Shown: one piece after another, positions 1 to 64,000 of the stretch
Position numbering within the stretch: the stretch's first letter is position 1
How the letters are laid out: the number at the start of each line of letters is the position of its first letter
Assembly: GCF_001647285.1 (NCBI RefSeq)
Contig: NZ_LRML01000005.1
Coordinates: forward strand, 62,001-126,000
Length of the DNA: 64,000 nt
Origin: Rufibacter roseus
GTDB taxonomy: Bacteria; Bacteroidota; Bacteroidia; Cytophagales; Hymenobacteraceae
Reading direction: 5' to 3'
Notes under the pieces: generated by a model
What the model was told of the DNA's origin: nothing
What the model saw: only the letters and a program-made list of their open reading frames with translations
The model's database searches: none
Translations under genes and position numbers: made by a program

Positions 1-1
1 T

Positions 2-172
2 ACTAAACGAGAGTCTGAGATTCTGCAACTTGTTTCTGCGGGTAAGACAAGCCAGGAAATTGCCCAGCAACTAAACCTGAGCGTGCACACGGTAAACACG
101 CACAGAAAAAATATGCTAGAGAAAACAAAACTTAAGAATACGGTAGAACTGGTACTAAGCCATAAGAACTGA
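2..172 (+). CDS. LuxR-type HTH regulator, C-terminal end (partial)
   Basis: The window opens inside a reading frame of 56 codons that ends in TGA at 170-172. The peptide is a typical LuxR/FixJ helix-turn-helix: a TKRESEIL start to helix 1, an AGKTSQEIAQQLNLS scaffold and recognition turn, then VHTVNTHRKNMLEKT. This is the DNA-binding end of a response regulator or related activator. The receiver or sensor part lies outside the window, so its signal is unknown. The last 18 bases overlap the convergent hydrolase gene, tail to tail. Confidence 0.85.
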   Translation, partial: TKRESEILQLVSAGKTSQEIAQQLNLSVHTVNTHRKNMLEKTKLKNTVELVLSHKN

Positions 173-1000
173 TTCTTTCAGGCAAGCAACTACAAACTGA
201 TCTAACAATTGGTTAAACTCTTCAGGCTGCTCCAGCATAGGGCTGTGCGAGGCCTTTTCCAGCACCTGCACTTCTCCTTTGTACAGGTTTTTGAACTGAA
301 TGCTTTTGATATAGTCTTGTGACACCAACGGATCAGCTTTGCCATGAAGCACCATTACCGGCAAGTCTAGCTCCTCCACCACTTTTACTTCATTCTCAAG
401 CTTACCAGCGGCAATAGAAGCGGCCATCTCTTCTCTGAAGGCAGCGTGAGTATTGGTAATGCTGGAGACTACCGTCTCAAAATAAGCAGAATCTTTTGGC
501 AGAAAAGTAGCAGCCAACGTTTTCGTCTGTTCAGCAGACAAATCTTTCGTAAAAGCAAGGGCAACGTCAGGGTTCGGCAGAAATCCTTTTGCCACATCAG
601 CGTTTGAGGACAACGGAGGCGTACCGCAGATGATAATGCCGAGCGCCTGCGGCAGGAACTCTAAAGCCTCCAGCAGCACATGCCCGCCTAAACTATGCCC
701 AAAGAATACTGCTTTCTTTACCCCTAAGGCCTCTACCGTTTTTACCAAGATCTTCACCAAACCTGGTATGCTGTACACTTCGTCCTGCGGTTTAGCTGCC
801 GGTGAAGCTCCATGCCCCGGAAAATCAAAAGCAATTAATCTGTACTTGTCTGCTAAAACAGAATCAAATTGCTCAACAAATACTTCTTTACTCAAAGAAT
901 TCCCATGGATCAAAACCAAAGGCGTACCCTCTCCTTTTGTTTTAACAGAGATGGTTTGGTGACCAACGGTTACCGTGAAGTTTTGTAAAGAGGCAGACAT
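155..1000 (-). CDS. alpha/beta-fold hydrolase
   Basis: A 281-residue single-domain alpha/beta hydrolase with no signal peptide, so probably cytoplasmic. An oxyanion-hole HGNS motif lies at residues 32-35. The nucleophile elbow GHSLGG puts the catalytic serine at 103. HGKADPLV supplies the acid near Asp223, and ASHSPMLEQPEEF supplies His252, so the catalytic triad is complete. The substrate cannot be told from sequence; esterases, haloperoxidase-like enzymes and C-C hydrolases share this layout. Its 3' end overlaps the convergent LuxR-type gene by 18 bases. Confidence 0.85.
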   Translation of the reverse strand: MSASLQNFTVTVGHQTISVKTKGEGTPLVLIHGNSLSKEVFVEQFDSVLADKYRLIAFDFPGHGASPAAKPQDEVYSIPGLVKILVKTVEALGVKKAVFFGHSLGGHVLLEALEFLPQALGIIICGTPPLSSNADVAKGFLPNPDVALAFTKDLSAEQTKTLAATFLPKDSAYFETVVSSITNTHAAFREEMAASIAAGKLENEVKVVEELDLPVMVLHGKADPLVSQDYIKSIQFKNLYKGEVQVLEKASHSPMLEQPEEFNQLLDQFVVACLKESVLMA

Positions 1001-1077
1001 GTAGTTAAGATAAATGTTCAGTAGCGTAATGTACTAAAATGACCTACAACTTACGCTCTATGCCTTAGTAAGAGTTG

Positions 1078-2280
1078 TTAAGTTTTGCTTTTGATAACAT
1101 CCAAAAAAATTTGCTCCAGTTCTGCCACCATCTGTACGCGGTCAAACTGTTCTTGCGCCACCTTACTGGCATTTTCTCGCATATTAGCTAACTCCGGCTC
1201 ATTCTTTAGTTTTTGAACCAAAGAAGAAGCTAAGGCTGCTGCGTCCCCGGCGGGAGAGTACCATCCGCAATTCCGCTCCTCTACCAACTGCTTGGTCCAA
1301 CCTGCATTAGTCACTACAACCGGAGTGCCTACCGCCATGCTGTCAAAGAACTTACCCGGTGAATTCGCTTTTAGCACGGGCAAATCAATAAATGAAACAA
1401 TAGAGACCGTAGCTATGGAGAATAACTTGAACACTTCATGGCGGGGCTGCGGGGGTAGCAAAACAATATTTGACTGATCGGCTGCTGCCTTTTGCAGCAA
1501 TGGTTCATCAAATCCTTGTCCGGTGAAGACAAAGCAGAGGGAGGTTTGATCTTGTAGAGACCGAGCGGCCTCAATGAGCATAGGAATATCGTTGGCTCGG
1601 CCGTAGGTACCGGCGTAGAGTACCACCTGCTTACCTGCCAAGCCTAACTCTGCCAAGAGCGCATTCTTCTCATTTTCCTCCAAAGGTGCTACTGGTATCT
1701 CGGTTCCATTTACCAGAGTAGTGATGTTAGCAGGAGAAATCCCTTTCTCTACTATATACTTCTCCATGTCCGGCGAGAGCGGAATGATGTGAGATGCCTG
1801 CCTGTACAATGATTTTTCCAGCCGGTACAGCTGGCGCTGCAGAGGTTTAAATGGAACAGCACCCATTTGAACTGGGAAAGCTGGCCACAAGTCCTGCACC
1901 TCAAATACAAAGGGCACACGGTGGTATTTTGCCACTTTTGCCGCCGCCCAAGCAGCTGTCAACGGTGTGGAAACTCCCCAAATTAAATCTGGCTTTTTGA
2001 TACGCCGCCCCAAATGTACCGCTTGTAAAGCAAACCTGCTGAAAGCCTGCACCCGCTGCAGAATGCCCATTTTATTATGGTAAGGCACATCAATGGAAAC
2101 TAACTCTACACCCGGCGGCACCCAGTCAAAAAAGTTTGTCAGCCGTTTGCTCTCCCAGGCATTAGAAGTAATCAATGTTATCTGGTGCCGCTTCGCCAGC
2201 TCCGCCATAAATGTGTAATGCCGACAGGTGGCCGGACAATCAGGATTATGGTGGTACTGGTGAATGAGAGCAATGTGCAT
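1078..2280 (-). CDS. glycosyltransferase family 4 protein
   Basis: A 400-residue GT-B glycosyltransferase resembling the WbuB/GT4 group that transfers sugars to cell-surface glycans. The N-terminal Rossmann half begins with MHIALIHQYHHNPD and contains a DLIWGVSTPLTAAWAA segment. The C-terminal half has the nucleotide-sugar-binding region with KANSPGKFFDSMAVGTPVVVT, where the family's EX7E region is usually found. No signal peptide is present. No other glycan genes surround it, so its acceptor is unknown. Confidence 0.85.
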   Translation of the reverse strand: MHIALIHQYHHNPDCPATCRHYTFMAELAKRHQITLITSNAWESKRLTNFFDWVPPGVELVSIDVPYHNKMGILQRVQAFSRFALQAVHLGRRIKKPDLIWGVSTPLTAAWAAAKVAKYHRVPFVFEVQDLWPAFPVQMGAVPFKPLQRQLYRLEKSLYRQASHIIPLSPDMEKYIVEKGISPANITTLVNGTEIPVAPLEENEKNALLAELGLAGKQVVLYAGTYGRANDIPMLIEAARSLQDQTSLCFVFTGQGFDEPLLQKAAADQSNIVLLPPQPRHEVFKLFSIATVSIVSFIDLPVLKANSPGKFFDSMAVGTPVVVTNAGWTKQLVEERNCGWYSPAGDAAALASSLVQKLKNEPELANMRENASKVAQEQFDRVQMVAELEQIFLDVIKSKT

Positions 2281-2294
2281 TAGCCTGAGTATTG

Positions 2295-2332
2295 CGTTTT
2301 GGTGCTATTTTTTGAAAAACAGGTCTAAAATA
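2295..2332. repeat. interspersed palindrome copy 1 (degenerate)
   Basis: A weak copy of the window-wide palindrome, with GTTTTGGTG on the left and CAGGTCTAAAATAG on the right around TTTTTTGAAAAA. It lies just upstream of the glycosyltransferase start. Confidence 0.5.
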
Positions 2333-2390
2333 GAGATCAACTGAAATAAGAATGAGCCGGAATCAAGGTCTCTCAACAAGCTCTCATGCC

Positions 2391-2412
2391 TTGCTACCTG
2401 ATACCTGGTACC
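2391..2412. repeat. half-array of short tandem units at the gldB stop
   Basis: Three consecutive 7-8 base units ending in TACC (TTGCTACC, TGATACC, TGGTACC) finish one base before the gldB stop codon. No inverted partner is visible nearby. The style matches the arrays that flank the four-helix-bundle genes elsewhere in the window. Confidence 0.5.
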
Positions 2413-2413
2413 A

Positions 2414-3418
2414 TTATCTTTTCTGAGGCTTGTACTTAGACTGTTCCAGTATTTTGCGGGCGTCCTTATCTTTCATTAACTCTTGCAACGTTACCTCCGG
2501 ATTGTTTTCCATGTACTTGCGCACAATCTGCCAACCTACCCAGGCGCCTATGCGCCCGGGAGCACGAGCACTTATTTCAGGAACGTTTGGCCGCTCACCA
2601 ATATACTTCCTAATGGTGAACTGGCTGGTTTCGTACACCAGCCCCTTCTCTAAAAAATGCGCCCACACTTTGGCCTCATTGTACTGTACATCTGCCAGCT
2701 GTTGGTGAGAAAACCCAATTATCAAAGAATCTGGGGTGCAGGGCATCATTTTCTTCACGAAGTAGAAAGACTTTCCATAGTCAATCATATCATCGAGCAT
2801 GGTTTTGTTCACAAACTCTGTTGCATTGTACTTATTAGACAGAAGCAACATAGTAGCCGGCACCAGAAGCTCTTTTTCGTAACGGTTTAAGATGTACTGA
2901 GGAGCCTGCGGCCTGTAACTGGCGTCTTTCCCTATAAAGAAATCAAGCCCCAGTACAATAAGGCTATCTCCCACATATAAATCTCGGCTGAGGCCAGATA
3001 TAAACGTTTTTACCTGGGGCACCTGAAAATCTGGATAATAAAATTTCACGTGTTTAAGAGCGTTCTCTAACTCTTGGGTAACATCAGCCAAGTCACCGAA
3101 TTTCTCATCAGACTCGCGCACCAATTTGAAAATGCTTGTATCAGTAGCCAAGCGCAGGAGGCTCTGCACCAGTATATCTTGTGAAGGATAGCCCTTCTGC
3201 TGCAAATATTTATCGGCAAATAAGGGGTTCTTCTGCAGGAACTCCCGCATTTCCTCTTCGCTCTTTATCTTAAAGAACTGCTGCTCCAAACGCTCTACCT
3301 GCAGATTTACCGGAATTTTCTCCACCTCCTCTGCTATTTCACATTTCTCTTGCTGGCAACTCACTAGAAGCAAAAAAGTAAAAAGCAGCAATAAATAGCT
3401 TCGCATAGTTTTCTTCAT
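2414..3418 (-). CDS. gldB: gliding motility lipoprotein GldB
   Basis: A 334-residue lipoprotein with the N-terminus MKKTMRSYLLLLFTFLLLVSC. The lipobox LVSC puts the acylated cysteine at residue 21. The body matches the GldB family as I know it: an early LQVERLEQQFF segment, FYYPDFQVPQVKTFISGL in the middle, and a late ISARAPGRIGAWVGWQIV block. GldB is needed for gliding in Flavobacterium and is kept in non-gliding relatives. It stands apart from gldE/gldD here. A TAAATTTG -7 box 12 bases before the start codon supports this start and a very short leader. Confidence 0.82.
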   Translation of the reverse strand: MKKTMRSYLLLLFTFLLLVSCQQEKCEIAEEVEKIPVNLQVERLEQQFFKIKSEEEMREFLQKNPLFADKYLQQKGYPSQDILVQSLLRLATDTSIFKLVRESDEKFGDLADVTQELENALKHVKFYYPDFQVPQVKTFISGLSRDLYVGDSLIVLGLDFFIGKDASYRPQAPQYILNRYEKELLVPATMLLLSNKYNATEFVNKTMLDDMIDYGKSFYFVKKMMPCTPDSLIIGFSHQQLADVQYNEAKVWAHFLEKGLVYETSQFTIRKYIGERPNVPEISARAPGRIGAWVGWQIVRKYMENNPEVTLQELMKDKDARKILEQSKYKPQKR

Positions 3419-3429
3419 TTATCTTTAGG

Positions 3430-3437
3430 CAAATTTA
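3430..3437 (-). promoter_or_regulatory. -7 box for gldB
   Basis: On the minus strand this reads TAAATTTG, which fits the Bacteroidota TAnnTTTG -7 element. It is 12 bases upstream of the gldB start. Confidence 0.5.
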
Positions 3438-3467
3438 ATGTAACTAATATTAATACTCACTTTTACT

Positions 3468-4142
3468 ATGAAGTTGATTCGTATTTCGGCTGTACTACTT
3501 GTAACGGCCATTTCTTTCTTAGGCGCACAAAAGGCCTCTGCACAAGTTGAAATTGGAGTAAAAGTTAGCCCATCTATCACGTACCAGCGCACTCTTGCCC
3601 CCAAAGGTATTGATTTGAAGAGCGATGGTGCCTCAGTAGGTATCGGTTTTGGCGTGATCGCTGATTATTTTTTCGGCACTAACTACGCTTTTCACAGCGG
3701 TGTCATTTTTAATGTAAAAGGAGGAAGCTTCACTTCTCAATACACTGATGCATTTGGTAATAATATCAAGTTTGAAAGTGAGAATAGCCTGCATTACATT
3801 GAAATTCCTTTGGCAATCAAACTCTACACGAATGAGGTAGCACCTGACATAAGAGTCTATTTCAATGCTGGCGGTACATTGAACACTTTGGTTGGAGCTC
3901 GATTAGACGGTGAAAAAGCTGATGAGGAAGGAGAGAAATACACTAAACAATTTAACCTTTTTGAAGTAGGGGCAATTGTTGGCGCTGGTGCCGAATGGCA
4001 GCTAGGAGAAAGCACCAAATTCTTTGGCGGATTAACCTACCAACATGGTCTAACTAATGTAAATGATTCTCTTGGTGGCGAAGACTCTAAAATTGAGTTA
4101 AAAAACAGCCTTTTCTCTCTTGACTTTGGTATCAAGTTCTAG
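3468..4142 (+). CDS. outer-membrane beta-barrel protein (PorT-like family)
   Basis: A 224-residue secreted protein. A Sec signal peptide (first ~26 residues, ending KASAQ) is followed by alternating amphipathic strands and a terminal strand ending DFGIKF, typical of the small 8-stranded outer-membrane barrels common in Bacteroidota (PorT/OMP_b-brl_2 type). It is divergent from gldB. Its function is unknown; PorT itself belongs to type IX secretion, but this family is large and membership alone does not give a role. A palindrome, a second palindrome and then a strong terminator follow the stop codon. Confidence 0.75.
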   Translation: MKLIRISAVLLVTAISFLGAQKASAQVEIGVKVSPSITYQRTLAPKGIDLKSDGASVGIGFGVIADYFFGTNYAFHSGVIFNVKGGSFTSQYTDAFGNNIKFESENSLHYIEIPLAIKLYTNEVAPDIRVYFNAGGTLNTLVGARLDGEKADEEGEKYTKQFNLFEVGAIVGAGAEWQLGESTKFFGGLTYQHGLTNVNDSLGGEDSKIELKNSLFSLDFGIKF

Positions 4143-4146
4143 GAAT

Positions 4147-4187
4147 CTGTTTTAGACTTGTTGTTCTGAAAACAGGCCTAAAACGAA
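4147..4187. repeat. interspersed palindrome copy 2
   Basis: CTGTTTTAGACTTG and CAGGCCTAAAACG arms around TTCTGAA. It starts five bases after the barrel gene's stop codon. Confidence 0.75.
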
Positions 4188-4235
4188 GAAATATGAAACA
4201 GCGTCTTGGTCAACATATTGACTAGGTCGCTGTTT

Positions 4236-4275
4236 TTGTTTTAAGCTTGTTTTATGAAAAGTAAGCCCAAAACAG
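4236..4275. repeat. interspersed palindrome copy 3
   Basis: TTGTTTTAAGCTTG and AAGCCCAAAACAG arms around TTTTATGAAAA. It lies in tandem after copy 2 and directly before an intrinsic terminator. Confidence 0.7.
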
Positions 4276-4310
4276 AAATCCCTGGCTGAGTAGTCAACCA
4301 GGGATTTCTG
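4273..4310 (+). terminator. intrinsic terminator, probably bidirectional
   Basis: A perfect 13-base stem (CAGAAATCCCTGG with its complement) and a 12-base loop, followed by TTTTAT. It separates the convergent barrel and RNase G genes. Confidence 0.8.
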
Positions 4311-4329
4311 TTTTATATCTGAAATAGAA

Positions 4330-5930
4330 TTAGGCTTCCACTTCGCGGTCTTGCAGACCGTTTACTTCGGTGTAAGCTGATTGCAACTCAATTTCATCGC
4401 CATGCTCATCCATCACTTTAAAGTCAGTGAGGGCAAGCGAGGTATCTTTCATGATATTCACCCACTTCATGTGTTTCAGGAACCATCTCCGTTGCTTAGA
4501 GAGCAGCCCTTTGGTGTAATATGCATGCAAGAACGGATGCACGTACAGCGTTAAATTCTTTTGGTTCTGGCGGGTGAGCAGATCCTCTATGGTTCTGTCT
4601 ATCTCATCCGTTACCAGAATACTGGCAGAAATTGTTCCGCTGCCTCCGCAGGTAGGGCAAACTTCGCCGGTCACAATGTTTTGCTCAGGCCGTACGCGCT
4701 GGCGGGTAATTTGGCAAAGCCCGAATTTGGAAATAGGCAGTACCGTAAACTTAGAACGGTCTTTCTTCATTTCCTCCTTCACCACCTCAAATACTTTCTG
4801 CCGGTTTTCGGCAGATTTCATGTCAATGAAGTCTACTACAATGATCCCACCCAGGTCCCGTAGGCGCAACTGTCTTGCCACCTCTTTTGCCGCGGTTAGG
4901 TTCACATTCAGAGCGGTGGCTTCCTGATCCGTCTCGGAGTTGGATTTGTTTCCGCTGTTTACATCTATCACGTGCAGGGCCTCGGTGTGTTCTATCACCA
5001 GATATCCACCGCCCGGTATGCTAACCGTCTTCCCAAACAGGGATTTCAGCTGCTTCTCGATGTTAAAGTGTTCAAAGGTCTTAACCTTGCCTGTATAATG
5101 CTTTAGAATATTAAGCTTATCTGGGGCAATGGTCTCTATGTAAGTTTTAGTTTCATCGTAAAGACGTTCGTCGTCTACTACAATGTTGTCAAAACTCTCA
5201 TTGAGAATGTCTCTCAATATGGAGGATGAGCGGCCTAGCTCCCCAATTACCTTGTCGCGCTCCTTAGCGGTACGCAGCGTGGCAATTCCTTCTTCCCAAG
5301 TGGCCAGCATCGAGCGTAAATCCTTGTCCAGTTCCGCCACTTCGCGCCTTCGGCCACTGTGCGAATGATGACGCCAAAATTCTCTGGTTTAATAGAGGTA
5401 ATGAGGCGTTTCAGTCGGGTACGTTCCTCTTTGCTCACAATCTTCTTTGACACGCTTACCGTGTTAGAAAAAGGCACGAGCACTAGGTAACGGCCTGCCA
5501 GGGAAATCTCGCAAGAGAGCCGGGGCCCTTTGGTTGATATAGGCTCTTTTACAATCTGCACCAAGACCTGCTGCCCTTTTTTAAGGACGTCAGCCATCTT
5601 GCCCAGTTTGTCAATCTCGGGTTCAAACTTAATCGGGCCAAGCTTGGCAGGGGCATTCTTTTGGGTCTGCACCATTTTCACGTATTTGTTCAGAGTTTTT
5701 ATGTTCTCTCCCAAATCGTGGTAGTGCAGGAACGCGTCTTTGGTATAGCCAATGTCTATGAACGCGGCGTTCAGACCTGGCATTACTTTTTTAACGGTAC
5801 CTAAAAAAATATCTCCAACGCTGTAGTTGGTATCATTTTTAACTAAATGATACTCAACCAATCGCTTGTCCTGAAGAAGGGCTATTCGTTCTCCATCTTG
5901 AGTAGAATTAATAATTAATTCGTTACTCAA
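4330..5930 (-). pseudogene. rng: ribonuclease G/E, split by a one-base frameshift
   Basis: Two overlapping frames together spell one RNase E/G-family endoribonuclease of about 533 residues, the usual length in Bacteroidota. The upstream frame (5930 to ~5350) carries the S1 RNA-binding domain, with VGDIFLGTVKKVMPGLNAAFIDIG. The downstream frame (to 4330) carries the catalytic part: HVIDVNSG and GIIVVDFIDM hold the two metal-binding aspartates, and CPTCGGSG holds the zinc-link cysteines. The frames meet at VAEG / VAELDKDL near 5340-5350, where one missing base (a C in GGCCGCGAA would restore it) explains the break. The start appears to be TTG at 5928-5930, since an in-frame stop lies upstream. 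A sequencing error is as likely as a real mutation, because the enzyme is normally conserved. Confidence 0.8.
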
Positions 5931-5932
5931 AA

Positions 5933-5953
5933 TATTAGATGTTAGATGAAAGA
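5933..5953. repeat. half-array of heptamers beside the rng start
   Basis: Three heptamers with consensus TNTTAGA (TATTAGA, TGTTAGA, TGAAAGA) begin two bases upstream of the rng start codon. No inverted mate is seen. This resembles one end of the arrays around the four-helix-bundle genes. Confidence 0.45.
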
Positions 5954-6070
5954 ATATACCAATCGCCTATTATTACCTATGGGTATAAACGGGCGTAGAG
6001 CAAGCTTTGACTTGACCACCTGTATTACAAACGGCTAAGCAAAACCTGCTCTAACAGAAAAGGTTAAAAC

Positions 6071-6160
6071 CTATTTCTTCTTATGTCTATTCTTACGCAG
6101 ACGCTTCTTTCTCTTGTGAGTAGCAATCTTATGTCTTTTTCTTTTTTTACCGCAAGGCAT
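6071..6160 (-). CDS. AURKAIP1/COX24-domain small basic protein
   Basis: A 29-residue frame, MPCGKKRKRHKIATHKRKKR and onward, consisting almost wholly of Lys, Arg and His. It matches the tiny AURKAIP1/COX24-domain protein found throughout Bacteroidota, whose mitochondrial relatives are small-ribosomal-subunit proteins; a ribosomal role is therefore likely but inferred. It lies between the TPR gene and rng on the same strand. Confidence 0.85.
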   Translation of the reverse strand: MPCGKKRKRHKIATHKRKKRLRKNRHKKK

Positions 6161-6199
6161 AGTGTTGATGTTTTATAGTGAAAAAAATTTTAACTCTAC

Positions 6200-7093
6200 T
6201 TACTGTGCACTGTTCAGCCGCTGCAGGTAACTGTCTACTGACGCCTCCACTTCCGGATTGTTGGTCAGTTCCTTTACCCGCATAAATGCTTTTTGTGCTT
6301 CTTGTTTCTGGCCTGTTTCGGCCAAGGCTACTCCTAAATAAAAAGTACCTTCCACGTGCTTTGGATTCACAGCCAACAGCTCCTGAAAACGCCCTACCGC
6401 CCGGTCATACTGGGTAGACTGGATAGAAAGAACCCCCATGTTATAGAGGGCTTTTTCATTTTTAGGGTCTGCCGCTATCACCTCACGCAAAAGCGTAACT
6501 CCCTGCATAGGGTTCTCGCCGGCAATATAGGTCATGGCCAGATTGATCTTGGCGTCTTGGTTAGCAGGATTATTTTTCAGCACCTGCTGATAAAGCCCCT
6601 GCGCCTTTTTGCCAAACTGCTCGGTACGCTCCTGCGTTGCCGCAAACGTGGCCGCCTCAAAATACTGATCAGCCGCCTTTTGCAGGCTTCTCTCACCCGG
6701 CCGTAGCTGCGCTAATTGTTCAAAGTAATATCCGGCACTGTCATGTCTGGCAATGCTGGCGTATTTCTGACCCAACTCCTCCGCAAGCTTTGCTTTGGCT
6801 TGGGCACCACCCTCTCGGGTAAACTTATCTCGCAGATCAGCAATTTCTTTTAACTGAGCCGGAGAGGCTGTTATGTGCACATCAGCTGAGTTTGCCGCTC
6901 CCTCTGTTTCATGCGCATGGTCTTCATGCCCCGGATGGTTTGGATCATGCTCCTGCTGACTTGGTTTAGCGTTTTCGCCGGTGGCAGTTAAAGCACCGTC
7001 TTTTTCTTTGTTGATAATCACCTTCGGTAACAGAGCCATCAAAACAGCCAGCACTACAGCAGAAAGAACTAACGCTACCCGACCTTTAGACAT
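6200..7093 (-). CDS. membrane-anchored TPR protein
   Basis: A 297-residue protein with one N-terminal membrane segment (residues ~5-26, VALVLSAVVLAVLMALLPKV). A charged, His-rich linker (EHDPNHPGHEDHAHETEG) follows, then about four tetratricopeptide repeats from residue ~110 to 290. It most likely sits on the outer face of the inner membrane and mediates protein contacts; partners are unknown. It lies in the HU-TPR-basic protein-rng group and has its own TATCTTTG -7 box 46 bases upstream. Confidence 0.75.
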   Translation of the reverse strand: MSKGRVALVLSAVVLAVLMALLPKVIINKEKDGALTATGENAKPSQQEHDPNHPGHEDHAHETEGAANSADVHITASPAQLKEIADLRDKFTREGGAQAKAKLAEELGQKYASIARHDSAGYYFEQLAQLRPGERSLQKAADQYFEAATFAATQERTEQFGKKAQGLYQQVLKNNPANQDAKINLAMTYIAGENPMQGVTLLREVIAADPKNEKALYNMGVLSIQSTQYDRAVGRFQELLAVNPKHVEGTFYLGVALAETGQKQEAQKAFMRVKELTNNPEVEASVDSYLQRLNSAQ

Positions 7094-7138
7094 ACTCTTT
7101 TACTTCAGAAATAATTAAAAAACAAATAGTTAAGACCG

Positions 7139-7146
7139 CAAAGATA
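7139..7146 (-). promoter_or_regulatory. -7 box for the TPR gene
   Basis: Minus-strand TATCTTTG, an exact match to the Bacteroidota TAnnTTTG element, in the gap between HU and the TPR gene. Confidence 0.6.
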
Positions 7147-7154
7147 CTAAATCC

Positions 7155-7460
7155 TTAGGAATTAACCGGCTCTTTGATTTTCTTGCTGTTTTTGATTTTA
7201 GCTACGAAAGTCTTAGACGGTTTGAAAGAAGGAATAAAGTGCTCATCAATGATGATAGAGGTGTTTTTGGAGATGTTACGAGCAACTTTCTTGGCGCGCT
7301 TCTTATTTACAAAGCTTCCAAAGCCACGTACATAAATGTTATTACCATCGGCCATAGAGTCTTTCACTACTTTAAAGAACGCCTCAACGGTGGCAGCAAC
7401 ATCAGATTTTTCAATCCCTGTCTTATCTGCAATTTCTGATATAACTTCTGCTTTAGTCAC
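7155..7460 (-). CDS. HU/IHF-family DNA-binding protein
   Basis: A 101-residue histone-like protein. Residues 1-45 form the helical dimer body (MTKAEVISEIADKTG start) and RGFGSF at ~45-50 leads into the DNA-gripping arm. The C-terminal strand FIPSFKPSKTFVAKIK is followed by a short basic tail. It bends and compacts DNA as a dimer. Its place between rng and the divergent mutY is conserved in many Bacteroidota. A TACCTTTG -7 box lies 89 bases upstream. Confidence 0.92.
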   Translation of the reverse strand: MTKAEVISEIADKTGIEKSDVAATVEAFFKVVKDSMADGNNIYVRGFGSFVNKKRAKKVARNISKNTSIIIDEHFIPSFKPSKTFVAKIKNSKKIKEPVNS

Positions 7461-7548
7461 TTGTTTTAACTGTTTAGGTAATTGAGTAAAGTTGAATATG
7501 TTTGCCGACCAAACAACCGTGCTGTCACGGCCACTCGAAATCGGGGCA

Positions 7549-7556
7549 CAAAGGTA
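7549..7556 (-). promoter_or_regulatory. -7 box for the HU gene
   Basis: Minus-strand TACCTTTG, matching TAnnTTTG, in the HU-mutY divergent region; it implies a leader of roughly 80 bases. Confidence 0.55.
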
Positions 7557-7649
7557 ACTGTGCTTTTCGATAAGTAAAACTATTTATTTAAAAATCTATT
7601 GGTGTTTTGGCAGCGTAACAGCAGCTAACCAATATGTTAAAGCCTTTGC

Positions 7650-8726
7650 ATGGCCACATCCAATCCTATCTTCTTTAGTTCTACTTTAAAAAACTGGTAC
7701 CACCGCCACCGCCGGCCACTGCCTTGGCGCGAAACCCGTGACCCCTATGCCATCTGGCTTTCAGAGGTCATTCTGCAGCAGACCCGCGTTCGGCAAGGCC
7801 TGCCGTACTACCTAAGCTTTATGGAGCGGTTCCCTACAGTACACGATTTAGCTAACGCCCCTGAAGACGAAGTATTGCGCCTATGGCAAGGTTTAGGGTA
7901 TTACTCCAGAGCTAGAAACCTGCACTTTACCGCCAAACAAGTAGTTTCTGAGTTTGGCGGTCGGTTTCCTGAAGGTTACCATGGCTTGCTGCAATTGAAG
8001 GGTGTGGGCTCTTATACCGCTGCCGCCATTGCGTCTTTTGCCTACAAAGAGCAGGTGGCGGTGTTAGATGGAAATGTATACCGGGTATTGGCCAGGGTGT
8101 TTGGCCGGCACGAGAACATTGCCGCCCCAGCCAGTAAAAAAGTGTTTGAGAAATTAGCCAATGAACTGATTCCGGTTGATGAGCCAGACACTTACAACCA
8201 AGCTATCATGGAGTTTGGCGCTATACAATGTACGCCCGTGGCGCCTGATTGCCTTTTTTGCCCGCTGCAGCAAGTTTGTTTTGCTTTTCAGAATGGGCTG
8301 GTACAGACTCTGCCGGTAAAAGAGAAAGCAAAGAGCAGCCGCGCCCGTTTCTTTCATTATTTTGTCTTTCAGCTTGAAGGTCAGCTGTACCTGAAAAAGC
8401 GGCCTGGTAACGATATCTGGCAGGGTCTCTATGACTTTTTTTGTTTAGAAACTGACACGGCACACCCCTCCACAGACTATCTACAGCAACAGCTTAACCA
8501 AAGCTTAGGCATTGATATTTCTGCACCAACCCCTACTGGCAAAATCTATAAACACATACTGAGCCACCAGAAAATTTCTGCTCAATTTTATCTTATTCCC
8601 CTTGATTCACGTTTAAGGGAAAAAGAATCTAACAATATAGGCCTACAACTATACTCTCTCTCTCAAATTGAGGAGTTGCCAAAGCCTATCTTAATAGATT
8701 CTTTTTTGAAAGAACTCTTTTTTTAA
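7650..8726 (+). CDS. mutY: A/G-specific adenine glycosylase MutY
   Basis: A 358-residue DNA repair enzyme that removes adenine mispaired with 8-oxoguanine. The catalytic glutamate is in WLSEVILQQTRV (Glu39). The helix-hairpin-helix LKGVGSYTAAA is followed by the catalytic aspartate in VLDGNVYR (Asp140). The [4Fe-4S] loop is complete, with Cys194, Cys201, Cys204 and Cys210 in the canonical CX6CX2CX5C spacing. The C-terminal third is the MutT-like 8-oxoG recognition domain. It leads the mutY-ssb-gldE-gldD block. Confidence 0.96.
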   Translation: MATSNPIFFSSTLKNWYHRHRRPLPWRETRDPYAIWLSEVILQQTRVRQGLPYYLSFMERFPTVHDLANAPEDEVLRLWQGLGYYSRARNLHFTAKQVVSEFGGRFPEGYHGLLQLKGVGSYTAAAIASFAYKEQVAVLDGNVYRVLARVFGRHENIAAPASKKVFEKLANELIPVDEPDTYNQAIMEFGAIQCTPVAPDCLFCPLQQVCFAFQNGLVQTLPVKEKAKSSRARFFHYFVFQLEGQLYLKKRPGNDIWQGLYDFFCLETDTAHPSTDYLQQQLNQSLGIDISAPTPTGKIYKHILSHQKISAQFYLIPLDSRLREKESNNIGLQLYSLSQIEELPKPILIDSFLKELFF

Positions 8727-8825
8727 TTATTTTTAGAGTAAGTTTAAACCCCTTTTCGGCAAAAGAACAGGACCAAAACATTACCTTTAAAGCTAACAAA
8801 CTACTGTACCCCCTTATATCACACT

Positions 8826-9329
8826 ATGGCAAGTATCAACAAAGTTATTTTGATTGGCAACCTTGGTAAAGACCCAGAAGTGCGTCATTTAGAAGGAGGC
8901 GTGGCTGTTGCCCGTTTCCCGCTAGCCACCTCTGAAACGTTCAAAGACAAAAACGGCGAACGGCAAGAGCGTACAGAGTGGCATAATATTGTTTTATGGC
9001 GTGGTTTGGCTGAAGTTTCAGAAAAGTACCTCAGAAAAGGCCAGTCAGTGTACATTGAAGGCAAGATCAGATCTAACAACTACACTGATAAAGACGGCAT
9101 ACAGCGGTACAGCACAGAGATTGTTGCCGACAACATGACTATGTTGGGCGGTCGCTCAGAAGGCGGTCAAGGCGGTGAAAATGGCGGTGGTAATTATAGC
9201 AACTCCGGTAACAACGGCGGCGGCGGTTACAGCAATACTTCTAGCGGAGGCAACAGCTCTAACGCTCCTAAAAGCGGCGCATCAAAACCAGCCACTTTTG
9301 AAGACGAACCAGACGATCTGCCTTTCTAA
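8826..9329 (+). CDS. ssb: single-stranded DNA-binding protein
   Basis: A 167-residue SSB. The OB fold covers residues 1-~110 (MASINKVILIGNLGKDPEVR, then WHNIVLWRGLAE). A Gly/Asn/Ser-rich flexible linker follows, and the conserved acidic tip ends DDLPF, the docking peptide for repair and replication partners. A TACCTTTA sequence at 8782-8789 may be its -7 box. Confidence 0.96.
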   Translation: MASINKVILIGNLGKDPEVRHLEGGVAVARFPLATSETFKDKNGERQERTEWHNIVLWRGLAEVSEKYLRKGQSVYIEGKIRSNNYTDKDGIQRYSTEIVADNMTMLGGRSEGGQGGENGGGNYSNSGNNGGGGYSNTSSGGNSSNAPKSGASKPATFEDEPDDLPF

Positions 9330-9342
9330 ACCTAAGAATTTA

Positions 9343-9415
9343 GCCTGCTTATGGAACACTCCACCACAATTTGTTGTAGAGCGTCTGTAAGCAGGCGCAA
9401 GGGCATATTCCTTGC
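9343..9415. other. two hairpins between ssb and gldE
   Basis: An outer stem pairs GCCTGCTTA at 9343-9351 with its complement at 9388-9396. A second stem pairs GCAAGG at 9397-9402 with CCTTGC at 9410-9415. They could attenuate or terminate ssb transcription ahead of gldE; there is no clear U-run. Confidence 0.45.
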
Positions 9416-9442
9416 ACCTTTTGTTCAACCAACCCTACTACA

Positions 9443-10804
9443 TTGGAAAGTATACCTCCTTTAGGGGAGCCCTCCAGTTGGGGCTCACTGCTCCTTTTAA
9501 ACCTTTTTAACCAAGCTCAGACAACCCTTGTCTGGTCAATTACTTTGCTGCTGCTCTTCTTTTTGGGCAGCTTGGCCGTGACTGCCGCAATGGCTTCTTT
9601 TCAGTGCTTTTGGAACAATGCCCAGCATCATAACGGCAAAACCAAATACTCTACCTCGTTACAACAACTTATAGACGCACCCGAGCGGGTATTGGTAGCT
9701 GGTGCTTTTCTGAGCACTACTCTGCAACTGCTGCTGGCTTACAGTGCCTACCATTTACTTAATGATCTGGTTAGTGTACCAGATCAATACCGGTGGCTCA
9801 CGTCTTTGGCCCTTGTTCTCCTTTTAGCAGTGATGTTACTACTGGGGAGGTTAGCCATGATCAGCTGGGCCAAAAAACAAGAAACGGATCAGCAGCCTGC
9901 TTTACTTCCAGTTATCAAGTTAGCAACTACCTTGGGAGCACCATTTGCAGCTGCTTTTCTGCCCATGCAGCGCCTGATGGAGCGAACACGCCAAGCCTTT
10001 GGGGCTCCTTCGGTGTCAGAGGAGCTTTCTAACTCCCTAGACCAAAGCAACCCCAATGAGCCTATGTCGCCGCAGGAAAAAGGCCTGCTGAAAGCTATTG
10101 TCAATTTCAGCTCTATCACGGTGCGCCAGATTATGAGGTCACGTGCCGACGTGGTGGGCTTTCAACGGCGCATGCCTTTTCCGGCCCTTCTAAAGCAAAT
10201 TCAACAGCACGGCTACTCACGCGTACCTGTTTACACAGAGGGTCTGGACAAGATAAATGGCGTGCTGTATGTAAAAGATCTATTGCCCTACTTAAATGCG
10301 CCTGCAGATTTTGTCTGGCAGAACCTGATCAGAACACCTTATTTCGTACCAGAAAGCAAGCAAATTGACGACTTGCTGCGCGAGTTCCAAGAGCGGAGGG
10401 TGCACATGGCCATTGTGGTGAATGAGTACGGTGACACAACCGGCCTCCTGACATTAGAAGACGTGCTAGAGGAAATTGTAGGCGAAATTCATGATGAGCT
10501 AGACGAAGAAGAAGACCACTATTATACTCAACTAGACGAACACACGTTCTTGTTTGAAGGCCGCACTTCTTTACATGATTTCTGCAAAATTATAGATCCG
10601 CCGGCCGAACTCCTGCAGGATATCCGAAATGAAGTAGAGTCAGTGGCAGGGCTTATGCTACGTCTTTTCTCCCGCATTCCGCACACAGGCGAAGAGATTC
10701 AGCTAGGGCCTTATCAATTTAAAATAGAGGCCGCCGACAGCAAAAAAATAAAGAAAGTACGCGTGCAAGAAATTGTACCGCAATCAACCGATGAAGAAGA
10801 GTAA
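9443..10804 (+). CDS. gldE: gliding motility-associated protein GldE (CNNM/CBS-domain membrane protein)
   Basis: A 453-residue membrane protein of the CorC/HlyC-CBS class. Hydrophobic segments in the first ~175 residues form the CNNM transmembrane region. Two CBS domains follow (from MRSRADVVGFQRRMPF to LLTLEDVLEEIVGEI), then a C-terminal CorC_HlyC domain. The only start that covers the first membrane segment is TTG at 9443 (MESIPP); the next ATG, at about residue 50, would remove it. GldE was tied to gliding through its link with GldD, although the family at large is associated with divalent-cation efflux. It overlaps gldD. Confidence 0.85.
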   Translation: MESIPPLGEPSSWGSLLLLNLFNQAQTTLVWSITLLLLFFLGSLAVTAAMASFQCFWNNAQHHNGKTKYSTSLQQLIDAPERVLVAGAFLSTTLQLLLAYSAYHLLNDLVSVPDQYRWLTSLALVLLLAVMLLLGRLAMISWAKKQETDQQPALLPVIKLATTLGAPFAAAFLPMQRLMERTRQAFGAPSVSEELSNSLDQSNPNEPMSPQEKGLLKAIVNFSSITVRQIMRSRADVVGFQRRMPFPALLKQIQQHGYSRVPVYTEGLDKINGVLYVKDLLPYLNAPADFVWQNLIRTPYFVPESKQIDDLLREFQERRVHMAIVVNEYGDTTGLLTLEDVLEEIVGEIHDELDEEEDHYYTQLDEHTFLFEGRTSLHDFCKIIDPPAELLQDIRNEVESVAGLMLRLFSRIPHTGEEIQLGPYQFKIEAADSKKIKKVRVQEIVPQSTDEEE

Positions 10805-11390
10805 ACTGCATTTCTTAGCCGCCCTTTTCTGCGGCCTTACTTTTTTGGCCGGCTGTGCCGAAGAGTATACACCCAAACCTAAAGGCTATAATCGCATAGA
10901 CCTGCCTGAGCATGAGTATCAAAAACTGCAGGCGCAGCACCCCTATATTTTTGAACATTCAAAGCATGCTAAAATTTTAAAAGACTCTAGCCGTATAGCT
11001 GAACCGCATTGGATTGACATTTACTACCCTAAGTTCAACGCCAATATTCAGATCACCTACAAGAGCTTCAACCAAGACCCTAAGAAGTTTAACGACTTGG
11101 TGGAAGACGCTCGTAGACTTACTTCGCGGCACCAAATCAAGGCTTACGCCATTGAAGAAAGCCAGATTAAAACGCCTACTGGTATCACCGCCAGTATTTT
11201 TGAGCTAGAGGGCGAAGTACCCAGCCAGTTTCAGTTTTACCTGACTGATAGCACGAACCACTTCTTCCGGGGCGCCCTCTATTTCAGAACGGCCACCGCC
11301 AATGACTCACTAGCTCCAGTGATTGAATATATTAAGAGAGACGCGGTGCATTTGCTGAACACCCTGCATTGGAATGAACAGGTGAAGTAG
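10791..11390 (+). CDS. gldD: gliding motility lipoprotein GldD
   Basis: A 199-residue lipoprotein. Starting at ATG 10791 gives a clean lipoprotein signal, MKKSKLHFLAALFCGLTFL with lipobox LAGC; a start at 10773 would add six residues in front and fits less well. The mature part begins with the family's YTPKPKGYNRIDLPEHEY and continues through WIDIYYPKFNANIQITYK. GldD is required for gliding in Flavobacterium johnsoniae. The gene overlaps gldE by 14 bases, implying translational coupling. Confidence 0.87.
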   Translation: MKKSKLHFLAALFCGLTFLAGCAEEYTPKPKGYNRIDLPEHEYQKLQAQHPYIFEHSKHAKILKDSSRIAEPHWIDIYYPKFNANIQITYKSFNQDPKKFNDLVEDARRLTSRHQIKAYAIEESQIKTPTGITASIFELEGEVPSQFQFYLTDSTNHFFRGALYFRTATANDSLAPVIEYIKRDAVHLLNTLHWNEQVK

Positions 11391-11395
11391 CTGGC

Positions 11396-11433
11396 GTTTT
11401 AAGCCTGCTTTTGGAAAATTAGGTCTAAAACAG
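11396..11433. repeat. interspersed palindrome copy 4
   Basis: GTTTTAAGCCTGC and TAGGTCTAAAACAG arms. It starts six bases after the gldD stop and is followed by a separate terminator. Confidence 0.75.
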
Positions 11434-11451
11434 ACTTATAAATTATTTTTG

Positions 11452-11486
11452 AAACCGGATAGTTTCTATATGAAGCTATCCGGTTT
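11452..11486 (+). terminator. intrinsic terminator after gldD
   Basis: An 11-base perfect stem (AAACCGGATAG and its complement) followed by TTTTTTAG. It ends the mutY-ssb-gldE-gldD transcription block. Confidence 0.85.
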
Positions 11487-11564
11487 TTTAGATATTTACC
11501 ACAATAATCCCCTAGCTATCAAACTATTGCAAATTAAAATATAGTACTCACACCATATACAGAG

Positions 11565-12278
11565 ATGATCACAGAAGAACTAAGCCTGCCGCTCACTGAT
11601 GAGCAGATTGCCATAGAGCAAGCAAATTTCATCTCTAAAGTATATGCCTGGATGGCAGCTTCATTAGTTGTAACTGGCTTGGTAGCTATTTTCACCTTTA
11701 GCGTGCCCCAGCTTGCGGAGCTGATATACCATAACAACATTATTTACTACGGGCTTCTACTTTGTGAGCTTGCGGTCTTGGTTTACCTCTCATTTGTTAT
11801 TGATGACATATCTGCTCAGGAAGCTACTGCTCTGCTTCTGATATTTGCAGCTTTTAACGGCTTAACATTATCAGTCATTTTCCTGATTTACACCAGCGGC
11901 TCCATTGCAACTACTTTTTTTGTTACAGCTGGCACCTTTGCCGTCATGAGCGCCTATGGGTACTATACCAAACGTGACTTAACTACTGTCGGGAATATTG
12001 CCTTTATGGGGCTATTAGGAGTTATCATAGCGTCTGCCGTTAATTTTTTCCTTCAGAATGAGACCCTGCATTGGATCATGACCTATGTTGGCGTCCTTAT
12101 TTTTACAGCTTTGATTGCCTATGACACCCAAAAAATAAAAGAGACCAATATACTTGGAAACAGCGGCACCGCAGAAGACAGGAAAGAAGCTATTATGGGA
12201 GCCTTGGAGCTTTACTTAAACTTCATCAACTTATTCCTACGCCTCTTGGATATTTTCGGGAAGAGGAAAGATGATTAA
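11565..12278 (+). CDS. Bax inhibitor-1/YccA family membrane protein
   Basis: A 237-residue protein with about seven transmembrane helices spread over residues 25-235. The family hallmarks are visible: a first helix with VYAWMAASLVVTGLVA, an FNGLTLS segment, and the late helix GVLIFTALIAYDTQKIKE whose aspartate belongs to the conserved di-aspartate, pH-sensing pair of BI-1 proteins. Members act as calcium-leak or stress-linked membrane proteins; the bacterial role is poorly defined. It stands alone. Confidence 0.88.
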   Translation: MITEELSLPLTDEQIAIEQANFISKVYAWMAASLVVTGLVAIFTFSVPQLAELIYHNNIIYYGLLLCELAVLVYLSFVIDDISAQEATALLLIFAAFNGLTLSVIFLIYTSGSIATTFFVTAGTFAVMSAYGYYTKRDLTTVGNIAFMGLLGVIIASAVNFFLQNETLHWIMTYVGVLIFTALIAYDTQKIKETNILGNSGTAEDRKEAIMGALELYLNFINLFLRLLDIFGKRKDD

Positions 12279-12386
12279 CCCTTTATTGACGTTAGAATAA
12301 GAACCATCTTTTCAAATTCTATTTATTAATCTGCTTCTAACTTTGTGTGTTTAGCTTCTATAGTTTGAAGCAAACTTCTTGAGCAT

Positions 12387-12422
12387 GTTTTTGACCTGTT
12401 TTTCTGAAAACAAGGCAAAAAC
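12387..12422. repeat. interspersed palindrome copy 5
   Basis: GTTTTTGACCTG and CAAGGCAAAAAC arms around TTTTTCTGAAAA. Confidence 0.65.
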
Positions 12423-12455
12423 GGTTTTCTTTTACCTGCTTAAACACTAAAAAAT

Positions 12456-12478
12456 GAGCCTCGGCACCGCCGAGGCTC
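12456..12478 (+). terminator. hairpin terminator after the BI-1 gene
   Basis: A perfect nine-base stem (GAGCCTCGG with CCGAGGCTC) and a five-base loop, about 180 bases after the BI-1 stop. The U-run is weak on the plus strand and better (ATTTTTTAG) on the minus strand. Confidence 0.55.
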
Positions 12479-12719
12479 TCTTAAGGGCCACTTAATGGCT
12501 TAACGCTCTACCAGCGTGGAAACTGCTTACCATTAACTCGTAATAGCGTAGCGTAGATTTTTCCTCCTTTCTTTAGTGAGTAGATATAATTATATACGGT
12601 ACGCTATATATTTTGGCCGTGTCTTTTGGCAACGATTCTCTATTTGGTCTCTTTGTTATCTATTTCACTCTAAACCAATCTATTTATATACTAAATCAGG
12701 AGCAGAAATTCTAACCCAC

Positions 12720-12905
12720 TTACCATATTAGCCCCGCTCCTATCTTTTCATTAATTTTACAAAGCTGATTTGCTCCTGTTTTTGAGGTATTTTTCTAAAG
12801 TTAGGCCTAAAACAAAGTGATTTCACGCATACCTGCCTTCTGACTATTCTATACTAAGATCAAATTTCTTTAAGGGCGGTAGGTTGCAGCGAGTAAAGTT
12901 GGCAC
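12720..12905 (+). pseudogene. decayed duplicate of the recG promoter and 5' end
   Basis: This stretch lines up base by base, with scattered changes, with 13583-13770 just before and within recG: a shared TAGCCCCGCTC block, a palindrome copy at the same place, then a coding remnant. In frame from 12853 it reads TKIKFL, against TKIEFL in RecG. After one shifted base it reads KGGRLQRVKL, against KGIGPQRATL. Stops and indels show it is dead. It indicates a direct duplication that now brackets yjdM. Confidence 0.75.
12776..12817. repeat. interspersed palindrome copy 6 (inside the recG duplicate)
   Basis: CTGTTTTTGAGG and AGGCCTAAAACAAAG arms. It is the counterpart of the copy before recG at 13627 and has decayed along with the duplicate. 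Confidence 0.65.
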
Positions 12906-13069
12906 TTAAATTTTTCTCCTTTCATTTGAATAACTTGAATATCCAATAAGGAATAACCAGCTCAAATTGAAAAGCTTAAAATGCCAGCAAAAGGCCACCT
13001 TATTATTCCTAACTCAATTAGTGCGCATGACACAAAACCTTTATTTTCAACTATAAAATTAAAACCACC

Positions 13070-13411
13070 ATGCCTGAAGAAATGAAACCCTGCCCAAACT
13101 GTAGTTCACCATACGGTTACGCAACGGGTAACGAAATTTACGCTTGCCCTGAATGCGGGAATGAGTGGAACGTAGCTGAAATAAGTGAAGAGCCAGGGTT
13201 GAAGGTAATTGATGCCAACGGAAACATACTGCAGGATGGAGATTCTGTTGTTGTCATTAAAGATCTACCTGTAAAGGGCGCTCCTAAATCTATAAAAGCT
13301 GGCACCAAAGTAAAAAACATAAGGCTAACAGATGGCGACCACAACATTGACTGCAAAATTGATGGATTTGGCTCAATGGCACTAAAATCTGAGTTTGTGA
13401 GAAAAGCTTAA
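13070..13411 (+). CDS. yjdM: YjdM (PhnA-type) zinc-ribbon protein
   Basis: A 113-residue protein. The N-terminal zinc ribbon has CPNC near residue 8 and CPEC near residue 25. The C-terminal YjdM domain contains [25 protein letters not shown] and ends in the typical [10 protein letters not shown]. The family is often labelled alkylphosphonate utilisation protein PhnA, but it is not part of the C-P lyase and its role is not established. It sits between recG and a dead copy of the recG 5' end, so it probably arrived with, or was trapped by, a duplication. Confidence 0.88.
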
Positions 13412-13626
13412 GAGATATTGCAGCAATACCATATCGCTTTCTTCCGTATCATATTTTCATGAATTTAAATAGTTGGCTCCTAACTATAGAAAAGATAAAC
13501 AGATTAGCCTTACACTACCACAGCACCACCTGTAATGCAACACTGAGCCGTTCTACTTGTGCCAACAAACCACCTTCCTCTCTAGCCCCGCTCACCTCTT
13601 TTCCCTAACTTTACACAACTGCTTCG

Positions 13627-13672
13627 CTTCTGTTTTCGGGCTACTTTCTGAAAAACAGACCAAAAACGGAAG
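13627..13672. repeat. interspersed palindrome copy 7
   Basis: CTTCTGTTTTCGGGCTA and GACCAAAAACGGAAG arms around TTTCTGAAA. It lies 16 bases before the recG start, so it would be in the leader or promoter. Confidence 0.7.
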
Positions 13673-13687
13673 CAGACTTCTCCATAC

Positions 13688-15784
13688 GTGTCATCAGGTT
13701 TTTTCCATACCAAAATAGAGTTCCTTAAGGGCATTGGGCCGCAGCGGGCTACTTTGCTGCAGACTGAGCTGGGTATCTTCACGTACGGCGACCTTATCCA
13801 GCACTACCCCTTCCGGTACATGGACCGCACACAGTTCCACCAAATTGCGGAGCTAACCGAAGACATGCAGTACGTGCAGATAAAAGGCCGTATTCTAGAG
13901 AAAAACTTATTGGGTGAAGGACGGAAACAACGCCTTTCTGCCATTATCAGAGATGCCTCTGGAGAAATGGAACTAGTGTGGTTCAAAGGAGTGAAGTTCA
14001 TGACAAGCCAACTGAAGGTGAACCATGAGTACATTGCCTTCGGGAAACCTACGCTGTTCAATGGCCGGTTCAACATGGCGCACCCAGAATTAGAGGAAAC
14101 CTCAGAGGTAAAGCAGGAGCAGACCTATCTGCAGCCTGTTTACCACACCTCTGAAAAACTCAAGAACCACCGGGTAGACAGCAAGACCATCAGCCGTATG
14201 ATGCAGGAGCTCTTGAAACAGGCACCTACGCACCTACCCGAAACACTCACCCCTGAACTGGTAGACCAGTACCGCATGGTGTCAAAGCGTGAGGCCATGC
14301 TGCAGATTCACTTCCCCAGGAACTGGGACACCTTGCAGGCCGCACGGTTCAGGTTAAAGTTTGAAGAGCTGTTCTACACCCAGCTTAAACTGCTGCGCAC
14401 CGCCACTAAGCGACGTGCTGAGCTGGCCGGGCAAATCTTCAGCAAAACACCAACACTCACCGAGTTTTACAAAAACCACCTGCCCTTTGACCTTACCAAC
14501 GCACAGAAACGGGTGGTACGCGAGATTTACCAAGACGTGACTAGCGGCAAGCAGATGAATCGCCTGTTGCAGGGCGATGTTGGCAGCGGCAAAACCATTG
14601 TGGCTTTTGTGACCATGCTCTTGGCCACCGACAATGGTGCCCAAGCCTGTATTATGGCCCCCACTGAAATTCTAGCTGACCAGCACTACCAGGGCCTGAA
14701 GCAATACGCTGAAAAGCTAGGCATAGTACTGGGCAAGCTCACCGGCTCCACCAAAAAAGCCGACCGCAGAGTGCTGCACGAGCAACTGCGAAGCGGCGAA
14801 ATGCACATGATTGTGGGCACTCACGCCTTGCTGGAAGACGAAGTACAGTTCCATAACCTGGGACTCTGTATCGTGGATGAGCAGCACCGTTTCGGGGTAG
14901 CTCAAAGATCAAAACTCTGGCAGAAGAACCCACGCATCATTCCACACGTGCTGGTCATGACGGCCACGCCTATCCCACGCACGCTGGCGATGACCCTGTA
15001 TGGAGACTTAGAAGTTTCTGTGATTGATGAGTTGCCTGCAGGTAGAAAAGAAATAATAACCGTGCACCGCTATGACGCGCACCGACTGCGGGTATTTGGT
15101 TTCATTAGAGAACAGCTGAAGCTGGGGCGCCAGGCCTACATTGTGTACCCACTCATTGAGGAGTCTGAAGGGCTGGAGTATAAAGACCTGATGGATGGCT
15201 ACGAAAGCGTAACCCGAGCTTTTCCAGAATACCGCGCAAGTATGGTACACGGCAAAATGAAGCCGCAAGACAAAGACTTTGAGATGCAGCGGTTCCTGAA
15301 ACATGAAACCCACATCATGGTTGCCACTACCGTGATTGAGGTAGGGGTAAATGTACCAAACGCCAGCATAATGGTAATTGAAAATGCTGAAAGATTTGGA
15401 CTAGCCCAGCTGCACCAGCTAAGAGGCCGTGTAGGTAGAGGTGCCGAACAAAGCTATTGTGTTTTGATGACAGGCTACAAGCTTAGCAAAGAAGGTAAAA
15501 CACGTATTGAGACCATGGTGCGCACAAACAACGGCTTTGAGATTGCAGACATTGATTTGAAATTGCGTGGCCCGGGAGATTTGATGGGAACCCAGCAGAG
15601 CGGAGTGCTAGACTTATTGATAGCCGACTTGGCCAAAGACGCAAAGATTTTGAAAGAGAGCCGTGCGGCAGCCCTGCAGATCATAGAAAAAGACCCGGAC
15701 TTAAGTCTTCCGGAGCATGCTAACCTATTGCGGCACATCCGGTCACTGAGTCACAACACCGTAAACTGGAGCCGGATCAGCTAG
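13688..15784 (+). CDS. recG: ATP-dependent DNA helicase RecG
   Basis: A 698-residue helicase that remodels stalled forks and Holliday junctions. The N-terminal helix-hairpin-helix-like segment FLKGIGPQRATLLQ and an OB-fold wedge (residues ~60-130) precede the motor. Walker A is GDVGSGKT (296-303) and the DEAD-box variant is DEQH (397-400). QLRGRVGRG and the C-terminal RGPGDLMGTQQSG complete the signature. The start is GTG at 13688; no ATG gives a full N-terminus. The gene immediately follows a palindrome, and its 5' end has a decayed twin at 12.8 kb. Confidence 0.96.
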   Translation: MSSGFFHTKIEFLKGIGPQRATLLQTELGIFTYGDLIQHYPFRYMDRTQFHQIAELTEDMQYVQIKGRILEKNLLGEGRKQRLSAIIRDASGEMELVWFKGVKFMTSQLKVNHEYIAFGKPTLFNGRFNMAHPELEETSEVKQEQTYLQPVYHTSEKLKNHRVDSKTISRMMQELLKQAPTHLPETLTPELVDQYRMVSKREAMLQIHFPRNWDTLQAARFRLKFEELFYTQLKLLRTATKRRAELAGQIFSKTPTLTEFYKNHLPFDLTNAQKRVVREIYQDVTSGKQMNRLLQGDVGSGKTIVAFVTMLLATDNGAQACIMAPTEILADQHYQGLKQYAEKLGIVLGKLTGSTKKADRRVLHEQLRSGEMHMIVGTHALLEDEVQFHNLGLCIVDEQHRFGVAQRSKLWQKNPRIIPHVLVMTATPIPRTLAMTLYGDLEVSVIDELPAGRKEIITVHRYDAHRLRVFGFIREQLKLGRQAYIVYPLIEESEGLEYKDLMDGYESVTRAFPEYRASMVHGKMKPQDKDFEMQRFLKHETHIMVATTVIEVGVNVPNASIMVIENAERFGLAQLHQLRGRVGRGAEQSYCVLMTGYKLSKEGKTRIETMVRTNNGFEIADIDLKLRGPGDLMGTQQSGVLDLLIADLAKDAKILKESRAAALQIIEKDPDLSLPEHANLLRHIRSLSHNTVNWSRIS

Positions 15785-15824
15785 ACTTAAGTCTGGGTCT
15801 TTCTTTAGAGGAGGGTAAACTAAA

Positions 15825-16058
15825 TTAGTTTAAGCTGTACGTAAAGGTTTCTTCAGTGATTGTTCCTTCTTTCATTACGGGTTCTAAAACATGGTTGGTT
15901 TGTTGTGTAAACGGAAGGGGGGCAATTGATTTCAGTGAATAAACGTCTTGGTTTACGCTGTTTTGCTCCTTCACAATACTGTTGGCATCATCTTCTTTTA
16001 AGAATTTACCAACCACAATCAACCCAACAAGCACAAACATCTTAAAAATAAATCTCAT
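15825..16058 (-). CDS. small hypothetical protein with N-terminal hydrophobic segment
   Basis: I do not recognise this 77-residue frame. It starts MRFIFKMFVLVGLIVVGKFL, which could be a signal anchor, and continues as a polar Asn/Gln/Thr-rich tail with no cysteines. It is convergent with recG and lies alone, with a 430-base upstream region. The natural-looking composition favours a real gene, but the length and lack of homologues known to me keep confidence low. Confidence 0.4.
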   Translation of the reverse strand: MRFIFKMFVLVGLIVVGKFLKEDDANSIVKEQNSVNQDVYSLKSIAPLPFTQQTNHVLEPVMKEGTITEETFTYSLN

Positions 16059-16496
16059 AGGGGGAAACTTAAAAATTCAATCATTAACTATAGTGTAAAG
16101 TACGCGTTATAACTTCAATCGGATTTTAACAAAAAGTAAACCTTTTATTAAAACACTGTTAAGCGGCAACAAACTACTTTACCGCTACAGCCTTGTCCAC
16201 TTGACAAGCCTAGGTACTTACGTCTACAGGCATCGTTTGGTTAAACTATGCGAACAAAATTCTTTAAATATTTTTAAGGTTCACGGCTAAATACTATTCA
16301 ACACTGTTCCCCCTAAATTTACTGCCAGATTCCTTGCTGCGCATTTGCGGATGCAAAGATACTGAACAAAATATTAATTAGCTATAGATTAATATTTTAC
16401 AAACACTTAAAAAGCTGAACCCACTACCAGACGCAGATAAAATATGGCAAAAGAGGGTTTTAAGGTATATTTGCAACAGTACAAAATATTAAATTT
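16059..16496. promoter_or_regulatory. intergenic region with promoter for the secreted protein
   Basis: This AT-rich region between two divergent genes contains no ORF I can support. TATATTTG at 16466-16473 matches the TAnnTTTG -7 box and lies 23 bases before the start codon of the 482-residue secreted protein. Confidence 0.5.
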
Positions 16497-17945
16497 ATGC
16501 AGATTGCCTTTTTACGCAGCGCCTATTTTTTGGTCTTAGGAGTACTTTTTCTGGCACAGACCGCACAGGCTCAAAAGATAAAGTCTGCGCCGTTCAAGCA
16601 TATACAAGAAGAGTCCGGCAGCCTTTACTTTCAACCAGTCCCTCATAAAGCCTTCCGCATTAGTGATACAGACTTTTTGATCTTAAGCCAAAGGTCTGCA
16701 CAGGAGTATGCGCTAGAACGGTATGGTTCAGATCTGAAAGTTAAATGGTCAGTGACCATCTCCTTGTTCAATCAAGAAACACTAGAGTCATTCTCGCAGA
16801 ATGGGCAAACGGCTTTATTGATTACCCATCGTGCACTAGCTGAACAAGGTAGCCAGGCGCTGTACGGTAAACTAATTGACTTAGCCACTGGCAAAGAACT
16901 TCAACAGAAAAAATTGGTGGAAGCTCCAAGTCGGAGCCGTCGCTTAAGTGTGACTCTTTCTGATGATGGCTCTAAGTTGGCTACTTTACATTCTGTTACC
17001 CGCAACCAAGAACTACGCTCAATACAGGCTACTATTTATGATGGCTCGTTAATTAAATTAAAGGAACGCACCTATGACTTTGCCACGGCAGGCCAGCAGG
17101 TAGCCGCTCAAGTACAGATAGATAACCACGGAAATCAATTTGTAAGCATCTTGACCGAGAACTCCATGCGACTGAGCGTGCGCCGCTACAACAACCGTGA
17201 TAATGACATTAAGGTGATGGAAGTGATGCTAGGCGGTGTGTTCAGTGGAGAAAAGATGTATGTAGTTGACACTAAATTTCAGCTACACCAAGATAGCAGC
17301 CTCTACGCTGCTGTGTTGGTAGCCGAAGAAAAGACAGGTGAATACCGTAGCCTTAAAATGGTACGCTTTGATTATAAAGCCAATGACATGCGCTTTGCTG
17401 AAGAATTCAAGTTCAGCCCAGACTTCACGCAACAGCTCCTGAAATCTACCGGCGCCAAACGACTTGAGGATATTTATCTTTCTAAAATATTAATAAGCAA
17501 CGAGGGGCAAAGCTTGGTTATTACTGAGAAAAAATACACTGAAGGCGGCGAAAACAGCCCTTTTCATGCCCAAGAACTTCTGCTGTTCGCGTACAATGAA
17601 TATCTGCAACCCACCTGGAACTCCATCATTTTAAAGAATCAGGTGGCTTCGGCTTCTGAAGGATTCGCCAGTATCTCCTACAGCAGTAGGCTCTTTAGCA
17701 ATCGCCTGCAACTGTTAACTTTTGAAAAGATAGACGGTAAGACAGATCTCTACCACCGGTCTATCCATTTATTAACAGGCGGCTCAGAACCTCCTAAACC
17801 TATAGGCCTACACTTAGCCAGCGGAAAACAGAACGCCTACATAAAAGACTTCACCACCTGGCTAGATGAACGGACTATTATCACAGTTGCCCGTCCGGCA
17901 AAAGGAACCTCAGATCTGCGCCTGCACCGGATTATTCTTAAGTAG
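16497..17945 (+). CDS. secreted protein of unknown function
   Basis: A 482-residue protein with a Sec signal peptide (first ~25 residues, ending TAQAQ). The rest is rich in beta strands with recurring stretches such as SVTLSDDGSKLATLHSV and VQIDNHGNQFVSIL, which resemble propeller blades or surface-display proteins. I see no catalytic motif and no T9SS sorting domain. It is probably periplasmic or surface-associated. It has its own TATATTTG promoter box and is followed one base after its stop by a palindrome. Confidence 0.65.
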   Translation: MQIAFLRSAYFLVLGVLFLAQTAQAQKIKSAPFKHIQEESGSLYFQPVPHKAFRISDTDFLILSQRSAQEYALERYGSDLKVKWSVTISLFNQETLESFSQNGQTALLITHRALAEQGSQALYGKLIDLATGKELQQKKLVEAPSRSRRLSVTLSDDGSKLATLHSVTRNQELRSIQATIYDGSLIKLKERTYDFATAGQQVAAQVQIDNHGNQFVSILTENSMRLSVRRYNNRDNDIKVMEVMLGGVFSGEKMYVVDTKFQLHQDSSLYAAVLVAEEKTGEYRSLKMVRFDYKANDMRFAEEFKFSPDFTQQLLKSTGAKRLEDIYLSKILISNEGQSLVITEKKYTEGGENSPFHAQELLLFAYNEYLQPTWNSIILKNQVASASEGFASISYSSRLFSNRLQLLTFEKIDGKTDLYHRSIHLLTGGSEPPKPIGLHLASGKQNAYIKDFTTWLDERTIITVARPAKGTSDLRLHRIILK

Positions 17946-17981
17946 TGTTTTAGGGCTGATTTTAGGAAAAGAGGCTGAAAA
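17946..17981. repeat. interspersed palindrome copy 8
   Basis: GTTTTAGGGCTG and GAGGCTGAAAAC arms, immediately after the stop codon of the secreted protein. Confidence 0.7.
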
Positions 17982-18021
17982 CTCTCTTTTTCTTTCCTAA
18001 CTAATTGAAGCTGACCTCTGC

Positions 18022-18066
18022 AATAAACAGAAATCCCCGCTGAATGAGCGGGGATTTCTGTTTATT
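18022..18066. terminator. strong bidirectional terminator
   Basis: A perfect 19-base stem (AATAAACAGAAATCCCCGC with its complement) and a seven-base loop, flanked by A- and T-rich arms. It separates the convergent secreted-protein and acyl-CoA dehydrogenase genes. Confidence 0.85.
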
Positions 18067-18068
18067 AG

Positions 18069-18095
18069 CTGTTTTGACCAAAACAAGCCGAAAAC
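18069..18095. repeat. interspersed palindrome copy 9 (partial)
   Basis: A shortened copy: CTGTTTTGACC next to CAAGCCGAAAAC, with the central part missing. Confidence 0.5.
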
Positions 18096-18102
18096 AAGAT
18101 GG

Positions 18103-18148
18103 AGACTCAGAACAAAATCTTCAGTCTTGTGTCCTGTGTCTTAAATCT
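18103..18148. repeat. heptamer array overlapping the acyl-CoA dehydrogenase stop
   Basis: On the minus strand five consecutive heptamers close to AGACNNA run from 18148 down to 18114; one more unit in the opposite sense lies at 18103-18109. The array shares two bases with the stop codon of the acyl-CoA dehydrogenase gene. It uses the same unit as the arrays at 19964-20395 and 33606-33687. Confidence 0.65.
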
Positions 18149-19943
18149 AGTAAACAAACTCGTTCTCCTTAATCATTTCGGCCGCAATACGACGGCGGGC
18201 TTCTTTGGTGTTGTATGGTTCTAGTTTAGTAAAACGCTTGAGGCCAATGAGCAACAGCTTCTGCTCGTCACCTGGTTCACTCATGGCCGCAATGGCTTCC
18301 TTACCAGCTTTATTAATGCGGTCAGCAGCATCATTGATCACCACACGTACAATGTCTAACTGACGACCATGCGCCTCTTCGCCGTTGCGGCTCACCAGCT
18401 TCTCCACACGCAGTAATGTAGACTCAGCTATGTAGGTCTGAATGGCCATATCCGCGATGTACATGAGCACTTCCTGCTCTTTATCCAAGGTCATCATGAA
18501 CTTCTGCACGGCTGTACCGGCGGTTAGCAACACGGCTTTTTTAAATTTCTCAACGGCTTTCTTTTCAGCGGCAAAAAGGCTGGTATCTTCGTCCCCGAAA
18601 TCAGGAATGGCCATTAGTTCATTCTGCACATTGGCGGCCGGGCCCATCAAGTCAAGCTCACCTTTCAGGGCTTTTTTGAGCACCATGTCTACAATGAGCA
18701 TGCGGTTGATCTCGTTAGTTCCCTCAAATATGCGGTTGATGCGGGCATCGCGGTACGCACGATCCATAGGGTAATCAGCTGAGAAACCGTAGCCTCCGTA
18801 GATCTGCACACCTTCGTCTACCACGTAATCCAGCACCTCCGAGCCATCTACTTTAAGAATGGCGGCTTCCACGGCAAACTCACGGGCAGCTTCCAGTACA
18901 GCCTCATTGTAGCTTTTGCCAGCGGCTAACAGCTCCTGCTCTTTCAGGTGAATGTCATGCCCACAGCGGTACAGAGCAGATTCTACCGCAAAAATTCTGA
19001 TAGCCTGCTCCGCCAACTTATGACGGATGGCCCCGAACTTTGAAATTGGAATCTTGAACTGAATACGCTCATTGGCATACTTTACAGAAAGATCTGCTAC
19101 TTGCTTACAGGCTCCCAAACAGGCAGCTGCCAGCTTGATACGCCCGATATTTAAGATGTTGAAGGCAATTAAGTGTCCTTTCCCAATCTCGCCCAGCACG
19201 TTTTCTTTCGGTACTTTGCAGTCGGTCAGGAACACTTGGCGGGTAGAGGATCCTTTGATTCCCATCTTGTGCTCTTCCGGACCCAAGCTCAGACCTTCAT
19301 AGCCTTTCTCTACAATGAAGCCTGTGAATTTATCTCCGTCTACCTGCGCAAAAACAATGAACACATCGGCGAAGCCAGCGTTCGTAATCCACATTTTTTG
19401 ACCATTCAAAATGTAGTTTTCGCCAGCCACATCTAAAACGGCTTTAGTCTTGGCAGCCAAAGCATCTGACCCAGAACCCGGCTCTGTTAAGCAATAAGAA
19501 GCCGCCCACTCGCCAGACGCCAACTTAGGAATGTACTTGGCTTTCTGCTCTTCGGTACCGAAGTACAGGATGGGCAGTGTACCAATACCGGTATGCGCGG
19601 CAAACGCCACGGGGAATGAATGCCCTGAACCTACCGACTCTGTCACGAGCAAAGATGAGTTAAAATCCATGCTGAGTCCGCCGTACTCCTCCGGAATGGC
19701 TACGCCGAATAAGCCCAGCTCTCCGGCTTTTTTCATAAGCCCCTCCATCAAGCCTTCCTCATGGTTGTCCAGTCGCTCTACTAGCGGGTACACCTCGGTC
19801 TGCACAAACTGCTGGGCCGTCTCGGCCATCATGCGCTGCTCCTCAGAGAAATCCTCCGGAATGAAAATATTTGCGGCGTTGGTTTCTTTGATGATGAACT
19901 CACCGCCTTTGAGCGTTCTAGAAGTTGATTCTGTATTTGCCAT
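18147..19943 (-). CDS. acyl-CoA dehydrogenase (long ~600-residue type)
   Basis: A 598-residue flavoenzyme for the first step of fatty-acid beta-oxidation. The dehydrogenase core has the substrate segment SYCLTEPGSGSDA and the late block RIFEGTNEINR, whose glutamate is the expected catalytic base. The C-terminal ~170-residue helical extension (from about residue 430) resembles that of VLCAD-type enzymes. It is the last gene of the FadB-like/thiolase/dehydrogenase cluster. It is now separated from the thiolase gene by an inserted four-helix-bundle pseudogene with heptamer flanks. Confidence 0.92.
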   Translation of the reverse strand: MANTESTSRTLKGGEFIIKETNAANIFIPEDFSEEQRMMAETAQQFVQTEVYPLVERLDNHEEGLMEGLMKKAGELGLFGVAIPEEYGGLSMDFNSSLLVTESVGSGHSFPVAFAAHTGIGTLPILYFGTEEQKAKYIPKLASGEWAASYCLTEPGSGSDALAAKTKAVLDVAGENYILNGQKMWITNAGFADVFIVFAQVDGDKFTGFIVEKGYEGLSLGPEEHKMGIKGSSTRQVFLTDCKVPKENVLGEIGKGHLIAFNILNIGRIKLAAACLGACKQVADLSVKYANERIQFKIPISKFGAIRHKLAEQAIRIFAVESALYRCGHDIHLKEQELLAAGKSYNEAVLEAAREFAVEAAILKVDGSEVLDYVVDEGVQIYGGYGFSADYPMDRAYRDARINRIFEGTNEINRMLIVDMVLKKALKGELDLMGPAANVQNELMAIPDFGDEDTSLFAAEKKAVEKFKKAVLLTAGTAVQKFMMTLDKEQEVLMYIADMAIQTYIAESTLLRVEKLVSRNGEEAHGRQLDIVRVVINDAADRINKAGKEAIAAMSEPGDEQKLLLIGLKRFTKLEPYNTKEARRRIAAEMIKENEFVY

Positions 19944-19963
19944 TTTCTTACTATTTATCTTTT

Positions 19964-19998
19964 AGACATAAGACACAAGACGTAAGACTCAAGACTTT
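19964..19998. repeat. heptamer array, left flank of four-helix-bundle unit A
   Basis: Five head-to-tail heptamers of the form AGACNNA (the last is AGACTTT). They are inverted relative to the right flank. The TGA stop of the restored gene falls inside the fourth unit. The array begins 20 bases upstream of the acyl-CoA dehydrogenase start. Confidence 0.85.
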
Positions 19999-20359
19999 TC
20001 TTTTGTGTTCTTGAGAAATCTGTCTTTGAAACCATTAATCATGCGCTGTACCACGCCAACTTGCTGTAGCAATAGCTGCAACCTTGCCTCTTCTACAAAG
20101 CCAAAGCTTTGTAGAAGAGTAATTGCGTTTCTAACTCAAAAGCAGAGCCTCTCGCAATGTTCAAAAATTGAATAAACTCTTTGTCACTGCCTCTTCCAGC
20201 TCCTTCGGCTATGTTAGAGGGAACAGAAACGGCTGACCTATTAATTTGTGACGTAAGACCATATTTTTCATTTGCAGGAAACGAAGCCGAAAGCTCGAAA
20301 ACCTTCTTAGCCAACGTCATTGCCTCTTGCCAAATCTTTAACTCTTTAAAGTTGTGCAT
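19989..20359 (-). pseudogene. S23-type four-helix-bundle protein (23S rRNA IVP family), frameshifted; unit A
   Basis: The intact frame encodes 88 residues (stop at 20093) of a classic S23/IVP protein: FKELKIWQEAMTLAKKVFEL, then LTSQINRSAVSVPSNIAEGA, then FLNIARGSAFELETQLL. The remaining helix, VEEARLQLLLQQVGVVQRMI, continues in another frame to a TGA at 19989-19991. A one-base indel therefore truncates a protein of about 123 residues. The break lies at a perfect hairpin (20088-20119). The family forms pentameric four-helix bundles related to the Avd protein of diversity-generating retroelements; its function here is unknown. The start codon sits one base from the right heptamer array. Confidence 0.8.
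20088..20119. repeat. perfect inverted repeat at the frameshift of unit A
   Basis: Two 14-base arms (CTCTTCTACAAAGC and its complement) separated by four bases, located where the reading frame of the four-helix-bundle gene breaks. Confidence 0.8.
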
Positions 20360-20360
20360 G

Positions 20361-20395
20361 AGAGTCTTGAATCTTATGTCTTACGTCTTGTGTCT
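20361..20395. repeat. heptamer array, right flank of four-helix-bundle unit A
   Basis: Five heptamers that read AGACNNA-like on the minus strand (TNNGTCT on the plus strand), inverted relative to 19964-19998. The array ends eight bases before the thiolase stop codon. Confidence 0.85.
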
Positions 20396-20403
20396 GTTGC
20401 GCC

Positions 20404-21582
20404 TCAGCGCAACAACTCATAAATCCCAGCCACACCCTGGCCTCCACCCACACAAGCCGTCACCATACCGTACTTTTTGTTTTGGCGACGGAGGTCATGG
20501 AAAAGCTGGACGCTTAGCTTGGCGCCGGAACATCCCAGCGGGTGACCTAAGGCAATAGCACCACCATTCGGGTTCAGCTTGTCTGGGTCAATGCCTAACT
20601 CACGCATAACAGCAATAGACTGTGAGGCGAAGGCTTCATTTAATTCGAAGACGTCAATGTCTTGCAGGTTCATACCAGCATTCTTGAGGGCGCGCGGAAT
20701 GGCTTTCACTGGGCCCATGCCCATGATTCTTGGGTCAACTCCCTCGGTGGCGTAAGACACCAAGCGGGCGATAGGCTCAATGTTCAGTTCTTTCACCATG
20801 CGCTCGCTCATGACAGTCACAAAGGCCGCGCCGTCTGAGGTCTGGGAGGAATTACCGGCCGTTACCGTACCGTTAGCAGCGAACACTGGGCGTAGTTTCG
20901 CCAGTTTCTCCAGGGAGGTATCGGCGCGGGGGCCTTCATCCGTATCTACCACGTAGGAACGGGTTTTCTTTTTACCGTTCTCGTCCACGTACGTCTCCTC
21001 TACCGTGATAGGCACAATCTGATCTTTGAACCGGCCTTCCTCAATGGCTCTGATGGCTTTCTGGTGCGAGGCAAAGGCAAAGGCATCCTGGTCCTCGCGG
21101 CTGATCTTGTAGTCGTTGGCGACGGCTTCGGCAGTTAAGCCCATGCTCAGGTAGTACTCCGGGTGCTCTTTGGCTATTTTATAGTTCGGCACAGTTTTCC
21201 AGCCCACTACCGGAACCATGCTCATAGACTCAGTACCACCGGCAATGATACAGTCGGCCATACCTGCCTGAATTTTGAAAGAGGCGTTGGCGATGGTTTC
21301 TATGCCGGAGCCGCAGTAACGGTTCATGATTGCACCGGGCACATTGATCGGCAACGAAAGCAGGGAGATAATACGGCCCATCTGCAGGCCTTGCTCGGCT
21401 TCTGGCACCGCATTACCTACCAGCAGGTCATCTACGCGGGCAGGGTCTAGCTGTGGCACCGTGGACAGCAGATGTTTTATCACATCGGCAGCCAAATCAT
21501 CTGGCCGGGTGAAACGGAATACCCCGCGGGGCGCTTTCCCCACGGCTGTTCTGAATCCGGCAACTATATAGGCAGTTTGCAT
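20404..21582 (-). CDS. thiolase (acetyl-CoA C-acyltransferase)
   Basis: A 392-residue thiolase that cleaves 3-ketoacyl-CoA in beta-oxidation. The nucleophilic cysteine is in NRYCGSGIET (Cys90). The active-site histidine is in GGAIALGHPLGCSGA, and the second cysteine is in TACVGGGQGVAG. It lies between the FadB-like gene and the acyl-CoA dehydrogenase, all on the minus strand, as expected for a fatty-acid oxidation operon. Confidence 0.93.
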   Translation of the reverse strand: MQTAYIVAGFRTAVGKAPRGVFRFTRPDDLAADVIKHLLSTVPQLDPARVDDLLVGNAVPEAEQGLQMGRIISLLSLPINVPGAIMNRYCGSGIETIANASFKIQAGMADCIIAGGTESMSMVPVVGWKTVPNYKIAKEHPEYYLSMGLTAEAVANDYKISREDQDAFAFASHQKAIRAIEEGRFKDQIVPITVEETYVDENGKKKTRSYVVDTDEGPRADTSLEKLAKLRPVFAANGTVTAGNSSQTSDGAAFVTVMSERMVKELNIEPIARLVSYATEGVDPRIMGMGPVKAIPRALKNAGMNLQDIDVFELNEAFASQSIAVMRELGIDPDKLNPNGGAIALGHPLGCSGAKLSVQLFHDLRRQNKKYGMVTACVGGGQGVAGIYELLR

Positions 21583-21600
21583 TTTCTTTTCTGTTTGAGT

Positions 21601-21639
21601 TAATGTGCTAATTATTAATGTGCTGATGTGCTAATTAAG
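21601..21639. repeat. short tandem-unit array upstream of the thiolase gene
   Basis: Five successive 7-8 base units, mostly TAATGTGC with TAATTAT and TAATTAAG variants, starting 19 bases upstream of the thiolase start. Together with 21691-21725 it brackets one interspersed palindrome. Confidence 0.65.
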
Positions 21640-21644
21640 CAACT

Positions 21645-21684
21645 CTATTTTCGGCATACTTTTGAAAAAATAGGTCCAAAACAG
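21645..21684. repeat. interspersed palindrome copy 10
   Basis: CTATTTTCGGCA and AGGTCCAAAACAG arms, enclosed between two short-unit arrays in the thiolase/FadB-like gap. Confidence 0.6.
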
Positions 21685-21690
21685 ATCCCC

Positions 21691-21725
21691 ACATTAATCA
21701 TTACTCACTATTCATTAATCATTAA
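21691..21725. repeat. heptamer array next to the FadB-like stop codon
   Basis: Five heptamers, consensus TTAATGA on the minus strand, ending three bases before the stop codon of the FadB-like gene. Unit and orientation resemble the right flank of the unit at 28.4 kb. No four-helix-bundle gene lies between this and 21601-21639. Confidence 0.7.
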
Positions 21726-21728
21726 CAA

Positions 21729-24131
21729 CTAGTTCCGCAGTGGTTTACCCGTGGTCAGGATGCTCTTGATGCGCTCCAGCGTTTTGCGCTCACCAGTCAG
21801 GCTCAGGAACGCTTCTCGCTCTAAGTCCAGCAGGTACTGCTCCGAGACTTCTGATGGCATTGACAAATCGCCACCGCACATCACGTAGGCCAATTTCTCT
21901 GAGATCTTGCGGTCGTGCTCGGAGATAAAACCGGCAGCGTGCATGGCGTGCGTACCCGTCAGGAACATGCCCAGACCACCACGACCTTGCACCTTGATGT
22001 TGGTTTTAGGTGTGGGTTTGGTATAACCGGCATCGGCTAACAAAACAGCTTCGGCTTTGGCCTCGGCAATGAGGCGGTTGTTGTTGAGGGTAATGCCATC
22101 ACCGCCGCGAAGGAAGCCTAAATCAAAAGCTTCTGCCGCTGAGGTAGACACTTTGGCCATTCCAATGGTCATAAACGCGTTGCGCAGGGCGTTAAACTCA
22201 GTGTCGCCCTCTTCGTAGGCCGCCGAGGTACGCAGGGTCATTTCCTTTGTACCGCCGCCACCTGGTATCAAGCCAACTCCAAACTCTACCAACCCGATAT
22301 AAGATTCTGCTGCGGCCTGTACTCTATCTGCGTGCAGGCAAAGCTCGCAGCCTCCGCCCAGGGTCAGACCATGTGGAGCAGCTACTACAGGAACAGCAGA
22401 GTAACGCATGCGCATCATGGTGTTCTGGAACTGCTTGATCATGAGGTTCAGCTCGTCATACTCCTGGTCAATGGCGTACATGAACACCAGCGCCAAGTTC
22501 GCTCCAGCAGAGAAATTAGTGGCTTCGTTACCGACTACTATTCCTCTGAAGTTTTGCTCCGCCAGGTCAATGCCCTTATTCAAGCCCTGTATGATTTCGC
22601 TGCCCATGGAGTTCATCTTGGTGTGGAACTCCACGTTCAGGATGCCATCGCCTAAATCTAGAATGGTGCAACCGGCGTTTTTCCAAACCACGTTGGTGCC
22701 GCGTAGCACATCCAGCAACACAAAATTCTCGGTGCCCGGAATCTGCTTGTACTCTTTGCTTTCTATATCATAGTACTGGCGCTGATTGTTCTGGCTGCGG
22801 TAGAAGCTCTCGTGCCCCGCTTCCAGCATCTCGTACACCCATCGGGCAGGCTTGTACCCAGCGGCTTCCATGGCACTCACAGTCTCACGCACGCCCACGG
22901 CATCCCAAGTCTCAAAGGGTCCCAGCTCCCATCCGAAGCCGGCGCGCATGGCATCATCAATGCGGTAGAGCTCGTCTGAGATTTCCGGAATTCGGTTAGT
23001 CACGTATTGGAACAAGCCAAAAGAAGTCTCTCTAAAGAAGTCACCGGCTTTGTCCTGCACCTGGCTGAACGCCTTGAGGCGCTTGCGGAGGTCTTCAATA
23101 GGTTTGAGCATTTCCATGCTCTGGAACTTGACCTTTTTCTTAGGCCCGTATTCCATAGTCTTCAGGTCCAGCGTCAGAATCTCGGTGGCACCCTGATCGT
23201 TCTTGGTTTTCTTGTAGAAGCCCTGCTTTGTTTTGTCACCCAGCCAGTTTTTCTCCAGCATCTGCTGAATGTAACCGGGTAGCTGGAACAGATCACGGGC
23301 CTCGTCTTTCTCGCCAGATTGGTATAGACCTTGGGCAACTTTGGCCAGCGTGTCAAGACCTACCACATCAGAGGTCCTAAACGTAGCTGATTTTGGTCTG
23401 CCTACTACTGGGCCAGTGAGGCGGTCTACCTCGTCTACATTCAGATCCAGCTTCTCCATGACGTGCAGCACCTGCATGATGCCATAAATACCCACACGGT
23501 TGGCAATAAAGGCCGGCGTGTCTTTGGCCAGAACCGTGGTTTTGCCTAGGAACAGATCACCGTAGTTTAGCAGAAACTGAGTGATTTCCGGGTCAGTGTG
23601 TGGCGTGGGGATAATCTCCAGCAACTTAAGGTAGCGCGGCGGGTTGAAGAAGTGCGTGCCGCAGAAATGCTTTTTGAAATCTTCGGAACGGCCCTCGGCC
23701 ATTAAATGGATTGGAATACCCGAGGTATTGGAGGTAATGAGCGTGCCCGGCTTGCAGAACTGCTCCACCTTCTCAAAGATGGACTGCTTTATTTTCAGGT
23801 TCTCCACCACCACTTCAATGGTCCAGTCGCAGTCGGCAATGCCTTTGAGGTCATCATCGAAGTTACCGGTCTTGATGAGGCTGGCCTTGGTTTTCTCGTA
23901 CAGGGGCGCCGGATTAGAAGTAATGGCTGTTTGGAGGGCGGTGTTCACAATGCGGTTGCGCACTTGCTTGCTTTCCATGGTGAGGCCTTTGGCTTCCTCC
24001 TCGGGCAGTAGCTCCCTCGGCACCATATCCAGCAGCAGCACCTGCACGCCAATGTTCGCGAAGTGGCAGGCAATGCGCGAGCCCATTACGCCCGAGCCAA
24101 GCACCGCCACTTTCTTGATTATTCTCTTCAT
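21729..24131 (-). CDS. 3-hydroxyacyl-CoA dehydrogenase/enoyl-CoA hydratase fusion (FadB/FadN-like)
   Basis: An 800-residue bifunctional beta-oxidation enzyme. The NAD-binding Rossmann domain comes first (VAVLGSGVMGSRIACHFA at residues 8-25), followed by the helical dehydrogenase domains to about 470. The enoyl-CoA hydratase/isomerase (crotonase) domain is C-terminal, with GIVVGNEATNFSAGANL and HGLTLGGGCELCLHAD forming the oxyanion hole. This order is the reverse of E. coli FadB and like Bacillus FadN. It leads the operon with thiolase and acyl-CoA dehydrogenase, and a MarR regulator lies just upstream. Confidence 0.92.
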   Translation of the reverse strand: MKRIIKKVAVLGSGVMGSRIACHFANIGVQVLLLDMVPRELLPEEEAKGLTMESKQVRNRIVNTALQTAITSNPAPLYEKTKASLIKTGNFDDDLKGIADCDWTIEVVVENLKIKQSIFEKVEQFCKPGTLITSNTSGIPIHLMAEGRSEDFKKHFCGTHFFNPPRYLKLLEIIPTPHTDPEITQFLLNYGDLFLGKTTVLAKDTPAFIANRVGIYGIMQVLHVMEKLDLNVDEVDRLTGPVVGRPKSATFRTSDVVGLDTLAKVAQGLYQSGEKDEARDLFQLPGYIQQMLEKNWLGDKTKQGFYKKTKNDQGATEILTLDLKTMEYGPKKKVKFQSMEMLKPIEDLRKRLKAFSQVQDKAGDFFRETSFGLFQYVTNRIPEISDELYRIDDAMRAGFGWELGPFETWDAVGVRETVSAMEAAGYKPARWVYEMLEAGHESFYRSQNNQRQYYDIESKEYKQIPGTENFVLLDVLRGTNVVWKNAGCTILDLGDGILNVEFHTKMNSMGSEIIQGLNKGIDLAEQNFRGIVVGNEATNFSAGANLALVFMYAIDQEYDELNLMIKQFQNTMMRMRYSAVPVVAAPHGLTLGGGCELCLHADRVQAAAESYIGLVEFGVGLIPGGGGTKEMTLRTSAAYEEGDTEFNALRNAFMTIGMAKVSTSAAEAFDLGFLRGGDGITLNNNRLIAEAKAEAVLLADAGYTKPTPKTNIKVQGRGGLGMFLTGTHAMHAAGFISEHDRKISEKLAYVMCGGDLSMPSEVSEQYLLDLEREAFLSLTGERKTLERIKSILTTGKPLRN

Positions 24132-24202
24132 AGTTACACGTTATTTTGTATCAAGATGTGCGTATCAAGTAGCACGATTAGTTCTTTTCACTTTCAATCT
24201 CT

Positions 24203-24242
24203 CTGTTTTAAGCCTCTTTTCTTAAAAACAGGTTTAAAGCAG
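24203..24242. repeat. interspersed palindrome copy 11
   Basis: CTGTTTTAAGCCTC and CAGGTTTAAAGCAG arms around TTTTCTTAAAAA. It starts three bases past the MarR gene's stop on the minus strand. Confidence 0.75.
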
Positions 24243-24245
24243 CTT

Positions 24246-24704
24246 TTATTTTGCAGCCTTTCCGTCTTCAGGAAAAACTTCTTTTGACTCAATAAGGCTG
24301 TTGATTTGGCTGATTACCTGAAAGAAAACTTGCAGCTGGCTTTCCGGAATTACCTCGCGCACCTTGTAGTTAAATTGTTTGACTGTCTTACGACTCACCT
24401 CCCGTTTCTCCAGCCCCAGTTCCGTGAGCAGAATGCGGACGGAGCGTTTGTCCTGCGTATCGGCTTCTTTGTAAATCAAGCCTTTTTCTTCCATGCTTTT
24501 GAGGATGCGGGTGAGGCTACGGGCCTCTAAGCCCAGCAGCGGCGCAATTTTGGTAGCCGGTGTACCTTTCTCAGGGTCAATGTTCAGCAACACAAACCCA
24601 ATAGAGGTGGTAATATCATTCTTCACCGCCTGAGTGTTGTACATGCGCGCAATAGCGTGCCAGCACACCTTTATATTATAATCTACCGTTTCTTCTGCTT
24701 TCAT
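24246..24704 (-). CDS. MarR-family transcriptional regulator
   Basis: A 152-residue winged-helix repressor-type protein. The DNA-binding part runs from ATKIAPLLGLEARSLTRILKSMEEKGLI (recognition helix) to the wing at YKEADTQDKRSVRILLTELG; N- and C-terminal helices form the dimer interface. It lies directly upstream of the FadB-like gene on the same strand and next to an acyl-CoA ligase gene. Control of fatty-acid oxidation in response to an acyl-CoA is likely but inferred from context. Confidence 0.87.
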   Translation of the reverse strand: MKAEETVDYNIKVCWHAIARMYNTQAVKNDITTSIGFVLLNIDPEKGTPATKIAPLLGLEARSLTRILKSMEEKGLIYKEADTQDKRSVRILLTELGLEKREVSRKTVKQFNYKVREVIPESQLQVFFQVISQINSLIESKEVFPEDGKAAK

Positions 24705-24848
24705 TTGCCTGAAGGTCTATACCCTATCTTACCAAATTTATAAAATTTTGTTATGCTTGCATACTAATTTCAAAGAAAATTTTCTACTCCTAATGCTGAC
24801 TATGTTTTACCTTGATTTGAAGGAAATAGATTAAAAATACCATAAAAA

Positions 24849-24871
24849 AAGCCCCGCTAAAGGCGGGGCTT
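24849..24871 (-). terminator. intrinsic terminator after the acyl-CoA ligase gene
   Basis: A perfect nine-base stem (AAGCCCCGC and its complement) with a U-run (TTTTTTTAT) on the minus strand, 11 bases past the ligase stop codon. Confidence 0.85.
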
Positions 24872-24881
24872 CTAACATAGG

Positions 24882-26648
24882 TTAGACAGTCCGGTACAAG
24901 CTATCTATCAGGGCTTTGTTGTTGGTGGTGATGATTTTGCGTTTGATGCTGAGCTTAGGCGTCATTTCACCGGTTTCTACACTCCAGAGCTTAGGCAGCA
25001 GCACAAATTTTTTAATCCGTTCGTACTGGGCAAGCTGATCGTTGGCTTTGTCTATCTCTTTCTGGAACTTGTCTAGCACCTCTGGTTTTTTGATCATCTC
25101 CTCGTTGGTGGTGTACGGTATGTCATGTATACGGCACCATTCCTGCAGCCCTTCAAAGGCCGGCACAATCAAGGCTCCAGGGAATTTCTCGCCTTCACCC
25201 ACCACCATTACCTGTTCAATCACTAAAGATTCCTTTAGTTTGTTCTCAATGAGCTGTGGCGCAATGTACTTGCCGCCAGAGGTCTTGAACATTTCTTTTT
25301 TGCGGTCAGTGATCTTCAGGAACTTGCCCTCCACCAGCTCACCAATGTCACCGGTGTGGAACCAGCCGTCTTTGTCAATTACCTCAGCAGTGAGGTCAGG
25401 GCGTTTATAGTAGCCCACCATCACGCTTTCAGAGCGGGTAAGAATTTCACCGTCAGGGGCAATTTTGATTTCAACGTTGTTGATAGCCGGACCTACGGTA
25501 CCAATCACGTTGTTCTCCGGCTCATAGCGGTTCACGGCAATTACCGGTGAGGTTTCAGTTAATCCATAGCCTTCCATGATCCTGATATTGGCTCCCCAGA
25601 ATACCCGGGCAAGTCGAGGCTGCAGTGCGGCTCCGCCAGAAACAATCACCTTTACCTTGCCACCCAGCGCTTCCTGCCATTTAGAGAAGATAAGCTTACG
25701 CGCCAGTTTAAGCTGCAGGTCGTAGATAAAGCCCGGTGAGGTGCGGGTATCATATTTCTGGCCCAACCCCAATGCCCAGAAGAAAAGGCCTTTCTTTACA
25801 CCAGTCAGCTCGCCGCCTTTGGCCACAATTTTATCATACACCTTCTCCAGTAAGCGCGGCACGGTCACAAAAATATCAGGGCTTACTTCCTTCAGGTTTT
25901 CGCCTACTTTCTCAATACTCTCGGCAAAATAAATAGACACTCCTACTGAGAAGTAAATACAAGACACCATGCGCTCATAAATATGGCAAAGCGGCAGGAA
26001 GCTCAAAGCGCGGTGTTCTTTGTTCACCGGCACGAAGGGCTTCACGTTGGTGAAATTGCTCACCAGATTATTATGTGAAAGCATCACTCCTTTGGGCGCA
26101 CCGGTAGTACCAGATGTATAAATAATAGACAGCAAGTCCGAAGGCTGCACGCTTGCTTTGTATGACTCCAAAACAGACAAATCCTCACCTTCACCCATCT
26201 TCAATAGCTCTGTCCAATGCTTGGCGCCAGGGACATGGTCAAACGTATAGATCTCCTGCACACCCGGCACCTCGCTGGCGGCCTCTTTTACTTTGTTGTA
26301 TAAATCTTCAGTTGATACAAGAATCAGCTTGGTTTCTGAGTCTTTTAAAATGTAACGGTAATCTTCTACCGTAATGGTAGGGTACATAGGTACACTCACC
26401 GCACCCGTCTGCTGTATACCGTAATCTGCGAACGTCCACTCGGGGCGGTTCATAGAAATTAAGGCTACTTTGTCGTCCTTTCTGATACCCGACTTAATCA
26501 AAGCCAAGCTAAGGGTGTTGACAGTATTCACCACATCTTGCGTACTGTATTTCACCCATTCCCCGTTTATCTTTGTAGCCAAACAATCTGGCTGAGGAAA
26601 TTCTTGTAGTTGTTGGGTAAGCAGGTCAAAAACGCGGGTCACTTTCAT
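24882..26648 (-). CDS. long-chain acyl-CoA synthetase (AMP-forming)
   Basis: A 588-residue adenylate-forming enzyme that activates fatty acids with ATP and CoA. The P-loop-like motif IIYTSGTTGAPKGVMLSH, the GYGLTETSPV motif and WFHTGDIGEL with ITDRKKEMFKTSGGKYI are all present. I place the start at the ATG at 26646-26648 (MKVTRVFDLL); the 13 codons upstream, rich in Asn and Thr, look like untranslated leader. It feeds the beta-oxidation genes at 18-24 kb. Confidence 0.92.
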   Translation of the reverse strand: MKVTRVFDLLTQQLQEFPQPDCLATKINGEWVKYSTQDVVNTVNTLSLALIKSGIRKDDKVALISMNRPEWTFADYGIQQTGAVSVPMYPTITVEDYRYILKDSETKLILVSTEDLYNKVKEAASEVPGVQEIYTFDHVPGAKHWTELLKMGEGEDLSVLESYKASVQPSDLLSIIYTSGTTGAPKGVMLSHNNLVSNFTNVKPFVPVNKEHRALSFLPLCHIYERMVSCIYFSVGVSIYFAESIEKVGENLKEVSPDIFVTVPRLLEKVYDKIVAKGGELTGVKKGLFFWALGLGQKYDTRTSPGFIYDLQLKLARKLIFSKWQEALGGKVKVIVSGGAALQPRLARVFWGANIRIMEGYGLTETSPVIAVNRYEPENNVIGTVGPAINNVEIKIAPDGEILTRSESVMVGYYKRPDLTAEVIDKDGWFHTGDIGELVEGKFLKITDRKKEMFKTSGGKYIAPQLIENKLKESLVIEQVMVVGEGEKFPGALIVPAFEGLQEWCRIHDIPYTTNEEMIKKPEVLDKFQKEIDKANDQLAQYERIKKFVLLPKLWSVETGEMTPKLSIKRKIITTNNKALIDSLYRTV

Positions 26649-26797
26649 AGTGTGGTTTGTCTGGTTTGTCGGGTTAAGATAAAGCAAATTCTGGATAAAA
26701 AAAACACAGTGCTTCTACCTTCTATTCGCATATTTTTAAAAAAGAATATCTCTACAGGTGTTTTATTAGCTAAATTTGATTTTTGCCCTTGTCTTAC

Positions 26798-27946
26798 ATG
26801 AATCTTTCCATCTTCTTTGAGCCCCTACCAGAAGCACTCTTCGGAGGCGATGACAACCCCAAGTCTGTGGGCGGATATATAGCTCCTTTTCTCCATTCCT
26901 TCCCCGACTGGCGCTCTGCAGAGGTGGTACTGATAGGCCTTCCAGAATATCGTGGCACAGCAGGCGCTTCAGAAATTTCCTTTCAAGGGCCCAACCTCAT
27001 CAGGAAAGAACTCTACCAGCTTATGAAAGGCACCGGCCCCTGGCTCGTAATGGACTTAGGCAACTTACTGCCTGGCATTCATTTAGAAGACACGTATCTG
27101 CGCCTGAAAGAGGTAGTGGAGATGCTGGTAGACGAAGGTAAATTCCCTATTCTGCTGGGCGGCTCCCATGACCTCACTTACGGACAATTCTTAGGTTATG
27201 AGCATCTAAACAAAACAGTTAGCCTGGCTATAGTGGACAGTCAGCTAGACATGCAGGAAAACAAAGATGCCGCTCCAGACCAGAGCCACCTGCACCGCCT
27301 GCTGCTACACGAGCCCAATTATTTGTTTAGCTTCAGCCAATTAGGTTACCAAGCCTACCTCACCCCTACTACTACATTGGCCGCGCTTGAAAAGCTGCAC
27401 TTTGAGCTGTTTCGCATTGGGCAGGTAAGGCAGCAGCTTAAGGAGATGGAGCCGGTAATAAGACAGGCCGACTTGCTTAGTTTTGATGTCTCTGCTATCA
27501 AACACCAAGATGCTCCTGGCCAGCAGCACGCTAACCCTTTTGGCCTTACCGGCGAGGAAGCCTGCCAGATTTGCTGGTACGCAGGCCAAAGCGACCAACT
27601 CAGCTCATTTGGTTTGTACGGCTATCGCCCTGAATTTGACCATAGAGCCCTTACGGCTACCACTCTGGCTACCATGGTTTGGTACACCATTGAAGGTTTT
27701 TACCAAAGACTGCGCAATTTGGATTTCCAGAGCAATAACTTTCTGCGGTTCTCAGTGGGCTTTCATGACAACCCCAACAAGATGATCTTTTATAAAAACC
27801 GACAAACTGACAAGTGGTGGATGCAAGTAGATGACTTGTCTGGTCAGCGCCCGCCCATGGTGGTACCTTGCAGCTATCAAGACTACCTTACCGCCGTAGA
27901 CGGGGAAGTGCCCAACCGCTGGATTCTGACACAAGCGCGGATTTAA
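26798..27946 (+). CDS. arginase/formimidoylglutamase-fold protein with altered metal site
   Basis: A 382-residue ureohydrolase-fold protein; ATG 26798 (MNLSIFFEPLPEALF) is preferred over the TTG at 26783. Three metal-ligand regions can be aligned. LLGGSHDLTYG keeps a histidine. The usual DAHxD is replaced by VDSQLD, losing its histidine. The usual SFDVDxxDP reads SFDVSAIKHQDAP, losing one aspartate. Catalysis by the standard two-manganese mechanism is therefore doubtful, although related Bacteroidota proteins commonly carry the name formimidoylglutamase. Its stop codon lies inside the left array of unit B. Confidence 0.75.
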   Translation: MNLSIFFEPLPEALFGGDDNPKSVGGYIAPFLHSFPDWRSAEVVLIGLPEYRGTAGASEISFQGPNLIRKELYQLMKGTGPWLVMDLGNLLPGIHLEDTYLRLKEVVEMLVDEGKFPILLGGSHDLTYGQFLGYEHLNKTVSLAIVDSQLDMQENKDAAPDQSHLHRLLLHEPNYLFSFSQLGYQAYLTPTTTLAALEKLHFELFRIGQVRQQLKEMEPVIRQADLLSFDVSAIKHQDAPGQQHANPFGLTGEEACQICWYAGQSDQLSSFGLYGYRPEFDHRALTATTLATMVWYTIEGFYQRLRNLDFQSNNFLRFSVGFHDNPNKMIFYKNRQTDKWWMQVDDLSGQRPPMVVPCSYQDYLTAVDGEVPNRWILTQARI

Positions 27947-27974
27947 TGAGTGAAGGAGTGAGTTTGTGAATGAG
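27943..27974. repeat. octamer array, left flank of four-helix-bundle unit B
   Basis: Four head-to-tail octamers near TGAATGAG (TTAATGAG, TGAAGGAG, TGAGTTTG, TGAATGAG). The first unit contains the TAA stop of the upstream arginase-fold gene. It is inverted relative to the array at 28428-28467. Confidence 0.8.
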
Positions 27975-28043
27975 AAAGGAGTTCCTCCCAATGTTTGAAT
28001 TTTTCTTTAAAAATCTTGTTTGAAAGAAAATTAAAATTACATC

Positions 28044-28421
28044 ATGGAGCAGCTGAAGGAGCCAACAAAGGAGGAATTTATTACGCGGTTTAGACAACGG
28101 ACAAAGATGCTCGCGTTACAGGTGATTCGCTTTAGCCAAGAATTACCTAGAACTGAGGAAGCAATCATTATGAAAAGGCAACTCCTCCGGTCAGCTACGT
28201 CGGTGGCAGCTAATTACAGAGCCGCTTGCCGCGCGCGATCGGCAGCTGAATTTCATTCAAAACTCAGTATTTGCGTAGAGGAGGCAGATGAAACCCTTTT
28301 TTGGCTTGAGTTGCTGACCGAGTCAGAAACTGTTACTTCGTCCTCTACTGCATCACTCATACAAGCAGCATCAGAAATTTTGCTCATTCTATCAAAAGCC
28401 AGAAAAAACACTATCAAATAA
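28044..28421 (+). CDS. four-helix-bundle protein (TIGR02436/Avd-like); unit B
   Basis: A 125-residue all-helical protein. It has the TIGR02436 pattern: FRQRTKMLALQVIRFSQELP for helix 1, MKRQLLRSATSVAANYRAAC into helix 2, EFHSKLSICVEEADETLFWL for helix 3, and a terminal Leu/Ile-rich helix. It belongs to the same superfamily as unit A (S23) but to the other common subgroup. Function is unknown; relatives include the Avd accessory protein of retroelements. There is no reverse transcriptase nearby. The gene is enclosed by inverted octamer arrays. Confidence 0.85.
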   Translation: MEQLKEPTKEEFITRFRQRTKMLALQVIRFSQELPRTEEAIIMKRQLLRSATSVAANYRAACRARSAAEFHSKLSICVEEADETLFWLELLTESETVTSSSTASLIQAASEILLILSKARKNTIK

Positions 28422-28427
28422 TTTCTT

Positions 28428-28467
28428 TTTATTCACTCATTCACACACTCACTCATTCAATCATTAG
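28428..28467. repeat. octamer array, right flank of four-helix-bundle unit B
   Basis: Five octamers whose minus-strand consensus is TGAATGAG, matching the left flank in inverted orientation. The array begins six bases after the four-helix-bundle stop and ends three bases before the ATG of the cytochrome b5-like gene. Confidence 0.85.
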
Positions 28468-28470
28468 CCC

Positions 28471-28704
28471 ATGCTTCCAGAATACACCCGCTCTCAATTA
28501 GCTTTACGAAACGGGCAAGATCGTGACGAAATTTGGGTGGCGTACAAAGGTCTGATTTACGATGTGCAAAAGTCAAGGCTATGGCGGCGTGGAAACCATT
28601 ATGAGCACTGGGCAGGGCAAGATTTAACAAAGGAATTAGCTGATGCACCACATACAGATTTTGTATTTGATAAGTTTTCTGTTGTAGGAATTCTAAAAAA
28701 ATAA
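28471..28704 (+). CDS. cytochrome b5-like heme-binding domain protein
   Basis: A 77-residue single-domain protein. YTRSQLALRNGQDRDEIWVA and YKGLIYDVQKSRLW form the opening strands. GNHYEHWAGQDLT carries the first heme-ligand histidine region and ADAPHTDFVFDKFSVVG the second, as in short bacterial cytochrome b5 domains. No signal peptide or anchor is present, so it is probably a soluble electron carrier or steroid/heme-binding domain. Its start lies three bases after the right array of unit B, leaving no room for a normal ribosome site. Confidence 0.8.
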   Translation: MLPEYTRSQLALRNGQDRDEIWVAYKGLIYDVQKSRLWRRGNHYEHWAGQDLTKELADAPHTDFVFDKFSVVGILKK

Positions 28705-28766
28705 CAATACTTTCAATACTTTTTAAGAAATTTGACGAACTTACGTTTCTCAAAAGAGATATATCT

Positions 28767-29618
28767 ATGATTCTTATTGCTGATAGCGGCTCCACTAAAA
28801 CAGCCTGGCGCCTGATTGACACTGAAGGAGTTGTAAGCCAAGCTCATACTATTGGGTTTAATCCTTACTATCAAGACACCCCCCAAATTGCCCAAACTCT
28901 GCGTGAGAGCTTGCTGCCTCAGTTAAAAGATGCTCAGCCTCAGGAGATTTATTTTTATGGGGCCGGATGCAGCGCTAAGAATAAGAAAGCCATTGTTGCC
29001 GCCGCTCTTTTAGAGTTGTACCCTAACAGCGAGGTATTTGTGCACCATGATCTGGAAGCTGCCGCCCATGCTCTTTGTGGTCATAATGAAGGCATAGCTT
29101 GCATTTTAGGAACCGGCTCAAATTCCTGCCACTATGACGGTGAGAAAATTATAGAGAACTTACCAAATCTAGGCTTCATACTTGGCGATGAGGGAAGTGG
29201 TGGCTATATGGGCAAGCGCATAGTACAAGCTTACCTGAACAATGAATTACCAGAAGACCTGCACCAGGCTTTCTTTGACCGTTACGGCGTAGACCGTGAT
29301 GAGATCATAGATAACGTCTACAGCAAACCATATCCTAACAGGTACATGGCTGCTTTCTCTAAATTCTTATCTGAGCACCGCAAGCACCCTTTCATCTACC
29401 AGATGATCTTCAAGTGTTTCTCAGATTTCTTTGACAAAACAGTAAGCAAATACCCTGATTACCAGAACAAGGAAACCCACTTTGTTGGCTCTATCGCGTT
29501 CTATTTCTCTGACATTTTACGTACTGTAGCCCAAGAGTACGGCATCAATGTAGGTCAGATCTTAGAAAGCCCTATTGAAGGCCTTAGCCTTTATCATCAG
29601 CAAAAAATAACTGTATGA
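28767..29618 (+). CDS. N-acetylglucosamine kinase-like protein (BadF/BadG/BcrA/BcrD ATPase family)
   Basis: A 283-residue sugar kinase of the ASKHA fold. The phosphate-1 loop is ADSGSTKTAWRL at residues 5-16, and CILGTGSNSC provides the phosphate-2 loop near residue 115. FILGDEGSGGYMG is the conserved sugar/adenosine segment. It overlaps murQ by four bases (ATGA), so the two are translationally coupled. This suggests phosphorylation of amino sugars released from peptidoglycan, upstream of MurQ. Confidence 0.88.
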   Translation: MILIADSGSTKTAWRLIDTEGVVSQAHTIGFNPYYQDTPQIAQTLRESLLPQLKDAQPQEIYFYGAGCSAKNKKAIVAAALLELYPNSEVFVHHDLEAAAHALCGHNEGIACILGTGSNSCHYDGEKIIENLPNLGFILGDEGSGGYMGKRIVQAYLNNELPEDLHQAFFDRYGVDRDEIIDNVYSKPYPNRYMAAFSKFLSEHRKHPFIYQMIFKCFSDFFDKTVSKYPDYQNKETHFVGSIAFYFSDILRTVAQEYGINVGQILESPIEGLSLYHQQKITV

Positions 29619-30421
29619 GTACCACCGAAACCGCTTCTTATTACAACAACCTGGAGCACATGAGTGTGCATGAGCTCCTGACCAATATAAATGAGCAAGA
29701 TAAGACTGTTCCGCTTGCCGTAGAAAAAGCCATTCCGCAGTTAGAGAAGTTGGTGGAGGCTACGGTGGCCAAAATGAAAGAGGGCGGTCGTTTATTTTAC
29801 ATTGGCGCTGGCACCAGCGGCCGTTTAGGCGTGGTAGATGCTTCAGAATGCCCACCTACCTATGGCGTACCGTTTGATATGGTCATTGGCATTATGGCTG
29901 GCGGAGATTCTGCCATTAGAAAAGCGGTAGAGTTTGCCGAAGACGATGACCAGCAGGCTATCAAAGACCTGGAAGCATACAACGTGAACGAGAAAGACGT
30001 AGTGGTAGGCATTGCCGCCTCTGGCCGTACGCCCTACGTAATTGGGGGGCTACAAGCCTGCAACGAAAGAGGTATTACAACAGGCTGTATTGTCTGCAAC
30101 GCAGATAGCAAAGTAGCAGCGGTGGCTCAATTTCCGGTGGAAGTAGTTACTGGCCCTGAATTTGTGACGGGCAGTACCCGCATGAAAGCCGGAACTGGCC
30201 AAAAGCTAGCGCTCAACATGCTCACTACCTCTACCATGATTCAATTAGGCAGAGTAAAAGGCAACAAGATGGTAGACATGCAGCTAACTAACCACAAATT
30301 AGTGGATCGTGGTGTTCGCATGATCATGGAGGAAATTGGTGTTTCTGAAGATAAAGCCAAAGAATTGCTCGACCTTCATGGCAGCGTAAGAGCCGCTATC
30401 ACTTCTTACAACCAGCACTAA
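29615..30421 (+). CDS. murQ: N-acetylmuramic acid 6-phosphate etherase MurQ
   Basis: A 268-residue SIS-domain lyase that cleaves the lactyl ether of MurNAc-6-phosphate in cell-wall recycling. It shows the family's GAGTSGRLGVVDASECPPTYG (about residues 66-86), GIAASGRTPYVIGGL and the EVVTGPEFVTGSTRMKAGTGQK block. It is somewhat shorter than the ~300 residues of E. coli MurQ, as is common in Bacteroidota. It is coupled to the upstream kinase gene. Confidence 0.94.
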   Translation: MSTTETASYYNNLEHMSVHELLTNINEQDKTVPLAVEKAIPQLEKLVEATVAKMKEGGRLFYIGAGTSGRLGVVDASECPPTYGVPFDMVIGIMAGGDSAIRKAVEFAEDDDQQAIKDLEAYNVNEKDVVVGIAASGRTPYVIGGLQACNERGITTGCIVCNADSKVAAVAQFPVEVVTGPEFVTGSTRMKAGTGQKLALNMLTTSTMIQLGRVKGNKMVDMQLTNHKLVDRGVRMIMEEIGVSEDKAKELLDLHGSVRAAITSYNQH

Positions 30422-30426
30422 GACAT

Positions 30427-30466
30427 CTGTTTTCAGCCTGTTTTTCATAAACTAAGCTTAAAACAA
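30427..30466. repeat. interspersed palindrome copy 12
   Basis: CTGTTTTCAGCCTG and AAGCTTAAAACAA arms, starting six bases after the murQ stop and running straight into a terminator. Confidence 0.75.
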
Positions 30467-30467
30467 C

Positions 30468-30497
30468 AAAAGATTCACCTTAACCAGTGAATCTTTT
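30468..30497 (+). terminator. intrinsic terminator after murQ
   Basis: An 11-base stem (AAAAGATTCAC and its complement) with an eight-base loop and a run of eight or more T. Confidence 0.85.
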
Positions 30498-30566
30498 TTT
30501 TATGTCAATACGCCATCCTTCAAAGCTGTTTATCCGTTAGCTTTTTCTGCGGCCAACCTTTTTGCT

Positions 30567-31136
30567 ATGCACACCATTGAACCTTTTTACAACTGGATTG
30601 AAGCTTATTCCGCCTCTGAAGACGAACGTTCTCCGCTGTACGGAGCAGAGAACAACGAGTCTCAATACACCCATACCATTTACGGCTATTACATACACCC
30701 CCAGTGGGATGATATAGACTCTGAAACGCTGTTCCTGAAGATACTGTACGCAGACTACAATGAAGGCTACGCGGTCATTGAACTGATTGGTGAGTGGAAT
30801 GACACTATCAACAACGATATCATGACCTTAAAGCGCAACATTCTGGACTTGATGATTGGCGAGGGCATCAACCACTATATTCTCATAGGCGAGAACGTCT
30901 TCAACTTTCATGGCTCAGATGACGCCTATTATGAAGAGTGGTTTGATGACGTGGAAGACGGCTGGATCGCTGGCTTAGGCTTTCAGGACTTTGTGGTGCA
31001 GGAGATGCAACAGTATCACCTGGATTACTACATTAATTTCGGGGGCCATCTAGACAAGATTCCGTGGCGCACCCTAACCCCTCCCCAGCTTTTTCAAATT
31101 GTAAACAGTTTTATTCAGCGGCGGCTGGGGGCTTAA
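30567..31136 (+). CDS. conserved-looking acidic hypothetical protein
   Basis: I do not recognise this 189-residue protein. It is acidic and rich in Trp, Tyr and Asp, with a natural composition: YIHPQWDDIDSETLFLKILY, a long regular helix at MTLKRNILDLMIGEG, and DYYINFGGHLDKIPWRTLTP near the end. It has no signal peptide or membrane segment, so it is probably cytoplasmic. It is a single gene between a terminator and a convergent lipoprotein gene. Confidence 0.7.
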   Translation: MHTIEPFYNWIEAYSASEDERSPLYGAENNESQYTHTIYGYYIHPQWDDIDSETLFLKILYADYNEGYAVIELIGEWNDTINNDIMTLKRNILDLMIGEGINHYILIGENVFNFHGSDDAYYEEWFDDVEDGWIAGLGFQDFVVQEMQQYHLDYYINFGGHLDKIPWRTLTPPQLFQIVNSFIQRRLGA

Positions 31137-31165
31137 TCTTAACTATGCTTACATTTTAGGCAAAC

Positions 31166-31199
31166 AAAAAGGGGAGACGGTTAACCGTCTCCCCTTTTT
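31166..31199. terminator. bidirectional terminator
   Basis: A near-perfect palindrome with 15-base arms (AAAAAGGGGAGACGG and its complement), A-rich on one side and T-rich on the other, between two convergent genes. Confidence 0.85.
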
Positions 31200-31201
31200 G
31201 T

Positions 31202-31384
31202 TTAGGCGTCGTTATCATCAACGGCCTCTCGGGTTTCATCTTCCACTTCATCAGCGGCGTCTTCCACGTCATCTCCTACTTCCTCTACATTTTCTCCAGT
31301 GTTCTCCTCTCTGTTCGATTCACAAGAGGTGGCGAATGTCATCATGCCGGCCGCTAACGCGAAAACAAAAAATGTCTTTTTCAT
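31202..31384 (-). CDS. small acidic lipoprotein 1
   Basis: A 60-residue lipoprotein: MKKTFFVFALAAGMMTFATSC, with lipobox ATSC, then a strongly acidic, Val/Ala-spaced heptad-like tail (VEEVGDDVEDAADEVEDE). It is likely anchored to a membrane by its lipidated cysteine, with a helical or disordered acidic tail. It is the first of three similar small lipoprotein genes in a row on the minus strand. Function is unknown. Confidence 0.7.
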   Translation of the reverse strand: MKKTFFVFALAAGMMTFATSCESNREENTGENVEEVGDDVEDAADEVEDETREAVDDNDA

Positions 31385-31446
31385 AGTTTTATTTTAGTAC
31401 TAACAGGTGTTACAAATTCAAAGTAAGGTAAAAGCAAAGGTTGCTT

Positions 31447-31641
31447 TTATTCAGGATCGGCTTTGTCTACGCTATCTTTTACTGCTCGGGCTTGTCTTGC
31501 CAACGCAGTGTCGCCCGCCATTTCGGCATGCAGTTCTACTTTTTCAGCCTGATCCTCCATGTGGTTCTCGGTTTTAGAGTCGCAGAAAGTAAGCGTTGTA
31601 GCACTTGCTATTATTGCCACCCCACAAAATAACTTTTTCAT
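31447..31641 (-). CDS. small lipoprotein 2
   Basis: A 64-residue lipoprotein. The start at 31641 gives MKKLFCGVAIIASATTLTFC, with lipobox LTFC; the 16 codons upstream are probably not translated. The tail SKTENHMEDQAEKVELHAEM followed by Ala/Asp-rich sequence is charged and probably helical. It is the second member of the small-lipoprotein trio. Function is unknown. Confidence 0.6.
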   Translation of the reverse strand: MKKLFCGVAIIASATTLTFCDSKTENHMEDQAEKVELHAEMAGDTALARQARAVKDSVDKADPE

Positions 31642-31823
31642 AGTTCTATCTTGTTCAATGCAAAAAAACTCTATCTCAAAGCCTCGCAATTGGTTTCCAC
31701 CAGTTCTTGCAAAGGCACATTTTAAGATATTAGCCTATTGTACGCAAGTATGGAAGAATAGATATATAGCCTCTTAAAGTATACCAGCTTTTCGTTCAAG
31801 CCAGACCAGATTGAATAAAAAAA

Positions 31824-31859
31824 AAGCGCGGACCGCTGTAACAACAGCAGCCCGCGCTT
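31824..31859 (-). terminator. hairpin terminator after small lipoprotein 3
   Basis: A mostly paired stem (AAGCGCGG...CGCTGT with ACAGCAGCCCGCGCTT), with a T-rich run on the minus strand, 19 bases past the lipoprotein stop. Confidence 0.7.
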
Positions 31860-31878
31860 CATTAAAATAAAGTTATAC

Positions 31879-32076
31879 CTATTGGTTATCTACTGAATCA
31901 GTAGCCAAGGTATCAACTGCGGCACCAACAGTGTCTAATGGTGATGCCGTGGTTTCTGCAATATCAGTAGCGTTGGTAGAAACATCTGTCTTAGGCGTTT
32001 CCTCAGCTTTCTTGGCATCACAGGCAAAGCACATCGTTAAACCAGCCACTGCTAATAATGACACAAAATTTCTCAT
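31879..32076 (-). CDS. small lipoprotein 3
   Basis: A 65-residue lipoprotein. ATG at 32074-32076 gives MRNFVSLLAVAGLTMCFAC, with lipobox CFAC; the longer frame to 32145 lacks a signal at its own start. The tail is Thr/Asp/Ala-rich (TETTASPLDTVGAAVDTL-like) and low in complexity. It is the third of the trio, ended by its own terminator. Function is unknown. Confidence 0.6.
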   Translation of the reverse strand: MRNFVSLLAVAGLTMCFACDAKKAEETPKTDVSTNATDIAETTASPLDTVGAAVDTLATDSVDNQ

Positions 32077-32189
32077 GGTAATAAAGGGTATTAGGTAAGG
32101 GGAGTCAACCAGACTATCAGCTCCTGCTAAAAATCTTTCTCTCAAATTAATCTGAAGAGCTTAAAAGCAGAGCCACAAAAATTGGGCTA

Positions 32190-33503
32190 TTACTTCTTTC
32201 TGAACACTAAGTTAATAGGCACACCTTCAAATCCAAAATGTTCGCGCATTCGGTTCTCTAAAAACCGAACATAAGAGTCTTTTATGTACTGCGGAAGATT
32301 ACAGAAAAACGCGAATGTAGGCGTGTGCGTGGGTAATTGCGTGACATACTTTATTTTCACGAATTTACCTTTGATAGCGGGTGGCGGATACCGTTCAATC
32401 TCCTTCAGCATCACCTCGTTCAGTTTAGAGGTAGAGACTTTCATGGTCTTGTTCTCATATACCTGAATAGCTGTTTCAATTGCCTTGTGCACCCGCTGTT
32501 TGTTCAGCACCGATATGAAAACAATTGGCGGATAGGCAATAGGGGCAATACGCTCATAGATGGCATTCTCCATATCACGCATGGTGTTGGTTTCTTTCTC
32601 CACCAAGTCCCACTTGTTTACCAGTATCACCAAACCCTTCCGGTTCTTATCAGCTAAGCCAATGATGTTCATGTCTTGGGCCTCTATGCCACGGGTAGCG
32701 TCCAGCATTACAATCACCACATCACTTTCCTCCAGCGCTCTAATAGAACGAAGCACCGAATAGAACTCAATGTCTTCATGCACTTTGCTTTTCTTCCGGA
32801 GCCCGGCGGTGTCAACAATGATGAACTCCTGCCCAAACGCGTTGTAGTGCGAGTGAATGGAGTCACGGGTGGTGCCGGAAATGTCTGTTACTATGTTGCG
32901 CTCTTCGCCCAATAGCAGGTTCACAAAAGAAGATTTCCCAACGTTAGGTCTACCTACCACGGCAATGCGCGGTATGCCAGCCTCAGGGTTTTCAATGCCT
33001 TCCTCAGGGAAATGCTTTACTACCTCATCTAACAACTCACCGGTACCAGAACCGTTTTGGCTGGAGACAGGGAAAATTTCGCCTTCAAAGCCCAACGCAT
33101 AAAACTCACCAGCCAGGTGGCCGCGGGCATGGGTATCTGCTTTGTTGGCAACAATGTAAATAGGTTTGTCAGAGCGGCGCAGCACATCGGCAAACTCTTG
33201 GTCTAAACCAGTAATGCCCATTTCTACGTCTACCATAAACAGAATCACATCTGCTTCTTTGATAGCCAATTCTACTTGTTTCCGGATTTCCTCTTCAAAG
33301 ATATCATCAGAGCCGCGCACGTAGCCACCAGTGTCAATAACGGTGAAGTACTTGCCAATCCACTCGCCGTGTCCGTAGTGGCGGTCGCGGGTAACGCCGC
33401 TTTCGTTGTCCATGATAGCCTTGCGCTGGCCCACCAGACGGTTAAATAAAGTGGACTTGCCCACGTTTGGGCGTCCTACAATGGCGATGGTATTATTTGC
33501 CAT
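32190..33503 (-). CDS. der: ribosome biogenesis GTPase Der (EngA)
   Basis: A 437-residue protein with two tandem GTPase domains, the unique mark of Der. The first P-loop, GRPNVGKS, is at residues 10-17 and the second at 184-191. The guanine motifs NKAD (first) and NKWD (second) are present, and a KH-like C-terminal domain follows. Der acts in 50S subunit maturation. A palindrome lies immediately upstream, and era lies further upstream on the same strand. Confidence 0.96.
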
Positions 33504-33517
33504 ACAAATTTGAATGT

Positions 33518-33558
33518 GCGTTTTGAGGCTCCTTTTCGGGAATCGCTCCCAAAACGCG
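33518..33558. repeat. interspersed palindrome copy 13 (variant)
   Basis: GCGTTTTGAGGCTCC and GCTCCCAAAACGCG arms. This variant has GCG/CGC ends in place of CTG/CAG and lies 15 bases before the der start. Confidence 0.55.
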
Positions 33559-33605
33559 GGTTAAACCTGCGGTATCACCTCCTTGGCGCCGCTAGGGTAC
33601 TTTTT

Positions 33606-33687
33606 AGACACAAGATGTAAGACCTAAGATTCAAGACTTCTCTTAGTATGATTTTGTCTTGTGTCTTATGTCTTGAGTCTTGTGTCT
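33606..33687. repeat. paired inverted heptamer arrays with no gene between them
   Basis: Five AGACNNA-type heptamers (33606-33640), a 12-base spacer, then five heptamers in inverted orientation (33653-33687). The unit is the same as in unit A at 20 kb. The right array ends at the base before the era stop codon. It looks like an empty version of unit A lacking the four-helix-bundle gene. Confidence 0.85.
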
Positions 33688-34578
33688 CTATAAACTATTA
33701 TATCCGAACCTATCCAGCAGGCGTTTGTCGGTGCGCCAGTTTTCGTTTACGCGCACGTAGAGGTCCAGAAACACTTTTTTCTGAAAGAACTCTTCCATGT
33801 CTAAGCGCGCTTGAGTGCCTACTTTTTTAAGGGCGGCTCCTTTGTCGCCGATGACAATGCCTTTCTGGCTTTTGCGCTCTACGCTGATCTCAGCGCGCAT
33901 TCTAATGATGGTTTCGTCTTCCTTAAATTCCTCAATCACTACTTCGCAGCTGTAAGGAATTTCTTTTTTATAGTTCAGGAAGATTTTCTCGCGTATCATC
34001 TCGGCCGCAAAGAAACGCTCGGGCTTGTCGGTTAGTTCATCTTTGGGATAATAAGCTGGGTGCTCCGGCATCAGGTCCAGAATTTTCTGGAATACACCGG
34101 GTATGCCTTGGTTGTGCAGCGCCGAGATGGGCAGATATTCCTGCGCCGGAAGTTGCTCTTTCCAATAGTCAATTTTGGCCTCTACTTCTTCCTGGGTGGC
34201 CTGGTCAATTTTATTGATGAGCAGCAGAATGGGAGATTTGGCTTTGCGCAAGCGCTCCACCACTTCGCTCTCATCGTGCTTCTCGTAAATATCAGTGACA
34301 AAGAGAATGACATCGGCATCTTCCAGCGAGGCATGCACAAAACGCATCATAGACTCATGCAGCTCGTACTGGGGCTGTATAATGCCGGGCGTATCTGAGT
34401 AAACAACCTGAAAATCGTCGCCGTTCAGAATGCCCATGATGCGGTGGCGGGTGGTTTGGGCTTTGGAGGTAATAATGGAGAGTTTCTCGCCCACCATCAC
34501 GTTCATCAGGGTGCTCTTGCCAACGTTTGGCTTCCCGATGATGCTTACAAACCCTGCTTTATGCGGCTTCTCTGCCAT
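33688..34578 (-). CDS. era: GTPase Era
   Basis: A 296-residue GTPase for 16S rRNA maturation. The P-loop GKPNVGKS is at residues 15-22, followed by the switch segment, DTPGI, and NKID. The C-terminal KH domain carries the RNA-binding loop VIGDKGAALKKVGTQARLDME. A TACCTTTG -7 box lies 27 bases before its start, so it has its own promoter. The paired heptamer arrays touch its stop codon. Confidence 0.96.
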   Translation of the reverse strand: MAEKPHKAGFVSIIGKPNVGKSTLMNVMVGEKLSIITSKAQTTRHRIMGILNGDDFQVVYSDTPGIIQPQYELHESMMRFVHASLEDADVILFVTDIYEKHDESEVVERLRKAKSPILLLINKIDQATQEEVEAKIDYWKEQLPAQEYLPISALHNQGIPGVFQKILDLMPEHPAYYPKDELTDKPERFFAAEMIREKIFLNYKKEIPYSCEVVIEEFKEDETIIRMRAEISVERKSQKGIVIGDKGAALKKVGTQARLDMEEFFQKKVFLDLYVRVNENWRTDKRLLDRFGYNSL

Positions 34579-34605
34579 TTATTTTTCCTCTTTTGAAACA
34601 ATTTG

Positions 34606-34613
34606 CAAAGGTA
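34606..34613 (-). promoter_or_regulatory. -7 box for era
   Basis: Minus-strand TACCTTTG, matching TAnnTTTG. Confidence 0.6.
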
Positions 34614-34681
34614 ACGCTTTTTAATGAGTTATGGATCAGGAGCTCAAAAGACAGCTTTTGTTCTTACGGCGGAAGATAGGA

Positions 34682-34723
34682 TCTGTTTCTGGCCTGTTTT
34701 CATGAAAACAGGCCAGAAACAGA
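34682..34723. repeat. interspersed palindrome copy 14 (perfect 42-base palindrome)
   Basis: The best copy of the family: every base pairs, with arm TCTGTTTCTGGCCTGTTTT and CATG at the centre. It lies between the divergent era and hemH promoters, so terminating either gene cannot be its purpose. Confidence 0.9.
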
Positions 34724-34795
34724 AATAAACGAGAATCATTTTGTGCAGTGACTTTTATCATATCACCGCCCAATGACCAATGCCTTTCAATTCCG

Positions 34796-34803
34796 TATCT
34801 TTG
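34796..34803 (+). promoter_or_regulatory. -7 box for hemH
   Basis: TATCTTTG, matching TAnnTTTG, 13 bases before ATG 34816. It argues against the earlier ATG at 34780, which would lie upstream of the transcript start. Confidence 0.6.
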
Positions 34804-34815
34804 CAATTCAATTAC

Positions 34816-35850
34816 ATGCTTATGACAAGTGGAGCCACTGGCAAAACCGGAGTATTATTAGTGAACCTGGGCACCCCAGATTCACCAAGCGTACCGCACG
34901 TACGCAAATATTTGAGAGAGTTTCTATTAGACAAGCGGGTGTTGGATATTCCTGCGCCTAACCGATACATGTTGGTGAACGGGATTATTGCCCCGTTCCG
35001 CGCCCCAAAGTCTGCCAAAGTATACAGGGAACTTTGGACTGAGCGCGGCTCTCCTCTGCTGTATCACGGTCTGGATTTGCAGAAACTGGTACAGGAAAAA
35101 CTGGGCAAGAGTTACCACGTGGCCTTTGGTATGCGCTACCAGAGCCCCAGCATAGAAAGTGCCTTGCAAGAACTACAAGACAAGGTGGTTGACCGCATAA
35201 TTGTGTTGCCTCTGTTTCCGCAGTATGCCTCGGCCAGTACGGGTTCAGTGCAAGAGAAGGTGATGGAACTGGTGAGCAAATGGGAAGTAATTCCGGACTT
35301 AAAGTTCATCAGCACGTTCTGCAACCACCCCGGCTTTATTGGCACCTTTGCCGAAATTGCCCGCCAGCACATGGCCAAGCGCGATTATGATCATGTTGTG
35401 TTCAGCTACCACGGCCTGCCAGAGCGACAAATTTTGAAGGCCAGCACCAAGGGCTATTGCCAATTGGGCGCTTGCTGCAATACATACCACAGCCGCAACC
35501 GTTACTGTTACCGTGCCCAATGCTTTGAGACATCACGTCAATTGGCCAAAGCGCTGAACATTCCGGAAGATAAATATACCGTTTCGTTTCAATCGCGCTT
35601 GGGCAAAGACCCTTGGCTGAAACCTTACACTGATTTTATTTTGAAAGATTTGGCCGCCGCCGGCGTGAAGAGTGTTCTAGCCTTTAGCCCCGCCTTTGTG
35701 GCCGACTGCCTTGAAACCACTATTGAGGTGGGTCAGGAATTCAAAGAGGAATTTGAAGCCGCCGGAGGAGAACATTGGCAACTGGTGGAAAGCTTGAACA
35801 CGCACCCTATGTGGGTAGAAGCCGTGACGCAGATGGTGCAGGAAGCTTAA
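34816..35850 (+). CDS. hemH: ferrochelatase HemH
   Basis: A 344-residue enzyme that inserts iron into protoporphyrin IX, the last step of protoheme synthesis. It shows VLLVNLGTPDSPSVPHVRKY at the N-terminus, the catalytic-histidine motif FSYHGLPERQ, and FVADCLETTIEVG with the metal-site glutamate. A cysteine cluster around KGYCQLGACC and CYRAQC is typical of the Bacteroidota branch. I choose ATG 34816 (or 34822) over 34780 because a promoter -7 box at 34796-34803 would make the longer start impossible. A half-array of heptamers follows the stop. Confidence 0.93.
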   Translation: MLMTSGATGKTGVLLVNLGTPDSPSVPHVRKYLREFLLDKRVLDIPAPNRYMLVNGIIAPFRAPKSAKVYRELWTERGSPLLYHGLDLQKLVQEKLGKSYHVAFGMRYQSPSIESALQELQDKVVDRIIVLPLFPQYASASTGSVQEKVMELVSKWEVIPDLKFISTFCNHPGFIGTFAEIARQHMAKRDYDHVVFSYHGLPERQILKASTKGYCQLGACCNTYHSRNRYCYRAQCFETSRQLAKALNIPEDKYTVSFQSRLGKDPWLKPYTDFILKDLAAAGVKSVLAFSPAFVADCLETTIEVGQEFKEEFEAAGGEHWQLVESLNTHPMWVEAVTQMVQEA

Positions 35851-35855
35851 CTATT

Positions 35856-35885
35856 AGACACAAGACGTAAGATTTAAGACACAAG
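35856..35885. repeat. half-array of heptamers after hemH
   Basis: Four AGACNNA-type heptamers plus AG, starting five bases after the hemH stop. No inverted partner is present; a large terminator stem follows instead. Confidence 0.75.
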
Positions 35886-35942
35886 CATTCATAAAAGAGA
35901 GAAGCCCCGGCTGTTGCCGGGGCTTCTCTCTTTTATGAATGC
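35885..35942. terminator. very long bidirectional terminator
   Basis: A perfect 26-base stem (arm begins GCATTCATAAAAGAGAG and ends CCCCGG) with a six-base loop, between the convergent hemH and LOG-family genes. A- and T-rich outer arms allow termination both ways. Confidence 0.85.
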
Positions 35943-35981
35943 TGTTTTCGGCCTGTTTTTTTGAAAAAGATGCCGAAAACA
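35942..35981. repeat. interspersed palindrome copy 15
   Basis: CTGTTTTCGGCCTG and ATGCCGAAAACAA arms. It starts six bases past the LOG-family stop on the minus strand and leads into the long terminator. Confidence 0.75.
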
Positions 35982-35987
35982 AAAAAA

Positions 35988-36569
35988 TTAAATCCGCCGG
36001 AAGTCTACCCAATCTTCTGAGACAGTAGCAGCTTTCTGGAGCAACTGTTCTAAGAGGTTTTCGCCTTGGTCGGCAACCAACACATTGGCACGCTGCCCTG
36101 GCTTCAGAAAACCTTCTGCTACTGCGTGGTCTAGCATTTGCAGGAACGGATTGAAGTAGCCGTTCACGTTGAAGAGCGCGAATGGCTTTTGGATAATACG
36201 TATCTGGTTCCACGTCACTATCTCGCAGAATTCATCAAACGTCCCGAAGCCGCCTGGCATGGCAATAAACGCATCAGACTCTGCGGCCATCAAGGCTTTG
36301 CGTTCGTGCATGGTTTGCACCACGTGCAGTTTGGTCAGTCCGGTATGCGCTACTTCCATGTCTACCAAGCTCTGCGGAATTACGCCTACCGCCTCGCCGC
36401 CACCGGCTAAAACCGCATCGGCAATCACGCCCATTAAACCCACTTTACCGCCGCCATACACCAGCCTAATGCCTTTTAGGGCAAACAATGTACCTAAGGT
36501 ATGCGCAGCCTCACGGTAAACAGGATTATGGCCGCTCTGGGCGCCGCAGAAAATAGCAATACTTTTCAT
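35988..36569 (-). CDS. LOG-family protein (TIGR00730; nucleoside 5'-monophosphate phosphoribohydrolase type)
   Basis: A 193-residue Rossmann-fold protein. IAIFCGAQSGHNPVYREAA opens the fold, VYGGGKVGLMGVIADAVLAG follows, and the catalytic signature PGGFGTFDEFCEIVTW has the PGGxGTxxE pattern of cytokinin-activating and nucleotide 5'-monophosphate ribohydrolases. The start at 36569 (MKSIAIF) is favoured because a TATCTTTG -7 box lies at 36597-36604, inside the longer frame. Its physiological substrate is not determined. Confidence 0.88.
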   Translation of the reverse strand: MKSIAIFCGAQSGHNPVYREAAHTLGTLFALKGIRLVYGGGKVGLMGVIADAVLAGGGEAVGVIPQSLVDMEVAHTGLTKLHVVQTMHERKALMAAESDAFIAMPGGFGTFDEFCEIVTWNQIRIIQKPFALFNVNGYFNPFLQMLDHAVAEGFLKPGQRANVLVADQGENLLEQLLQKAATVSEDWVDFRRI

Positions 36570-36596
36570 GTGGAACAGGTAAAGAAGTAGAAATAC

Positions 36597-36604
36597 AAAG
36601 ATAC
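36597..36604 (-). promoter_or_regulatory. -7 box for the LOG-family gene
   Basis: Minus-strand TATCTTTG, with a possible TTG -33 element about 17 bases upstream. Confidence 0.6.
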
Positions 36605-36636
36605 AAAAGCTCAGCAGGTTCAATTCTCCGTCTTCC

Positions 36637-36680
36637 TTCTGTTTTTGACCTGTTTTCAGAAAAACAAGTTAAAAACGCAG
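36637..36680. repeat. interspersed palindrome copy 16
   Basis: CTGTTTTTGACCTG and AAGTTAAAAACGCAG arms around TTTTCAGAAAA. Confidence 0.7.
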
Positions 36681-36721
36681 CGTCGTTACCCTGCAACGAC
36701 ACCACCTCTACACCTCCTACC

Positions 36722-36840
36722 GCAAGTTTAGCGCTAGCGTAACTTGTGGTTCATTTGGAGAAAGTTTTAAAACTTTCATGGCTTCCGATACGCAAGTTGA
36801 AAACTTGCGCCATGCTAGCTCCAAGTTGAAACCTTGAAGC
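36722..36840. repeat. block of clustered small hairpins
   Basis: About 120 bases packed with palindromes: GAAAGTTTTAAAACTTTC (36760-36777, perfect), CGCAAGTT paired with AACTTGCG (36791-36809), and an imperfect CGCAAGTTTAGCGCTAGCGT fold at the left. It contains no credible gene. It differs from the main palindrome family. Confidence 0.6.
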
Positions 36841-36846
36841 AGGGAC

Positions 36847-36892
36847 TTTCTGTTTTCAGTCTGTTTTTCAGAAAACAGACTGAAAACAGAAA
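36847..36892. repeat. interspersed palindrome copy 17
   Basis: Two perfect 21-base arms (containing CTGTTTTCAGTCTGTTTT) with only four unpaired central bases. It directly adjoins a terminator stem. Confidence 0.85.
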
Positions 36893-36917
36893 CGGGAGCC
36901 ACAACCGCAGCTCCCGT
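36892..36917 (-). terminator. hairpin terminator downstream of proS
   Basis: An eight-base stem (ACGGGAGC and its complement) about 60 bases past the proS stop. T-rich sequence follows on the plus side, so minus-strand function is only probable. Confidence 0.55.
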
Positions 36918-36975
36918 CTTTTATTTAAAACGAAGGAGATTTTTTCACATCTCCTCAATTCCAAATCATTTAATT

Positions 36976-38454
36976 CTAATAAGCTCTGGCAAAGTACACT
37001 CTACGTTTAGATGGCTGACCGGTCACCATATCCACACCGTCTTCCTCTGGGGTATCTAAGGCAATACAACGGATGGTGGCTTTGGTTTCCTCCTTAATTC
37101 GCTCTTCAGTTTCTGGCGTGCCGTCCCAGTGGGCTAAGATAAAACCAGGCTTCTCGTCCAGAATACGCTTGAACTCGTCGTAAGAATCAACTTTGGTGGT
37201 GTTGGCTTCTCTAAAATTCAGCGCTTTCTGGAAGATATTTTCCTGTATCTCGTCCAGCAGCGCTGGCACCAGATTCACCAGGTCATCAAACTGCTGCGAA
37301 GATTTTTCTTTGGTGTCGCGGCGGGCTACTTCGGCGGTGCCGTTTTCTAGATCACGACCACCAATGGCGATACGAACTGGTACTCCTTTCAGCTCCCACT
37401 CGGCAAACTTGAAGCCGGGACGCTCAGTATCGCGGTTATCATATTTCACTGAAATACCTTTAGCTTCCAGCTGCTTCTTCAGAGCCAGTACTTTCTCGGA
37501 GATTTGCGCCAGTTGCTCTTCACCTTTGTAGATGGGTACAATCACCACCTGAATTGGGGCCAATTTTGGAGGAAGCACCAAGCCTTCATCATCAGAATGC
37601 GCCATGACCAGAGCACCCATCAAACGGGTACTCACGCCCCATGAAGTTCCCCATACATATTCCAACCCACCTTCTTTGGTGGCAAACTTCACGTCAAACG
37701 CCTCGGCAAAGTTCTGGCCCAGAAAGTGAGACGTACCAGCCTGCAATGCCTTACCATCTTGCATCAAGCCTTCAATGCAGTACGTGTCCAGAGCCCCGGC
37801 AAAACGTTCATTCGGGGTTTTCTTGCCACGCACCACCGGCAAGGCTAAAAAGTTCTCGGCAAAGTCAGCATATACGTGCAGCATCTGCTCTGTTTCGGCA
37901 ATAGCCTCCTGGGCGGTGGCGTGGGCAGTGTGGCCTTCTTGCCATAAGAATTCCGCCGTGCGCAAAAACAGGCGGGTACGCATTTCCCAGCGCACTACGT
38001 TAGCCCACTGGTTTATGAGCAAGGGCAGGTCACGGTAGCTCTGAATCCAACCTTTGTAGGTGTTCCAGATAATGGCTTCTGAAGTAGGGCGCACAATCAA
38101 TTCCTCTTCCAGACGGGCATTAGGGTCTACGCGAAGCTTACCTGGCTTGTCAGGATCATTTTGCAGGCGGTAATGGGTAACCACGGCGCATTCTTTGGCA
38201 AAGCCCTCGGCGTTCTGCTCTTCGGCCTCAAATAAACTTTTGGGCACAAATAGGGGAAAATATGCGTTAGAGTGTCCTGTAGCTTTAAACATATCATCTA
38301 ATATGCGCTGCATCTTCTCCCAAATGGCATATCCGTATGGTTTGATGACCATACAGCCCCGAACGGCAGAGTTCTCTGCCAAACCGGCCTTTTTCACTAA
38401 TTCATTGTACCACAGCGAATAATCCTCGCTCCGTTTTGGCAACCCTTTGCTCAT
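36976..38454 (-). CDS. proS: prolyl-tRNA synthetase
   Basis: A 492-residue class II synthetase of the short, archaeal/eukaryote-like ProS type without the editing insertion, normal for Bacteroidota. It shows [52 protein letters not shown] (motif 2), [14 protein letters not shown], and a C-terminal anticodon-binding domain ending in a Tyr. The start at 38454 ([13 protein letters not shown]) is the family N-terminus; the 34 extra codons upstream show no family similarity. Confidence 0.95.
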
Positions 38455-38657
38455 TTTTTGTATCTTTGATAAAGAGGAATATATAAGAAACTCAATAGAA
38501 GCGGCACAGAATTTGCTTGTTAATAATTTAAACAGAACTATACCTTTTCGGCTCAAAAATACGTTAATATATCATAATAGAAACGTTGGCGAACCGGATA
38601 CTCGTGTAACTGGCTGCGTGAACTGATTTGGCATCCCTAACCAACAACTCAACACAC

Positions 38658-39764
38658 ATGAATAATTATATAAAAAAACTGTACTTGTTGCCTCTGCTGG
38701 GCTTTTTAACGGCAGGCTGCAGTACATCTTCTTATTTACAGAGCAGTGAGGTAGATGACGTTTACTTTTCTTCTTCAGATAAAGTAACCTACTCAGAACC
38801 TGAATATGCTCCTGCGTCAGAAGAGGTACAATTGGCCGACGGCAGCTATTCTGAAAACATTGAAGGGCGCGTAAGTGACCCGGAAACGTACGCAGAGCGC
38901 CGCGAGCGCACTCCTTACCAATATTCTTATTACGACGCTCCTTTCGGAAACCCGTTTTACGCTTATCATGATCCTTTCTACTTCCCTGGGCGCTACTACT
39001 CAAGAGCGGCCATGATGAGTCCTTGGATAGACCCATGGTATGATCCTTTCTATGGCCCAAGCATGGCTATGATGTATGATCCATTCTGGCCACGCTATGG
39101 CACCGGAATGTCAGTATCAATTGGCATTGGCTGGGGACGCGCTTACAACCCTTGGGGCTACGGCTACGGCATGTATAACCCTTACCGTTATGGCGGCTAT
39201 TATGGCGGAGGTTACTACGGAGGCTTCAACGACTTTTACAGAAGCCCAGTTGCAGCACGCAGAGTGCATTATGCACCTAGAAATGACAGAGGCTCTAATG
39301 TGAGCCATAACCCTAATATCTCAAGAGACGGACGCAACAGTGTAATTGCAAACGAAGGAAGAAGGTCAAGGTCTGGCAACACCAGCTCACCAGGGCAAGT
39401 AAACAGGCCAAGAAGCACCGCAGGTCAGGCTTATCCGGAGGGGACTTCTACTCAGCCAGCGCGTACCAGAAGAAGCACTATCTCTCCAGCTCCGGCCAGA
39501 AGCAGGGAAGTGATCCAGCCTAGCCGCTCAAGCGGAGGGTCTTCTACCCCGCCACCAACCAGACGCAGAAGAGATTCGCCAAGTGCCGCTTCTTCACGCT
39601 CTGAAACAAGACAGCCTACTCCGCCACGTTCATCTTATGAGCCTAGCCGCTCGTCTTATGAACCAAGCCGGTCTACTTACTCTCCACCCGCTTCTTCTGG
39701 CAGCAGCGGAAGAAGCTCTGGCTCTAGTTCAGGGTCAAGCTCCGGTCGTCGGGGCAGAAACTAA
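38658..39764 (+). CDS. low-complexity surface lipoprotein
   Basis: A 368-residue lipoprotein. ATG 38658 gives MNNYIKKLYLLPLLGFLTAGC, with lipobox TAGC. Residues ~80-210 are a Tyr/Gly/Pro/Phe-rich region (YDPFYGPSMAMMYDPFW, then YGYGMYNPYRYGGYYGGGYY), and residues ~210-368 are a Ser/Arg/Pro-rich tail with repeated SYEPSR units. The composition suggests a disordered, surface-exposed or sticky protein. It lies 23 bases before a FadL-like outer-membrane protein gene and is probably co-transcribed with it. Function is unknown. Confidence 0.75.
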   Translation: MNNYIKKLYLLPLLGFLTAGCSTSSYLQSSEVDDVYFSSSDKVTYSEPEYAPASEEVQLADGSYSENIEGRVSDPETYAERRERTPYQYSYYDAPFGNPFYAYHDPFYFPGRYYSRAAMMSPWIDPWYDPFYGPSMAMMYDPFWPRYGTGMSVSIGIGWGRAYNPWGYGYGMYNPYRYGGYYGGGYYGGFNDFYRSPVAARRVHYAPRNDRGSNVSHNPNISRDGRNSVIANEGRRSRSGNTSSPGQVNRPRSTAGQAYPEGTSTQPARTRRSTISPAPARSREVIQPSRSSGGSSTPPPTRRRRDSPSAASSRSETRQPTPPRSSYEPSRSSYEPSRSTYSPPASSGSSGRSSGSSSGSSSGRRGRN

Positions 39765-39787
39765 ACCTACCACCTTCTCAATCTAAC

Positions 39788-41272
39788 ATGAAACGATATA
39801 GCTTTCTTTTGGCCTGCCTGGCGTTGCTAGGCAGTGCCGGGAAGGGCTTTGCCCAAAATGAGGTAGATGTCCTTCGGTATTCTAGAACCGATTTTGGCGG
39901 CACCGCCCGCACTATGGGTTTTGGCGGTGCTAACGTAGCCTTGGGCGGCGATGCTACTTCCATTCATTCAAACCCTGCCGGCTTAGGCTTGTTCCGCCGC
40001 TCAGAGATTACAGTCTCTGCAGGTATCAACTTCAATGAGATCAACAGTGAGGTGTATGGCACTTCTGCCATGAACAGCCGTAACAACCTTAATATTCCAT
40101 CTTTTACAGCGGTTTTCTCTAATCGCAAAGCCGATGAAGACGAAGGTGACTGGCGCGGCGGCTCCTTTGGAGTTTCCTTTAACCGCATCAATAACTTCAA
40201 CAGAAACCTCTTTTACCAAGGCACAGCTCCTGAAATGGGCATGCGCTTAGGTGAGTATGCTGCCCAACGGGCTAATGCCGTTGGCTTAACTTCAAACTCA
40301 ATTCAAGAGCTAGCGTTTGAGACGTATCTGATTGATGAAGATGATTTAGGCTATTTCTCGCCTAATCTTAGCGTGACCAATCCTTTTCAGGAAACTATTC
40401 AATCAAGTGGGGCGCAGAACCAATGGGACTTCTCGTATGGCGCCAGCTATCGTGATAAGATCTTTGTGGGGGCGTCTTTGGGTTTAACCACTCTGAGGTA
40501 TAAACACATCAGAAGATATTCAGAAACTAACCCTGCCTCTGATATTTCTGATCTTACCCTTAGAGACGAGTTGTTAACGGAAGGTTCAGGCATTAACTTA
40601 AAAGTAGGCGCTATTTTCAGGCCTTCTGATGCGTTACGCTTAGGCTTTAGTTTTCAAACACCTACTTGGCATACCCTCAACGACCGGTACAGCACTAGCT
40701 TAGCCGTTAATTTCACACAAGAGCCTGATGCCGGGGCTTCGCTGAATCAATATTGGGATACTGACCTAGGGGAGTATGAATATAGCTTGACCACCCCATT
40801 AAGAGCAAATGGCGGCGCGGCTGTTTTCTTTGGCAAAAACGGATTTATCACTGCTGATGTAGAATATGTTGACTACAGCAATGGAAAATTAAATGCCAAT
40901 GATTATGCTTTCCCAAATGAAAACATGACTACTCGCAATACCTACCAAAGCGCTTTGAATTATCGTTTAGGTGGTGAGGCCCGTTTAGATGTTTTCAGAC
41001 TTAGAGCCGGTTATGCCCTCTACGGTGATCCGTTCAGAGATAGTGAAATTAATCAGGCAAAAACCTTTTTAACCGGAGGTATTGGTTTACGCCAAGAAAA
41101 TTATTTCATTGATGCAGCCATAGTATTCAGCAAGTACAATAGTGTGTACTCACCATATTCCAATGCTGAAATTAATGACCCTAACTCAGAGTACTATAAC
41201 CTTACTACTCCAGTAGTCACCAGCAAGAACGAAAACACTAACTTCTTAGTCACTTTCGGCTGGAACTTCTAA
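39788..41272 (+). CDS. OmpP1/FadL-family outer-membrane protein
   Basis: A 494-residue outer-membrane barrel protein. The signal peptide (first ~22 residues, ending GFAQ) is followed by GGTARTMGFGGANVALGGDATSIHSNPAGLG, the opening segment of the OmpP1/FadL group, whose NPAG motif marks the N-terminal hatch. Many amphipathic strands follow, ending NTNFLVTFGWNF. Relatives move hydrophobic compounds across the outer membrane; the substrate is unknown. A possible link with the beta-oxidation genes at 18-26 kb is speculation. Confidence 0.82.
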   Translation: MKRYSFLLACLALLGSAGKGFAQNEVDVLRYSRTDFGGTARTMGFGGANVALGGDATSIHSNPAGLGLFRRSEITVSAGINFNEINSEVYGTSAMNSRNNLNIPSFTAVFSNRKADEDEGDWRGGSFGVSFNRINNFNRNLFYQGTAPEMGMRLGEYAAQRANAVGLTSNSIQELAFETYLIDEDDLGYFSPNLSVTNPFQETIQSSGAQNQWDFSYGASYRDKIFVGASLGLTTLRYKHIRRYSETNPASDISDLTLRDELLTEGSGINLKVGAIFRPSDALRLGFSFQTPTWHTLNDRYSTSLAVNFTQEPDAGASLNQYWDTDLGEYEYSLTTPLRANGGAAVFFGKNGFITADVEYVDYSNGKLNANDYAFPNENMTTRNTYQSALNYRLGGEARLDVFRLRAGYALYGDPFRDSEINQAKTFLTGGIGLRQENYFIDAAIVFSKYNSVYSPYSNAEINDPNSEYYNLTTPVVTSKNENTNFLVTFGWNF

Positions 41273-41277
41273 ATTAT

Positions 41278-41314
41278 GTTTTGGTCTGTTTTTCTGAAAA
41301 CAGACTAAAAACAG
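41278..41314. repeat. interspersed palindrome copy 18
   Basis: GTTTTGGTCTG and CAGACTAAAAACAG arms, starting six bases after the FadL-like stop and followed directly by a terminator. Confidence 0.8.
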
Positions 41315-41320
41315 AAAAAG

Positions 41321-41351
41321 AAAGGCCGCCTCTGCTTCAGGGGCGGCCTTT
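41321..41351. terminator. bidirectional terminator
   Basis: A ten-base GC-rich stem (AAAGGCCGCC and its complement) with an 11-base loop and a following T-run, between convergent genes. Confidence 0.85.
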
Positions 41352-41400
41352 CTTTTTTGTAAGATATAAAGAAGAAACTAATCCATTCTGCAAATTCTCT

Positions 41401-42144
41401 CTACTTACAGTGCTTCTTAAGAAGCTCATTCGCGCTTTCATCACCTAAGCTTAAAGCTTTCTGCCAATCAGCGCATGCATTAGGCACCATTTTTAGCTTA
41501 TTATAGGTATTGCCTCGGCTTATATATCCAGCCGCATACTCTGTCAGCCCCTCAAAATATTCGTTGCCATTCAACACCACGTTGTAATCTTGCAGGGCAC
41601 CTGTATGATCACCAGCAGCAGATCTTGCCAATCCACGGCGATAAAATGCTATTACATCTTCTGGAGTATTATCAATCACCACTGAAAAATCCTGAATGGC
41701 ACCTGAGTAATCTTTCATGGCAAATTTGACTTCTCCACTCAAAAAATTACCGGCTACATGATCAGGATTTAACCGCAACAGCGTGGCCGCATCACCTTGT
41801 GCCGCTTGGTAATTTTTTAGATCATAGTTTAACTGTGCCCTTTCAAAATAAGCATTTTCGTTAGCCGGGTCTAATTCAATGGCTTTACTGAAATCTTGCT
41901 GTGCTCCTTGAAAATTCTCTTGCTCCAGTTTATTTCTGCCGCTTTCTATGAAAGAATCTGCTGTGCTTGCCTTCTTAGCGTCGTTCAAGTCAAATGTATC
42001 TGCTGCGGTATGTGAGGCAGAATCTTGAATTCCTTCTCCAGTATTACGCGCTACAGGCTTCTCCTCAACGTGAGGTCTCTTTGGAAGGCAGCTAGCTCCC
42101 ATAAGGGCACATGTAAGAAAGAGTAGCGAAATTTTATGCTTCAT
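41401..42144 (-). CDS. TPR-repeat lipoprotein
   Basis: A 247-residue lipoprotein: signal MKHKISLLFLTCALMGASC with lipobox GASC, a ~50-residue Ser/Asp-rich linker, then about five tetratricopeptide repeats (FSKAIELDPANENAYFERAQ is a clear one) to the C-terminus. It is probably periplasmic, membrane-tethered and involved in protein-protein contacts. It is next to, and on the same strand as, the T9SS cargo gene upstream. Confidence 0.82.
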   Translation of the reverse strand: MKHKISLLFLTCALMGASCLPKRPHVEEKPVARNTGEGIQDSASHTAADTFDLNDAKKASTADSFIESGRNKLEQENFQGAQQDFSKAIELDPANENAYFERAQLNYDLKNYQAAQGDAATLLRLNPDHVAGNFLSGEVKFAMKDYSGAIQDFSVVIDNTPEDVIAFYRRGLARSAAGDHTGALQDYNVVLNGNEYFEGLTEYAAGYISRGNTYNKLKMVPNACADWQKALSLGDESANELLKKHCK

Positions 42145-42190
42145 AAATAAGCTAGCTTACAGATTTAAAAATTACTAACAGCAGCCAAGG

Positions 42191-45100
42191 CTACTGTTTT
42201 ACAAATTTTGTTTTCAGCACCTCTTTCCCTATCTGCAGCTCCAACAGGTATACCCCAGGGGCAAGTGCCGATACTTGTAAAGAATTCTCTGATACAGTTA
42301 AGCCCTTGGGCATAGCAGCCTTTAGTATTGTCCTACCCACCATGTCTCTAATGATAAAGTTTACTTCACCAGTAGTATGCGAGACAAATTTTATAGTAAG
42401 AGCCTCCTGCACCGGGTTGGGGCTTATAGTCAGTAAAGATTGATCTACACGTACCTCATGTTCTATTTCGTCACTTCTGGACTCACAGCCGTTTGTATAG
42501 GTTTTTAGCCAATATCTTCCTGTATTCTGAGCAACTAGTTTTTGGCCTGTCTCCCCTGCTAAAGGGGCTCCGTTAAAATACCACTGATACGCATGGGCGG
42601 TCGGGGCAAATAGGGTATCTGCATTTACGGTGACAGCTACCTTACTTGGGTGGACTTTCACCGTTACAGCACTGGCTGGGCTCTCACACCCGTTTACTGT
42701 TTGTGAAGCGAAAAAAGTTGTGGTGGAGCTTACAATGGGCGTAAAGGAATTTCCAACTGCTAACTCCTGCTTCTTTTCTGCATCTTCATACCATTTAATG
42801 TTATTTCCGGTAGCTACCAGCGGCAACAGTGCTGCTCCTTCACATTGTAACCCCGGCTCTGCCACCTCTGGCGCTGGTGGTATTTGGTAACGGTTAATTT
42901 TCACCTGACTGGCTGATGTCTTTTTGCACAGAGTAATAACCCACTCCAGCACCGTTTCACCGTAACCAATGTTTCTAATCTCTGTAGTGGGGTTCTCCGG
43001 ACTGACAATGGTAGCCTGCCCGCTTATCAACCGCCAGCGCCCAATGCCTTTTTCAGGAGCGTTGGCCTGTAGAGTTGCTATATTGGTTTCACACAGGCTT
43101 ATGTCTGCCCCAGCCACAGCCGTTGCTGGAGTTTCTATACCGCAGTCATATACCACCACTGGCATAGGAGGAGCCAGAACGGTATCTCCTATAATGTTAA
43201 ATACTTCATTTGTGATGATAGGGCTGTTGTAGTCAAAATAAATATCTGCCTTGTTAGTGATTACCGTTCCTTTAGGATTATCTAAATTCTGAGCGATGGA
43301 GAATTTCACAAACCCGTGGCTGCCCGGTTCATTCGTTTTATGATCAGGTAGATTGATGTTCCTGAACGTGAACGTGATCACAGGCTTCCCTTTGCCTGAC
43401 ACCGTATATGTAAAAGGATGCGAGGCCGAGCCAACTCTCAAGGAAGCGATATCTAAATTATCATTGATGGTGTCTTTGATGATAACATTATACGCCACAT
43501 CGGTACCCGTATTCTGAAAACGCACCAAATATTCAAGATCCTGATTTTCTTTAATGTAGTGCCGCTGTGATATTCCCTGCGGACTTACCTGCTTGTCGTT
43601 GGGGTCATAGCTATCGGTAATGGGCAGGCAAGAGATGTCTGTCTCTGTATCGGCCTCATCCATATAAAAAGCATCTATGGGCAGCGGCAAGGCCATAGAG
43701 GGAAAATCAGGCGGAATGGATTTTGGCTGTAAACTCACCACTGGCTGGCTATTACCCGGGTGATGCGGCACCTGATCTGCCTCCAATCTTAACGTAGTGA
43801 TTTGGGCTGGCACCTCCAGAGAAGTTGATGCTCCCGCTTCTAACTTTACCTTACCTCTCTTCACCAACGCTGCATTGGCATAAAGCCTATAAGTAGTACT
43901 GTCTGTCATGTCAGCGGCTCCTTCATTAGAGATGGTGAACGCAGCCACTTTTTCTTCCTCTATAAAATTGGCAGACAAAGTAACACTAGATTCGTCCCAA
44001 CCTTGATTAGGAATTTCACAAGTGCTTTTTGGTGTAATGAAAGCCTGAATACACTGGCTTAACCCCCTAATGCCCTCATTTCCGCAGATGGTGGAATCTG
44101 CAATGGTAAAACTTAAACGGGCACCTGCCTTTAGGGTGCCTATATCAAATAGCAGGTCAGAACCTTGCCGGGCGGCCCAAGGTAGAGAACTGCTGATAGG
44201 TACTACATACTCTGGATAAATGACTTTAATTCTAACGTTGTGGGCATCGGCTGTGCCGTCATTTGCATACGTGACAACCGTGTTGCTGCGGAAGCAGCGG
44301 CGGCGGCGGTCAGTGGCAATATCTATAGAAACAACAGCACATTCCTTTAAGCTATAGCCAAAGTTCAAATTTGGAACTTCCAATTGACCACTATTTATAT
44401 CAATATTAATACTTGGAAGGCAGCTTTGAGTAATTTGTGATTTTGAAGCAAGATCAACTAGAGGCGTGAGGCTGTAGTTTCCTGGCTCAAGCCTTACAGC
44501 AAACTCCCCACTTTCATTTGTCTTGGCATAATATGATCCGGGATCAATTTTAATTATTTTATTAGCAAGACCATTTTCTAAACTATCATTTAAACAATTA
44601 AAATTAATATCAAGAAATAACTTCCCGCTTATTTTTGTAGTTTCATTACCCGTATAGGATAAAGAATCCAGTACAGTACCTATAAAAATATCTCCCTTTC
44701 CTTTACTGTATTTAAATTTACCACTGTTATAGATCTCATCATAAAAAGTAAATCCCAATATGACTCCATTCTTATTTGGTGAATTACTCAAAACCGCATG
44801 CCTTTCTGCACCTACTCCTCCAAATATCTTAATTTCTTGTGCCTCTCCTTTACTATTGAGACTCAAAAGAAACACGCCCCCCTCTTGATTTTCGCTTAAA
44901 TTTATTTCCTTACCTTTAAACCTATACAACCTATCAAATATGCCAGCTATATAAATATTTTCACCATCATGCAAAAATGATTCGGAAGTAGAATAACTTC
45001 CTTGATATGAAGTTACCCACTGAGGCGATCCTGAGGGATCAAATTTAACTAATACTTCTCCAAAGGTGTCTTTAACCTCAATATCCCCTATCATCCACGG

Positions 45101-46048
45101 ACTGCTGTTTGTGTAATAACCTTGGGCTGACATGTAAACATTATCCTTCTCATCCAGAAAAACGTTCTTTATTATTCCATTTGATCTGAGTTGATAACTT
45201 TTTGCAAAAAAAGCTTTTCCATCAGTATCACTTTTAACTATAAATCTATCATAAACAGAACCATTGTAATCAGCCGCTGTTTTATTTTCAAGTATTAAAC
45301 CCGAAAAATTCACAGTGTTCTTAAACCCTCCTATCGTAATAACATTACCTTTAGAATCAATAAAGATGTTGGTATATACTATGTCATTTTTAGATGAGGT
45401 TTGTACCCAAAGCAACTCTCCTACAGAGTTATACTTTGCAAAAAATTCAGTTCTGCCAACGACCTCTGTTTCATTAAACACGAAGTTTTCAATTTTTACT
45501 CCATCAAATTCCCCCACTACATACACATTCCCCTGCTTATCAACCACAATATTTCTACCTAATACATATTCAGAAGGCTTGTTAGGGTCTTTATAATTTT
45601 TACTCCATACTATATTCCCGTTTTTATCTAATTTATCTAAAATAAACCCATGGCTACTTGGCACATACCCTGTGACATATAAAAAGCCTTCATCATCAAT
45701 TGTCATATCTATGAACCCTCTTTCGTACCCTCTGGAAAAAGTAGGAGTTTCATAAATCCATAGGACTTCGTTTTTACGATTGAATTTAGCAATGAAACCA
45801 CCGACAATCTTTTGCTTCAAATCTCCAAATTCAACTTCCTCACCTGTATATTCAGGGAAACTTACATAGTTTGGGGAGCCTATTGAACCCATAACAAATC
45901 TGTTCCCTTCTTTATCATGCAAAATCTCCGTTATATAGTCATCATATTTCCCGCCAAAGGCTTGTATATTTTCAGCATACTGAGCCTTTATTGGACTTGA
46001 AAACAGCAGAACTAAGGATATTATAATTTTAAGTACAAAATATTTCAT
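42191..46048 (-). CDS. large secreted protein with type IX sorting domain
   Basis: A 1285-residue cell-surface or secreted protein. After a signal peptide (first ~22 residues) come repeated beta-propeller-like units (SBBP-like: DEGFLYVTGYVPSS, DKQGNVYVVGEFDG, DSKGNVITIGGFKN) to about residue 460. A prealbumin-like segment follows (ISGKLFLDINFNCLNDSLEN), then CARDB/Ig-like domains and a DUF7619-like region (YDPNDKQVSPQG, YLVRFQNTGTDVAYNVIIKD). The end, from LTISPNPVQEALTIKF onward, is a type A T9SS C-terminal domain. The DNA for roughly residues 1-560 (44380-46048) is visibly more AT-rich than the rest. Confidence 0.85.
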   Translation of the reverse strand: MKYFVLKIIISLVLLFSSPIKAQYAENIQAFGGKYDDYITEILHDKEGNRFVMGSIGSPNYVSFPEYTGEEVEFGDLKQKIVGGFIAKFNRKNEVLWIYETPTFSRGYERGFIDMTIDDEGFLYVTGYVPSSHGFILDKLDKNGNIVWSKNYKDPNKPSEYVLGRNIVVDKQGNVYVVGEFDGVKIENFVFNETEVVGRTEFFAKYNSVGELLWVQTSSKNDIVYTNIFIDSKGNVITIGGFKNTVNFSGLILENKTAADYNGSVYDRFIVKSDTDGKAFFAKSYQLRSNGIIKNVFLDEKDNVYMSAQGYYTNSSPWMIGDIEVKDTFGEVLVKFDPSGSPQWVTSYQGSYSTSESFLHDGENIYIAGIFDRLYRFKGKEINLSENQEGGVFLLSLNSKGEAQEIKIFGGVGAERHAVLSNSPNKNGVILGFTFYDEIYNSGKFKYSKGKGDIFIGTVLDSLSYTGNETTKISGKLFLDINFNCLNDSLENGLANKIIKIDPGSYYAKTNESGEFAVRLEPGNYSLTPLVDLASKSQITQSCLPSINIDINSGQLEVPNLNFGYSLKECAVVSIDIATDRRRRCFRSNTVVTYANDGTADAHNVRIKVIYPEYVVPISSSLPWAARQGSDLLFDIGTLKAGARLSFTIADSTICGNEGIRGLSQCIQAFITPKSTCEIPNQGWDESSVTLSANFIEEEKVAAFTISNEGAADMTDSTTYRLYANAALVKRGKVKLEAGASTSLEVPAQITTLRLEADQVPHHPGNSQPVVSLQPKSIPPDFPSMALPLPIDAFYMDEADTETDISCLPITDSYDPNDKQVSPQGISQRHYIKENQDLEYLVRFQNTGTDVAYNVIIKDTINDNLDIASLRVGSASHPFTYTVSGKGKPVITFTFRNINLPDHKTNEPGSHGFVKFSIAQNLDNPKGTVITNKADIYFDYNSPIITNEVFNIIGDTVLAPPMPVVVYDCGIETPATAVAGADISLCETNIATLQANAPEKGIGRWRLISGQATIVSPENPTTEIRNIGYGETVLEWVITLCKKTSASQVKINRYQIPPAPEVAEPGLQCEGAALLPLVATGNNIKWYEDAEKKQELAVGNSFTPIVSSTTTFFASQTVNGCESPASAVTVKVHPSKVAVTVNADTLFAPTAHAYQWYFNGAPLAGETGQKLVAQNTGRYWLKTYTNGCESRSDEIEHEVRVDQSLLTISPNPVQEALTIKFVSHTTGEVNFIIRDMVGRTILKAAMPKGLTVSENSLQVSALAPGVYLLELQIGKEVLKTKFVKQ

Positions 46049-46143
46049 ATAATCATATCTTAGAAGATGAAAGGTAAGAATTCCTGTCTCAAAATTTTTC
46101 TTGCTGTCCTCTAGCGTATCAATTTCTTTTGGCCTTTTAATTT

Positions 46144-46191
46144 AAAAAGAAAGAAGGCTATCCCATAACTGGGATAGCCTTCTTTCTTTTT
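46144..46191 (-). terminator. strong terminator after lpd
   Basis: A perfect 22-base stem (arm AAAAAGAAAGAAGGCTATCC plus CA) with a four-base loop, 12 bases past the lpd stop codon. It ends the sucA-sucB-lpd operon. Confidence 0.88.
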
Positions 46192-46203
46192 AGTAAAAAT
46201 CTG

Positions 46204-47607
46204 TTAAATGTGAATCGCTCTGTTCTCCGTTGCAGCCAAACAAGCTTCTTTCATAGCCTCGGTATACGTTGGGTGGGCATGGCTCATGCGAGCCACGTCC
46301 TCGGCGGAAGCGCGGAACTCCATGGCTACCACAGCCTCGGCTATCATGTCAGCGGCGCGTGGCCCGATCATGTGCACACCCAGAATCTCATCCGTTTGAG
46401 CATCGGCTAAAACTTTCACAAAACCGTCGGTGTCCATAGATGCTTTGGCGCGGCCAGATGCTTTGAACGGGAATGAGCCGCTCTTGTATTTTACACCACG
46501 CTCTTTTAGTTGCTCCTCCGTAAAGCCTACACCCGCCACTTCTGGCCAGGTGTACACCACCCCCGGAATCAGGTTGTAGTTGATGTGTGGTTTCTGGCCT
46601 ACAATTTGCTCTGCTACCAATACACCCTCTTCTTCAGCTTTATGTGCTAGCATGGCACCGCGTACCACGTCACCAATGGCGTAGATACCCGGCACGTTAG
46701 TTTCCAGATGATCATTCACGGCAATCATACCGCGCTCACCCATCTGCACACCTGCGTTCTCCAGGCCTAAACCCTCAGTATACGGCTTACGACCCACCGA
46801 TACGAGGCAGTAATCTCCTTCAAACGTAATGGTCTCTCCTTTCGGGTTTTCAGCAGTTACTTTTACGGTATCGCCTTCTACTTGTGCACCCGTTACTTTA
46901 TGACCCAAGAAGAACTCGAAGCCTAGGGTCTTCTTCAGCACACGCTGCAGCTCTTTGCCTAAGGCACGGTCCATAGTGGCGATAATGGCATCGGCGTATT
47001 CCACTACTGATACTTTTGCCCCTAAGCGGGCATAAACTGACCCTAACTCCAAGCCAATGACTCCTCCACCAATGACGATCAGGTGCTTTGGTACTTCTTT
47101 TAAGCTTAAAGCCTCGGTAGAAGTGATAATGCGATTTTTGTCTACTGGCAGGAACGGAAGGTTCACTGGCTTAGAACCAGTAGCGATGATGGTTTTATCA
47201 GTTTCTATCTGCTGCTCCTGACCATCTTGCCCAGTCACTTTAATTGTGTTTTTGTTCACGAAAGAGCCCAGACCGTTGTACACGTCAATCTTGTGCTTCT
47301 TCATGAGGTAGGCAATACCATCGTTATTTGACTTGATCACGCCGCTTTTGCGGGAGATCATCTGCTCCAGGTTCACCTTCAGATTATCCAGCTCAATGCC
47401 GTGCGTTTTGAAGGTATGCGCTGCGTTATGAAAGTGCTCCGAAGAATCTAATAGTGCTTTGGATGGAATGCAGCCTACGTTCAAGCAGGTACCTCCCAGC
47501 ACAGAATACTTCTCAATAATGGCAGTTTTCAAACCTACCTGGGCACAGCGGATAGCCGCTACGTAGCCCCCAGGGCCGGAACCGATTACTGTTACGTCGT
47601 ATTTCAT
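46204..47607 (-). CDS. lpdA: dihydrolipoyl dehydrogenase (E3)
   Basis: A 467-residue FAD enzyme that reoxidises the lipoyl arm of 2-oxo acid dehydrogenases. The FAD loop GSGPGGYVAAIRCAQ is at residues 9-23 and the redox disulphide GGTCLNVGCIPSK has Cys41 and Cys46. An NAD-binding GGGVIGLELGSVYARLG and the C-terminal interface HAHPTYTEA, with the active-site histidine, complete it. It is the last gene of the operon but is cut off from sucB by four-helix-bundle unit C, whose left array begins only five bases before the lpdA start codon. Confidence 0.95.
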   Translation of the reverse strand: MKYDVTVIGSGPGGYVAAIRCAQVGLKTAIIEKYSVLGGTCLNVGCIPSKALLDSSEHFHNAAHTFKTHGIELDNLKVNLEQMISRKSGVIKSNNDGIAYLMKKHKIDVYNGLGSFVNKNTIKVTGQDGQEQQIETDKTIIATGSKPVNLPFLPVDKNRIITSTEALSLKEVPKHLIVIGGGVIGLELGSVYARLGAKVSVVEYADAIIATMDRALGKELQRVLKKTLGFEFFLGHKVTGAQVEGDTVKVTAENPKGETITFEGDYCLVSVGRKPYTEGLGLENAGVQMGERGMIAVNDHLETNVPGIYAIGDVVRGAMLAHKAEEEGVLVAEQIVGQKPHINYNLIPGVVYTWPEVAGVGFTEEQLKERGVKYKSGSFPFKASGRAKASMDTDGFVKVLADAQTDEILGVHMIGPRAADMIAEAVVAMEFRASAEDVARMSHAHPTYTEAMKEACLAATENRAIHI

Positions 47608-47612
47608 ATTTC

Positions 47613-47647
47613 AATTAGAAATTAAAAATTAGAAATTATGAATTTGA
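47613..47647. repeat. heptamer array, left flank of four-helix-bundle unit C
   Basis: Five head-to-tail heptamers with consensus AATTAGA (variants AATTAAA, AATTATG, AATTTGA). It is inverted relative to the right flank. It contains the TAA stop of the four-helix-bundle gene at 47636-47638 and ends in its last codons. Confidence 0.88.
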
Positions 47648-48001
47648 TTTCATGGTGATGAGAATTTTGCTGATGATTTTCCTTATCTCTAAGCAATCCT
47701 CATGAATGGAATCAAATGCATTTTCAGGAATATACTGGCTATCTTTTAGCAAGCGCAGCCAATATGAAGTTTCCCTAGCCTCTTTCGCGGCAATGTTAAG
47801 TTTATGAACGAAATCAGCTTTAGAACTTGCAGCAATTGCTTCTTCAACATTTGCACCAATGGAAGTACCGCTCCTAAGAAGTTGCTTCGCTAGTACAAAT
47901 TCTTTCTGCTCCTGAGTCAGGAACTTGTAGAGCTTAATAACCCTCAACGCAAAAGCATAGCTTTTATCAATGATGACATTTTCTCTTTTCCCCTCCTCCA
48001 C
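47636..48001 (-). CDS. four-helix-bundle protein (TIGR02436/Avd-like); unit C
   Basis: A 121-residue all-helical protein of the TIGR02436 group: KSYAFALRVIKLYKFLT, then LAKQLLRSGTSIGANVEEAI, then DFVHKLNIAAKEARETSYWL and a final Ile/Leu-rich helix. The start is GTG at 47999-48001, with an in-frame stop a few codons upstream inside the array, so no ATG start is possible. It is clearly homologous to unit B but far from identical. It lies inside the sucB-lpdA gap, enclosed by inverted AATTAGA arrays. Function is unknown. Confidence 0.87.
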   Translation of the reverse strand: MEEGKRENVIIDKSYAFALRVIKLYKFLTQEQKEFVLAKQLLRSGTSIGANVEEAIAASSKADFVHKLNIAAKEARETSYWLRLLKDSQYIPENAFDSIHEDCLEIRKIISKILITMKSNS

Positions 48002-48033
48002 AATTTCTAATTTCTAATTTCTAATTCATAATT
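48002..48033. repeat. heptamer array, right flank of four-helix-bundle unit C
   Basis: On the minus strand: AATTATG, three exact AATTAGA units, then AATT, ending at the base before the GTG start of the four-helix-bundle gene. The outer end is six bases from the sucB stop codon. Confidence 0.88.
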
Positions 48034-48039
48034 AAGTCG

Positions 48040-49635
48040 CTAGACTCCAAGCAACAATCTCATTGGATCTTCCAACAATTCCTTAACTCTTACCAAGAAG
48101 CTAACAGACTCACGGCCGTCAATAATGCGGTGGTCGTAAGACAGGGCTAGGTACATCATTGGTCTGATTACCACCTCGTTACCCACGGCAACCGGACGGT
48201 TCACAATGTTGTGCATACCCAAAATAGCTGATTGTGGCGCATTGATGATTGGCGTAGACATCATAGAACCGAACACGCCACCGTTGGTGATGGTGAAGGT
48301 ACCACCGGTCATTTCGTCAATACCCAGTTTATTCTCACGGGCACGCTTAGCCAAACGAATTACCTCTTTCTCGATACCATCTAAGCTAAGGCCTTCGGCG
48401 TTGCGGATAACCGGAACTACCAGACCTTTAGGAGCCGAAACGGCAATGGAAATATCGCAGAAGTCGTTGTACACAATCTCACCGCCGTCAATCTGGGCGT
48501 TCACCGCTGGCCACTCTTGAAGAGCCATGGTACATGCTTTGATGAAGAACGACATAAAGCCCAAGCCTACCTCGTGCTTCTCTTTGAACTTCTCTTTGTA
48601 CTTGGCTCTGATATCCATAATCGGCTTCATGTCTACCTCGTTGAAAGTAGTCAGCATGGCCGTTTCGTTTTTCACCGTTACAAGACGGCGAGCAACTGTT
48701 TTACGCAGGCTGCTCATCTTCTCGCGGCGGCTATTGCGTGAACCTGCAGCGGCCTGAGGCTGGGCAGCAGATTCTTTAGCAGCTGGCGCAGAAGCTGCGG
48801 CTGGTTGAGCTGCCGGACGAGCTTGTGCATTCTGAGCATCTTCTTTCGTAATACGTCCGTCGCGGCCAGTACCAGAAACATCAGATGCGGAAATACCTTT
48901 CTCTGATAATATTTTACCGGCCGCCGGCGATGGAGTTCCGCTGGCGTAGGTAGAGGCTCCGCCCGCTGGGGCAGAAGCAGCCTGAGCTGGTTGTGCAGCA
49001 GGAGCGCTTGCTTTAGGAGCCGATGCACCTGAAGTAGCCCCTACTTCAATGCGGCAAATGGTAGCACCTATTTCTACGGTTTCACCTTCCTTAGCCACGA
49101 TGCGCAGTACACCGGCCGCTTCAGCAGGAAGCTCAAAAGTAGCTTTGTCTGACTCAAGCTCGCAAAGAACTTCATCCATAGAAACCTGATCACCGTCTGA
49201 CTTCAGCCACTTGGCAATAGTCACTTCAGTAATAGACTCCCCTACTGTTGGAATATTAATATCTAAGGTCTCGCCAGAACCGCCACCGTTAGGAGTATTT
49301 TCAGCAGCTACAGTACTCTGTGGGTCAGTTACTGATTTAGATTCAGTAATGCCTTCTTTACTGGCAGACGTTGCTGGCTCTGGCGCCGATGTACCTTGAC
49401 CGGAACCATCAATCACGCAGATAACTTCACCAATGGCAATGGTGTCACCTTCTTGAGCCTTTATTCTTAAAACACCGGCAGCTTCGGCAGGCAGTTCAAA
49501 AGTGGCTTTGTCAGATTCAAGCTCACAGATGATTTCATCCATGGCAACTTGGTCGCCCTCGTTTTTTAGCCATTTGGCTATGGTTACTTCCGTGATGGAT
49601 TCGCCGACAACCGGCACTTTTACTTCTAAGCTCAT
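48040..49635 (-). CDS. sucB: 2-oxoglutarate dehydrogenase E2, dihydrolipoyl succinyltransferase with two lipoyl domains
   Basis: A 531-residue acyltransferase core of the 2-oxoglutarate dehydrogenase complex. Two lipoyl domains are present, each with [17 protein letters not shown] (lipoylated lysines near 43 and 164), joined and followed by Ala/Pro/Ser-rich linkers. A peripheral-subunit-binding segment ([21 protein letters not shown]) precedes the catalytic domain, whose [11 protein letters not shown] carries the active-site histidine. Most E2o proteins have one lipoyl domain, so the doubling is notable although known in Bacteroidota. It lies downstream of sucA. Confidence 0.93.
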
Positions 49636-49666
49636 AATTTTCTTTTCGCTTAAGATGGCTATTGAA

Positions 49667-49710
49667 GTCTGTTTTAGGCCTGCTTTTCAAAAAGCAAGCC
49701 TAAAACAGAC
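49667..49710. repeat. interspersed palindrome copy 19
   Basis: GTCTGTTTTAGGCCTGCTTTT and its near-exact complement, with only one or two central bases unpaired. It starts ten bases past the sucA stop, within the sucA-sucB operon. Confidence 0.85.
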
Positions 49711-49720
49711 GATTTCTCAT

Positions 49721-52483
49721 TTAGATGCTAAAGGCTTTTTCTATCAGGTAGCGCTGCTCTTTCTGGTGGATTTTGTTGTAACCAGTGGCTGGCGAAGAAC
49801 TCGGCTTACGAGATACCACATCCTCCACGTCTTTGCGCATTACGCTCAGAATGTAGGTCCAAGCTCCCATATTGAACGGCTCTTCCTGCACCCAGTACAC
49901 TTTAGCGTTTTTGTACTTACCTAATTCGCGCTCCAACTGCACCTTCGGGAACGGATGCAACTGCTCCAGACGGATAATGGCTACATCTTTGCGGTTAGTT
50001 TTCTGCTGCTCTTCCAGTAGGTCATAGTATACTTTACCAGTACACAGCAACACTTTCTTCACACTCTTCGCCTCGGCGTAAGTATCACCTAGCACTTCTT
50101 GGAAAGAGCCTTGCGTAAAGTCTTCAATTGGCGACATCACGTTGGAGTGACGTAGCATAGACTTAGGCGACATGTGGATGCATGGCTTACGGTACGGCGT
50201 AGCCAACTGGCGGCGCAGCATGTGGAAGAAGTTAGCAGGCGTGGTACACTGGGTCACGTACATGTTGTATTCAGCGGCCAACTGCAGGAAGCGCTCTGGG
50301 CGGGCATTAGAGTGCTCCGGACCTTGGCCTTCGTAGCCGTGCGGCAATAGCATTACCACTCCGTTCATCCGCTGCCATTTAGATTCGGTAGAAGAGATGA
50401 ACTGGTCAATCATGACCTGGGCACCGTTGGCGAAGTCACCAAACTGGGCTTCCCAGATTACCAGTGCGTTAGGGTTGGCCATGGCATACCCGAATTCAAA
50501 GCCCAACACGCCATATTCAGACAACAGCGAGTTGTAAATCTGCAGTTTCTGTTGGTCTTCCTGAATGTGGTTCAGGTTGGTGTAAGAGGCGCTGGTGTTG
50601 GCATCGCGCAATACGGCGTGGCGGTGCGAGAATGTTCCGCGGCGCACATCTTGCCCGCTCATGCGAACAATCTTGCCATCTAAAAGCACTGAGCCATAGG
50701 CCAGCAACTCAGCCGAAGCCCAGTTAAGCGAGCGGCTCTCAAAGAACATATCCTGACGTTCTTTGATCAGCTTTTCAATCTGCTTTAATGGCTTGAAATT
50801 CTCTGGCAAGGTGGTCAACGCCTTACCAACTTTCTCCACAGCCTCGGCAGAAATACCTGTCACCGGCGATTGGTCAAAGTCTTCAGGAGTAGAACGACGT
50901 AACTGCTGCCATTCTTTTTCAAGGTTTTGGTAGTTGTAAGGCAGTGGCTCTTGCTTTACCATATCCAGACGCTCTTGCAGCATCTGGCGGAATTCTTTGT
51001 CCATTTCCTCGGCCACCTTGGCATCTAACTCACCGCGGGTTACTAACGATTTGTTGTAAATCTCGCGTGGGTTAGGGTGCTTAGAGATAATGTTGTACAA
51101 CTGCGGCTGCGTGAACTTAGGCTCATCTGCTTCGTTGTGGCCATGGCGGCGGTAGCACACCATGTCAATAAAGATATCGTTGTGGAATTTCTGACGGTAT
51201 TCAGTAGCCAAACGCACCGCAAACACCACTGCCTCAGGGTCATCACCGTTTACGTGCAACACCGGCGCGTCAATGATTTTGGCTAGATCAGTGCTGTAGA
51301 TAGATGAACGGGCGTCTTCAAAGTCAGTGGTGAAACCTACCTGGTTGTTAATCACGAAGTGAATGGTACCGCCGGTGCTGTAGCCTTCTAGCTTCGCCAT
51401 TTGGGTTACCTCATAGCCAATTCCCTGTCCGGCAACGGCCGCATCACCGTGAATCAGGATAGGAAGGATTTTATTTGTGTCGCGCTCGTACATAGAGTCA
51501 AGCTTGGCGCGTACAAAGCCTTCCACCACTGGGTTTACCGCCTCTAAGTGCGACGGGTTTGGCGCAAGCTTCAGGTTAACACAACTTCCGCTGGAGGTGT
51601 ATACTTCACTAGAGAAGCCCATGTGGTATTTTACGTCACCGTCGCCCATGGTCAAATCCGGCACGGCAGTTCCCTCAAACTCAGAGAAAACCTGCTCATA
51701 GGTTTTGCCCATGATGTTCACCAACACGTTTAAGCGACCGCGGTGGGCCATACCTATCACCACTTCCTCTACGCCCAGCTCGGCACCTTTTTCAATAATG
51801 GCATCAAGAGCCGGAATAGTGGTTTCACCACCCTCTAGAGAAAACCGCTTCTGCCCTAAGAACTTAGTGTGCAGAAAGTTCTCAAACACAACTGCCTCAT
51901 TCAGTTTAGACAGGATGCGTTTTTTATATTCTATAGAAGGGTTAAAGTTTACTGATTCTTGCTCAGCCTTCTGCTTGAACCACTCCAGCACCTCTGGGTC
52001 CCGAATGTACATGTACTCAAACCCGATGGTTCTTTCGTACACTTTCTTCAGGGTAGCCAGAATATCACGTAAGGTAGCTGTACCTAAACCTAACTCAGAA
52101 CCACTTTGGAATTTGGTATCTAAATCAGCCTCAGAGAGACCAAAGTCAGACAAGTCTAACAAGGCTCTGCGGTCTTTACGCGGGCGCACCGGGTTTGTGT
52201 TAGAGCGCAAATGGCCACGTGAGCGGTAAGAGTAAATCAAGTTACGCACCTGAATCTCTTTGTCTACCTCACCTGCGGTGGCTCCGGTAGTTACGCCGCC
52301 TGCAGCCGGTTTAGAAGCTACAGCTCCCTCACCATTTTCACCGGGGTAGGTTCCTGAGAATTCAAATCCTTCAAAAAATTTCTGCCAACCAAACTCCACC
52401 GACTGTGGATCTTGCTGGTACTGCTTGTACAGTTCGTCTATATAGGCGCCATGGGCGTTGGCTATATATGAGTATTTATCCAT
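49721..52483 (-). CDS. sucA: 2-oxoglutarate dehydrogenase E1
   Basis: A 920-residue thiamine-diphosphate enzyme that decarboxylates 2-oxoglutarate in the TCA cycle. It has the N-terminal segment YIDELYKQYQQDPQSV that anchors E1o, the signature GMAHRGRLNVLVN, the HGDAAVAGQG thiamine-binding region, and VCYRRHGHNEADEP. The transketolase C-terminal domain includes ERFLQLAAEYNM and SPKSMLRH. It heads the operon with sucB and lpdA, with a TATATTTG -7 box 78 bases upstream. Confidence 0.96.
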   Translation of the reverse strand: MDKYSYIANAHGAYIDELYKQYQQDPQSVEFGWQKFFEGFEFSGTYPGENGEGAVASKPAAGGVTTGATAGEVDKEIQVRNLIYSYRSRGHLRSNTNPVRPRKDRRALLDLSDFGLSEADLDTKFQSGSELGLGTATLRDILATLKKVYERTIGFEYMYIRDPEVLEWFKQKAEQESVNFNPSIEYKKRILSKLNEAVVFENFLHTKFLGQKRFSLEGGETTIPALDAIIEKGAELGVEEVVIGMAHRGRLNVLVNIMGKTYEQVFSEFEGTAVPDLTMGDGDVKYHMGFSSEVYTSSGSCVNLKLAPNPSHLEAVNPVVEGFVRAKLDSMYERDTNKILPILIHGDAAVAGQGIGYEVTQMAKLEGYSTGGTIHFVINNQVGFTTDFEDARSSIYSTDLAKIIDAPVLHVNGDDPEAVVFAVRLATEYRQKFHNDIFIDMVCYRRHGHNEADEPKFTQPQLYNIISKHPNPREIYNKSLVTRGELDAKVAEEMDKEFRQMLQERLDMVKQEPLPYNYQNLEKEWQQLRRSTPEDFDQSPVTGISAEAVEKVGKALTTLPENFKPLKQIEKLIKERQDMFFESRSLNWASAELLAYGSVLLDGKIVRMSGQDVRRGTFSHRHAVLRDANTSASYTNLNHIQEDQQKLQIYNSLLSEYGVLGFEFGYAMANPNALVIWEAQFGDFANGAQVMIDQFISSTESKWQRMNGVVMLLPHGYEGQGPEHSNARPERFLQLAAEYNMYVTQCTTPANFFHMLRRQLATPYRKPCIHMSPKSMLRHSNVMSPIEDFTQGSFQEVLGDTYAEAKSVKKVLLCTGKVYYDLLEEQQKTNRKDVAIIRLEQLHPFPKVQLERELGKYKNAKVYWVQEEPFNMGAWTYILSVMRKDVEDVVSRKPSSSPATGYNKIHQKEQRYLIEKAFSI

Positions 52484-52560
52484 AAATTTTGAAAGTACTT
52501 TCTAAATCTTGGCAAGTTATAAAATAATAATAAGGGCAATAAACTCTAAATTCGCATAAG

Positions 52561-52568
52561 CAAATATA
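52561..52568 (-). promoter_or_regulatory. -7 box for the sucA operon
   Basis: Minus-strand TATATTTG, matching TAnnTTTG, in the 290-base divergent gap between sucA and the MazG-like gene. Confidence 0.55.
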
Positions 52569-52773
52569 TAAAATCAAAATTTTCAGCCTTTATTGGTTAT
52601 ACAATAAACAGTAGCTGATTTTTGAATATTGTCATTTGTACGGAATAAAAACTGATTAGGGCGAAATTATTGATAATTAGGCAAGGGGCAAACCAATACC
52701 TCAAGTAATTGCATTATTTGCTTTACACCTATGCTTTTCTGCCTATTTTGTTCACTTTCTTTATCTTTACCCT

Positions 52774-53085
52774 ATGGATTTGACTAAACTTACCGCCGCC
52801 AATAAAATAAGAAACGCCAACGCCACGGCGTATAACCAGTGCCAAGACTGGACCCTTGCAGACTGGAGCAACGCCATAGCCGGAGAGACTGGCGAAATGT
52901 GCAACCTCATCAAGAAAATTAGACGCGGAGAAAACATTGACGTGCAAGATGTCGGCCGTGAGTTAGCTGACATAGTAATTTATGCTGATTTACTAGCTGA
53001 TAAATTGGGCATGAGCCTCTCAGATTGCATTCAGCAAAAGTTTAATGAAGTATCTGATAGAATTGGAAGCGACATAAAGCTGTAG
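52774..53085 (+). CDS. MazG-like nucleotide pyrophosphohydrolase
   Basis: A 103-residue all-alpha NTP pyrophosphatase. GETGEMCNLIKKIRRGE supplies the first acidic motif (ExxE) and VGRELADIVIYADLLAD the second (ExxxD), the magnesium-binding set of MazG/dUTPase-2 folds. It is a minimal single-domain form, likely to hydrolyse non-canonical or alarmone-type nucleotides; the exact substrate cannot be read from sequence. It is divergent from sucA. Confidence 0.83.
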   Translation: MDLTKLTAANKIRNANATAYNQCQDWTLADWSNAIAGETGEMCNLIKKIRRGENIDVQDVGRELADIVIYADLLADKLGMSLSDCIQQKFNEVSDRIGSDIKL

Positions 53086-53110
53086 GCGAACTAATAAGCG
53101 AAAGGGCTGC

Positions 53111-53152
53111 ACTCTGTTTTAGCCCTATTTTCTAAAAAAGAGGCTTAAAACA
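53111..53152. repeat. interspersed palindrome copy 20
   Basis: CTGTTTTAGCCCTA and GAGGCTTAAAACAC arms. It lies ten bases past the stop of the minus-strand kinase-like gene. Confidence 0.7.
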
Positions 53153-53162
53153 CCTGAGCTCT

Positions 53163-54779
53163 TTAATCCCGCTGCCTTACCCTTATAAATGTGGGCACCT
53201 CTGCTGCGTTTTCTTTTAAAGAGATTTCGGTTTCAGGCCCGGGCTTTATTTCCACGCCGTTTACATGTCCCTTCACTACCGTTTTATTCCGCCAGCCGTC
53301 TACCTCAGATTCGTCGGTTACTTTGTTTTGACCATCGCCGGCATAAATTGTAACGTAGCTGCCTTGTAAGGCATAACCTTTCAGGTCAAATAAATCATTG
53401 CCGCCCAGCCCGTACAGGTTTATTCTTTTTGTTTCGTTTGCAAAAAAAGTACGTGCATAAACCTTAGCCCCATTGGTGTTACTAGCCGACAGGCGAAAAA
53501 CCTCTACTACGGTTCTACCCTGTGACAGCCTATGCACTACAAACCGCTCTGCTTCATCAGTACCTACTACGGCTACTTCTTCTGCTAAAATGTCGTAATA
53601 CTTTTCTGCCGCCTGCGGCAACAGCTGTAACCGCTTCTTAAGTACTTGATACGTCTCCTCGCCTATCAATTCGTACACTTCTGCTGGAAACTGACGCACG
53701 GCTGCTCTCAATACAGAATCGTTTAGCTTATTCTGCAGCTCACGCGCCAACCGTTTGAAATCAGCCTGAGTCACCTCTGACAAAGCACGTGCATCTAAAA
53801 ATGAAGCGTTAATGGTGAGGCCGTAAACATCTTTGAATTCTGGATGAAAAGAAGAGAATTTGCGGGCGGCAAATTTACGCGTGGCAAGCCAAGGAATGAG
53901 ACCATCATCGTAGCGTCCGAATGCCTGGTCCCGGTCTTTAGGCACGGGCTTGTACCAAGTCTCGCCCTGGTGCCTATACTCTGCCCAGTCCCACTGCCCC
54001 TCATGTCGGTCCCAGTCGCTGATAAGGAAATCCAGAAGTCGGGCACGGGCATACGCCCATTGATCAATCCGGTGGCGGTTAGATTTGTACCGACGCACCA
54101 GCATTTCTTCAGTATCTAACAAATCAACAGCGTTACCAAACTGCCGCGAGAGCGATGATTTGTTAGAAAACTTTTCTTCCATCAGGAACAGCTTACTACC
54201 AAACAAGGTGGAGTACTGTTTAAAATCATTGTCATTGGGCATGACAAACACCAACTGAGGGGTTGGGTGCAAAACATTAGCGGCGCTGGCTAGCGGAGCT
54301 ACCGCCAAGGCACCGTACGGATTAGTGGCAGAAATTTGGTCCCGCACAAAGGACCCCAACACCGTGTTCCGCCAGAAGGGAGGCAGCACCTGAATAGGAT
54401 CTTTATCAACAGAGCGCAAGGCGAAGCGGCGACCCATAGAATCAGTCAACGTAAGGCTGGTCGTTTGCATACCACCACCTAGTTTTTCAATGCGCAGCCC
54501 GCCTCTCTGGTCTCCCATGTGGAACACCTTTGCTTTAACGGGCTGCCCCCACACCCTGCGGTAGTGTTTCCCCAGAAAAAACTCGCCAAGTCCTCCTCTT
54601 ATATAATGGGCACCGGCACTCACGATCACACTGTCTGGTGCACCTTGGGTAACCGAGTTATCTCTGACAAAAGTAGCTTCTTGGGCATGAAACCCAGACT
54701 GCTGGTCGGCGAAGAAAAAGGCCGCTACTCCTAAAAGGAAAATTAGACCTATGACAGACCGCAGTATTATTTTCTTCAT
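53163..54779 (-). CDS. exported CotH/FAM20-like kinase-fold protein
   Basis: A 538-residue protein with an N-terminal signal anchor (MKKIILRSVIGLIFLLGVAA). Residues ~55-480 are clearly paralogous to residues ~365-800 of the protein at 60.4 kb: LRIEKLGGGMQTTSLTL with ALRSVDKDP, then LLDFLISDWDRHEGQWDW (Asp255, Asp257, His259), then WYKPVPKDRDQAFG (Asp282, Asp284). The spacing of a D-x-DRHxxxW motif before a DRDxAF motif recalls the catalytic and metal-binding aspartates of secreted CotH and FAM20-type kinases. That assignment is my inference; the family name is not known to me. It lacks the phosphoesterase-like and barrel parts of its paralogue. Confidence 0.6.
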   Translation of the reverse strand: MKKIILRSVIGLIFLLGVAAFFFADQQSGFHAQEATFVRDNSVTQGAPDSVIVSAGAHYIRGGLGEFFLGKHYRRVWGQPVKAKVFHMGDQRGGLRIEKLGGGMQTTSLTLTDSMGRRFALRSVDKDPIQVLPPFWRNTVLGSFVRDQISATNPYGALAVAPLASAANVLHPTPQLVFVMPNDNDFKQYSTLFGSKLFLMEEKFSNKSSLSRQFGNAVDLLDTEEMLVRRYKSNRHRIDQWAYARARLLDFLISDWDRHEGQWDWAEYRHQGETWYKPVPKDRDQAFGRYDDGLIPWLATRKFAARKFSSFHPEFKDVYGLTINASFLDARALSEVTQADFKRLARELQNKLNDSVLRAAVRQFPAEVYELIGEETYQVLKKRLQLLPQAAEKYYDILAEEVAVVGTDEAERFVVHRLSQGRTVVEVFRLSASNTNGAKVYARTFFANETKRINLYGLGGNDLFDLKGYALQGSYVTIYAGDGQNKVTDESEVDGWRNKTVVKGHVNGVEIKPGPETEISLKENAAEVPTFIRVRQRD

Positions 54780-54973
54780 TTTACTTTTCTTGGGGGCAGC
54801 GTAAAGCTTTACCCCAAAACAGGCGGAAAGGTTAAGAACAAATATGCCATTAATTGCTTACCTGCACTGGGGCCTCTGTGTTAATTCAGCTATATTTAGC
54901 CACTTTTAGTTGCTGTTAACCTTGCAACTGAGTCCTGCGTAAGACAATTTCTCTAACCTAAACACATAATATA

Positions 54974-55246
54974 ATGGCAAATAGTGCTACCTACAAAGGC
55001 ATAACCCCTGAATTGTATAACAACCTGCGCGGCAAACTTGGCGCCGCCGGTATTGAGCTACAGGGCAACAGCGGTCGTGTCTCTAAGCAAGGCGTTACCG
55101 CCGACTATGCCTATGAAGAGGCATCACAAACGCTGCAAATCAACAATGTGCAGGTAAGCTTTCCGGCCAGCATGATGTTTAGCCCAGACAAAATCATCCA
55201 AAAAATAAATGAGGCTGTGCGTGGTGCCGGCGGACAAGTAGCTTAA
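54974..55246 (+). CDS. small hypothetical protein
   Basis: A 90-residue soluble protein I do not recognise. It begins YKGITPELYNNLRGKLGAAG, has a central beta-rich stretch (ADYAYEEASQTLQINNVQVSF) and ends in a helix and Gly/Ala tail. It has no signal peptide or cysteines. The layout (helix, strands, helix) and a good start context suggest a real gene. It is followed 104 bases later by another small gene on the same strand. Confidence 0.6.
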   Translation: MANSATYKGITPELYNNLRGKLGAAGIELQGNSGRVSKQGVTADYAYEEASQTLQINNVQVSFPASMMFSPDKIIQKINEAVRGAGGQVA

Positions 55247-55350
55247 TTGAAAAAAGCTTGTCCGTAGTAATGGATCTTGCGTATAAACATTTCGGTGTGT
55301 TTTAGAAAGCGTGCCGTACTTAACTTTTAATACGCAAACTACCTTTTACT

Positions 55351-55641
55351 ATGGAACAAACATCAAATACTTCTACCCACTTGGTACAGCCCAAAGACTT
55401 TGCCCGCACTGTAGAGTCTATCATGCATGTGTACCAAGGTAACCATGACGTGCTACCGGAATTACTTTCAGACGCCGGCAAACTTATGTTAAAGGCCCGC
55501 CAGAAAATGACACCGGTACAAATGATTTTATCTGTGGCAGCGGTAGCCATTGGGGCTATTGTGTTGGTAAGCTACAGCGGCCACCAATTTGCCGATGCTG
55601 AAGAAGTAAAAGACGATAACAACAGCGGAGATAATAAATAA
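55351..55641 (+). CDS. small membrane protein
   Basis: A 96-residue protein with a soluble helical N-terminal half (DFARTVESIMHVYQ, LLSDAGKLMLKARQKM), one transmembrane helix at about residues 58-78 (MILSVAAVAIGAIVLVS), and an acidic tail. It is probably an inner-membrane protein of unknown role. It is in tandem with the preceding small gene and is ended by a hairpin terminator 18 bases after its stop codon. Confidence 0.6.
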   Translation: MEQTSNTSTHLVQPKDFARTVESIMHVYQGNHDVLPELLSDAGKLMLKARQKMTPVQMILSVAAVAIGAIVLVSYSGHQFADAEEVKDDNNSGDNK

Positions 55642-55658
55642 TTCTCTGTTACCATAAG

Positions 55659-55703
55659 CAGCAAAGCGGCGGTTCCTTTTTGAAAGGGGTCGCCGCTTTG
55701 CTG
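55659..55703 (+). terminator. hairpin terminator after the small membrane protein
   Basis: A perfect 13-base GC-rich stem (CAGCAAAGCGGCG and its complement) with a 19-base loop that can itself pair (CCTTTT with AAAGGG), followed by TTTCTAC. Confidence 0.7.
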
Positions 55704-55908
55704 TTTCTACGCTACCGTATTTTATAAAAAGGAATAACTCACAACCGTCCGCTTCATTTTGATATCAAAGACACCATTTAAATTTTACTGCCCCTAATTG
55801 ATTACTATACATTTTGCTCCTTAAAGTACTCCCTTTAAAGTCTTCTTACTATATTGTTCACATTGAATATAAATGAGCATTGGTAGTTACACAAATGACT
55901 TTGATAGC

Positions 55909-57780
55909 ATGAAGAAAACCCCGTACATTTTACTTCTCGTTTTACTGTTTCAGGCAAGTATATCCAGTGCCCAAACTTCAGATTGGCAACTTGTCACCGG
56001 AAAAATAACATCACCCTGGGCAGAAAAAGTAAACCCTGCTAACCCTTTACCAGAGTATCCACGCCCGCAGCTTGTTCGTGAAAATTGGCAAAACCTGAAC
56101 GGGCTCTGGCAATACAAGGTGCAACCACAGGCTCAGCAACAAACAATTCCTACCTCTTTTGATGGAAAGATTCTGGTGCCGTACGCCATTGAGTCTGCAT
56201 TGTCTGGTGTAGGCAAAACAGTGGGTAAAGAGAATGAATTATGGTACAAAAGAGACATCAGCATTTCTTCAAAGCTGCGGAAGCAAAAAGTGTTGCTGCA
56301 CTTTGGAGCAGTAGATTGGCAGTGCGACGTTTATGTGAATGGCCAGAAGGTAGGCAGCCACCAGGGCGGCTACGATCCGTTTAGCTTTGACATTACATCG
56401 GTTCTGAAAAAAGGAGCCAAGCAGGAGATTGCCGTGCGGGTATGGGACCCTACCAATGACGGACCACAGCCCAGAGGGAAACAGGTAAAAAAACCTGAAA
56501 GCATTTGGTACACTCCGGTAACAGGCATCTGGCAAACGGTATGGCTGGAGTCAGTACCGCACACGTATATTGCTTCTACAAAACAAACTCCTGATATCGA
56601 CAAACAAACCATTACGGTAAATGCCCAAGTGCAAAATCCGCAGGCGAATGACCGGATAAAAGTTACTGTGTGGGATGGCAAAAAGAAAGTGAAAGAGCAG
56701 GAGATGAACGCCAACAGCCCAACAGCTATCAAAGTGCCTAACCCTAAACTGTGGAGCCCTGAAAACCCGTTTTTGTATGATTTGCAGATAGCCGTTGTTC
56801 GGAAAGGGAAAGTGGTGGATGCAGTAAAAAGCTACTTTGCGATGCGCAAAATAAGTATGGCCCCTGACGCTAACGGAATCCAACGCATGCTACTCAATAA
56901 CAAGTTTGTATTTCAGTACGGGTTCTTGGATCAAGGTTGGTGGCCCGACGGGCTTTACACTGCACCAACTGAAGAGGCGCTTATTTTCGACATTGACAAG
57001 ACAAAAGAGATGGGCTTCAACATGATCAGGAAGCACGTAAAAGTAGAACCAGCCCGTTGGTACTACCACTGCGACAAATTAGGCATGCTGGTATGGCAAG
57101 ATATGCCGAATGGTGACTGGGGCGGACGCTGGGGCAATAAGCCCGGTATTGAAGGCGATGGCCAGGACATGACCCGCTCAGCAGAATCAGAACAAATCTT
57201 CCGGACCGAATGGGAAGAGATTATGAAAGACCTGCACAACTTCCCTAGCATTATAGTATGGGTACCTTTCAATGAAGCCTGGGGCCAATTCAAAACTGTT
57301 GAAATAACAAAATGGACCATGGACTTAGATACGTCGCGATTGGTGAACAGTGCCAGCGGCGGCAATTTCCACCCGGTGGGCCACATTATTGACATGCATA
57401 ATTACCCTGGCCCAGTAATGCCACGCGCTGATTTGTTTGGAGCTAAACAAGTTATTGTACTGGGCGAGTTTGGCGGCCTTGGCTTGCCAATAGAAGGTCA
57501 TACCTGGCAGCAGAAAGACAACTGGGGTTACCAGAGTTTCAAAAACGCCGATGAGTTGTTTGAGAAATATAAATCTTTCACCGAGAAACTGGAAGACTTA
57601 ATAAAAAGAGGATTGTCGGCGGCTATCTATACCCAGACCACTGACGTGGAAATTGAAACAAACGGTATTATGACCTATGACCGGAAAGTGATTAAAATTC
57701 CGGTTGAGAAGTTAAAAGAGGTAAATAGGAAGCTCTACAACCCTGCCTTGGTGGACATGGGAAAATCGGCTGCGAAATAA
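55909..57780 (+). CDS. glycoside hydrolase family 2 protein
   Basis: A 623-residue exported glycosidase. ATG 55909 gives a good signal peptide (MKKTPYILLLVLLFQASISS, then AQ). The sugar-binding domain contains LHFGAVDWQCDVYVNGQKVG and HQGGYDPFSFDIT. An Ig-like domain and a TIM barrel follow, with the acid/base glutamate in WVPFNEAWGQF and the nucleophile in VLGEFGGLG. Beta-galactosidase, glucuronidase or mannosidase activity are all possible. No SusC/SusD pair is adjacent, so it is not in a typical polysaccharide utilisation locus. Confidence 0.88.
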   Translation: MKKTPYILLLVLLFQASISSAQTSDWQLVTGKITSPWAEKVNPANPLPEYPRPQLVRENWQNLNGLWQYKVQPQAQQQTIPTSFDGKILVPYAIESALSGVGKTVGKENELWYKRDISISSKLRKQKVLLHFGAVDWQCDVYVNGQKVGSHQGGYDPFSFDITSVLKKGAKQEIAVRVWDPTNDGPQPRGKQVKKPESIWYTPVTGIWQTVWLESVPHTYIASTKQTPDIDKQTITVNAQVQNPQANDRIKVTVWDGKKKVKEQEMNANSPTAIKVPNPKLWSPENPFLYDLQIAVVRKGKVVDAVKSYFAMRKISMAPDANGIQRMLLNNKFVFQYGFLDQGWWPDGLYTAPTEEALIFDIDKTKEMGFNMIRKHVKVEPARWYYHCDKLGMLVWQDMPNGDWGGRWGNKPGIEGDGQDMTRSAESEQIFRTEWEEIMKDLHNFPSIIVWVPFNEAWGQFKTVEITKWTMDLDTSRLVNSASGGNFHPVGHIIDMHNYPGPVMPRADLFGAKQVIVLGEFGGLGLPIEGHTWQQKDNWGYQSFKNADELFEKYKSFTEKLEDLIKRGLSAAIYTQTTDVEIETNGIMTYDRKVIKIPVEKLKEVNRKLYNPALVDMGKSAAK

Positions 57781-57905
57781 CCTCTGGCTGTTTTAGTGAC
57801 GGTGACAGCTTAACCATAAGCAGGACGTACCAATCACAGCACTTGTAGATACTCTGAACAATTTCCATCTACCAAAGGTTTAGCAGAAGCTGCAGCCAAC
57901 ACCAC

Positions 57906-57955
57906 AAAAGTCGTTTTAGCTCTGTTTTTGAAAAAGCAGGGCTAAAACGACTTTT
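57906..57955. repeat. interspersed palindrome copy 21
   Basis: Perfect 15-base outer arms (AAAAGTCGTTTTAGC and its complement) with inner CTGTTTTTGAAAAAGCAG. It lies 125 bases after the GH2 stop and 62 before the Vsr start. Confidence 0.8.
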
Positions 57956-58017
57956 CAGTTACCGTTTGGGCACTCTCTGAGTTTCATTTGTGTTCTTATC
58001 TTGCCGCACCCACTGCC

Positions 58018-58497
58018 ATGGCCAACCGCAAGAAAAAATATACCACCTCTACTGCCTCGCCGCTTACTGCCCAAGAGAAGATAAGCCGATATATGCGGGG
58101 CAACAAAAGCAAAGACACGCAGCCTGAGCTGCTGTTGCGCGGAGCGTTGTGGCAGGCGGGCCTTCGTGGTTACCGTGTGCATTGGAAAAGTGCGCCGGGC
58201 AAGCCCGATGTCTGCTACCCCGGCCGTAAGCTGGCTATTTTTCTGCACGGCTGCTTCTGGCACCGCTGCCCCCATTGCCAACCCGCCTTGCCTAAATCAA
58301 ACATTAGTTTCTGGGCTGAAAAATTTGACCGCAACGTAGCCCGAGACCAGCAGCACCGTGAACGCCTGCGCGCCGCTGGTTGGCAAGTATTGATTATCTG
58401 GGCATGTCAATTGCAGAAAGATTTGCCAGGTTGTGTGCGCACTATCAAAGGTCTACACCAAGGCGTGCCGGATAGTTATTGGCTGGAGGCGGCGTGA
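58018..58497 (+). CDS. vsr: very-short-patch-repair (Vsr) endonuclease
   Basis: A 159-residue DNA mismatch endonuclease. SRYMRGNKSKDTQPELLLRGALW opens the fold (key residues RYM..N...DT.PE). KPDVCYPGRKLAIFLHGCFWHRC holds the catalytic aspartate and the HGCFWH motif. KFDRNVARDQQ and the late AAGWQVLIIWACQL complete the family pattern. ATG 58018 is preferred over the TTG at 57988. Vsr normally works beside a cytosine-5 methyltransferase, but none is seen in the window, so it is an orphan here. Confidence 0.92.
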   Translation: MANRKKKYTTSTASPLTAQEKISRYMRGNKSKDTQPELLLRGALWQAGLRGYRVHWKSAPGKPDVCYPGRKLAIFLHGCFWHRCPHCQPALPKSNISFWAEKFDRNVARDQQHRERLRAAGWQVLIIWACQLQKDLPGCVRTIKGLHQGVPDSYWLEAA

Positions 58498-58513
58498 GAA
58501 GAATGCGAACTGG

Positions 58514-58553
58514 CTGTTTTAGGCCTGAATTAACAAAAAGAGGCCGAAAACAG
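58514..58553. repeat. interspersed palindrome copy 22
   Basis: CTGTTTTAGGCCTG and GAGGCCGAAAACAG arms, between the convergent Vsr and TlpA-family genes, 17 bases after the Vsr stop. Confidence 0.8.
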
Positions 58554-58568
58554 AAGCAGGCATTATGT

Positions 58569-59744
58569 TTACTTTCTGTATTTCTCCAGCGTCTTTTCCA
58601 GCTCGTTGATTGGGATATCATACTCCACAATTTTGCCGCTGCTTATTTCTACTAAGGTATAGGTGGGTAGTTTCATGGCTCCCATATTGGCCAACATCTC
58701 TTTATCTGCCGGGTTGAAATGGTACTGCGGATAGTTAAAGGGTTTCTTCTTTAGGTAGTTGCTCCAAGCAGGTTGTTTTTGGTCTACCGAAACGCCTACT
58801 ATTTGCACATTGCTATCTTTGAACTTTTCGGCTAGCATTTTCACAGTCGGTTGTTGTTGAATGCAGGGGCCGCACCAAGTGGCCCAGAAATCTAAAAGAA
58901 CATATTCTTTACCGCCATACAAATCATACAGGGAAACAGGTTTTAGGTCCTGATTTACCATTTCAACATTGGGGAAGGGCAGACCATCTTTGGGCGCATC
59001 TCTTTTAACCTTGTCCGCAAAAGACGTCTCTATCTTCTGCATCTGGGCTGAGGCTTTTAAAGCAGGGCTAAAGCTGTCCAAGGCATCGCGTATTTCATTT
59101 CTGTATTCATAGGTCATTCTAGGCACCGGCAAATTAGCCAATGAACTAGCCATGCTCAGCGAAACCAAAGAATTATTGTATTTTTTGATTAACTCCACAG
59201 TGGCAAGGTTACGGTAGCGGTTCAGGTCGTCTAGAAAATTTCCTGAATGCACATATTGCTCATCCACCCGCTTCTGCTTGTACATGGCGTGATAGGTAGA
59301 ATCAACTAAGTCAAACTCTCTTTTGTGCCGGTTAAGTTCTCCACCCTTCACCCGCGCCCATTTGGCAGCATTGTCAATATTAACTTGAATCTCAGCTGTA
59401 TCAATTAAAATTCTATGCCGTTTAACATTCTTCAAGTTCTCCTTATAAATCTTATCATCCATCTTAGGTAACGGGCTTATGAATAGGAAGGCATTCACGA
59501 GTGAATCTTGATAATCTTGCCGTAACTGAATTGTGAAGCTGTTATTATTAATGGGCCCTCTATTAAACTGCACCGTCTCGGCGGAGCCGCCCGTTACCAA
59601 ATAAACATAAGAACCATTAACGCCTGTACTATTCACAATTTTGCCGCTCACCGTTACTTTATCAGATTGGGCTTGAAGAGATTGGAGGGTCAGCGCGAGA
59701 ATGATTATCATCACCCAAGGCGCCTTTTTAATTAAATTTCCCAT
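58569..59744 (-). CDS. TlpA-family thioredoxin-like protein with DUF4369-type N-terminus
   Basis: A 391-residue exported disulphide protein. A signal peptide (first ~26 residues, ending LQAQ) is followed by an N-terminal beta domain (KVTVSGKIVNSTGVNGSYVY) of the DUF4369 type, a helical middle, and a C-terminal thioredoxin fold. Its redox centre WATWCGPCIQQQP lies near residue 290, followed by a cis-proline segment (KLPTYTLVE). It is probably a periplasmic thiol reductase; partner proteins are unknown. Confidence 0.87.
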   Translation of the reverse strand: MGNLIKKAPWVMIIILALTLQSLQAQSDKVTVSGKIVNSTGVNGSYVYLVTGGSAETVQFNRGPINNNSFTIQLRQDYQDSLVNAFLFISPLPKMDDKIYKENLKNVKRHRILIDTAEIQVNIDNAAKWARVKGGELNRHKREFDLVDSTYHAMYKQKRVDEQYVHSGNFLDDLNRYRNLATVELIKKYNNSLVSLSMASSLANLPVPRMTYEYRNEIRDALDSFSPALKASAQMQKIETSFADKVKRDAPKDGLPFPNVEMVNQDLKPVSLYDLYGGKEYVLLDFWATWCGPCIQQQPTVKMLAEKFKDSNVQIVGVSVDQKQPAWSNYLKKKPFNYPQYHFNPADKEMLANMGAMKLPTYTLVEISSGKIVEYDIPINELEKTLEKYRK

Positions 59745-60396
59745 ATTCTATTTATTTAATTGACGATACAATGTATGCTACCCAAACACCGGTTGTGCTT
59801 AGGCTCAGTAGGTAAATAAAGGGCAGAAATTCAGAATAGAATATATAAACTATAAATCTAGTTAAAGCTTGCAGAAAACCAAATCTTTCTATTACTTTTT
59901 AAGTGTCAGCCTCTTAGGAAGCAGATAAGAAGCTTTAAATAAACTAGCTAAAGGCGTAAGAACTGCTTCAATTTGCCAATTCAAACATTGCCCCTCTGCA
60001 GCGAAATTAATTTTCAGAGGCCTTCTTCAAACAACTTTATCCAGAGCTTGTATAGCTAATTGCCTTACTTCTCCTGTCATTCTTTCTACTTCCTGCAATT
60101 ATGGCAATGGCTCCACAAGTAGTAGCTAAAAAGCCGAGCGGTATAAAATAAGATGGGGCTTCTGAATGAGTTTCAACGTAACCAATATGAAATGTTATTA
60201 AAAAGCCGCACTTCCATCTGCGGTGAACTACAGCTTCAGTTCTCTACTCTTACATATGCTTAACCTAAACCCTATGAGATTGCGTAAACAGCGTCAAATG
60301 CTTCTGGTTTCCTAAAAAAGGCAAACCTGCTGTTTTAGGTGTGATTTTGCAAAAACAGGCTTAAAACAGCAACAGCAGACAACATGCAATTCTTAT
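59745..60396. other. 650-base intergenic region with a possible decayed frame and a palindrome
   Basis: No complete gene is visible. On the minus strand an open frame without any ATG runs from about 60240 to a stop at 60037 and encodes a hydrophobic stretch (FIPLGFLATTCGAIAIIAGS), perhaps a small membrane-protein remnant. A palindrome copy lies at 60329-60370. The remainder shows nothing I recognise. Confidence 0.4.
60329..60370. repeat. interspersed palindrome copy 23
   Basis: GCTGTTTTAGGTGTG and CAGGCTTAAAACAGC arms, only 26 bases before a start codon, so it falls in a leader or promoter rather than a 3' end. Confidence 0.75.
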
Positions 60397-63300
60397 ATGA
60401 AAAGAAACTTACCCCGCTGGGTAATCCCGCTTTTACTTTACACCAGCTTTTTGTGCCCTTCTACCAGTTGGGCACAACTACCTGCTTTACCATCTACACA
60501 GCCTACGCATACAGTATTAGTAGCCGGAAGATGGTCGCCGGGGCAAACGACGGCGGTACCGCTACCGCTACTGCAAAACCAACTGCAAACCGCAGGTAAA
60601 AACAGCACACTTGTATTCGTGGGCAATCCTTTTGCGCCGTTCACGCTACCAGGGGTTGCTTCGTCTGAGCGGCCGCCGCTAGAGGCGCAACTGAAAACCC
60701 AACTAGACTACCTGAAAAACTATCAGGGCCAACTAATTTTTATGCCCGGCGAACATGATGCCAAAGGCCGCGTGGTGCAGGAGGTGCGGAACCAGGAGCG
60801 TTTTATAGAACAATACCTGCAGAAAGAGAATATTTTTCTGCCCGCCAATCATTGCCCAGGCCCAGCAGAGGTCTCCCTCACCGACGATCTGCACTTAGTT
60901 TTGCTAGACCCTCAGTGGCTAATGCCCAACCGCCGCATGGATGAGGAGGAAGAGCTACGGGGGTGCCCCACTGTGGGGGGTACTACCACTCTGGCCGCAC
61001 TAGACGATGTGGTACGGAACAACGAAGACAAAAATTTGCTGGTGGTCATGAATGTATCACCAGAAATGAGCAAGCTGGAGTACCGGGTCATGCACCGTCA
61101 ACTAAACCAGTTCTACAACCAATACAGTGGACTGGTGCACGTAGAAGGAAACTCTTCGGGTTTAGTGCACCAGGTAAAAGACAGCATTCATTATATAGGG
61201 GCTGGCTTGGGCGCTACCAACACAAAGCCCATTAAAGACGGCACCACCGTTTACGGAGAAGTTAAGCCTGGCTTGGTAAAATTGCTCTACTACCCCAACG
61301 GCGAAACTTGGTTGGAAGTCTGGACCGCCCCTGATCTAAACAGTGCCACTGGCCAAGTGGCGCACCGTGCCTTAATTTCTCGCAAACCCACTTTAGAGCA
61401 AATGAAAGAGCGGGTGAGTAAGATGAATCTCAATTTTGAGGGGAAAACCGGTACCTTACCCGCCAGTACCTATTACAACGCCAGCGGTTTCAGACATTGG
61501 CTGCTGGGTCAGAACTACCGCCGAGAGTGGGCGCAGCCGGTCACTTTACCAGTGTTTGACATAGGCGCCATGCACGGTGGCCTTAAGGTCATTAAACGCG
61601 GCGGCGGATTCCAGACCAAATCTCTTCGTCTGGAAGACAGCACCGGTCGCCAATATGTGCTCCGGTCAGTAGAAAAATACCCCGATGATGCGCTGCCCCG
61701 CATACTCAGGGAAACCATTGCCGCCGATGTTGTGAAAGACCAAATATCGGCTTCGCACCCATACGGAGCCTTAGTGGCTGCTCCCCTTGCCGATTCCGTA
61801 GGTGTGTACCATACTAATCCGCAGTACTTCATCATTCCTGATGACCCACGTTTTGGCCGCTATCTCAAAGGCTTCGCCAATACCATTGGTTTGTTTGAAA
61901 CCAGACCAGACGAAGATTTATCTGATATGCGGAGCTTCGGTAACACTGAAAATGCAGTGGGCACCCCTAAAGTGCTCGAGAATATACTGGAGGACAAAGA
62001 TGATCAGGTAGACCAGCTGAGTGTGCTGCGCGCGCGCCTCTTTGACTTTTTCATTGCCGACTGGGACCGCCATGATGACCAATGGCGCTGGGCTGAGTTC
62101 AAGAAAAAAGGCAAAGGGAAAATTTACAAACCCATCCCTCGAGACCGTGACCAGGCATTTTTTGTAAACCAAGGAGTTGTCCCAAACATTGCCAGCCGCC
62201 GCTGGATTCTGCCCAAGGTACAGGGGTTTGACGAGAGCCTGAGAGACATAAAAGGCTTCAACTTTAATGCCCGCCACTTTGACCGTACTTTTTTAACTGG
62301 CCTTGAACGTTGGCAATGGCTGGCTATGGCAGATTCTTTGGAGCGTGAGCTAACTGACGAGGCTATTGAAGCAGCCGTAAAACAATTACCTCCCCCAATT
62401 TATCAACAGTCAGGGGAGTGGCTAACTAAAACGTTAAAAGCTCGCCGTGCCACTATCAAGCGTGACGCAGAGGAATATTATGAGTTTTTGGCTCATAAAG
62501 TAAACGTGGTAGGCACTGACCAAAACGATTATTTCACCATTGAACGCAGCGGCGATGGCTCTACATTGGTGCGCATGTACAAAGACGAAGATGAAACTGA
62601 CACTCCGCTGTACCAGCGCCGGTTCTACCCAGATGAAACCCGAGAAATTAGATTGTACAGTCTGGGAGGCAATGACAAAATCGTAGTCACAGGTACTGCG
62701 CCAGAAGCAAGCCGACTACGCATCATTGGCGGAGACGGAGAAGACATCATCACCGACAGTTCCTCGGTAGAGGGCTTGCGCCGGCTTACCTATGTTTATG
62801 ATACTTCTCAGGGCAACAAACTAAATCTAGGTTCTGAGGCACGCAACCTTACCAGCAAGCGCCCTCCTACCTATGACCGCCTCGGTTATAAATACAACTA
62901 TCTAGGCCCACTAGCCTCATTTGAATATAACCGCGACGACGGCTTCTTATTAGGAGCTGGGGCGCTGCTGAAAACGCAAGGCTTTCAAAAAGAGCCTTAT
63001 GCCATGATGCAACGGCTTGTGGGAAGCTACGCCTTTAACACCCAATCTTTTTTGATTGATTATGCCGCACATTTTCCGCAACTGCGGCTAGGCCTAGACC
63101 TAAAGCTTAACGTAAACTGGAAAAGCCCCGGCTTCTCTGAAAACTTCTTTGGGCTGGGCAATGAAACGCCTTATAACCCTGACATAGAAATTGAATACTA
63201 CCGCTACCGGTCTGCCCAGTTTTACGCCAATGTGCTAGTGGGCCGTAAACTCAGCGAGTATGAAACCATTTTTGTGGGGCCAGCCTATCAAATGGTGAAT

Positions 63301-63945
63301 GTTGAGCGCACCCCTGGCCGTTTTCTGCCCGTACAGCCCAACGAAAACTCACAGCTAGCAGGTTATTATGAGCGCCATAACTACGCCGGTGCCAGAATTG
63401 AATACGTATTAGACTCGCGTGACATACCTAATCTTCCGGCCAAAGGGGTTTACTGGAAAGTTGCCGCCGATCTGCTTGATGGCACCAACCAAAGTTCCAA
63501 CAACGTGGCCATGGTTCATTCGCAGTTCGCCATTTATAGAACGCTTAGAGTTCCGCTCAAGCTCACGCTGGCTACCCGCTTTGGCGGCGGCCACACATTT
63601 GGCGACAACTACGAGTTCTTTCAAGCCCAGGTGCTGGATGGCCCAACTACGCTGCGGGGGTACCGCCGCAACCGTTTCAGCGGGCAAAGCAGCCTCTACA
63701 ATAACACTGAGGCCCGGCTACGGTTGTTCAGCTTCACCACGTATCTGTTCCCAGCCTCAGTGGGCGTATTTGGTTTTCATGACATAGGCCGCGTTTGGGT
63801 AGAGAATGAAACCTCTAACAAGTGGCACAGGGGCTACGGCGGCGGCGTTTGGTTGGCCCCGCTGAACCAAATCGTTATTTCGGCAGGCTTTGCCACCTCT
63901 TCAGAAGAAAACCTGATTCTGGTTCGGGCAGGGTTCCTGTTCTAA
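60397..63945 (+). CDS. phosphoesterase-like / kinase-like / Omp85-barrel fusion protein
   Basis: A 1182-residue outer-membrane protein with a signal peptide (ending SWAQ near residue 27). Residues ~35-340 look like a calcineurin-type phosphoesterase that has lost its metal ligands: the GNHD motif reads GEHD, and the HH and GHxH motifs are absent. Residues ~365-800 are the CotH/FAM20-like kinase module shared with the 53.2 kb gene (DWDRHDDQW, Asp555-His559; YKPIPRDRDQAF, Asp583/585). Residues ~840-1182 form an Omp85/BamA-type barrel, with LRGYRRNRF at 1086-1094 and a terminal phenylalanine. Barrel and phosphoesterase calls are firm by motif; the kinase-like call is inference. Confidence 0.72.
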   Translation: MKRNLPRWVIPLLLYTSFLCPSTSWAQLPALPSTQPTHTVLVAGRWSPGQTTAVPLPLLQNQLQTAGKNSTLVFVGNPFAPFTLPGVASSERPPLEAQLKTQLDYLKNYQGQLIFMPGEHDAKGRVVQEVRNQERFIEQYLQKENIFLPANHCPGPAEVSLTDDLHLVLLDPQWLMPNRRMDEEEELRGCPTVGGTTTLAALDDVVRNNEDKNLLVVMNVSPEMSKLEYRVMHRQLNQFYNQYSGLVHVEGNSSGLVHQVKDSIHYIGAGLGATNTKPIKDGTTVYGEVKPGLVKLLYYPNGETWLEVWTAPDLNSATGQVAHRALISRKPTLEQMKERVSKMNLNFEGKTGTLPASTYYNASGFRHWLLGQNYRREWAQPVTLPVFDIGAMHGGLKVIKRGGGFQTKSLRLEDSTGRQYVLRSVEKYPDDALPRILRETIAADVVKDQISASHPYGALVAAPLADSVGVYHTNPQYFIIPDDPRFGRYLKGFANTIGLFETRPDEDLSDMRSFGNTENAVGTPKVLENILEDKDDQVDQLSVLRARLFDFFIADWDRHDDQWRWAEFKKKGKGKIYKPIPRDRDQAFFVNQGVVPNIASRRWILPKVQGFDESLRDIKGFNFNARHFDRTFLTGLERWQWLAMADSLERELTDEAIEAAVKQLPPPIYQQSGEWLTKTLKARRATIKRDAEEYYEFLAHKVNVVGTDQNDYFTIERSGDGSTLVRMYKDEDETDTPLYQRRFYPDETREIRLYSLGGNDKIVVTGTAPEASRLRIIGGDGEDIITDSSSVEGLRRLTYVYDTSQGNKLNLGSEARNLTSKRPPTYDRLGYKYNYLGPLASFEYNRDDGFLLGAGALLKTQGFQKEPYAMMQRLVGSYAFNTQSFLIDYAAHFPQLRLGLDLKLNVNWKSPGFSENFFGLGNETPYNPDIEIEYYRYRSAQFYANVLVGRKLSEYETIFVGPAYQMVNVERTPGRFLPVQPNENSQLAGYYERHNYAGARIEYVLDSRDIPNLPAKGVYWKVAADLLDGTNQSSNNVAMVHSQFAIYRTLRVPLKLTLATRFGGGHTFGDNYEFFQAQVLDGPTTLRGYRRNRFSGQSSLYNNTEARLRLFSFTTYLFPASVGVFGFHDIGRVWVENETSNKWHRGYGGGVWLAPLNQIVISAGFATSSEENLILVRAGFLF

Positions 63946-63962
63946 ATTCTGCTAAACCTATA

Positions 63963-64000
63963 AACAGAAAGGGCTAGCCAAATGGCTAGCCCTTTCTGTT
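63963..64000 (+). terminator. intrinsic terminator at the right edge
   Basis: A perfect 18-base stem (AACAGAAAGGGCTAGCCA and its complement) with a two-base loop, 17 bases after the stop of the fusion gene. The T-run lies beyond the window. Confidence 0.8.

Follow-up and report, generated by a model that had tools for sequence, protein, structure and literature searches.

Four-helix-bundle genes of Rufibacter roseus and its relatives lie between inverted arrays of short, lineage-specific units that look like an undescribed kind of genetic element

At 28 kb in the window (the 64,000-nt stretch of a Rufibacter roseus contig that was analysed), a gene for a four-helix-bundle (4HB) protein is enclosed by two short tandem arrays in inverted orientation; this locus is one of a family of elements built from two inverted tandem arrays, each with 4–5 copies of a 7–8-nt unit, that are set flush with gene ends. 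Together with mirror arrays that enclose no gene, these loci look like an undescribed kind of genetic element; searches of the open-access literature yielded no recognised description of inverted tandem arrays around 4HB genes. In the best-supported reading, the element works like both the intervening sequences (IVSs) of 23S rRNA and the REP/RAYT system, and it departs from each in one defining feature, because it does not lie in rRNA and has no Y1 transposase. That the 28-kb locus is a gene-bearing member of an IVS/REPIN-like family of palindromic elements, with a 4HB protein that recognises its own unit, is in our judgment an even call. The locus is laid out as follows:

26783–27946, + strand: arginase-fold gene, upstream neighbour (PF00491 Arginase, 76 bits)
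27944–27974, + strand: left arm, TGAATGAG/TGAGTGA-type 8-mer array that opens with the TAA stop codon of the arginase-fold gene
28044–28421, + strand: 4HB gene, 125 aa, ATG start (TIGR02436 / PF05635 23S_rRNA_IVP)
28436–28466, − strand: right arm, matching the left arm in inverted orientation at 28/31 positions and ending 4 nt before the cytochrome b5-like ATG
28471–28704, + strand: cytochrome b5-like gene, downstream neighbour (PF00173 Cyt-b5)

The two arms are 31 nt each, 90% complementary and spaced by 461 nt. A sequence-only reading had described inverted octamer arrays around the 125-residue 4HB gene, and these are borne out by a left/right score of 47, whereas shuffled sequence has its 99th percentile at 24 and never exceeds 31 (2380 Markov shuffles over 119 loci). 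TRF describes the right arm as an 8-mer in 4.4 copies; the left arm is absent from its output at score 30. The same reading correctly placed the stop codon of the arginase-fold gene within the left array (the first three bases) and erred slightly in placing the end of the right array three bases before the cytochrome b5-like ATG, where the gap is 4 nt. Its claim that the flanks match unit for unit holds modestly: permutation of the letters within unit columns gives p = 0.017, and permutation of unit order, a test of low power, gives p = 0.24. The 4HB protein scores 82.1 bits against TIGR02436 (cut-off 24) and 61.5 bits against PF05635 (cut-off 33.8). As in an IVS, an S23p-type ORF lies between complementary sequences that are predicted to form a stem; however, positions 26700–29700 have zero Rfam matches, and the element lies outside any rRNA helix.

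Further array pairs in the window are:

19964–20395, − strand: third 4HB element, with AAGACNN arms at 19964–19996 and 20363–20395 and a 4HB gene with one in-frame TAG
21600–21732, − strand: gene-less array pair 3′ of the stop codon of ORF 21729–24131 (− strand), with a TAATGTGC-type right arm
33604–33690, − strand: gene-less AAGACNN palindrome immediately 3′ of the era stop codon
47613–48026, − strand: second 4HB element, with AATTAGA arms at 47613–47640 and 47999–48026 and a 4HB gene at 47636–48001

The 47.8-kb element sits between genes of the 2-oxoacid dehydrogenase acyltransferase and dihydrolipoyl dehydrogenase types, and its AATTAGA arrays, as had been stated, share no unit with those at 28 kb. 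The 20-kb element, which sits between thiolase and acyl-CoA dehydrogenase genes, had been overlooked, as had the gene-less pairs at 33.6 and 21.7 kb. In the 21.7-kb pair the left arm is related to the right arm but diverged and looser, the loop is ~55 nt and the pair score is only 23. The gene is dispensable to the design, because gene-less pairs exist. The loop of the 21.7-kb pair holds a terminator-like hairpin. At 18115–18143, 3′ of the stop codon of an acyl-CoA dehydrogenase gene (18147–19943, − strand), lies a lone AAGAC-type array for which an inverted partner was not found.

TIGR02436 is present in 15/16 genomes of the genus, 108/120 of the family and 114/148 of the phylum. Our family sample of 119 4HB loci takes in every locus of the genus (39) together with 80 that rank among the best-scoring in the rest of the family, and at 112 of these the arms score above 99% of shuffles. 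The mean score of a left flank against its own reversed right flank is 39.6; it drops to 18.2 when the right flank comes from another locus, shuffles give 17.0, and the outer flanks, at 17.5, stay at the shuffle level (maximum 26). The outcome that would have spoken against the design, own flanks that match no better than random pairs, did not occur. The seven loci under the arm threshold (L024, L125, L133, L139, L148, L150 and L169) are left out of the copy-number, mismatch, permutation, unit–protein, slot and gene-distance counts. As had been proposed, copy number (~4–5 per arm, median 4.4) and inversion are conserved; the period is not, being 7 in 96 of the 119 loci, 8 in 20 and another value in 3. 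The arms agree beyond the unit consensus in 43/102 loci (permutation, p ≤ 0.05), so the left–right match is partly unit for unit. A wider set combined 80 named loci, a few of them from the same family, with 30 loci from a search of the phylum; of the 109 whose flanks are long enough, 80 pass this arm test (period 8 in 58, period 7 in 19), and the positives include Flavobacteriaceae, Saprospiraceae, and Anaerolineae and Acidobacteria MAGs. Left/left and right/right comparisons were set aside because coding sequence within the flanks distorts them, and a search with the pattern AGTYNTG was uninformative, its backward control being a nearly identical repeat.

The unit follows the lineage of the protein. 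Arm similarity is correlated with protein identity (Mantel r 0.50, 0/1000 permutations); the arms match in 90% of the pairs with >80% protein identity and in <1% of the pairs with <30%, and in 81/112 loci they match those of the nearest protein relative (base rate 4%). By this test, repeat and protein co-evolve, as in the REP/RAYT system. The many alternative units that had been postulated therefore exist, in ~4–5 copies and always inverted, but they are not freely drawn; they follow protein lineage and slot. Likewise, the expectation that a left flank matches only its own right flank is correct between unit classes but not within a class: in only 33 loci does the own right flank outscore all the others among the 119, and for same-unit loci within a slot the own and other right arms match equally well (137:114, with 29 ties).

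Syntenic flanks group the 112 loci into 23 slots, several of which lie inside operons, and the 4HB tree recovers these slots as almost monophyletic (30 changes, where the minimum is 17 and the shuffled mean 82.8); free transposition to random sites is therefore rejected. In this tree, L123 (broken over two frames) and L124 (one in-frame stop) are on very long branches. Slots occur within tight gene pairs (thiolase/acyl-CoA dehydrogenase, mraY/murD, CoA-transferase A/B) and also 3′ of miaB and 5′ of pdxA. Of the 110 left neighbours called, 104 are codirectional, and in 93/112 loci both neighbours are. The left arm lies a median of 2 nt from the upstream stop codon, and a median of 11 nt separates the end of the right arm from the following ATG (a distance that is overestimated at a few loci, e.g., in the arginase slot, where the ATG finder skipped the short cytochrome b5 gene).

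Occupancy of the slots was assessed by eye in the 16 genomes of the genus. In the arginase slot, the 4HB element is complete in 4 genomes and decayed in 1, 7 genomes have arms of another class that enclose no 4HB gene, 1 has a mosaic and 3 have an empty site; the thiolase slot contains a 4HB gene in 7 (three unit classes), a GIY-YIG element in 4 and a remnant in 1, and it is empty in 4. The lpdA slot has a 4HB gene in 2/16 genomes and lacks one in 14/16. Two unit lineages that occupy one slot are interspersed on the species tree, which has many weak forks. The closer same-unit pairs have ~0.9 amino acid identity in the 4HB protein with four-fold sites that are saturated and as diverged as those of the neighbours; this implies purifying selection on the protein and old lineages, and it leaves recent horizontal homing of same-unit pairs unsupported. 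In pairs with different units, the divergence of the 4HB genes often greatly exceeds that of the neighbours (four-fold identity 0.14 for 4HB vs 0.64–0.70), so one lineage can replace another in a slot; given this replacement and the weak correlation between 4HB and neighbour identities in most slots, vertical descent throughout is partly rejected. Because 44/191 same-unit pairs are at unrelated (non-syntenic) sites (e.g., L134/L147, with 73% protein identity and an arm score of 52), the elements appear to move with their arms. Comparison of empty and filled sites by eye revealed no clear target-site duplication; the arms blend with stop codons.

Gene-less inverted array pairs number ~9 in 464 kb of the R. 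roseus genome. Five have the units of resident 4HB elements (AAGACNN twice, TAATGTGC in the loose pair at 21.7 kb, AGTCNTG and AATTAGA); several other gene-less units, e.g., AATGANN and CGTTNTT, match none of the six resident units. A genome without a 4HB gene (G009) has 1 pair in 200 kb, and a genome with one 4HB gene (G015) has 0 gene-less pairs in 200 kb. Considering gene-bearing and gene-less pairs together (1.06 Mb), 16/20 face a stop codon at a distance of ≤20 nt, as compared with 7% of random intervals; the gene-less hairpins have folding z scores of −5.6 to −9.8 in four of five cases (−1.9 in the fifth). AAGAC arrays number 73 in the R. roseus genome (overlapping shifts counted) and 0–58 in the other 15, and the number of arrays per genome is weakly linked to a resident 4HB gene with the same unit (AAGAC, p 0.07; TAATGTGC, p 0.12).

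The site 3′ of era was compared in 15 genomes of the genus (G013 left out). An array pair is found at the same place in 15/15, followed by conserved sequence before der; the inverted match is above every shuffle in 14/15, with G009 failing (19 vs 20), and in G007 an inner miniature element gives the best pair. The units, classified by eye, are AAGACNN in 3 genomes, TAGATNT in 4, GTATCNN in 5, GATGTGA in 2 and GTTNTT in 1. Left and right arms from one genome score 30.2, those taken from different genomes with the same unit class score 29.8, and those of different classes score 13.3; both arms therefore change together. Intermediate units suggest drift among the AAGACNN, TAGATNT and GTATCNN classes; the GATGTGA and GTTNTT classes look like replacements. 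Nested arrays, as in L349 (757–1303 around 814–1277), show one way in which both arms can be swapped together. With the classes assigned by eye, the era unit is that of a resident 4HB element in 5/15 genomes (permutation mean 2.2, p 0.039).

Conservation of this kind is also what would be expected if the hairpins stabilised or processed operon mRNA and the 4HB protein were a host regulator that binds them, i.e., if the arrays were a cellular RNA-processing or mRNA-end feature that is not mobile. The arrays that are flush with stop codons, the era/der site kept in 15/15 species, the slots inside conserved pairs (e.g., mraY/murD and CoA-transferase A/B), the purifying selection on the 4HB protein and the strong hairpin folding all agree with such a host function; the clean empty sites, the patchy presence within one genus, the different-unit lineages that swap at one slot despite conserved neighbours and the 44 same-unit pairs at unrelated sites do not. 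In addition, an excess of G-U over A-C among the arm mismatches was not seen (135 vs 117, p 0.28), and the data thus give no support to selection for a sense-strand RNA stem; this argues that copying at the DNA level, not RNA pairing, keeps the arms matched, or that the pairing is loose. We consider the host function unlikely.

The arms might instead be neutral products of slippage and hairpin-templated correction, with 4HB genes between them by chance. The drift-like chain of units (AAGAC, TAGAC, TAGAT, TAGTA, GTATC), the lack of strand asymmetry and the common gene-less arrays are compatible with neutrality, but arms at 112/119 4HB genes with outer flanks at the shuffle level, the linkage of protein and unit, and a fixed polarity, in which the 5′ arm is richer in G than in C in 101/112 4HB loci and 10/11 gene-less pairs, make it improbable. 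It is more improbable still that the arms belong to another mobile enzyme, a GIY-YIG element or a RAYT-type Y1 transposase, with the 4HB gene as cargo: a GIY-YIG gene (PF01541) or miniature does lie within arms in the thiolase slot (4/16 genomes) and in several genomes in the arginase slot, but the GIY-YIG element has its own TGTCATCCTGAAAGGATC-type ends and is armless (by eye) at the lpdA slot in 4 genomes, and 7/8-mer arrays flank 0/6 Y1 transposases of the R. roseus genome.

Returning to the reading in which the 4HB protein recognises the unit of its own element, the AlphaFold model of the 28-kb protein (pLDDT 94.7) has its best fold match in 2rld (S23 family), followed by 2gsc and then by Avd (4dwl) and the ribonucleoprotein of a diversity-generating retroelement (DGR; 8ub7). 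The PDB sequence match is also 2rld (E 3e-16), a structure with five chains, and a Xanthomonas member of the S23 family is described as a toroidal homopentamer (PMC4990558). Among 34 4HB proteins from several phyla (counted without L123, in two frames, L124, with one in-frame stop, and L125), the polar or charged residues Q46, S53, N57 and E83 are invariant and R49 is conserved at ≥90%; the four invariant residues suggest a conserved binding or active centre.

Co-evolution with the unit and homology to Avd and S23 proteins lead us to infer that the 4HB protein binds the unit. It would be an Avd-like, probably pentameric, nucleic-acid-binding scaffold that reads the repeated unit in a hairpin of RNA or single-stranded DNA, perhaps with one unit per subunit; a correspondence between five subunits and 4–5 units is speculation. 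Binding would promote the upkeep and occasional spread of elements that carry the protein's own unit, and the arms would stay matched because pairing lets one arm serve as the template for copying or correcting the other. In mRNA, the paired arms may form a hairpin that can be excised or is protective, as in the case of rRNA IVSs, and an insert within an operon would thereby be tolerated. Against this reading stand the lack of a G-U excess, the weak link between array counts and resident 4HB units, the gene-less units that match no resident one, the catalytic partner that was looked for and not found, and the lack of a clear target-site duplication. The full proposal, a new class of genetic element in which a pentameric Avd-like protein reads the 7–8-nt unit, one per subunit, and copies or homogenises it in the arms of its own and other palindromes at gene ends, with rRNA IVSs as a special case, is tentative, and we think it possible rather than probable. 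If it is true, hairpins are fixed at orthologous sites across a genus while their unit sequence changes simultaneously in the two arms, and rRNA IVSs are elements that entered rRNA helices. The findings also connect the old puzzle of rRNA IVSs with a much more numerous group of elements residing in operons and with heptamer arrays that had lacked an explanation, and they provide a natural example of distant inverted arrays whose sequences change in concert. The arms are also a concrete candidate target for the very common PF05635/TIGR02436 proteins of Bacteroidota, which to our knowledge have no assigned function outside DGRs.

With 23S rRNA IVSs that contain an S23p ORF (e.g., in Coxiella burnetii), the elements share the protein family, an ORF within stem-forming complementary sequences, the sense orientation, the reuse of few sites by different inserts and the patchy presence (PMC4990558). 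Excision by RNase III without religation is characteristic of rRNA IVSs; for the 28-kb element a stem is predicted. They differ in that the 28-kb element lies between protein-coding genes instead of in an rRNA helix, in their tandem 7–8-mer arms and in having gene-less relatives. REP/REPIN systems with RAYT (tnpA-REP) genes have inverted palindromic ends, dispersed gene-less palindromes and gene–repeat co-evolution, and are old and of low copy number; the 4HB elements resemble them in combining a gene with inverted repeats and dispersed gene-less palindromes at gene ends, in gene–repeat co-evolution, and in low copy number and age. In contrast, a four-helix bundle takes the place of the Y1/HuH transposase, and the ends are degenerate tandem arrays of lineage-specific units. 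The likeness to the Avd protein of DGRs consists of the fold matches (4dwl, 8ub7) and a weak match of the 47.8-kb 4HB protein to Pfam bAvd; unlike in a DGR, no reverse transcriptase (RT) gene lies beside a 4HB gene in the R. roseus genome, where the single RVT_1 match is on another contig (C37). A catalytic partner was not found among the RTs and Y1 transposases: RT is present in only 9/16 genomes and lacking in 7/16, and the Y1 transposases have other ends, so neither RAYT nor RT is supported as the partner.

Heptanucleotide repeats were reportedly described by Costa in 2002 in a hairpin of the Nostoc tRNA-Leu intron, where degenerate heptamers and a complementary class are said to form the stem; these lie inside a group I intron, and we know of no 4HB gene associated with them. 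The intergenic TAACTGA heptamer repeats of some Bacteroidetes (2–6 tandem copies, adjoining start or stop codons; MacGregor 2015, PMC4679880) are like the 4HB arms in being 7-nt tandem units at gene ends. They differ in being described as direct repeats of a single unit, with one inverted case, and the terms S23, four-helix and intervening sequence are absent from the excerpted text (PMC4679880).

Several other elements with inverted ends were observed. A GIY-YIG endonuclease element with TGTCATCCTGAAAGGATCTTGTGGGC-type inverted ends is found at L112:2799–3092, L108 and L073, and gene-less GIY-YIG miniatures, often nested within array pairs, are found in L061–L075 and L082–L094. Four of the five RAYT-like Y1 transposase genes of the R. 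roseus genome (L331–L335) have strong inverted, non-tandem ends of their own. In G009, AGTTCTG-type inverted arrays surround a gene for a MerR-family regulator, not a 4HB protein (L319:16569–17033). A terminator-like hairpin, GTTTT..GGCC..TTTTC..GAAAA..GGCC..AAAAC, recurs at many intergenic sites in the genus, in some cases between arms (L292, L303, L308 and L085–L093).

Follow-up and report, generated by a model that had tools for sequence, protein, structure and literature searches.

The window analysed here is the whole 64,000-nucleotide stretch of Rufibacter roseus DNA, in which the era and der genes lie on the minus strand and are separated by a pair of short tandem arrays at positions 33606-33687 (Table 1). 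The pair opens immediately 3' of the era stop codon and comprises two inverted arrays of AGACNNA-type heptamers, with the units AGACACA, AGATGTA, AGACCTA, AGATTCA and AGACTTC on the plus strand and AGACACA, AGACTCA, AGACATA, AGACACA and AGACAAA on the minus strand. When five whole units are counted in each arm, 12 bases separate the arms; when the arms are taken as 32 nt, from AGAC to AGAC, the gap is 18 nt. The arms are 81% complementary to each other, no ORF was found inside the pair, and no Rfam match above the gathering score was obtained in the window. The sequence-only reading had described two inverted five-heptamer AGACNNA arrays, 12 bases apart, geneless and abutting the era stop codon, and this layout was borne out by the sequence. 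Our automatic pair detector missed the pair at its default threshold because the left arm is degenerate, and a motif chain and a relaxed version of the detector both find it. Inverted pairs of this kind were absent from 933 kb of 4-mer block shuffles, whereas 580 kb of congener DNA contained 16; the pair is neither a chance product nor unique.

Table 1. Positions of arrays, S23 genes and neighbouring genes in the window.
Feature	Position	Strand	Basis or remark
AGACNNA array, single, 4 units	18121..18148	-	at stop of gene 18147-19943; partner not found; motif chain
AGACNNA-class array, downstream arm of 20-kb S23 unit	19964..19998	+	
S23 (TIGR02436) gene, AGACNNA class	20063..20335	-	in-frame TAG
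AGACNNA-class array, upstream arm of 20-kb S23 unit	20361..20395	-	
Octamer array TGANTGAN, upstream arm of second S23 unit	27945..27972	+	by eye
S23 gene, octamer class	28044..28421	+	
Octamer array, downstream arm of second S23 unit	28431..28465	-	
der (context)	32190..33503	-	downstream of the pair
Left array, five AGACNNA-type heptamers	33606..33640	+	sequence, complementarity, motif chain
Spacer, 12 nt, geneless	33641..33652	.	sequence, motif chain
Right array, five AGACNNA-type heptamers read on minus strand	33653..33687	-	first base beyond era stop codon
era (context)	33688..34578	-	stop codon abuts the pair; orthologues in 16/16 congeners
AGACNNA array, single, 4 units	35856..35883	+	after stop of gene 34780-35850; partner not found; motif chain
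AATTNNA array, downstream arm of third S23 unit	47613..47644	+	
S23 gene, AATTNNA class	47636..48001	-	
AATTNNA array, upstream arm of third S23 unit	48002..48033	-	

A genome-wide search with AGACNNAAGACNNAAGACNNA (three AGACNNA units, up to two mismatches) returned 81 + 105 matches, against 17 + 21 for the reversed control pattern. Motif chaining over the window and nine 20-kb pieces fetched round AGACNNA matches gave 17 facing pairs, of which 15 are gene-less, one surrounds an S23 gene and one surrounds a different ORF of 156 aa. The gene-less pairs have 12-206 nt inside, several of them enclosing an apparent ordinary terminator, and a stop codon lies -2 to 10 nt from an arm in 13 of the 15 examined. 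The window also holds single arrays for which a partner was not found, namely the two AGACNNA arrays of Table 1 and a period-7 array (CATTAAT) at 21692-21725, just past the stop codon of gene 21729-24131.

To our knowledge, S23p proteins have two solved structures and no known function. Six TIGR02436 (S23/four-helix-bundle) genes are present in this genome, five of them with inverted arrays whose units are AATTNNA, AGACNNA, ACTCANN, ACAGTNA and the octamer TGANTGAN, respectively; weak octamer repeats were read by eye at the sixth. The gene of the AGACNNA class, judging from its in-frame TAG, is probably dead. Its break coincides with a near-perfect inverted repeat, CTCTTCTACAAAGC / GCTTTGTAGAAGAG, which is absent from congeners and looks as if it had been made by template switching.

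The association of arrays with S23 genes was measured in three sets of loci, with detector thresholds set by us. The first set held 103 Bacteroidota loci (6 from this genome, 27 from congeners and 70 from the phylum), one of which was dropped. Arrays of period 7, 8 or 14 lay within 200 nt of the gene on at least one side in 86 of the 102 usable loci, which include mutual orthologues, on both sides in 44 and on neither side in 16, while windows taken farther out had them in 3 of 63 cases. The arrays near the genes numbered 70 at period 7, 34 at period 8 and 35 at period 14, with at most 4 at any other period, and control windows of twice the total length gave 10, 1 and 5, respectively. The second set consisted of 18 plasmid loci picked for breadth from the 65 plasmid matches listed; among 17 of them, from six phyla, arrays were found on both sides in 16 and on one side in 1, and the eighteenth, from Bernardetia, has arrays on both sides. 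For the third set, 80 named loci were collected by searching with part of 2gsc, a Xanthomonas structure. They came from Proteobacteria, Nitrospirota, Planctomycetota, Cloacimonadota, candidate phyla, an ANME-1 archaeon and other groups, and two or four were dropped for short flanks. Arrays were present on at least one side in 73 of 78 (controls, 9/68) and on both sides in 49 (controls, 2/68). The proposal that the arrays, rather than the gene, are the constant part, and that they are tied to S23, was supported by all three sets.

S23 units fit closely between genes. The median distance from the stop codon of the preceding gene to the upstream array is 3.5 nt; in 45 of 62 cases it is at most 10 nt, and some arrays overlap the codon. 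The downstream arrays end a median of 8.5 nt ahead of the next start codon (n=40). The units are found inside gene clusters, i.e., cas10/Cmr3, cas2/cas1, cas6/cas4, hsdS/hsdR and accB/accC. On cyanobacterial plasmids, S23 units recur between CRISPR-cas genes (loci L274, L275, L279, L282 and L287). The S23 protein evolves under a dN/dS of 0.061 in four Xanthomonas and of 0.046 in the ACTCA class of the home genus, and its gene stands at accB-accC in 9 of 9 loci, from Xanthomonas to Dokdonella. Given this purifying selection and constant place, S23 is not merely hopping.

The two arms of a locus share their period and, once the downstream arm is inverted, their unit. The period was the same in both arms at 46 of 48 two-armed loci of the first set and 49 of 51 of the third. 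Unit similarity between arms was 0.923 in the first set with the downstream arm inverted, as compared with 0.638 when it was not inverted and 0.637 between unrelated loci; the corresponding values for the third set were 0.882, 0.565 and 0.642. The core shared by different Bacteroidota loci is loose, N-Y-N-A-G-W-N (3.33 bits versus a permuted maximum of 2.42), and that of the third set is a purine-rich unit (2.84 versus 2.17), with four Xanthomonas near-copies left out of this profile and of the unit counts. Pairs of S23 proteins with more than 60% identity had the same period in 102 of 102 cases, and pairs with less than 40% identity in 50 to 60%; unit sequence drifts faster than period among these proteins. 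Over a phylogeny of 87 S23 proteins, the labels 7 and 8 required 8 changes, compared with 22.7 when shuffled (0 of 500 shuffles as low). Such tracking of the S23 lineage by the period is expected if the distance from subunit to subunit sets the step. Because both 7- and 8-nt steps are in use, the protein is unlikely to read the repeats from a single face of the DNA helix.

Period-7 arms of Bacteroidota (n=96) most often have five units (43 arms, with four units in 22 and six in 10). The structure entries 2rld and 2gsc each contain five chains, and the Xanthomonas S23 protein is described as a homopentamer (PMC4990558). The match between unit number and pentamer may be meaningful, but the mode in the third set is four units (39 of 101 arms, with five in 27), so that this match is no more than suggestive.

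Arrays lie directly after the era stop codon in all 15-16 congeners, so that the comparison of der-era junctions among relatives, also proposed from the sequence, showed arrays throughout, in five unit classes. Facing heptamer arms were recognised by reading in 14 of 16 genomes, the exceptions being G002 and G007, which combine a period-8 left arm with a right arm of about 18 nt; with the relaxed detector, 10 of the 16 genomes gave a facing pair and two gave octamer left arms. The classes are AGACNNA in 3 genomes, GTAKCAN in 5, YTAGANN in 4, TTGTYAG in 2 and an octamer in 2. Placed on an 11-gene species tree, they required 8 changes versus 9.7 when shuffled (10% as low), and thus class is only weakly inherited. 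Since the junction is occupied throughout the genus by different classes, the place is old and the unit has been replaced in both arms. We rejected a switch of unit class across a whole genome because one genome may hold several classes at different sites, as in G008, which has AGACNNA at its thiolase-junction S23 unit and YTAGANN at era-der.

S23 units likewise change their unit class at an unchanged place. Between the thiolase and acyl-CoA dehydrogenase genes, S23 arrays of class AGACNNA (G000, G003, G006 and G008), GTAKCAN (G005) or YTAGANN (G010) were found, while four congeners have 15 bases there and others a GIY-YIG element. The junction of genes 48040 and 49721 holds an S23 unit in two congeners and a hairpin spacer of about 85 nt in 13, and the two with the S23 unit show no remnant of this spacer. 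The spacer, at 49636-49720 in the window and at the same junction in the 13 congeners, is a genus-wide intergenic hairpin of the type CGTTTTTGGCCTGTTTTTCAGAAAACAGGCCAAAAACG, changing in sequence but remaining paired. At the congener junctions 19943/20404 and 21582/21729 (e.g. L127, L107, L121 and L131), a small ORF recognised by eye as GIY-YIG lies between inverted copies of TTTGTCATCCTGAAAGGATCT, and gene-less copies of inverted TTTGTCATCCTGAAAGGATCT occur at the 47607/48040 junction in G001, G008, G010 and G014; this element is a second kind with both protein-bearing and gene-less copies.

If the arrays are S23 targets, genomes without S23 might lack them, and this check gave a divided answer. 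It held in the Xanthomonas arboricola family, where GGGAATC, the unit that flanks S23 at accB-accC in X. arboricola, reached the array cut-off of 10 matches in 40 of the 54 S23-bearing genomes, as compared with 9 of the 65 lacking S23 (Fisher 1.6e-11; median counts, 93 and 0; kinship uncorrected); three cut-offs were tried and all agree. Among twelve GGGAATC array loci, some representing the same site, six had facing arrays separated by 81-116 nt and one had them 169 nt apart. Among 148 genomes of the phylum, AGACNNA arrays (at least 4 matches) were present in 15 of the 114 that have S23 and in none of the 34 that lack it, and the phylum tally for a cut-off of at least 8 stood at 26 of 114 versus 0 of 34, both cut-offs being post hoc and the counts made by hand with kinship uncorrected. 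CAGAANN, the reversed AGACNNA control, is itself a frequent heptamer class, with up to 176 matches per genome, and was frequent only in genomes with S23 (G016, G021, G031, G139 and others). Against the link, ten S23-rich genomes outside the home genus had only 1 gene-less pair in 353 kb, with 0 in 364 kb of ten S23-less genomes. Nor does the presence of arrays follow that of S23 within the home genus: G009 gave 39 GTAKCAN matches but none to TIGR02436, and G012 has 60 AGACNNA matches and a single S23 gene of a different class. We read such arrays as targets that have outlived their reader, although these results limit the claim. Taken together, the tie between arrays and S23, the many gene-less pairs and the association at the family level make it likely that S23 acts in trans, as had been supposed from the sequence.

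The closest precedent is the intervening sequence (IVS) of the Coxiella burnetii 23S rRNA, in which an inverted stem encloses an S23p gene. The gene is preceded by two to three GACAGAT heptamers and a degenerate one, their number depending on the strain, and RNase III cleaves the paired ends of the IVS (PMC4990558). The likeness to the units described here consists in the S23 gene within inverted ends and the heptamers beside it. However, the IVS is located in rRNA and its heptamers are noted on one side only, whereas the present pair is located between era and der; the sections of that paper on the IVS describe no gene-less copies and propose no general link to repeats. The 20-kb unit encodes S23p/TIGR02436, as an IVS does. 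The era-der pair has the stem-forming inverted ends but no ORF, and is therefore at most a gene-less relative of an IVS-type S23 element.

Heptamer repeats are over-represented in bacteria, and their role remains to be elucidated (PMC4692102). X. campestris has 186 GGGAATC arrays, 70 convergent pairs among them, near the upstream ORF, and Xanthomonas heptamer pairs mostly lie between the same genes in two species while differing in sequence (PMC4692102). The gene-less pairs of R. roseus are likewise convergent intergenic heptamer arrays near an upstream ORF, and we found that GGGAATC flanks S23 at accB-accC; in contrast, the Xanthomonas repeats were read as quadruplexes, and neither 'S23' nor 'four helix' occurs in the text of that paper. 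TAACTGA repeats are known from Beggiatoaceae, Cyanobacteria and some Bacteroidetes, the Beggiatoaceae heptamer arrays being near start and stop codons (PMC4679880). They differ from the present pairs in being mostly direct and ahead of start codons, and S23 is not named in that paper (PMC4679880).

Three systems of other kinds offer partial parallels. In REP/BIME systems with RAYT transposases, numerous inverted copies that lack a gene lie in intergenic DNA, and a gene on the chromosome has ends that match them, but tandem heptamers are absent and RAYT is catalytic; we know of no catalytic role for S23. TRAP (trp RNA-binding attenuation protein) is a ring whose subunits each read one (G/U)AG, with a constant step between them, and might be a model for how an S23 ring works, although it has 11 subunits, a 5-nt step and a fold unrelated to S23. 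Avd, an S23-like protein, takes part in rewriting the target repeats of diversity-generating retroelements.

The sequence-only reading had the two arrays pairing in RNA into a long imperfect hairpin, and the selected feature could be this stem in the transcript, acting in RNase III cutting as in rRNA IVSs or in protection or attenuation of mRNA, with S23 not reading the repeats at all. The fold is strong (-32.1 kcal/mol, z -6.5), IVS stems are described as RNase III substrates (PMC4990558), the units are placed between stop and start codons, and the era-der position is conserved in the genus. However, the variable positions are not kept paired: their identity was 0.776 at era-der versus 0.788 with units permuted, 0.861 versus 0.855 in the gene-less pairs of this genome and 0.814 versus 0.805 in period-7 S23 units. 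Pairing, moreover, needs neither a 7- or 8-nt period nor a tie between period and lineage. A stem kept by pairing was thus rejected, the RNA hairpin is probably a by-product because its variable positions are not kept complementary, and we consider a hairpin element unlikely. The pair had also been likened to a MITE whose parent is the S23 unit. In a true MITE, the arrays would be terminal inverted repeats moved by a separate transposase, or by S23 in partnership, and S23 would be a passenger or helper. Facing arrays do occur with and without S23, S23 units with ends of the same unit class as gene-less pairs exist, occurrence at orthologous junctions is sporadic, and Xanthomonas genomes have hundreds of arrays each. 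The relation to the S23 unit stood insofar as class is shared, but copying did not: the gene-less pairs have the degenerate unit alone in common, with spacers that look unrelated by eye and no common unit order, and when arms were compared between sites of this genome, their likeness did not exceed that of arms with permuted units (0.849 versus 0.842). Simple MITE copying was rejected for this reason. At full and empty congener junctions we saw neither a clean insertion nor a target duplication, the spacers being replaced; S23 is constant at accB-accC, and pairs can enclose an ordinary terminator. We judge a true MITE to be rather improbable.

Polymerase slippage has been tentatively named for the heptamer excess, in a statement quoted in PMC4692102, and some arrays are perfect repeats of at least 10 units, as neutral slippage in intergenic DNA with an incidental link to S23 would produce. 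Adjacent units were identical in 5 of 85 cases, however, which is below expectation (P 5e-4) and led us to reject recent slippage; inversion, period and the S23 association would also be left unexplained, and neutral slippage is strongly disfavoured. G-quadruplex elements, as proposed for the GGGAATC and GGGGATT repeats, have in their favour that such units form quadruplexes in vitro (PMC4692102), but the same arrangement is built from AGACNNA, AATTNNA, GTAKCAN and other units without G-runs, and AGACNNA has no run of three or more Gs. Quadruplexes were rejected on this diversity of units and have hardly any claim left. With no excess of complementarity, no likeness between arms of different sites and few identical neighbours, pairing, recent copying and recent slippage are poor explanations, and the arms fit independent strips of sites for one reader.

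We propose, with a probability of roughly 0.62, that a pentamer of the four-helix-bundle protein S23 (TIGR02436) docks in trans on the two gene-less arrays of 33606-33687. A short core would recur four to five times in each array, every 7 or 8 nt, so that each subunit of the ring would meet about one core, and the nucleic acid wrapped round the ring would most likely be single-stranded RNA or DNA. Two facing arrays would delimit a unit fitting into the gap from one gene's stop codon to the start of the following gene. Some units hold an S23 gene and would be elements of the rRNA-IVS kind; most of those in this genome hold a terminator or nothing and would be served by S23 in trans. By analogy with the rRNA IVS, the gap from stop to start may be a place where an RNase III-type cut costs little. 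A broader generalisation is possible but doubtful: S23 proteins might form rings that read repeat arrays, each subunit taking one repeat and the lineage setting the step, with the arrays making up much of the bacterial heptamer excess and both arms rewritten in place, perhaps with a need for S23 resembling that for Avd.

Heptamers beside S23p in Coxiella (PMC4990558) and facing heptamer pairs in Xanthomonas, described without naming S23 (PMC4692102), were already known. This analysis adds the joining of these systems, the common unit of the inverted arms, the link between period and protein and the occurrence across phyla, and we recognised no paper in the open-access literature that joins S23 with heptamer repeats beyond the few in Coxiella. 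If the arrays are S23 targets, the Coxiella IVS, the Xanthomonas GGGAATC repeats and perhaps the TAACTGA repeats of Beggiatoaceae and the cyanobacterial heptamers would be one phenomenon, and both the function of S23p and the heptamer excess would become testable with purified protein and an oligonucleotide.

Follow-up and report, generated by a model that had tools for sequence, protein, structure and literature searches.

Inverted period-7 and period-8 arrays around S23 four-helix-bundle genes: a candidate class of intergenic cassette

The gap between sucB and lpdA in Rufibacter roseus is taken up by a small gene lying between two arrays of AATTAGA heptamers in inverted orientation. The locus raises the question of whether gene and arrays constitute a single element, by what features the ends of such an element are defined, and whether it belongs to any recognized kind. 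We address this through the window (the whole stretch of 64,000 nucleotides that was analysed), the remainder of the genome, the genus, and S23 loci drawn from many phyla.

The unit at sucB-lpdA and its relatives in the genome

The gene (47636..48001, minus strand) begins with GTG and encodes a 121-residue four-helix-bundle protein of the S23 family, with scores of 104.8 bits against PF05635 (cut-off 33.8) and 113.6 bits against TIGR02436 (cut-off 24). It is the sole gene of the unit, which lacks a transposase, and it matches only this family (PF05635), plus bAvd below the bAvd cut-off. The 3' arm, as named relative to the S23 gene, occupies 47613..47644 and the 5' arm 48002..48033 (both minus strand). 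Each arm has a period-7 score of 21 and contains five AATT cores in 7-nucleotide steps, which begin on the plus strand at 47613, 47620, 47627, 47634 and 47641 in the former, and at 48002, 48009, 48016, 48023 and 48030 in the latter, inverted arm. The original prediction had counted five heptamers on one side, as is indeed the case, but about four and a half on the other, which also holds exactly five. Its placement of the S23 stop codon inside one array and of the start at the edge of the other agrees with the coordinates, the GTG (47999-48001) directly adjoining the array that begins at 48002. Both neighbors, named from sequence motifs in their open reading frames, are co-oriented with S23, namely sucB upstream (48040..49635, minus strand) and lpdA downstream (46204..47607, minus strand). 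Only 6 nt (48034-48039) separate the arrays from the sucB stop and 5 nt (47608-47612) from the lpdA start, and the unit thus occupies the gap exactly, as had been claimed.

A second cassette lies in the gap between the thiolase and acyl-CoA dehydrogenase genes. Its S23 gene (20063..20335, minus strand) contains an in-frame TAG and is probably a pseudogene, with both arms intact: the 3' arm at 19964..19996 (minus strand), with the unit AGACAYA, and the 5' arm at 20362..20395 (minus strand), recovered in the period scan. The third cassette comprises an S23 gene identified by profile match (28095..28409, plus strand) and two arms of period 8, the 3' arm (28431..28465, plus strand) reading CACTCATT and the 5' arm (27948..27973, plus strand) matching it in inverted orientation with a score of 25. 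In the era/der gap, directly after the era stop, inverted AGACAYA arrays with a short spacer form a gene-less cassette (33606..33687, without assigned strand). Two gene-less arrays with differing units also lie side by side at 21600-21725, neither assigned a strand: a period-8 array with the sco-type unit TAATGTGC (21600..21635), and a period-7 array of the ATTAATC type (21692..21725), a unit with which no S23 gene was seen in the genus.

The genome encodes six S23 genes, each within inverted arrays and each time with a different unit (AATTAGA, AGACAYA, CCTGAGT, CAGTGAA, and two units of period 8). A scan of 380 kb of the same contig recovered 22 arrays of period 7 and 2 of period 8, with 0-4 for other non-harmonic periods and zero such arrays in the first-order random sequence used as its control; seven of these 24 arrays flank the four S23 genes of this stretch. 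The flanks of S23 genes in the relatives are not aperiodic, and the other intergenic gaps show less periodicity than the S23 loci, both in line with the original prediction: the score reached by 31 of 33 S23 loci of the genus, which are partly orthologous and hence not independent, is met in 17 of 215 such gaps (8%).

Arrays around S23 genes across phyla

S23 or related four-helix-bundle proteins are found in 185 of the 247 Bacteroidota genomes sampled. From many phyla we assembled 141 S23 loci, selected by protein match alone; the sets beyond the genus stand independently of its loci. An array of period 7 or 8 is present on at least one side in 94% of them, as against 12.5% of control windows from the same loci and 8% of shuffles. 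Arrays of the same period flank both sides in 63% (control windows 0.7%, shuffles 0), and the arms are inverted with a score of at least 14 in 79% (control windows 1.4%, shuffles 0.7%). When the upstream arm is paired with the downstream arm of another locus, this level of matching is reached in only 4.8%, which bears out the proposal that gene and arrays form one unit. A separate gammaproteobacterial S23 set shows period-7 arrays in 24/24 cases and inversion in 22/24, and within Bacteroidota inverted arrays occur at 43/57 S23 loci as against 0/25 control loci encoding ParE toxins. Hence, the association of S23 with inverted arrays of period 7 or 8 is real and general. Examples were recovered from Clostridia, Planctomycetes, Chloroflexota, Acidobacteria, Ignavibacteriota, Betaproteobacteria, and one Methanophagales archaeon; no match to S23 was found in phage records.

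On cyanobacterial plasmids cassettes split gene pairs: an AAA-ATPase (parA-like) gene is parted from parB, and cas6 from cas4 in the CRISPR operons on plasmids from Pseudanabaena galeata and from Anabaena sp. 90 (L287, L289). An identical S23 cassette occurs on two Calothrix brevissima plasmids (L284, L285), within a larger gene block common to both. Co-orientation does not hold in Nostoc edaphicum (L286), where the cassette of the nrdB-nrdA gap is antisense. A Muribaculaceae locus (L141) has period-9 arrays on both sides of S23, and at one gammaproteobacterial locus (L371) the inverted arrays on each side are built of GGGAATC, the G-quadruplex heptamer of Xanthomonas.

The arms obey several common rules. 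Period 7 is found in 90 and period 8 in 45 of the 141 loci, and period follows the protein: the S23 tree requires 11 period changes as against 38 in shuffles, with 0/500 shuffles as low. Among pairs of S23 genes without homologous neighbors, those with 60-80% protein identity share the period in 91% of cases (baseline about 55%); their units are only slightly more similar and rarely the same. This supports the earlier suggestion that the ends follow a period rather than a fixed sequence. That the protein dictates the unit sequence was rejected as an explanation, given that about 66% identical proteins are found with unrelated units. In a guided fit of 183 arms, five cores are seen in 94, four in 13 and six in 29, with the caveat that short arms are detected less readily and the drop from five to four may be overstated. 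Scored one by one, the genus, the remaining Bacteroidota, the other phyla and the plasmid set each show the five-core peak, which recurs in the gammaproteobacteria (14/39 with five cores); arrays far exceeding five units occur in Cyanobacteria and some others. The 5' arm is C-poor (9% C, 27% G), with G exceeding C in 106/115 loci. The outer edges lie close to the neighboring genes, with medians of 4 nt between upstream gene and arm and 8 nt between arm and next gene (n=105). Co-oriented neighbors flank 32/32 cassettes in the genus, each of which runs in the same direction as both, and 84% of those from elsewhere, against a background of 49%.

With respect to pairing between the arms, the variable positions show no preference for the fold-back register, their complementarity being no higher there than at whole-unit shifts. 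Accordingly, selection for a perfect hairpin was rejected, and the absence of a preferred register fits repeated binding sites rather than one stem. A role as a stop-codon trap was likewise discarded, the excess being too weak to account for the unit, with stops in all three frames in 42% of upstream arms (19% shuffled) and 18% of downstream arms (9% shuffled).

Most arrays contain no gene. Their density in the genus is about 5-10 per 100 kb in small samples, the figure for G008 counting one masked run and one tetramer repeat; the S23-less congener (G009) still has 8 per 100 kb. Small samples of three S23-rich genomes gave 1.7-6.7 per 100 kb, and in a small sample of 180 kb from three S23-less genomes of other families none were found. 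Within the genus most gene-less arrays have unit families in common with S23 arms: 39/50 are closer to S23 arms from the genus than to arms from other phyla (p about 1e-6). Gene-less arrays are rare in divergent gaps (2/39 as against 21%, p=0.01).

Turnover at intergenic sites and its possible basis

S23 is present in 15 of 16 congeners, and the cassettes of the genus occupy the sucB-lpdA, sucA-sucB, thiolase-acyl-CoA dehydrogenase (ACAD), scoA-scoB, tldD-tldE and mraY-murD gaps and a few others. Proteins from the same locus form clades, suggesting that the gene mostly keeps its place. Clean transposition, as implied by the original prediction, is not upheld: the sucB-lpdA gap exists as three unrelated alleles, with the S23 unit in 2 species, a gap of ~106 bp in 8 and a gap of ~300 bp in 6. 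These alleles and the at least 6 changes between them suggest that the unit replaces the whole gap. No target-site duplication was recognized, the sucB-lpdA gap being replaced as a block and relics of arrays persisting at some short sites. The scoA-scoB and thiolase-ACAD sites each require 8 allele changes, G008 being scored in this count as carrying the sco S23. In some alleles without S23 the arms remain but enclose another repeat, or a relic of an array persists. A motif like TCATCCTGAAAGGATCT occurs in another inverted element that replaces S23 at thiolase-ACAD (L207, L209, L211, L214) and at sucB-lpdA (L036, L041, L042, L047), and at the former site heptamer arms still surround this element.

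In 16/16 species the era stop is followed at once, in the der-era gap, by a single array or a pair of arrays, with a unit family that varies and has switched at least 8 times on the species tree. Both arms belong to one family in every species except the G002/G007 pair. Such switches of both arms between units without common sequence are poorly explained by homologous conversion within arrays, and block replacement is favored. Recent copy-and-paste within genomes was rejected as the source of the cassettes, the copies being old: those of one genome are mostly <75% identical, and the loci sampled in five S23-rich genomes included no recent within-genome copies, the nearest case being one tandem pair at 86%. 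Recent transfer of a tract including the flanking genes is likewise unsupported, as the sucB-lpdA flanks of G015 are no nearer to G000 than to its own clade.

The known properties of the protein are pertinent in this context. S23 is a four-helix bundle without a known catalytic domain, akin to PDB: 2rld and PDB: 2gsc, both of which contain five chains, and Xcc0516 is a homopentamer that forms a toroid (PMC4990558). No nuclease or reverse transcriptase is present at the sucB-lpdA locus, and the genome yielded a single RVT_1 gene, unlinked and on another contig. Given the lack of a catalytic domain and of a linked reverse transcriptase, together with the age of the copies, any movement must be rare and proceed via other enzymes. 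The five evenly spaced units of free sequence suggest one unit per subunit of the pentamer, the two counts agreeing numerically only.

On the reading that we favor, with a probability of roughly 0.45, period and count define the ends of the cassette, which is probably bound by the S23 pentamer and exchanged as a block between intergenic sites. The cassette consists of an S23 gene and two inverted arrays of about five 7- or 8-nt units each, set flush between two usually co-oriented genes of one operon. The S23 homopentamer might bind one arm in single-stranded form, either in the read-through RNA of the operon or as ssDNA, holding one unit per subunit round the ring, much like TRAP with its repeats; S23 would then read spacing and number more than sequence. 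The matching arms could bring the two ends of the cassette together, and now and then the whole segment may, at an intergenic site, be swapped for another cassette. S23 would presumably assist both in cis and at gene-less copies, a role like the one proposed for RAYT on REPINs. Any cutting or copying must come from another enzyme, as S23 has no known catalytic domain. So construed, the element is most readily viewed as an intergenic cassette of a mildly selfish kind. TRAP is a ring of 11 subunits, each holding one short repeat, and its repeats are of the fixed GAG/UAG type; the S23 fold is unrelated to it, and ring binding by S23 is an analogy only.

The same protein ring might instead serve regulation rather than mobility, with S23 as a TRAP-like RNA-binding ring and the arms and gene-less arrays as a regulon that tunes operon neighbors post-transcriptionally. 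The excess of co-oriented neighbors and the scarcity of gene-less arrays in divergent gaps are both as expected of such a role, and post-transcriptional regulation was suggested for TAACTGA arrays by MacGregor 2015 (PMC4679880). However, conserved sites have changed their unit family, orthologous sites have lost S23 or hold something else in its place, a single genome has many distinct units, and the neighboring genes have no common function; we accordingly regard this alternative as unlikely, if still deserving serious attention. A further proposal would make the unit an intergenic version of the intervening sequence (IVS) of 23S rRNA, in which the arms are an RNA stem only, the S23 reading frame lies in the loop, RNase III cuts, and slippage makes the repeats. 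The Coxiella IVS indeed has the same gene family, inverted ends and the frame in the loop, and the predicted fold of the sucB-lpdA unit pairs its arms. Nevertheless, the lack of a preferred fold-back register, along with a five-unit peak and a protein-tracking period that slippage alone leaves unexplained, makes this rather improbable.

If the arrays were simple repeats spread by slippage and gene conversion, inside which S23 merely survives well, gene-less arrays could outnumber S23 genes and persist without them, as they do. This is difficult to reconcile with the restriction of inverted pairs to S23 as opposed to ParE loci of the same phylum, with a period that tracks S23 phylogeny, and with the lack of arrays in the 180 kb from S23-less genomes of other families, and we consider it very improbable. 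We give still less credence to an ordinary transposon bounded by terminal inverted repeats, a transposable unit being one of the two options raised in the original prediction. Inverted ends of constant polarity, a gene inside and a patchy distribution between species are reminiscent of one, but there is neither a transposase nor a fixed end sequence, target duplication is unrecognized, and near-identical dispersed copies are absent save for the plasmid pair inside a larger duplicated block. Moreover, the array relics at short sites make several of the absences resemble losses.

Relationship to known systems

Both halves of the cassette are known apart, as S23 reading frames in rRNA IVSs (PMC4990558) and as heptamer arrays (PMC4679880, PMC4692102). 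S23-containing IVSs of 23S rRNA have been described in Leptospira, Coxiella and Brucella (PMC4990558), and the cassette shares with them the protein family, a length of about 0.4 kb, a reading frame between terminal inverted repeats, and sense orientation in the host transcript. It differs from them in lying between protein genes (sucB and lpdA) rather than inside an rRNA gene, in having ends of about five tandem, locus-specific 7- or 8-nt units, and in having gene-less forms. Were the RNA-stem alternative right, the cassette would belong to the IVS kind.

As for the arrays, Rehm 2015 described GGGAATC heptamers in Xanthomonas and GGGGAYT in Nostoc, with 70-75 inverted pairs per Xanthomonas genome, mostly of four full units (about five cores), lying near the 5' neighboring ORF with few at divergent sites (PMC4692102), features that fit the rules of the cassette arms. 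TAACTGA arrays were reported by MacGregor 2015 from Beggiatoaceae, Cyanobacteria and Bacteroidetes, with the speculation that a repeat-binding protein might itself be a mobile element (PMC4679880). Like these known arrays (cyanobacterial STRR, TAACTGA, GGGAATC), those described here are tandem 7-nt intergenic units that are rare between divergent genes; what sets them apart from the arrays as published is the link to S23 and a rule for period and count that holds whatever the unit. Neither S23 nor four helix is mentioned in MacGregor 2015 (PMC4679880) or Rehm 2015 (PMC4692102), and a search of the open-access literature yielded no publication that connects S23 with heptamer arrays. An orphan protein family of many phyla is now joined to heptamer arrays that were previously without an agent.

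It is possible, with odds somewhat short of even, that these loci represent an unrecognized and very widespread class of intergenic cassettes, spanning many phyla of bacteria and present in one archaeal genome or more, with ends defined by spacing and number (five units of 7-8 nt, in keeping with the S23 pentamer) rather than sequence and movement by block exchange from one fixed intergenic site to another. If so, it would explain both the orphan S23 family and the heptamer arrays of Xanthomonas, Cyanobacteria, Beggiatoaceae and Bacteroidota. The quantitative rules (a period of 7 or 8, some five units per arm, inversion, and a C-poor 5' arm) make binding and movement testable and offer a testable job for this widespread protein. 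To our knowledge, nucleic-acid recognition by period and count is used by no known mobile element, and ends read in this manner would be a new mode of recognition among them.

One parallel is REPIN/RAYT, which likewise combines many gene-less inverted pairs with few gene-bearing copies, common end motifs and intergenic sites at 3' ends. However, RAYT is a transposase of the HUH type (HUH/Y1) and S23 a non-enzymatic four-helix bundle, and REPs are fixed in sequence, whereas the cassette unit varies freely. A relationship to diversity-generating retroelements is apparent at the level of the protein, given that Avd (PDB: 4DWL) and S23 (PDB: 2GSC) align as homologous four-helix-bundle proteins (PMC10053308) and that bAvd weakly matches the S23 protein of the window. 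Unlike those retroelements, the locus is devoid of reverse transcriptase, template and variable repeat. Insertion sequences and DNA transposons differ from the cassette in their transposase and in the fixed sequence of their terminal inverted repeats, the unit of the cassette arms differing by locus. No known kind combines these rules of period, count and inversion.

Follow-up and report, generated by a model that had tools for sequence, protein, structure and literature searches.

Omp85 barrels are known assembly and secretion devices whose N-terminus is periplasmic, and a POTRA domain is present in most, not all, of their subfamilies. An Omp85 subfamily without an N-terminal extension has been described, as has a 'Metallo' subfamily that was called a metalloprotease fusion conserved at the genus level (Heinz and Lithgow 2014; PMC4104836). 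The 'Metallo' proteins share a PF00149 phosphoesterase and an Omp85 barrel with the family studied here, and very probably are its intact members. In contrast to that description, which mentions no kinase-like domain, the present family has a middle region with a kinase fold and is spread across the phylum, and the protein examined here (the query) carries a dead phosphatase. PlpD of Pseudomonas, the best studied enzyme-Omp85 protein, also has an N-terminal enzyme on an Omp85 barrel, but this enzyme is a patatin lipase and the protein has a POTRA domain; it retains the enzyme in the periplasm despite an earlier claim of surface export (PMC11116518).

Several further systems resemble single parts of the query. 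CotH shares the kinase-like fold and a similar order of the catalytic Asp and the DxD motif, but has no barrel. PI4K-II shares the fold at ~10% identity and is a eukaryotic lipid kinase acting on the cytosolic side, and HipA, which also shares the fold, is a cytoplasmic toxin whose HipA_C family is not matched by the query. The purple acid phosphatases and GAP50 resemble the N-terminal domain; the intact relatives of the query have all five motifs of these enzymes, including GDxxY, whereas the query has lost the site.

Domain architecture and the outer membrane barrel

The query is encoded in a window of 64,000 nucleotides, which is the whole stretch of DNA analysed, from Rufibacter roseus (Table 1). 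A preliminary description made from the DNA alone had recognised three parts in one 1182-residue chain. These parts were borne out, with their motif columns conserved over 95 relatives: the chain runs from a phosphatase domain whose metal site has been lost, through a kinase-like fold with a conserved site and a small solenoid, to an Omp85 barrel. Full-length orthologues were found in 15 of 15 genomes of the same genus at 67-73% identity, and the closest named relatives of the middle module were Rufibacter proteins (75% identity). In Pfam, the barrel alone was matched (PF01103, residues 902-1167, above the cut-off). The NCBIfam search returned just Omp85 models under the cut-off and one chance match, the whole protein had no match among PDB sequences, and PADLOC gave no defence-system match. 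A plasmid search returned five distant matches, with annotation that was hypothetical or absent.

Table 1. Window coordinates of the query, its parts and a neighbouring paralogue
Feature	Residues	Position	Strand	Basis or remark
Whole ORF, ATG start	1182 aa	60397..63945	+	signal peptide, degenerate phosphatase, kinase-like domain, solenoid, Omp85 barrel
Signal peptide, read as SPase-I type	1-27	60397..60477	+	sequence reading
Purple-acid-phosphatase-like domain, degenerate	~30-330	60484..61386	+	alignment, family profile; 1/8 metal ligands kept
Protein-kinase-like domain	~352-700	61450..62496	+	AF2 model, fold search
Gly-rich loop GGGFQT	402-407	61600..61617	+	G403 in 60/60 HMM-found members
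K427 of RSVEK, probable nucleotide-binding Lys	427	61675..61677	+	Lys in 60/60 HMM-found members
DWDRH, probable catalytic loop	555-559	62059..62073	+	D555 60/60, D557 59/60, R558 59/60, H559 58/60
DRDQAF, probable metal-binding (DFG-like) site	583-588	62143..62160	+	D583, D585 60/60
Small beta-solenoid, GGxGxD-type repeats, kinase-to-barrel link	~701-830	62497..62886	+	AF2 strands
16-stranded Omp85 barrel	835-1182	62899..63942	+	PF01103 E 2e-12, 16 modelled strands
LRGYRRNRF, Omp85 loop-6 type motif	1086-1094	63652..63678	+	sequence
Stand-alone kinase-like + solenoid paralogue, without phosphatase or barrel	538 aa	53163..54779	-	38% identity in alignment

A full-length model of the query reached a pLDDT of 86.5 and a pTM of 0.75, with the placement of the domains relative to each other uncertain, and contained 16 barrel strands from residue 835 to 1180. 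The best match to the barrel was the TamA barrel (4n74; Z 26.8, rmsd 2.9, 290 residues). LRGYRRNRF had earlier been proposed to be an Omp85 signature; the Pfam match, the strands and the TamA similarity all agree with this, and R1087, R1093 and G1096 were invariant in the 64 full-length members of the family alignment. No POTRA domain was matched in the query by Pfam.

Estimates of dN/dS, which are rough as synonymous changes were near saturation for many pairs, were lowest for the kinase-like domain (median 0.074, the most constrained part), followed by the barrel (0.114) and the dead phosphatase domain, whose median of 0.136 (~0.14) is near that of the barrel and indicates purifying selection, and were highest for the signal peptide (0.45, the least constrained part). 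Where the query has its SPase-I-type signal peptide, an intact paralogue in the same genome, L034, reads as lipobox-like (LQSC).

Given that the N-terminus of Omp85 barrels is periplasmic, and with PlpD as a precedent, a periplasmic enzyme is the default reading, by which the kinase-like domain should face the periplasm. The kinase-like and phosphatase-like parts could instead be exported through the barrel, as in type Vd-like autotransport, and act outside the cell. This corresponds to the preliminary description's inference of a barrel that presents the enzyme. The order of enzyme, beta-solenoid and C-terminal barrel does resemble that of autotransporters, and the GGxGxD repeats of the solenoid, with their weak RTX matches, are typical of proteins whose folding takes place in extracellular calcium. 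However, the RTX matches were far under the cut-off (4 of 95 members, best E 0.022) and PlpD, for which export had been claimed, keeps its enzyme periplasmic, so we regard surface export as unlikely and retain the periplasmic orientation as the default.

The kinase-like domain

An AF2 model of residues 346-830, built from the 95 aligned relatives, had a pLDDT of 91.8 and a pTM of 0.92. Foldseek matches at E <= 0.001 were nearly all protein-kinase-like (CtkA, PI4K-II, HipA, CotH and Rio2), with CtkA (E 7e-7) and HipA (E 1e-5) among the best. The kinase-like module of the preliminary description is thus recovered as a kinase-like fold in the predicted structure. In VIA-align the best match was PI4K-II beta (Z 14.9, rmsd 5.0, 264 residues aligned), followed by CotH (5jda/5jd9; Z 14.6, rmsd 4.2, 251 aligned), CtkA (Z 13.7, rmsd 4.6, 235 aligned), HipA (Z 11.1) and a FAM20-type Golgi casein kinase (4kqa; Z 10.8). 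Since Z differences within one unit are ties, PI4K-II and CotH are indistinguishable as matches and CtkA is close behind. The DWDRH and DRDQAF motifs had also been read as a sign of kinship with CotH/FAM20-type kinases; the motifs are in place and conserved, but the domain is no closer to CotH or FAM20 than to PI4K-II, CtkA and HipA.

Profile comparisons gave a similar picture. The CotH family PF08757 was not matched by the query and reached only E 0.098 in one of the 95 relatives, and the search that included HipA (PF07804) assigned no Pfam family at all to the kinase-like domain of the query. Kinship with CotH or HipA was also tried with hhalign and rejected, at Prob 0.7% and 0.1% respectively, compared to 2.7% for a control against the phosphatase profile. 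The CotH profile alignment, though insignificant, falls on the catalytic motifs, and a PDB profile search with the kinase-like domain returned two weak matches, one of which was CtkA (E 0.46). No Pfam or NCBIfam model covers the domain, and it is best treated as a family of its own within the kinase-like fold.

A set of 80 family loci was found by peptide patterns that contain the catalytic motifs. As this biases them towards these motifs, conservation of the kinase site was recounted on 60 high-scoring members found by profile, 12 of them phosphatase-less members chosen by size, so that their share represents no rate. In addition to the residues in Table 1, D550 was invariant and E501 was present in 57 of these 60. 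The Gly-rich loop, K427, D555, D557, D583 and D585 were kept in 63 of the 64 full-length members of the alignment. The nucleotide-binding Lys, catalytic Asp and metal-binding Asp are probably as assigned, judging from motif order and conservation, and the active site is apparently intact.

Kinase-fold enzymes with other chemistry exist, such as SelO and SidJ, and the domain might likewise be another kind of transferase, acting by AMPylation, polyglutamylation or lipid phosphorylation rather than as a protein kinase. PI4K-II, the structure that it matches best, is a lipid kinase, and in one cluster (L041) stand-alone phosphatase and kinase-like paralogues lie together with diacylglycerol kinase and phosphatidate phosphatase genes. 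However, the PI4K-II score is tied with that of CotH, the difference being less than one Z unit, and the linkage to lipid genes is a property of the paralogues and not of the query; we consider this reading less likely than not.

The degenerate phosphatase domain and its intact paralogue

The family profile of the N-terminal domain matched the purple acid phosphatases 1war (2e-6) and 1ute and GAP50 (3tgh; 4e-10) in the PDB. A Pfam search found no phosphoesterase (PF00149) in the query, while the same search matched two relatives, L034 and L022. L034 is a full-length protein of 1248 aa encoded in the same genome (C1:118228-121887) that is 42% identical to the query and, in addition to its Pfam Metallophos match, carries every purple acid phosphatase motif (GDxG, GDNIY, GNHD, VxxHH and GHEH). 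The losses of metal ligands first noted from the sequence proved exact when compared to L034: GNHD is changed to GEHD (residues 118-121), HH to MN (218-219) and GHxH to GNSS (251-254). The query furthermore has Arg for Asp in motif 1 (GRWS, R45), Asn for Asp in motif 2 (GNPFA, N77) and Ala for the purple-acid-phosphatase Tyr (A80), and its stretch from HH to GHxH is 32 residues long, compared to a family median of 80. Across the five metal-ligand motifs it therefore retains one of eight ligands, H120, and no Tyr. These results identify the query as a degenerate homologue of the 'Metallo' group, without a Pfam match to the PF00149 domain of that group.

The loss of the metal site is common to the same-genus orthologues that were read, to Adhaeribacter and to the related genus of L020 and L039, which form one fully supported clade. 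In a related genome (G001), the intact-type paralogue is split into three frames of 835, 386 and 138 aa (contig C83:21232-24874). Across the family, all eight ligands are intact in 40 of the 47 profile-found members bearing a phosphatase domain, the Tyr of GDxxY is present in 76 of 78 intact members, and the state of the site, intact or not, has changed at least 14 times on the family tree.

The domain of the query might still be hydrolytic through a rearranged site, as it is under purifying selection and H120 remains. Against this, the query has lost seven of the eight ligands, the Tyr and the greater part of the active-site loop, as have the other genus members read, and we consider residual hydrolysis very improbable.

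Family, gene neighbourhood and proposed function

A kinase-like module and a metal-less phosphoesterase on an Omp85 barrel were correctly recognised at the outset, but the query is not the one-off fusion it was then taken for, since the family spans the Bacteroidota. Of 395 sampled Bacteroidota genomes, 143 had the kinase-like domain in a profile search, as did 74 of 171 genera; one family locus is labelled as a Chlorobiota MAG (L077). The forms seen were phosphatase-kinase-solenoid-barrel (~1200-1300 aa), kinase-solenoid-barrel (~860-950 aa), stand-alone kinase-solenoid (~530 aa) and stand-alone phosphatase (~410 aa). In the same-genus loci that were read, the query and the stand-alone paralogue of the window (Table 1) stay linked, with no more than a few kb between them. 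Next to the stand-alone kinase-like gene, seven loci, which extend to another genus, keep a gene for a 90-aa protein (MANSATYKGITPELYNNL...; window 54974-55243, + strand) with no Pfam match.

Low-scoring phosphatase-less members (among L235-L248) have kinase-like sites that are partly or largely degenerate, so kinase activity is not universal in the family. Such members, the repeated loss of the phosphatase site and the clear Omp85 barrel would suit a BamA/TamA-like assembly or translocation factor whose soluble domains recruit or recognise substrates without catalysis. The missing POTRA match in Pfam argues against this, as does the retention of the kinase-site Lys and Asp wherever a phosphatase domain is present, save in one D557G lineage, and we find a purely non-catalytic role for the query quite improbable.

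The neighbours of the query (vsr, a TlpA-like protein, a metallo-beta-lactamase-fold protein, PRC-barrel and SIMPL) gave no clear lead. Elsewhere in the phylum, the family gene has a conserved setting that recurs over many Bacteroidota families: an HD-PycTM protein was encoded in 44 of the 80 family loci, from 35 genera, an SdiA-regulated/phytase-like protein, usually immediately upstream of the family gene, in 28, a class III cyclase resembling PycC in 20 and PPK1 in 17. In a fresh set of 20 loci, HD-PycTM was found in 14 and the SdiA-regulated/phytase-like protein in 13. L034 sits in this conserved setting (HD-PycTM, DUF6268, PPK1) and the query outside it. These neighbours have phosphoryl and cyclic-nucleotide chemistry as a common theme, which is in keeping with a kinase-phosphatase but points to no particular substrate.

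Other features of these genomes were also recorded. A ~785 aa protein with no Pfam match recurs in the conserved setting (L052-L131, L250-L269). Stand-alone phosphatase and kinase-like genes lie within ~20 kb of each other in most family genomes examined; in the query's own genome (C38:208187-218956, partly L035), L041 and L042, the phosphatase is ~6.5 kb from a divergent stand-alone kinase-like pair. The diacylglycerol kinase of the L041 cluster is YegS-like and its phosphatidate phosphatase is of the APP1 type. In the window itself, two overlapping ORFs in different frames (4330-5930, - strand; 227 and 336 aa) are apparent halves of one ribonuclease E/G gene, read as a frameshift or sequence error.

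Two ideas linking locus and phosphatase state were rejected. Intact members are in the conserved locus more often than degenerate ones (44/49 vs 13/28; Fisher 7e-5), but independent tree pairs gave a median p of 0.63, which does not support a locus that preserves the phosphatase. A histidine-phosphatase gene directly follows the family gene in L054, L055, L072, L100, L105, L106, L109, L119, L120, L123 and L125. The scored loci are degenerate, but they represent two clades only and none of eight fresh degenerate loci had the gene; replacement of the dead phosphatase in trans is a lead only.

We think it somewhat probable that the query is an outer-membrane phosphotransferase with a periplasmic kinase-like domain, that most of its relatives are kinase-phosphatase pairs, and that its dead phosphatase has been kept as a non-catalytic module. 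What goes beyond the computed features (catalysis, orientation towards the periplasm, the donor and substrate, and the role of the dead phosphatase) is inferred and would fit together as follows. The 16-stranded barrel would anchor the protein in the outer membrane, and the short solenoid would hold the kinase-like domain at the periplasmic face, where it may move a phosphoryl (or nucleotidyl) group onto an envelope component, protein or lipid. In most relatives the purple-acid-phosphatase-like domain probably acts on the same substrate class, which would make the family a kinase-phosphatase pair in one chain. The ancestor shared by Rufibacter and Adhaeribacter would have lost the metal site, and the dead domain would persist without catalysis, probably to bind substrate or to serve as a scaffold. 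ATP is not expected in the periplasm, which raises the question of the phosphoryl donor. Tentatively, the family may be one of phylum-wide outer-membrane kinase-phosphatases that write and erase phosphate marks on envelope components, drawing on a donor that is not cytosolic ATP; the query would be a kinase-only descendant whose phosphatase has become a conserved binding domain.

A full-text literature search, with most subscription journals and all preprints outside its coverage, found no description of the family's kinase-like domain. What is new here is this unreported domain and the dead phosphatase of the query; the phosphatase-barrel fusion is already published. We are not aware of any enzyme of this type in the outer membrane of bacteria. 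The phosphatase-barrel relatives appear in the literature under the label of a metalloprotease fusion. An Omp85 barrel with a kinase site that is apparently intact would put this scaffold to a new use. The phosphatase has been lost repeatedly while the kinase was retained, and the same genome holds a paralogue with both sites intact; together these provide a natural experiment.
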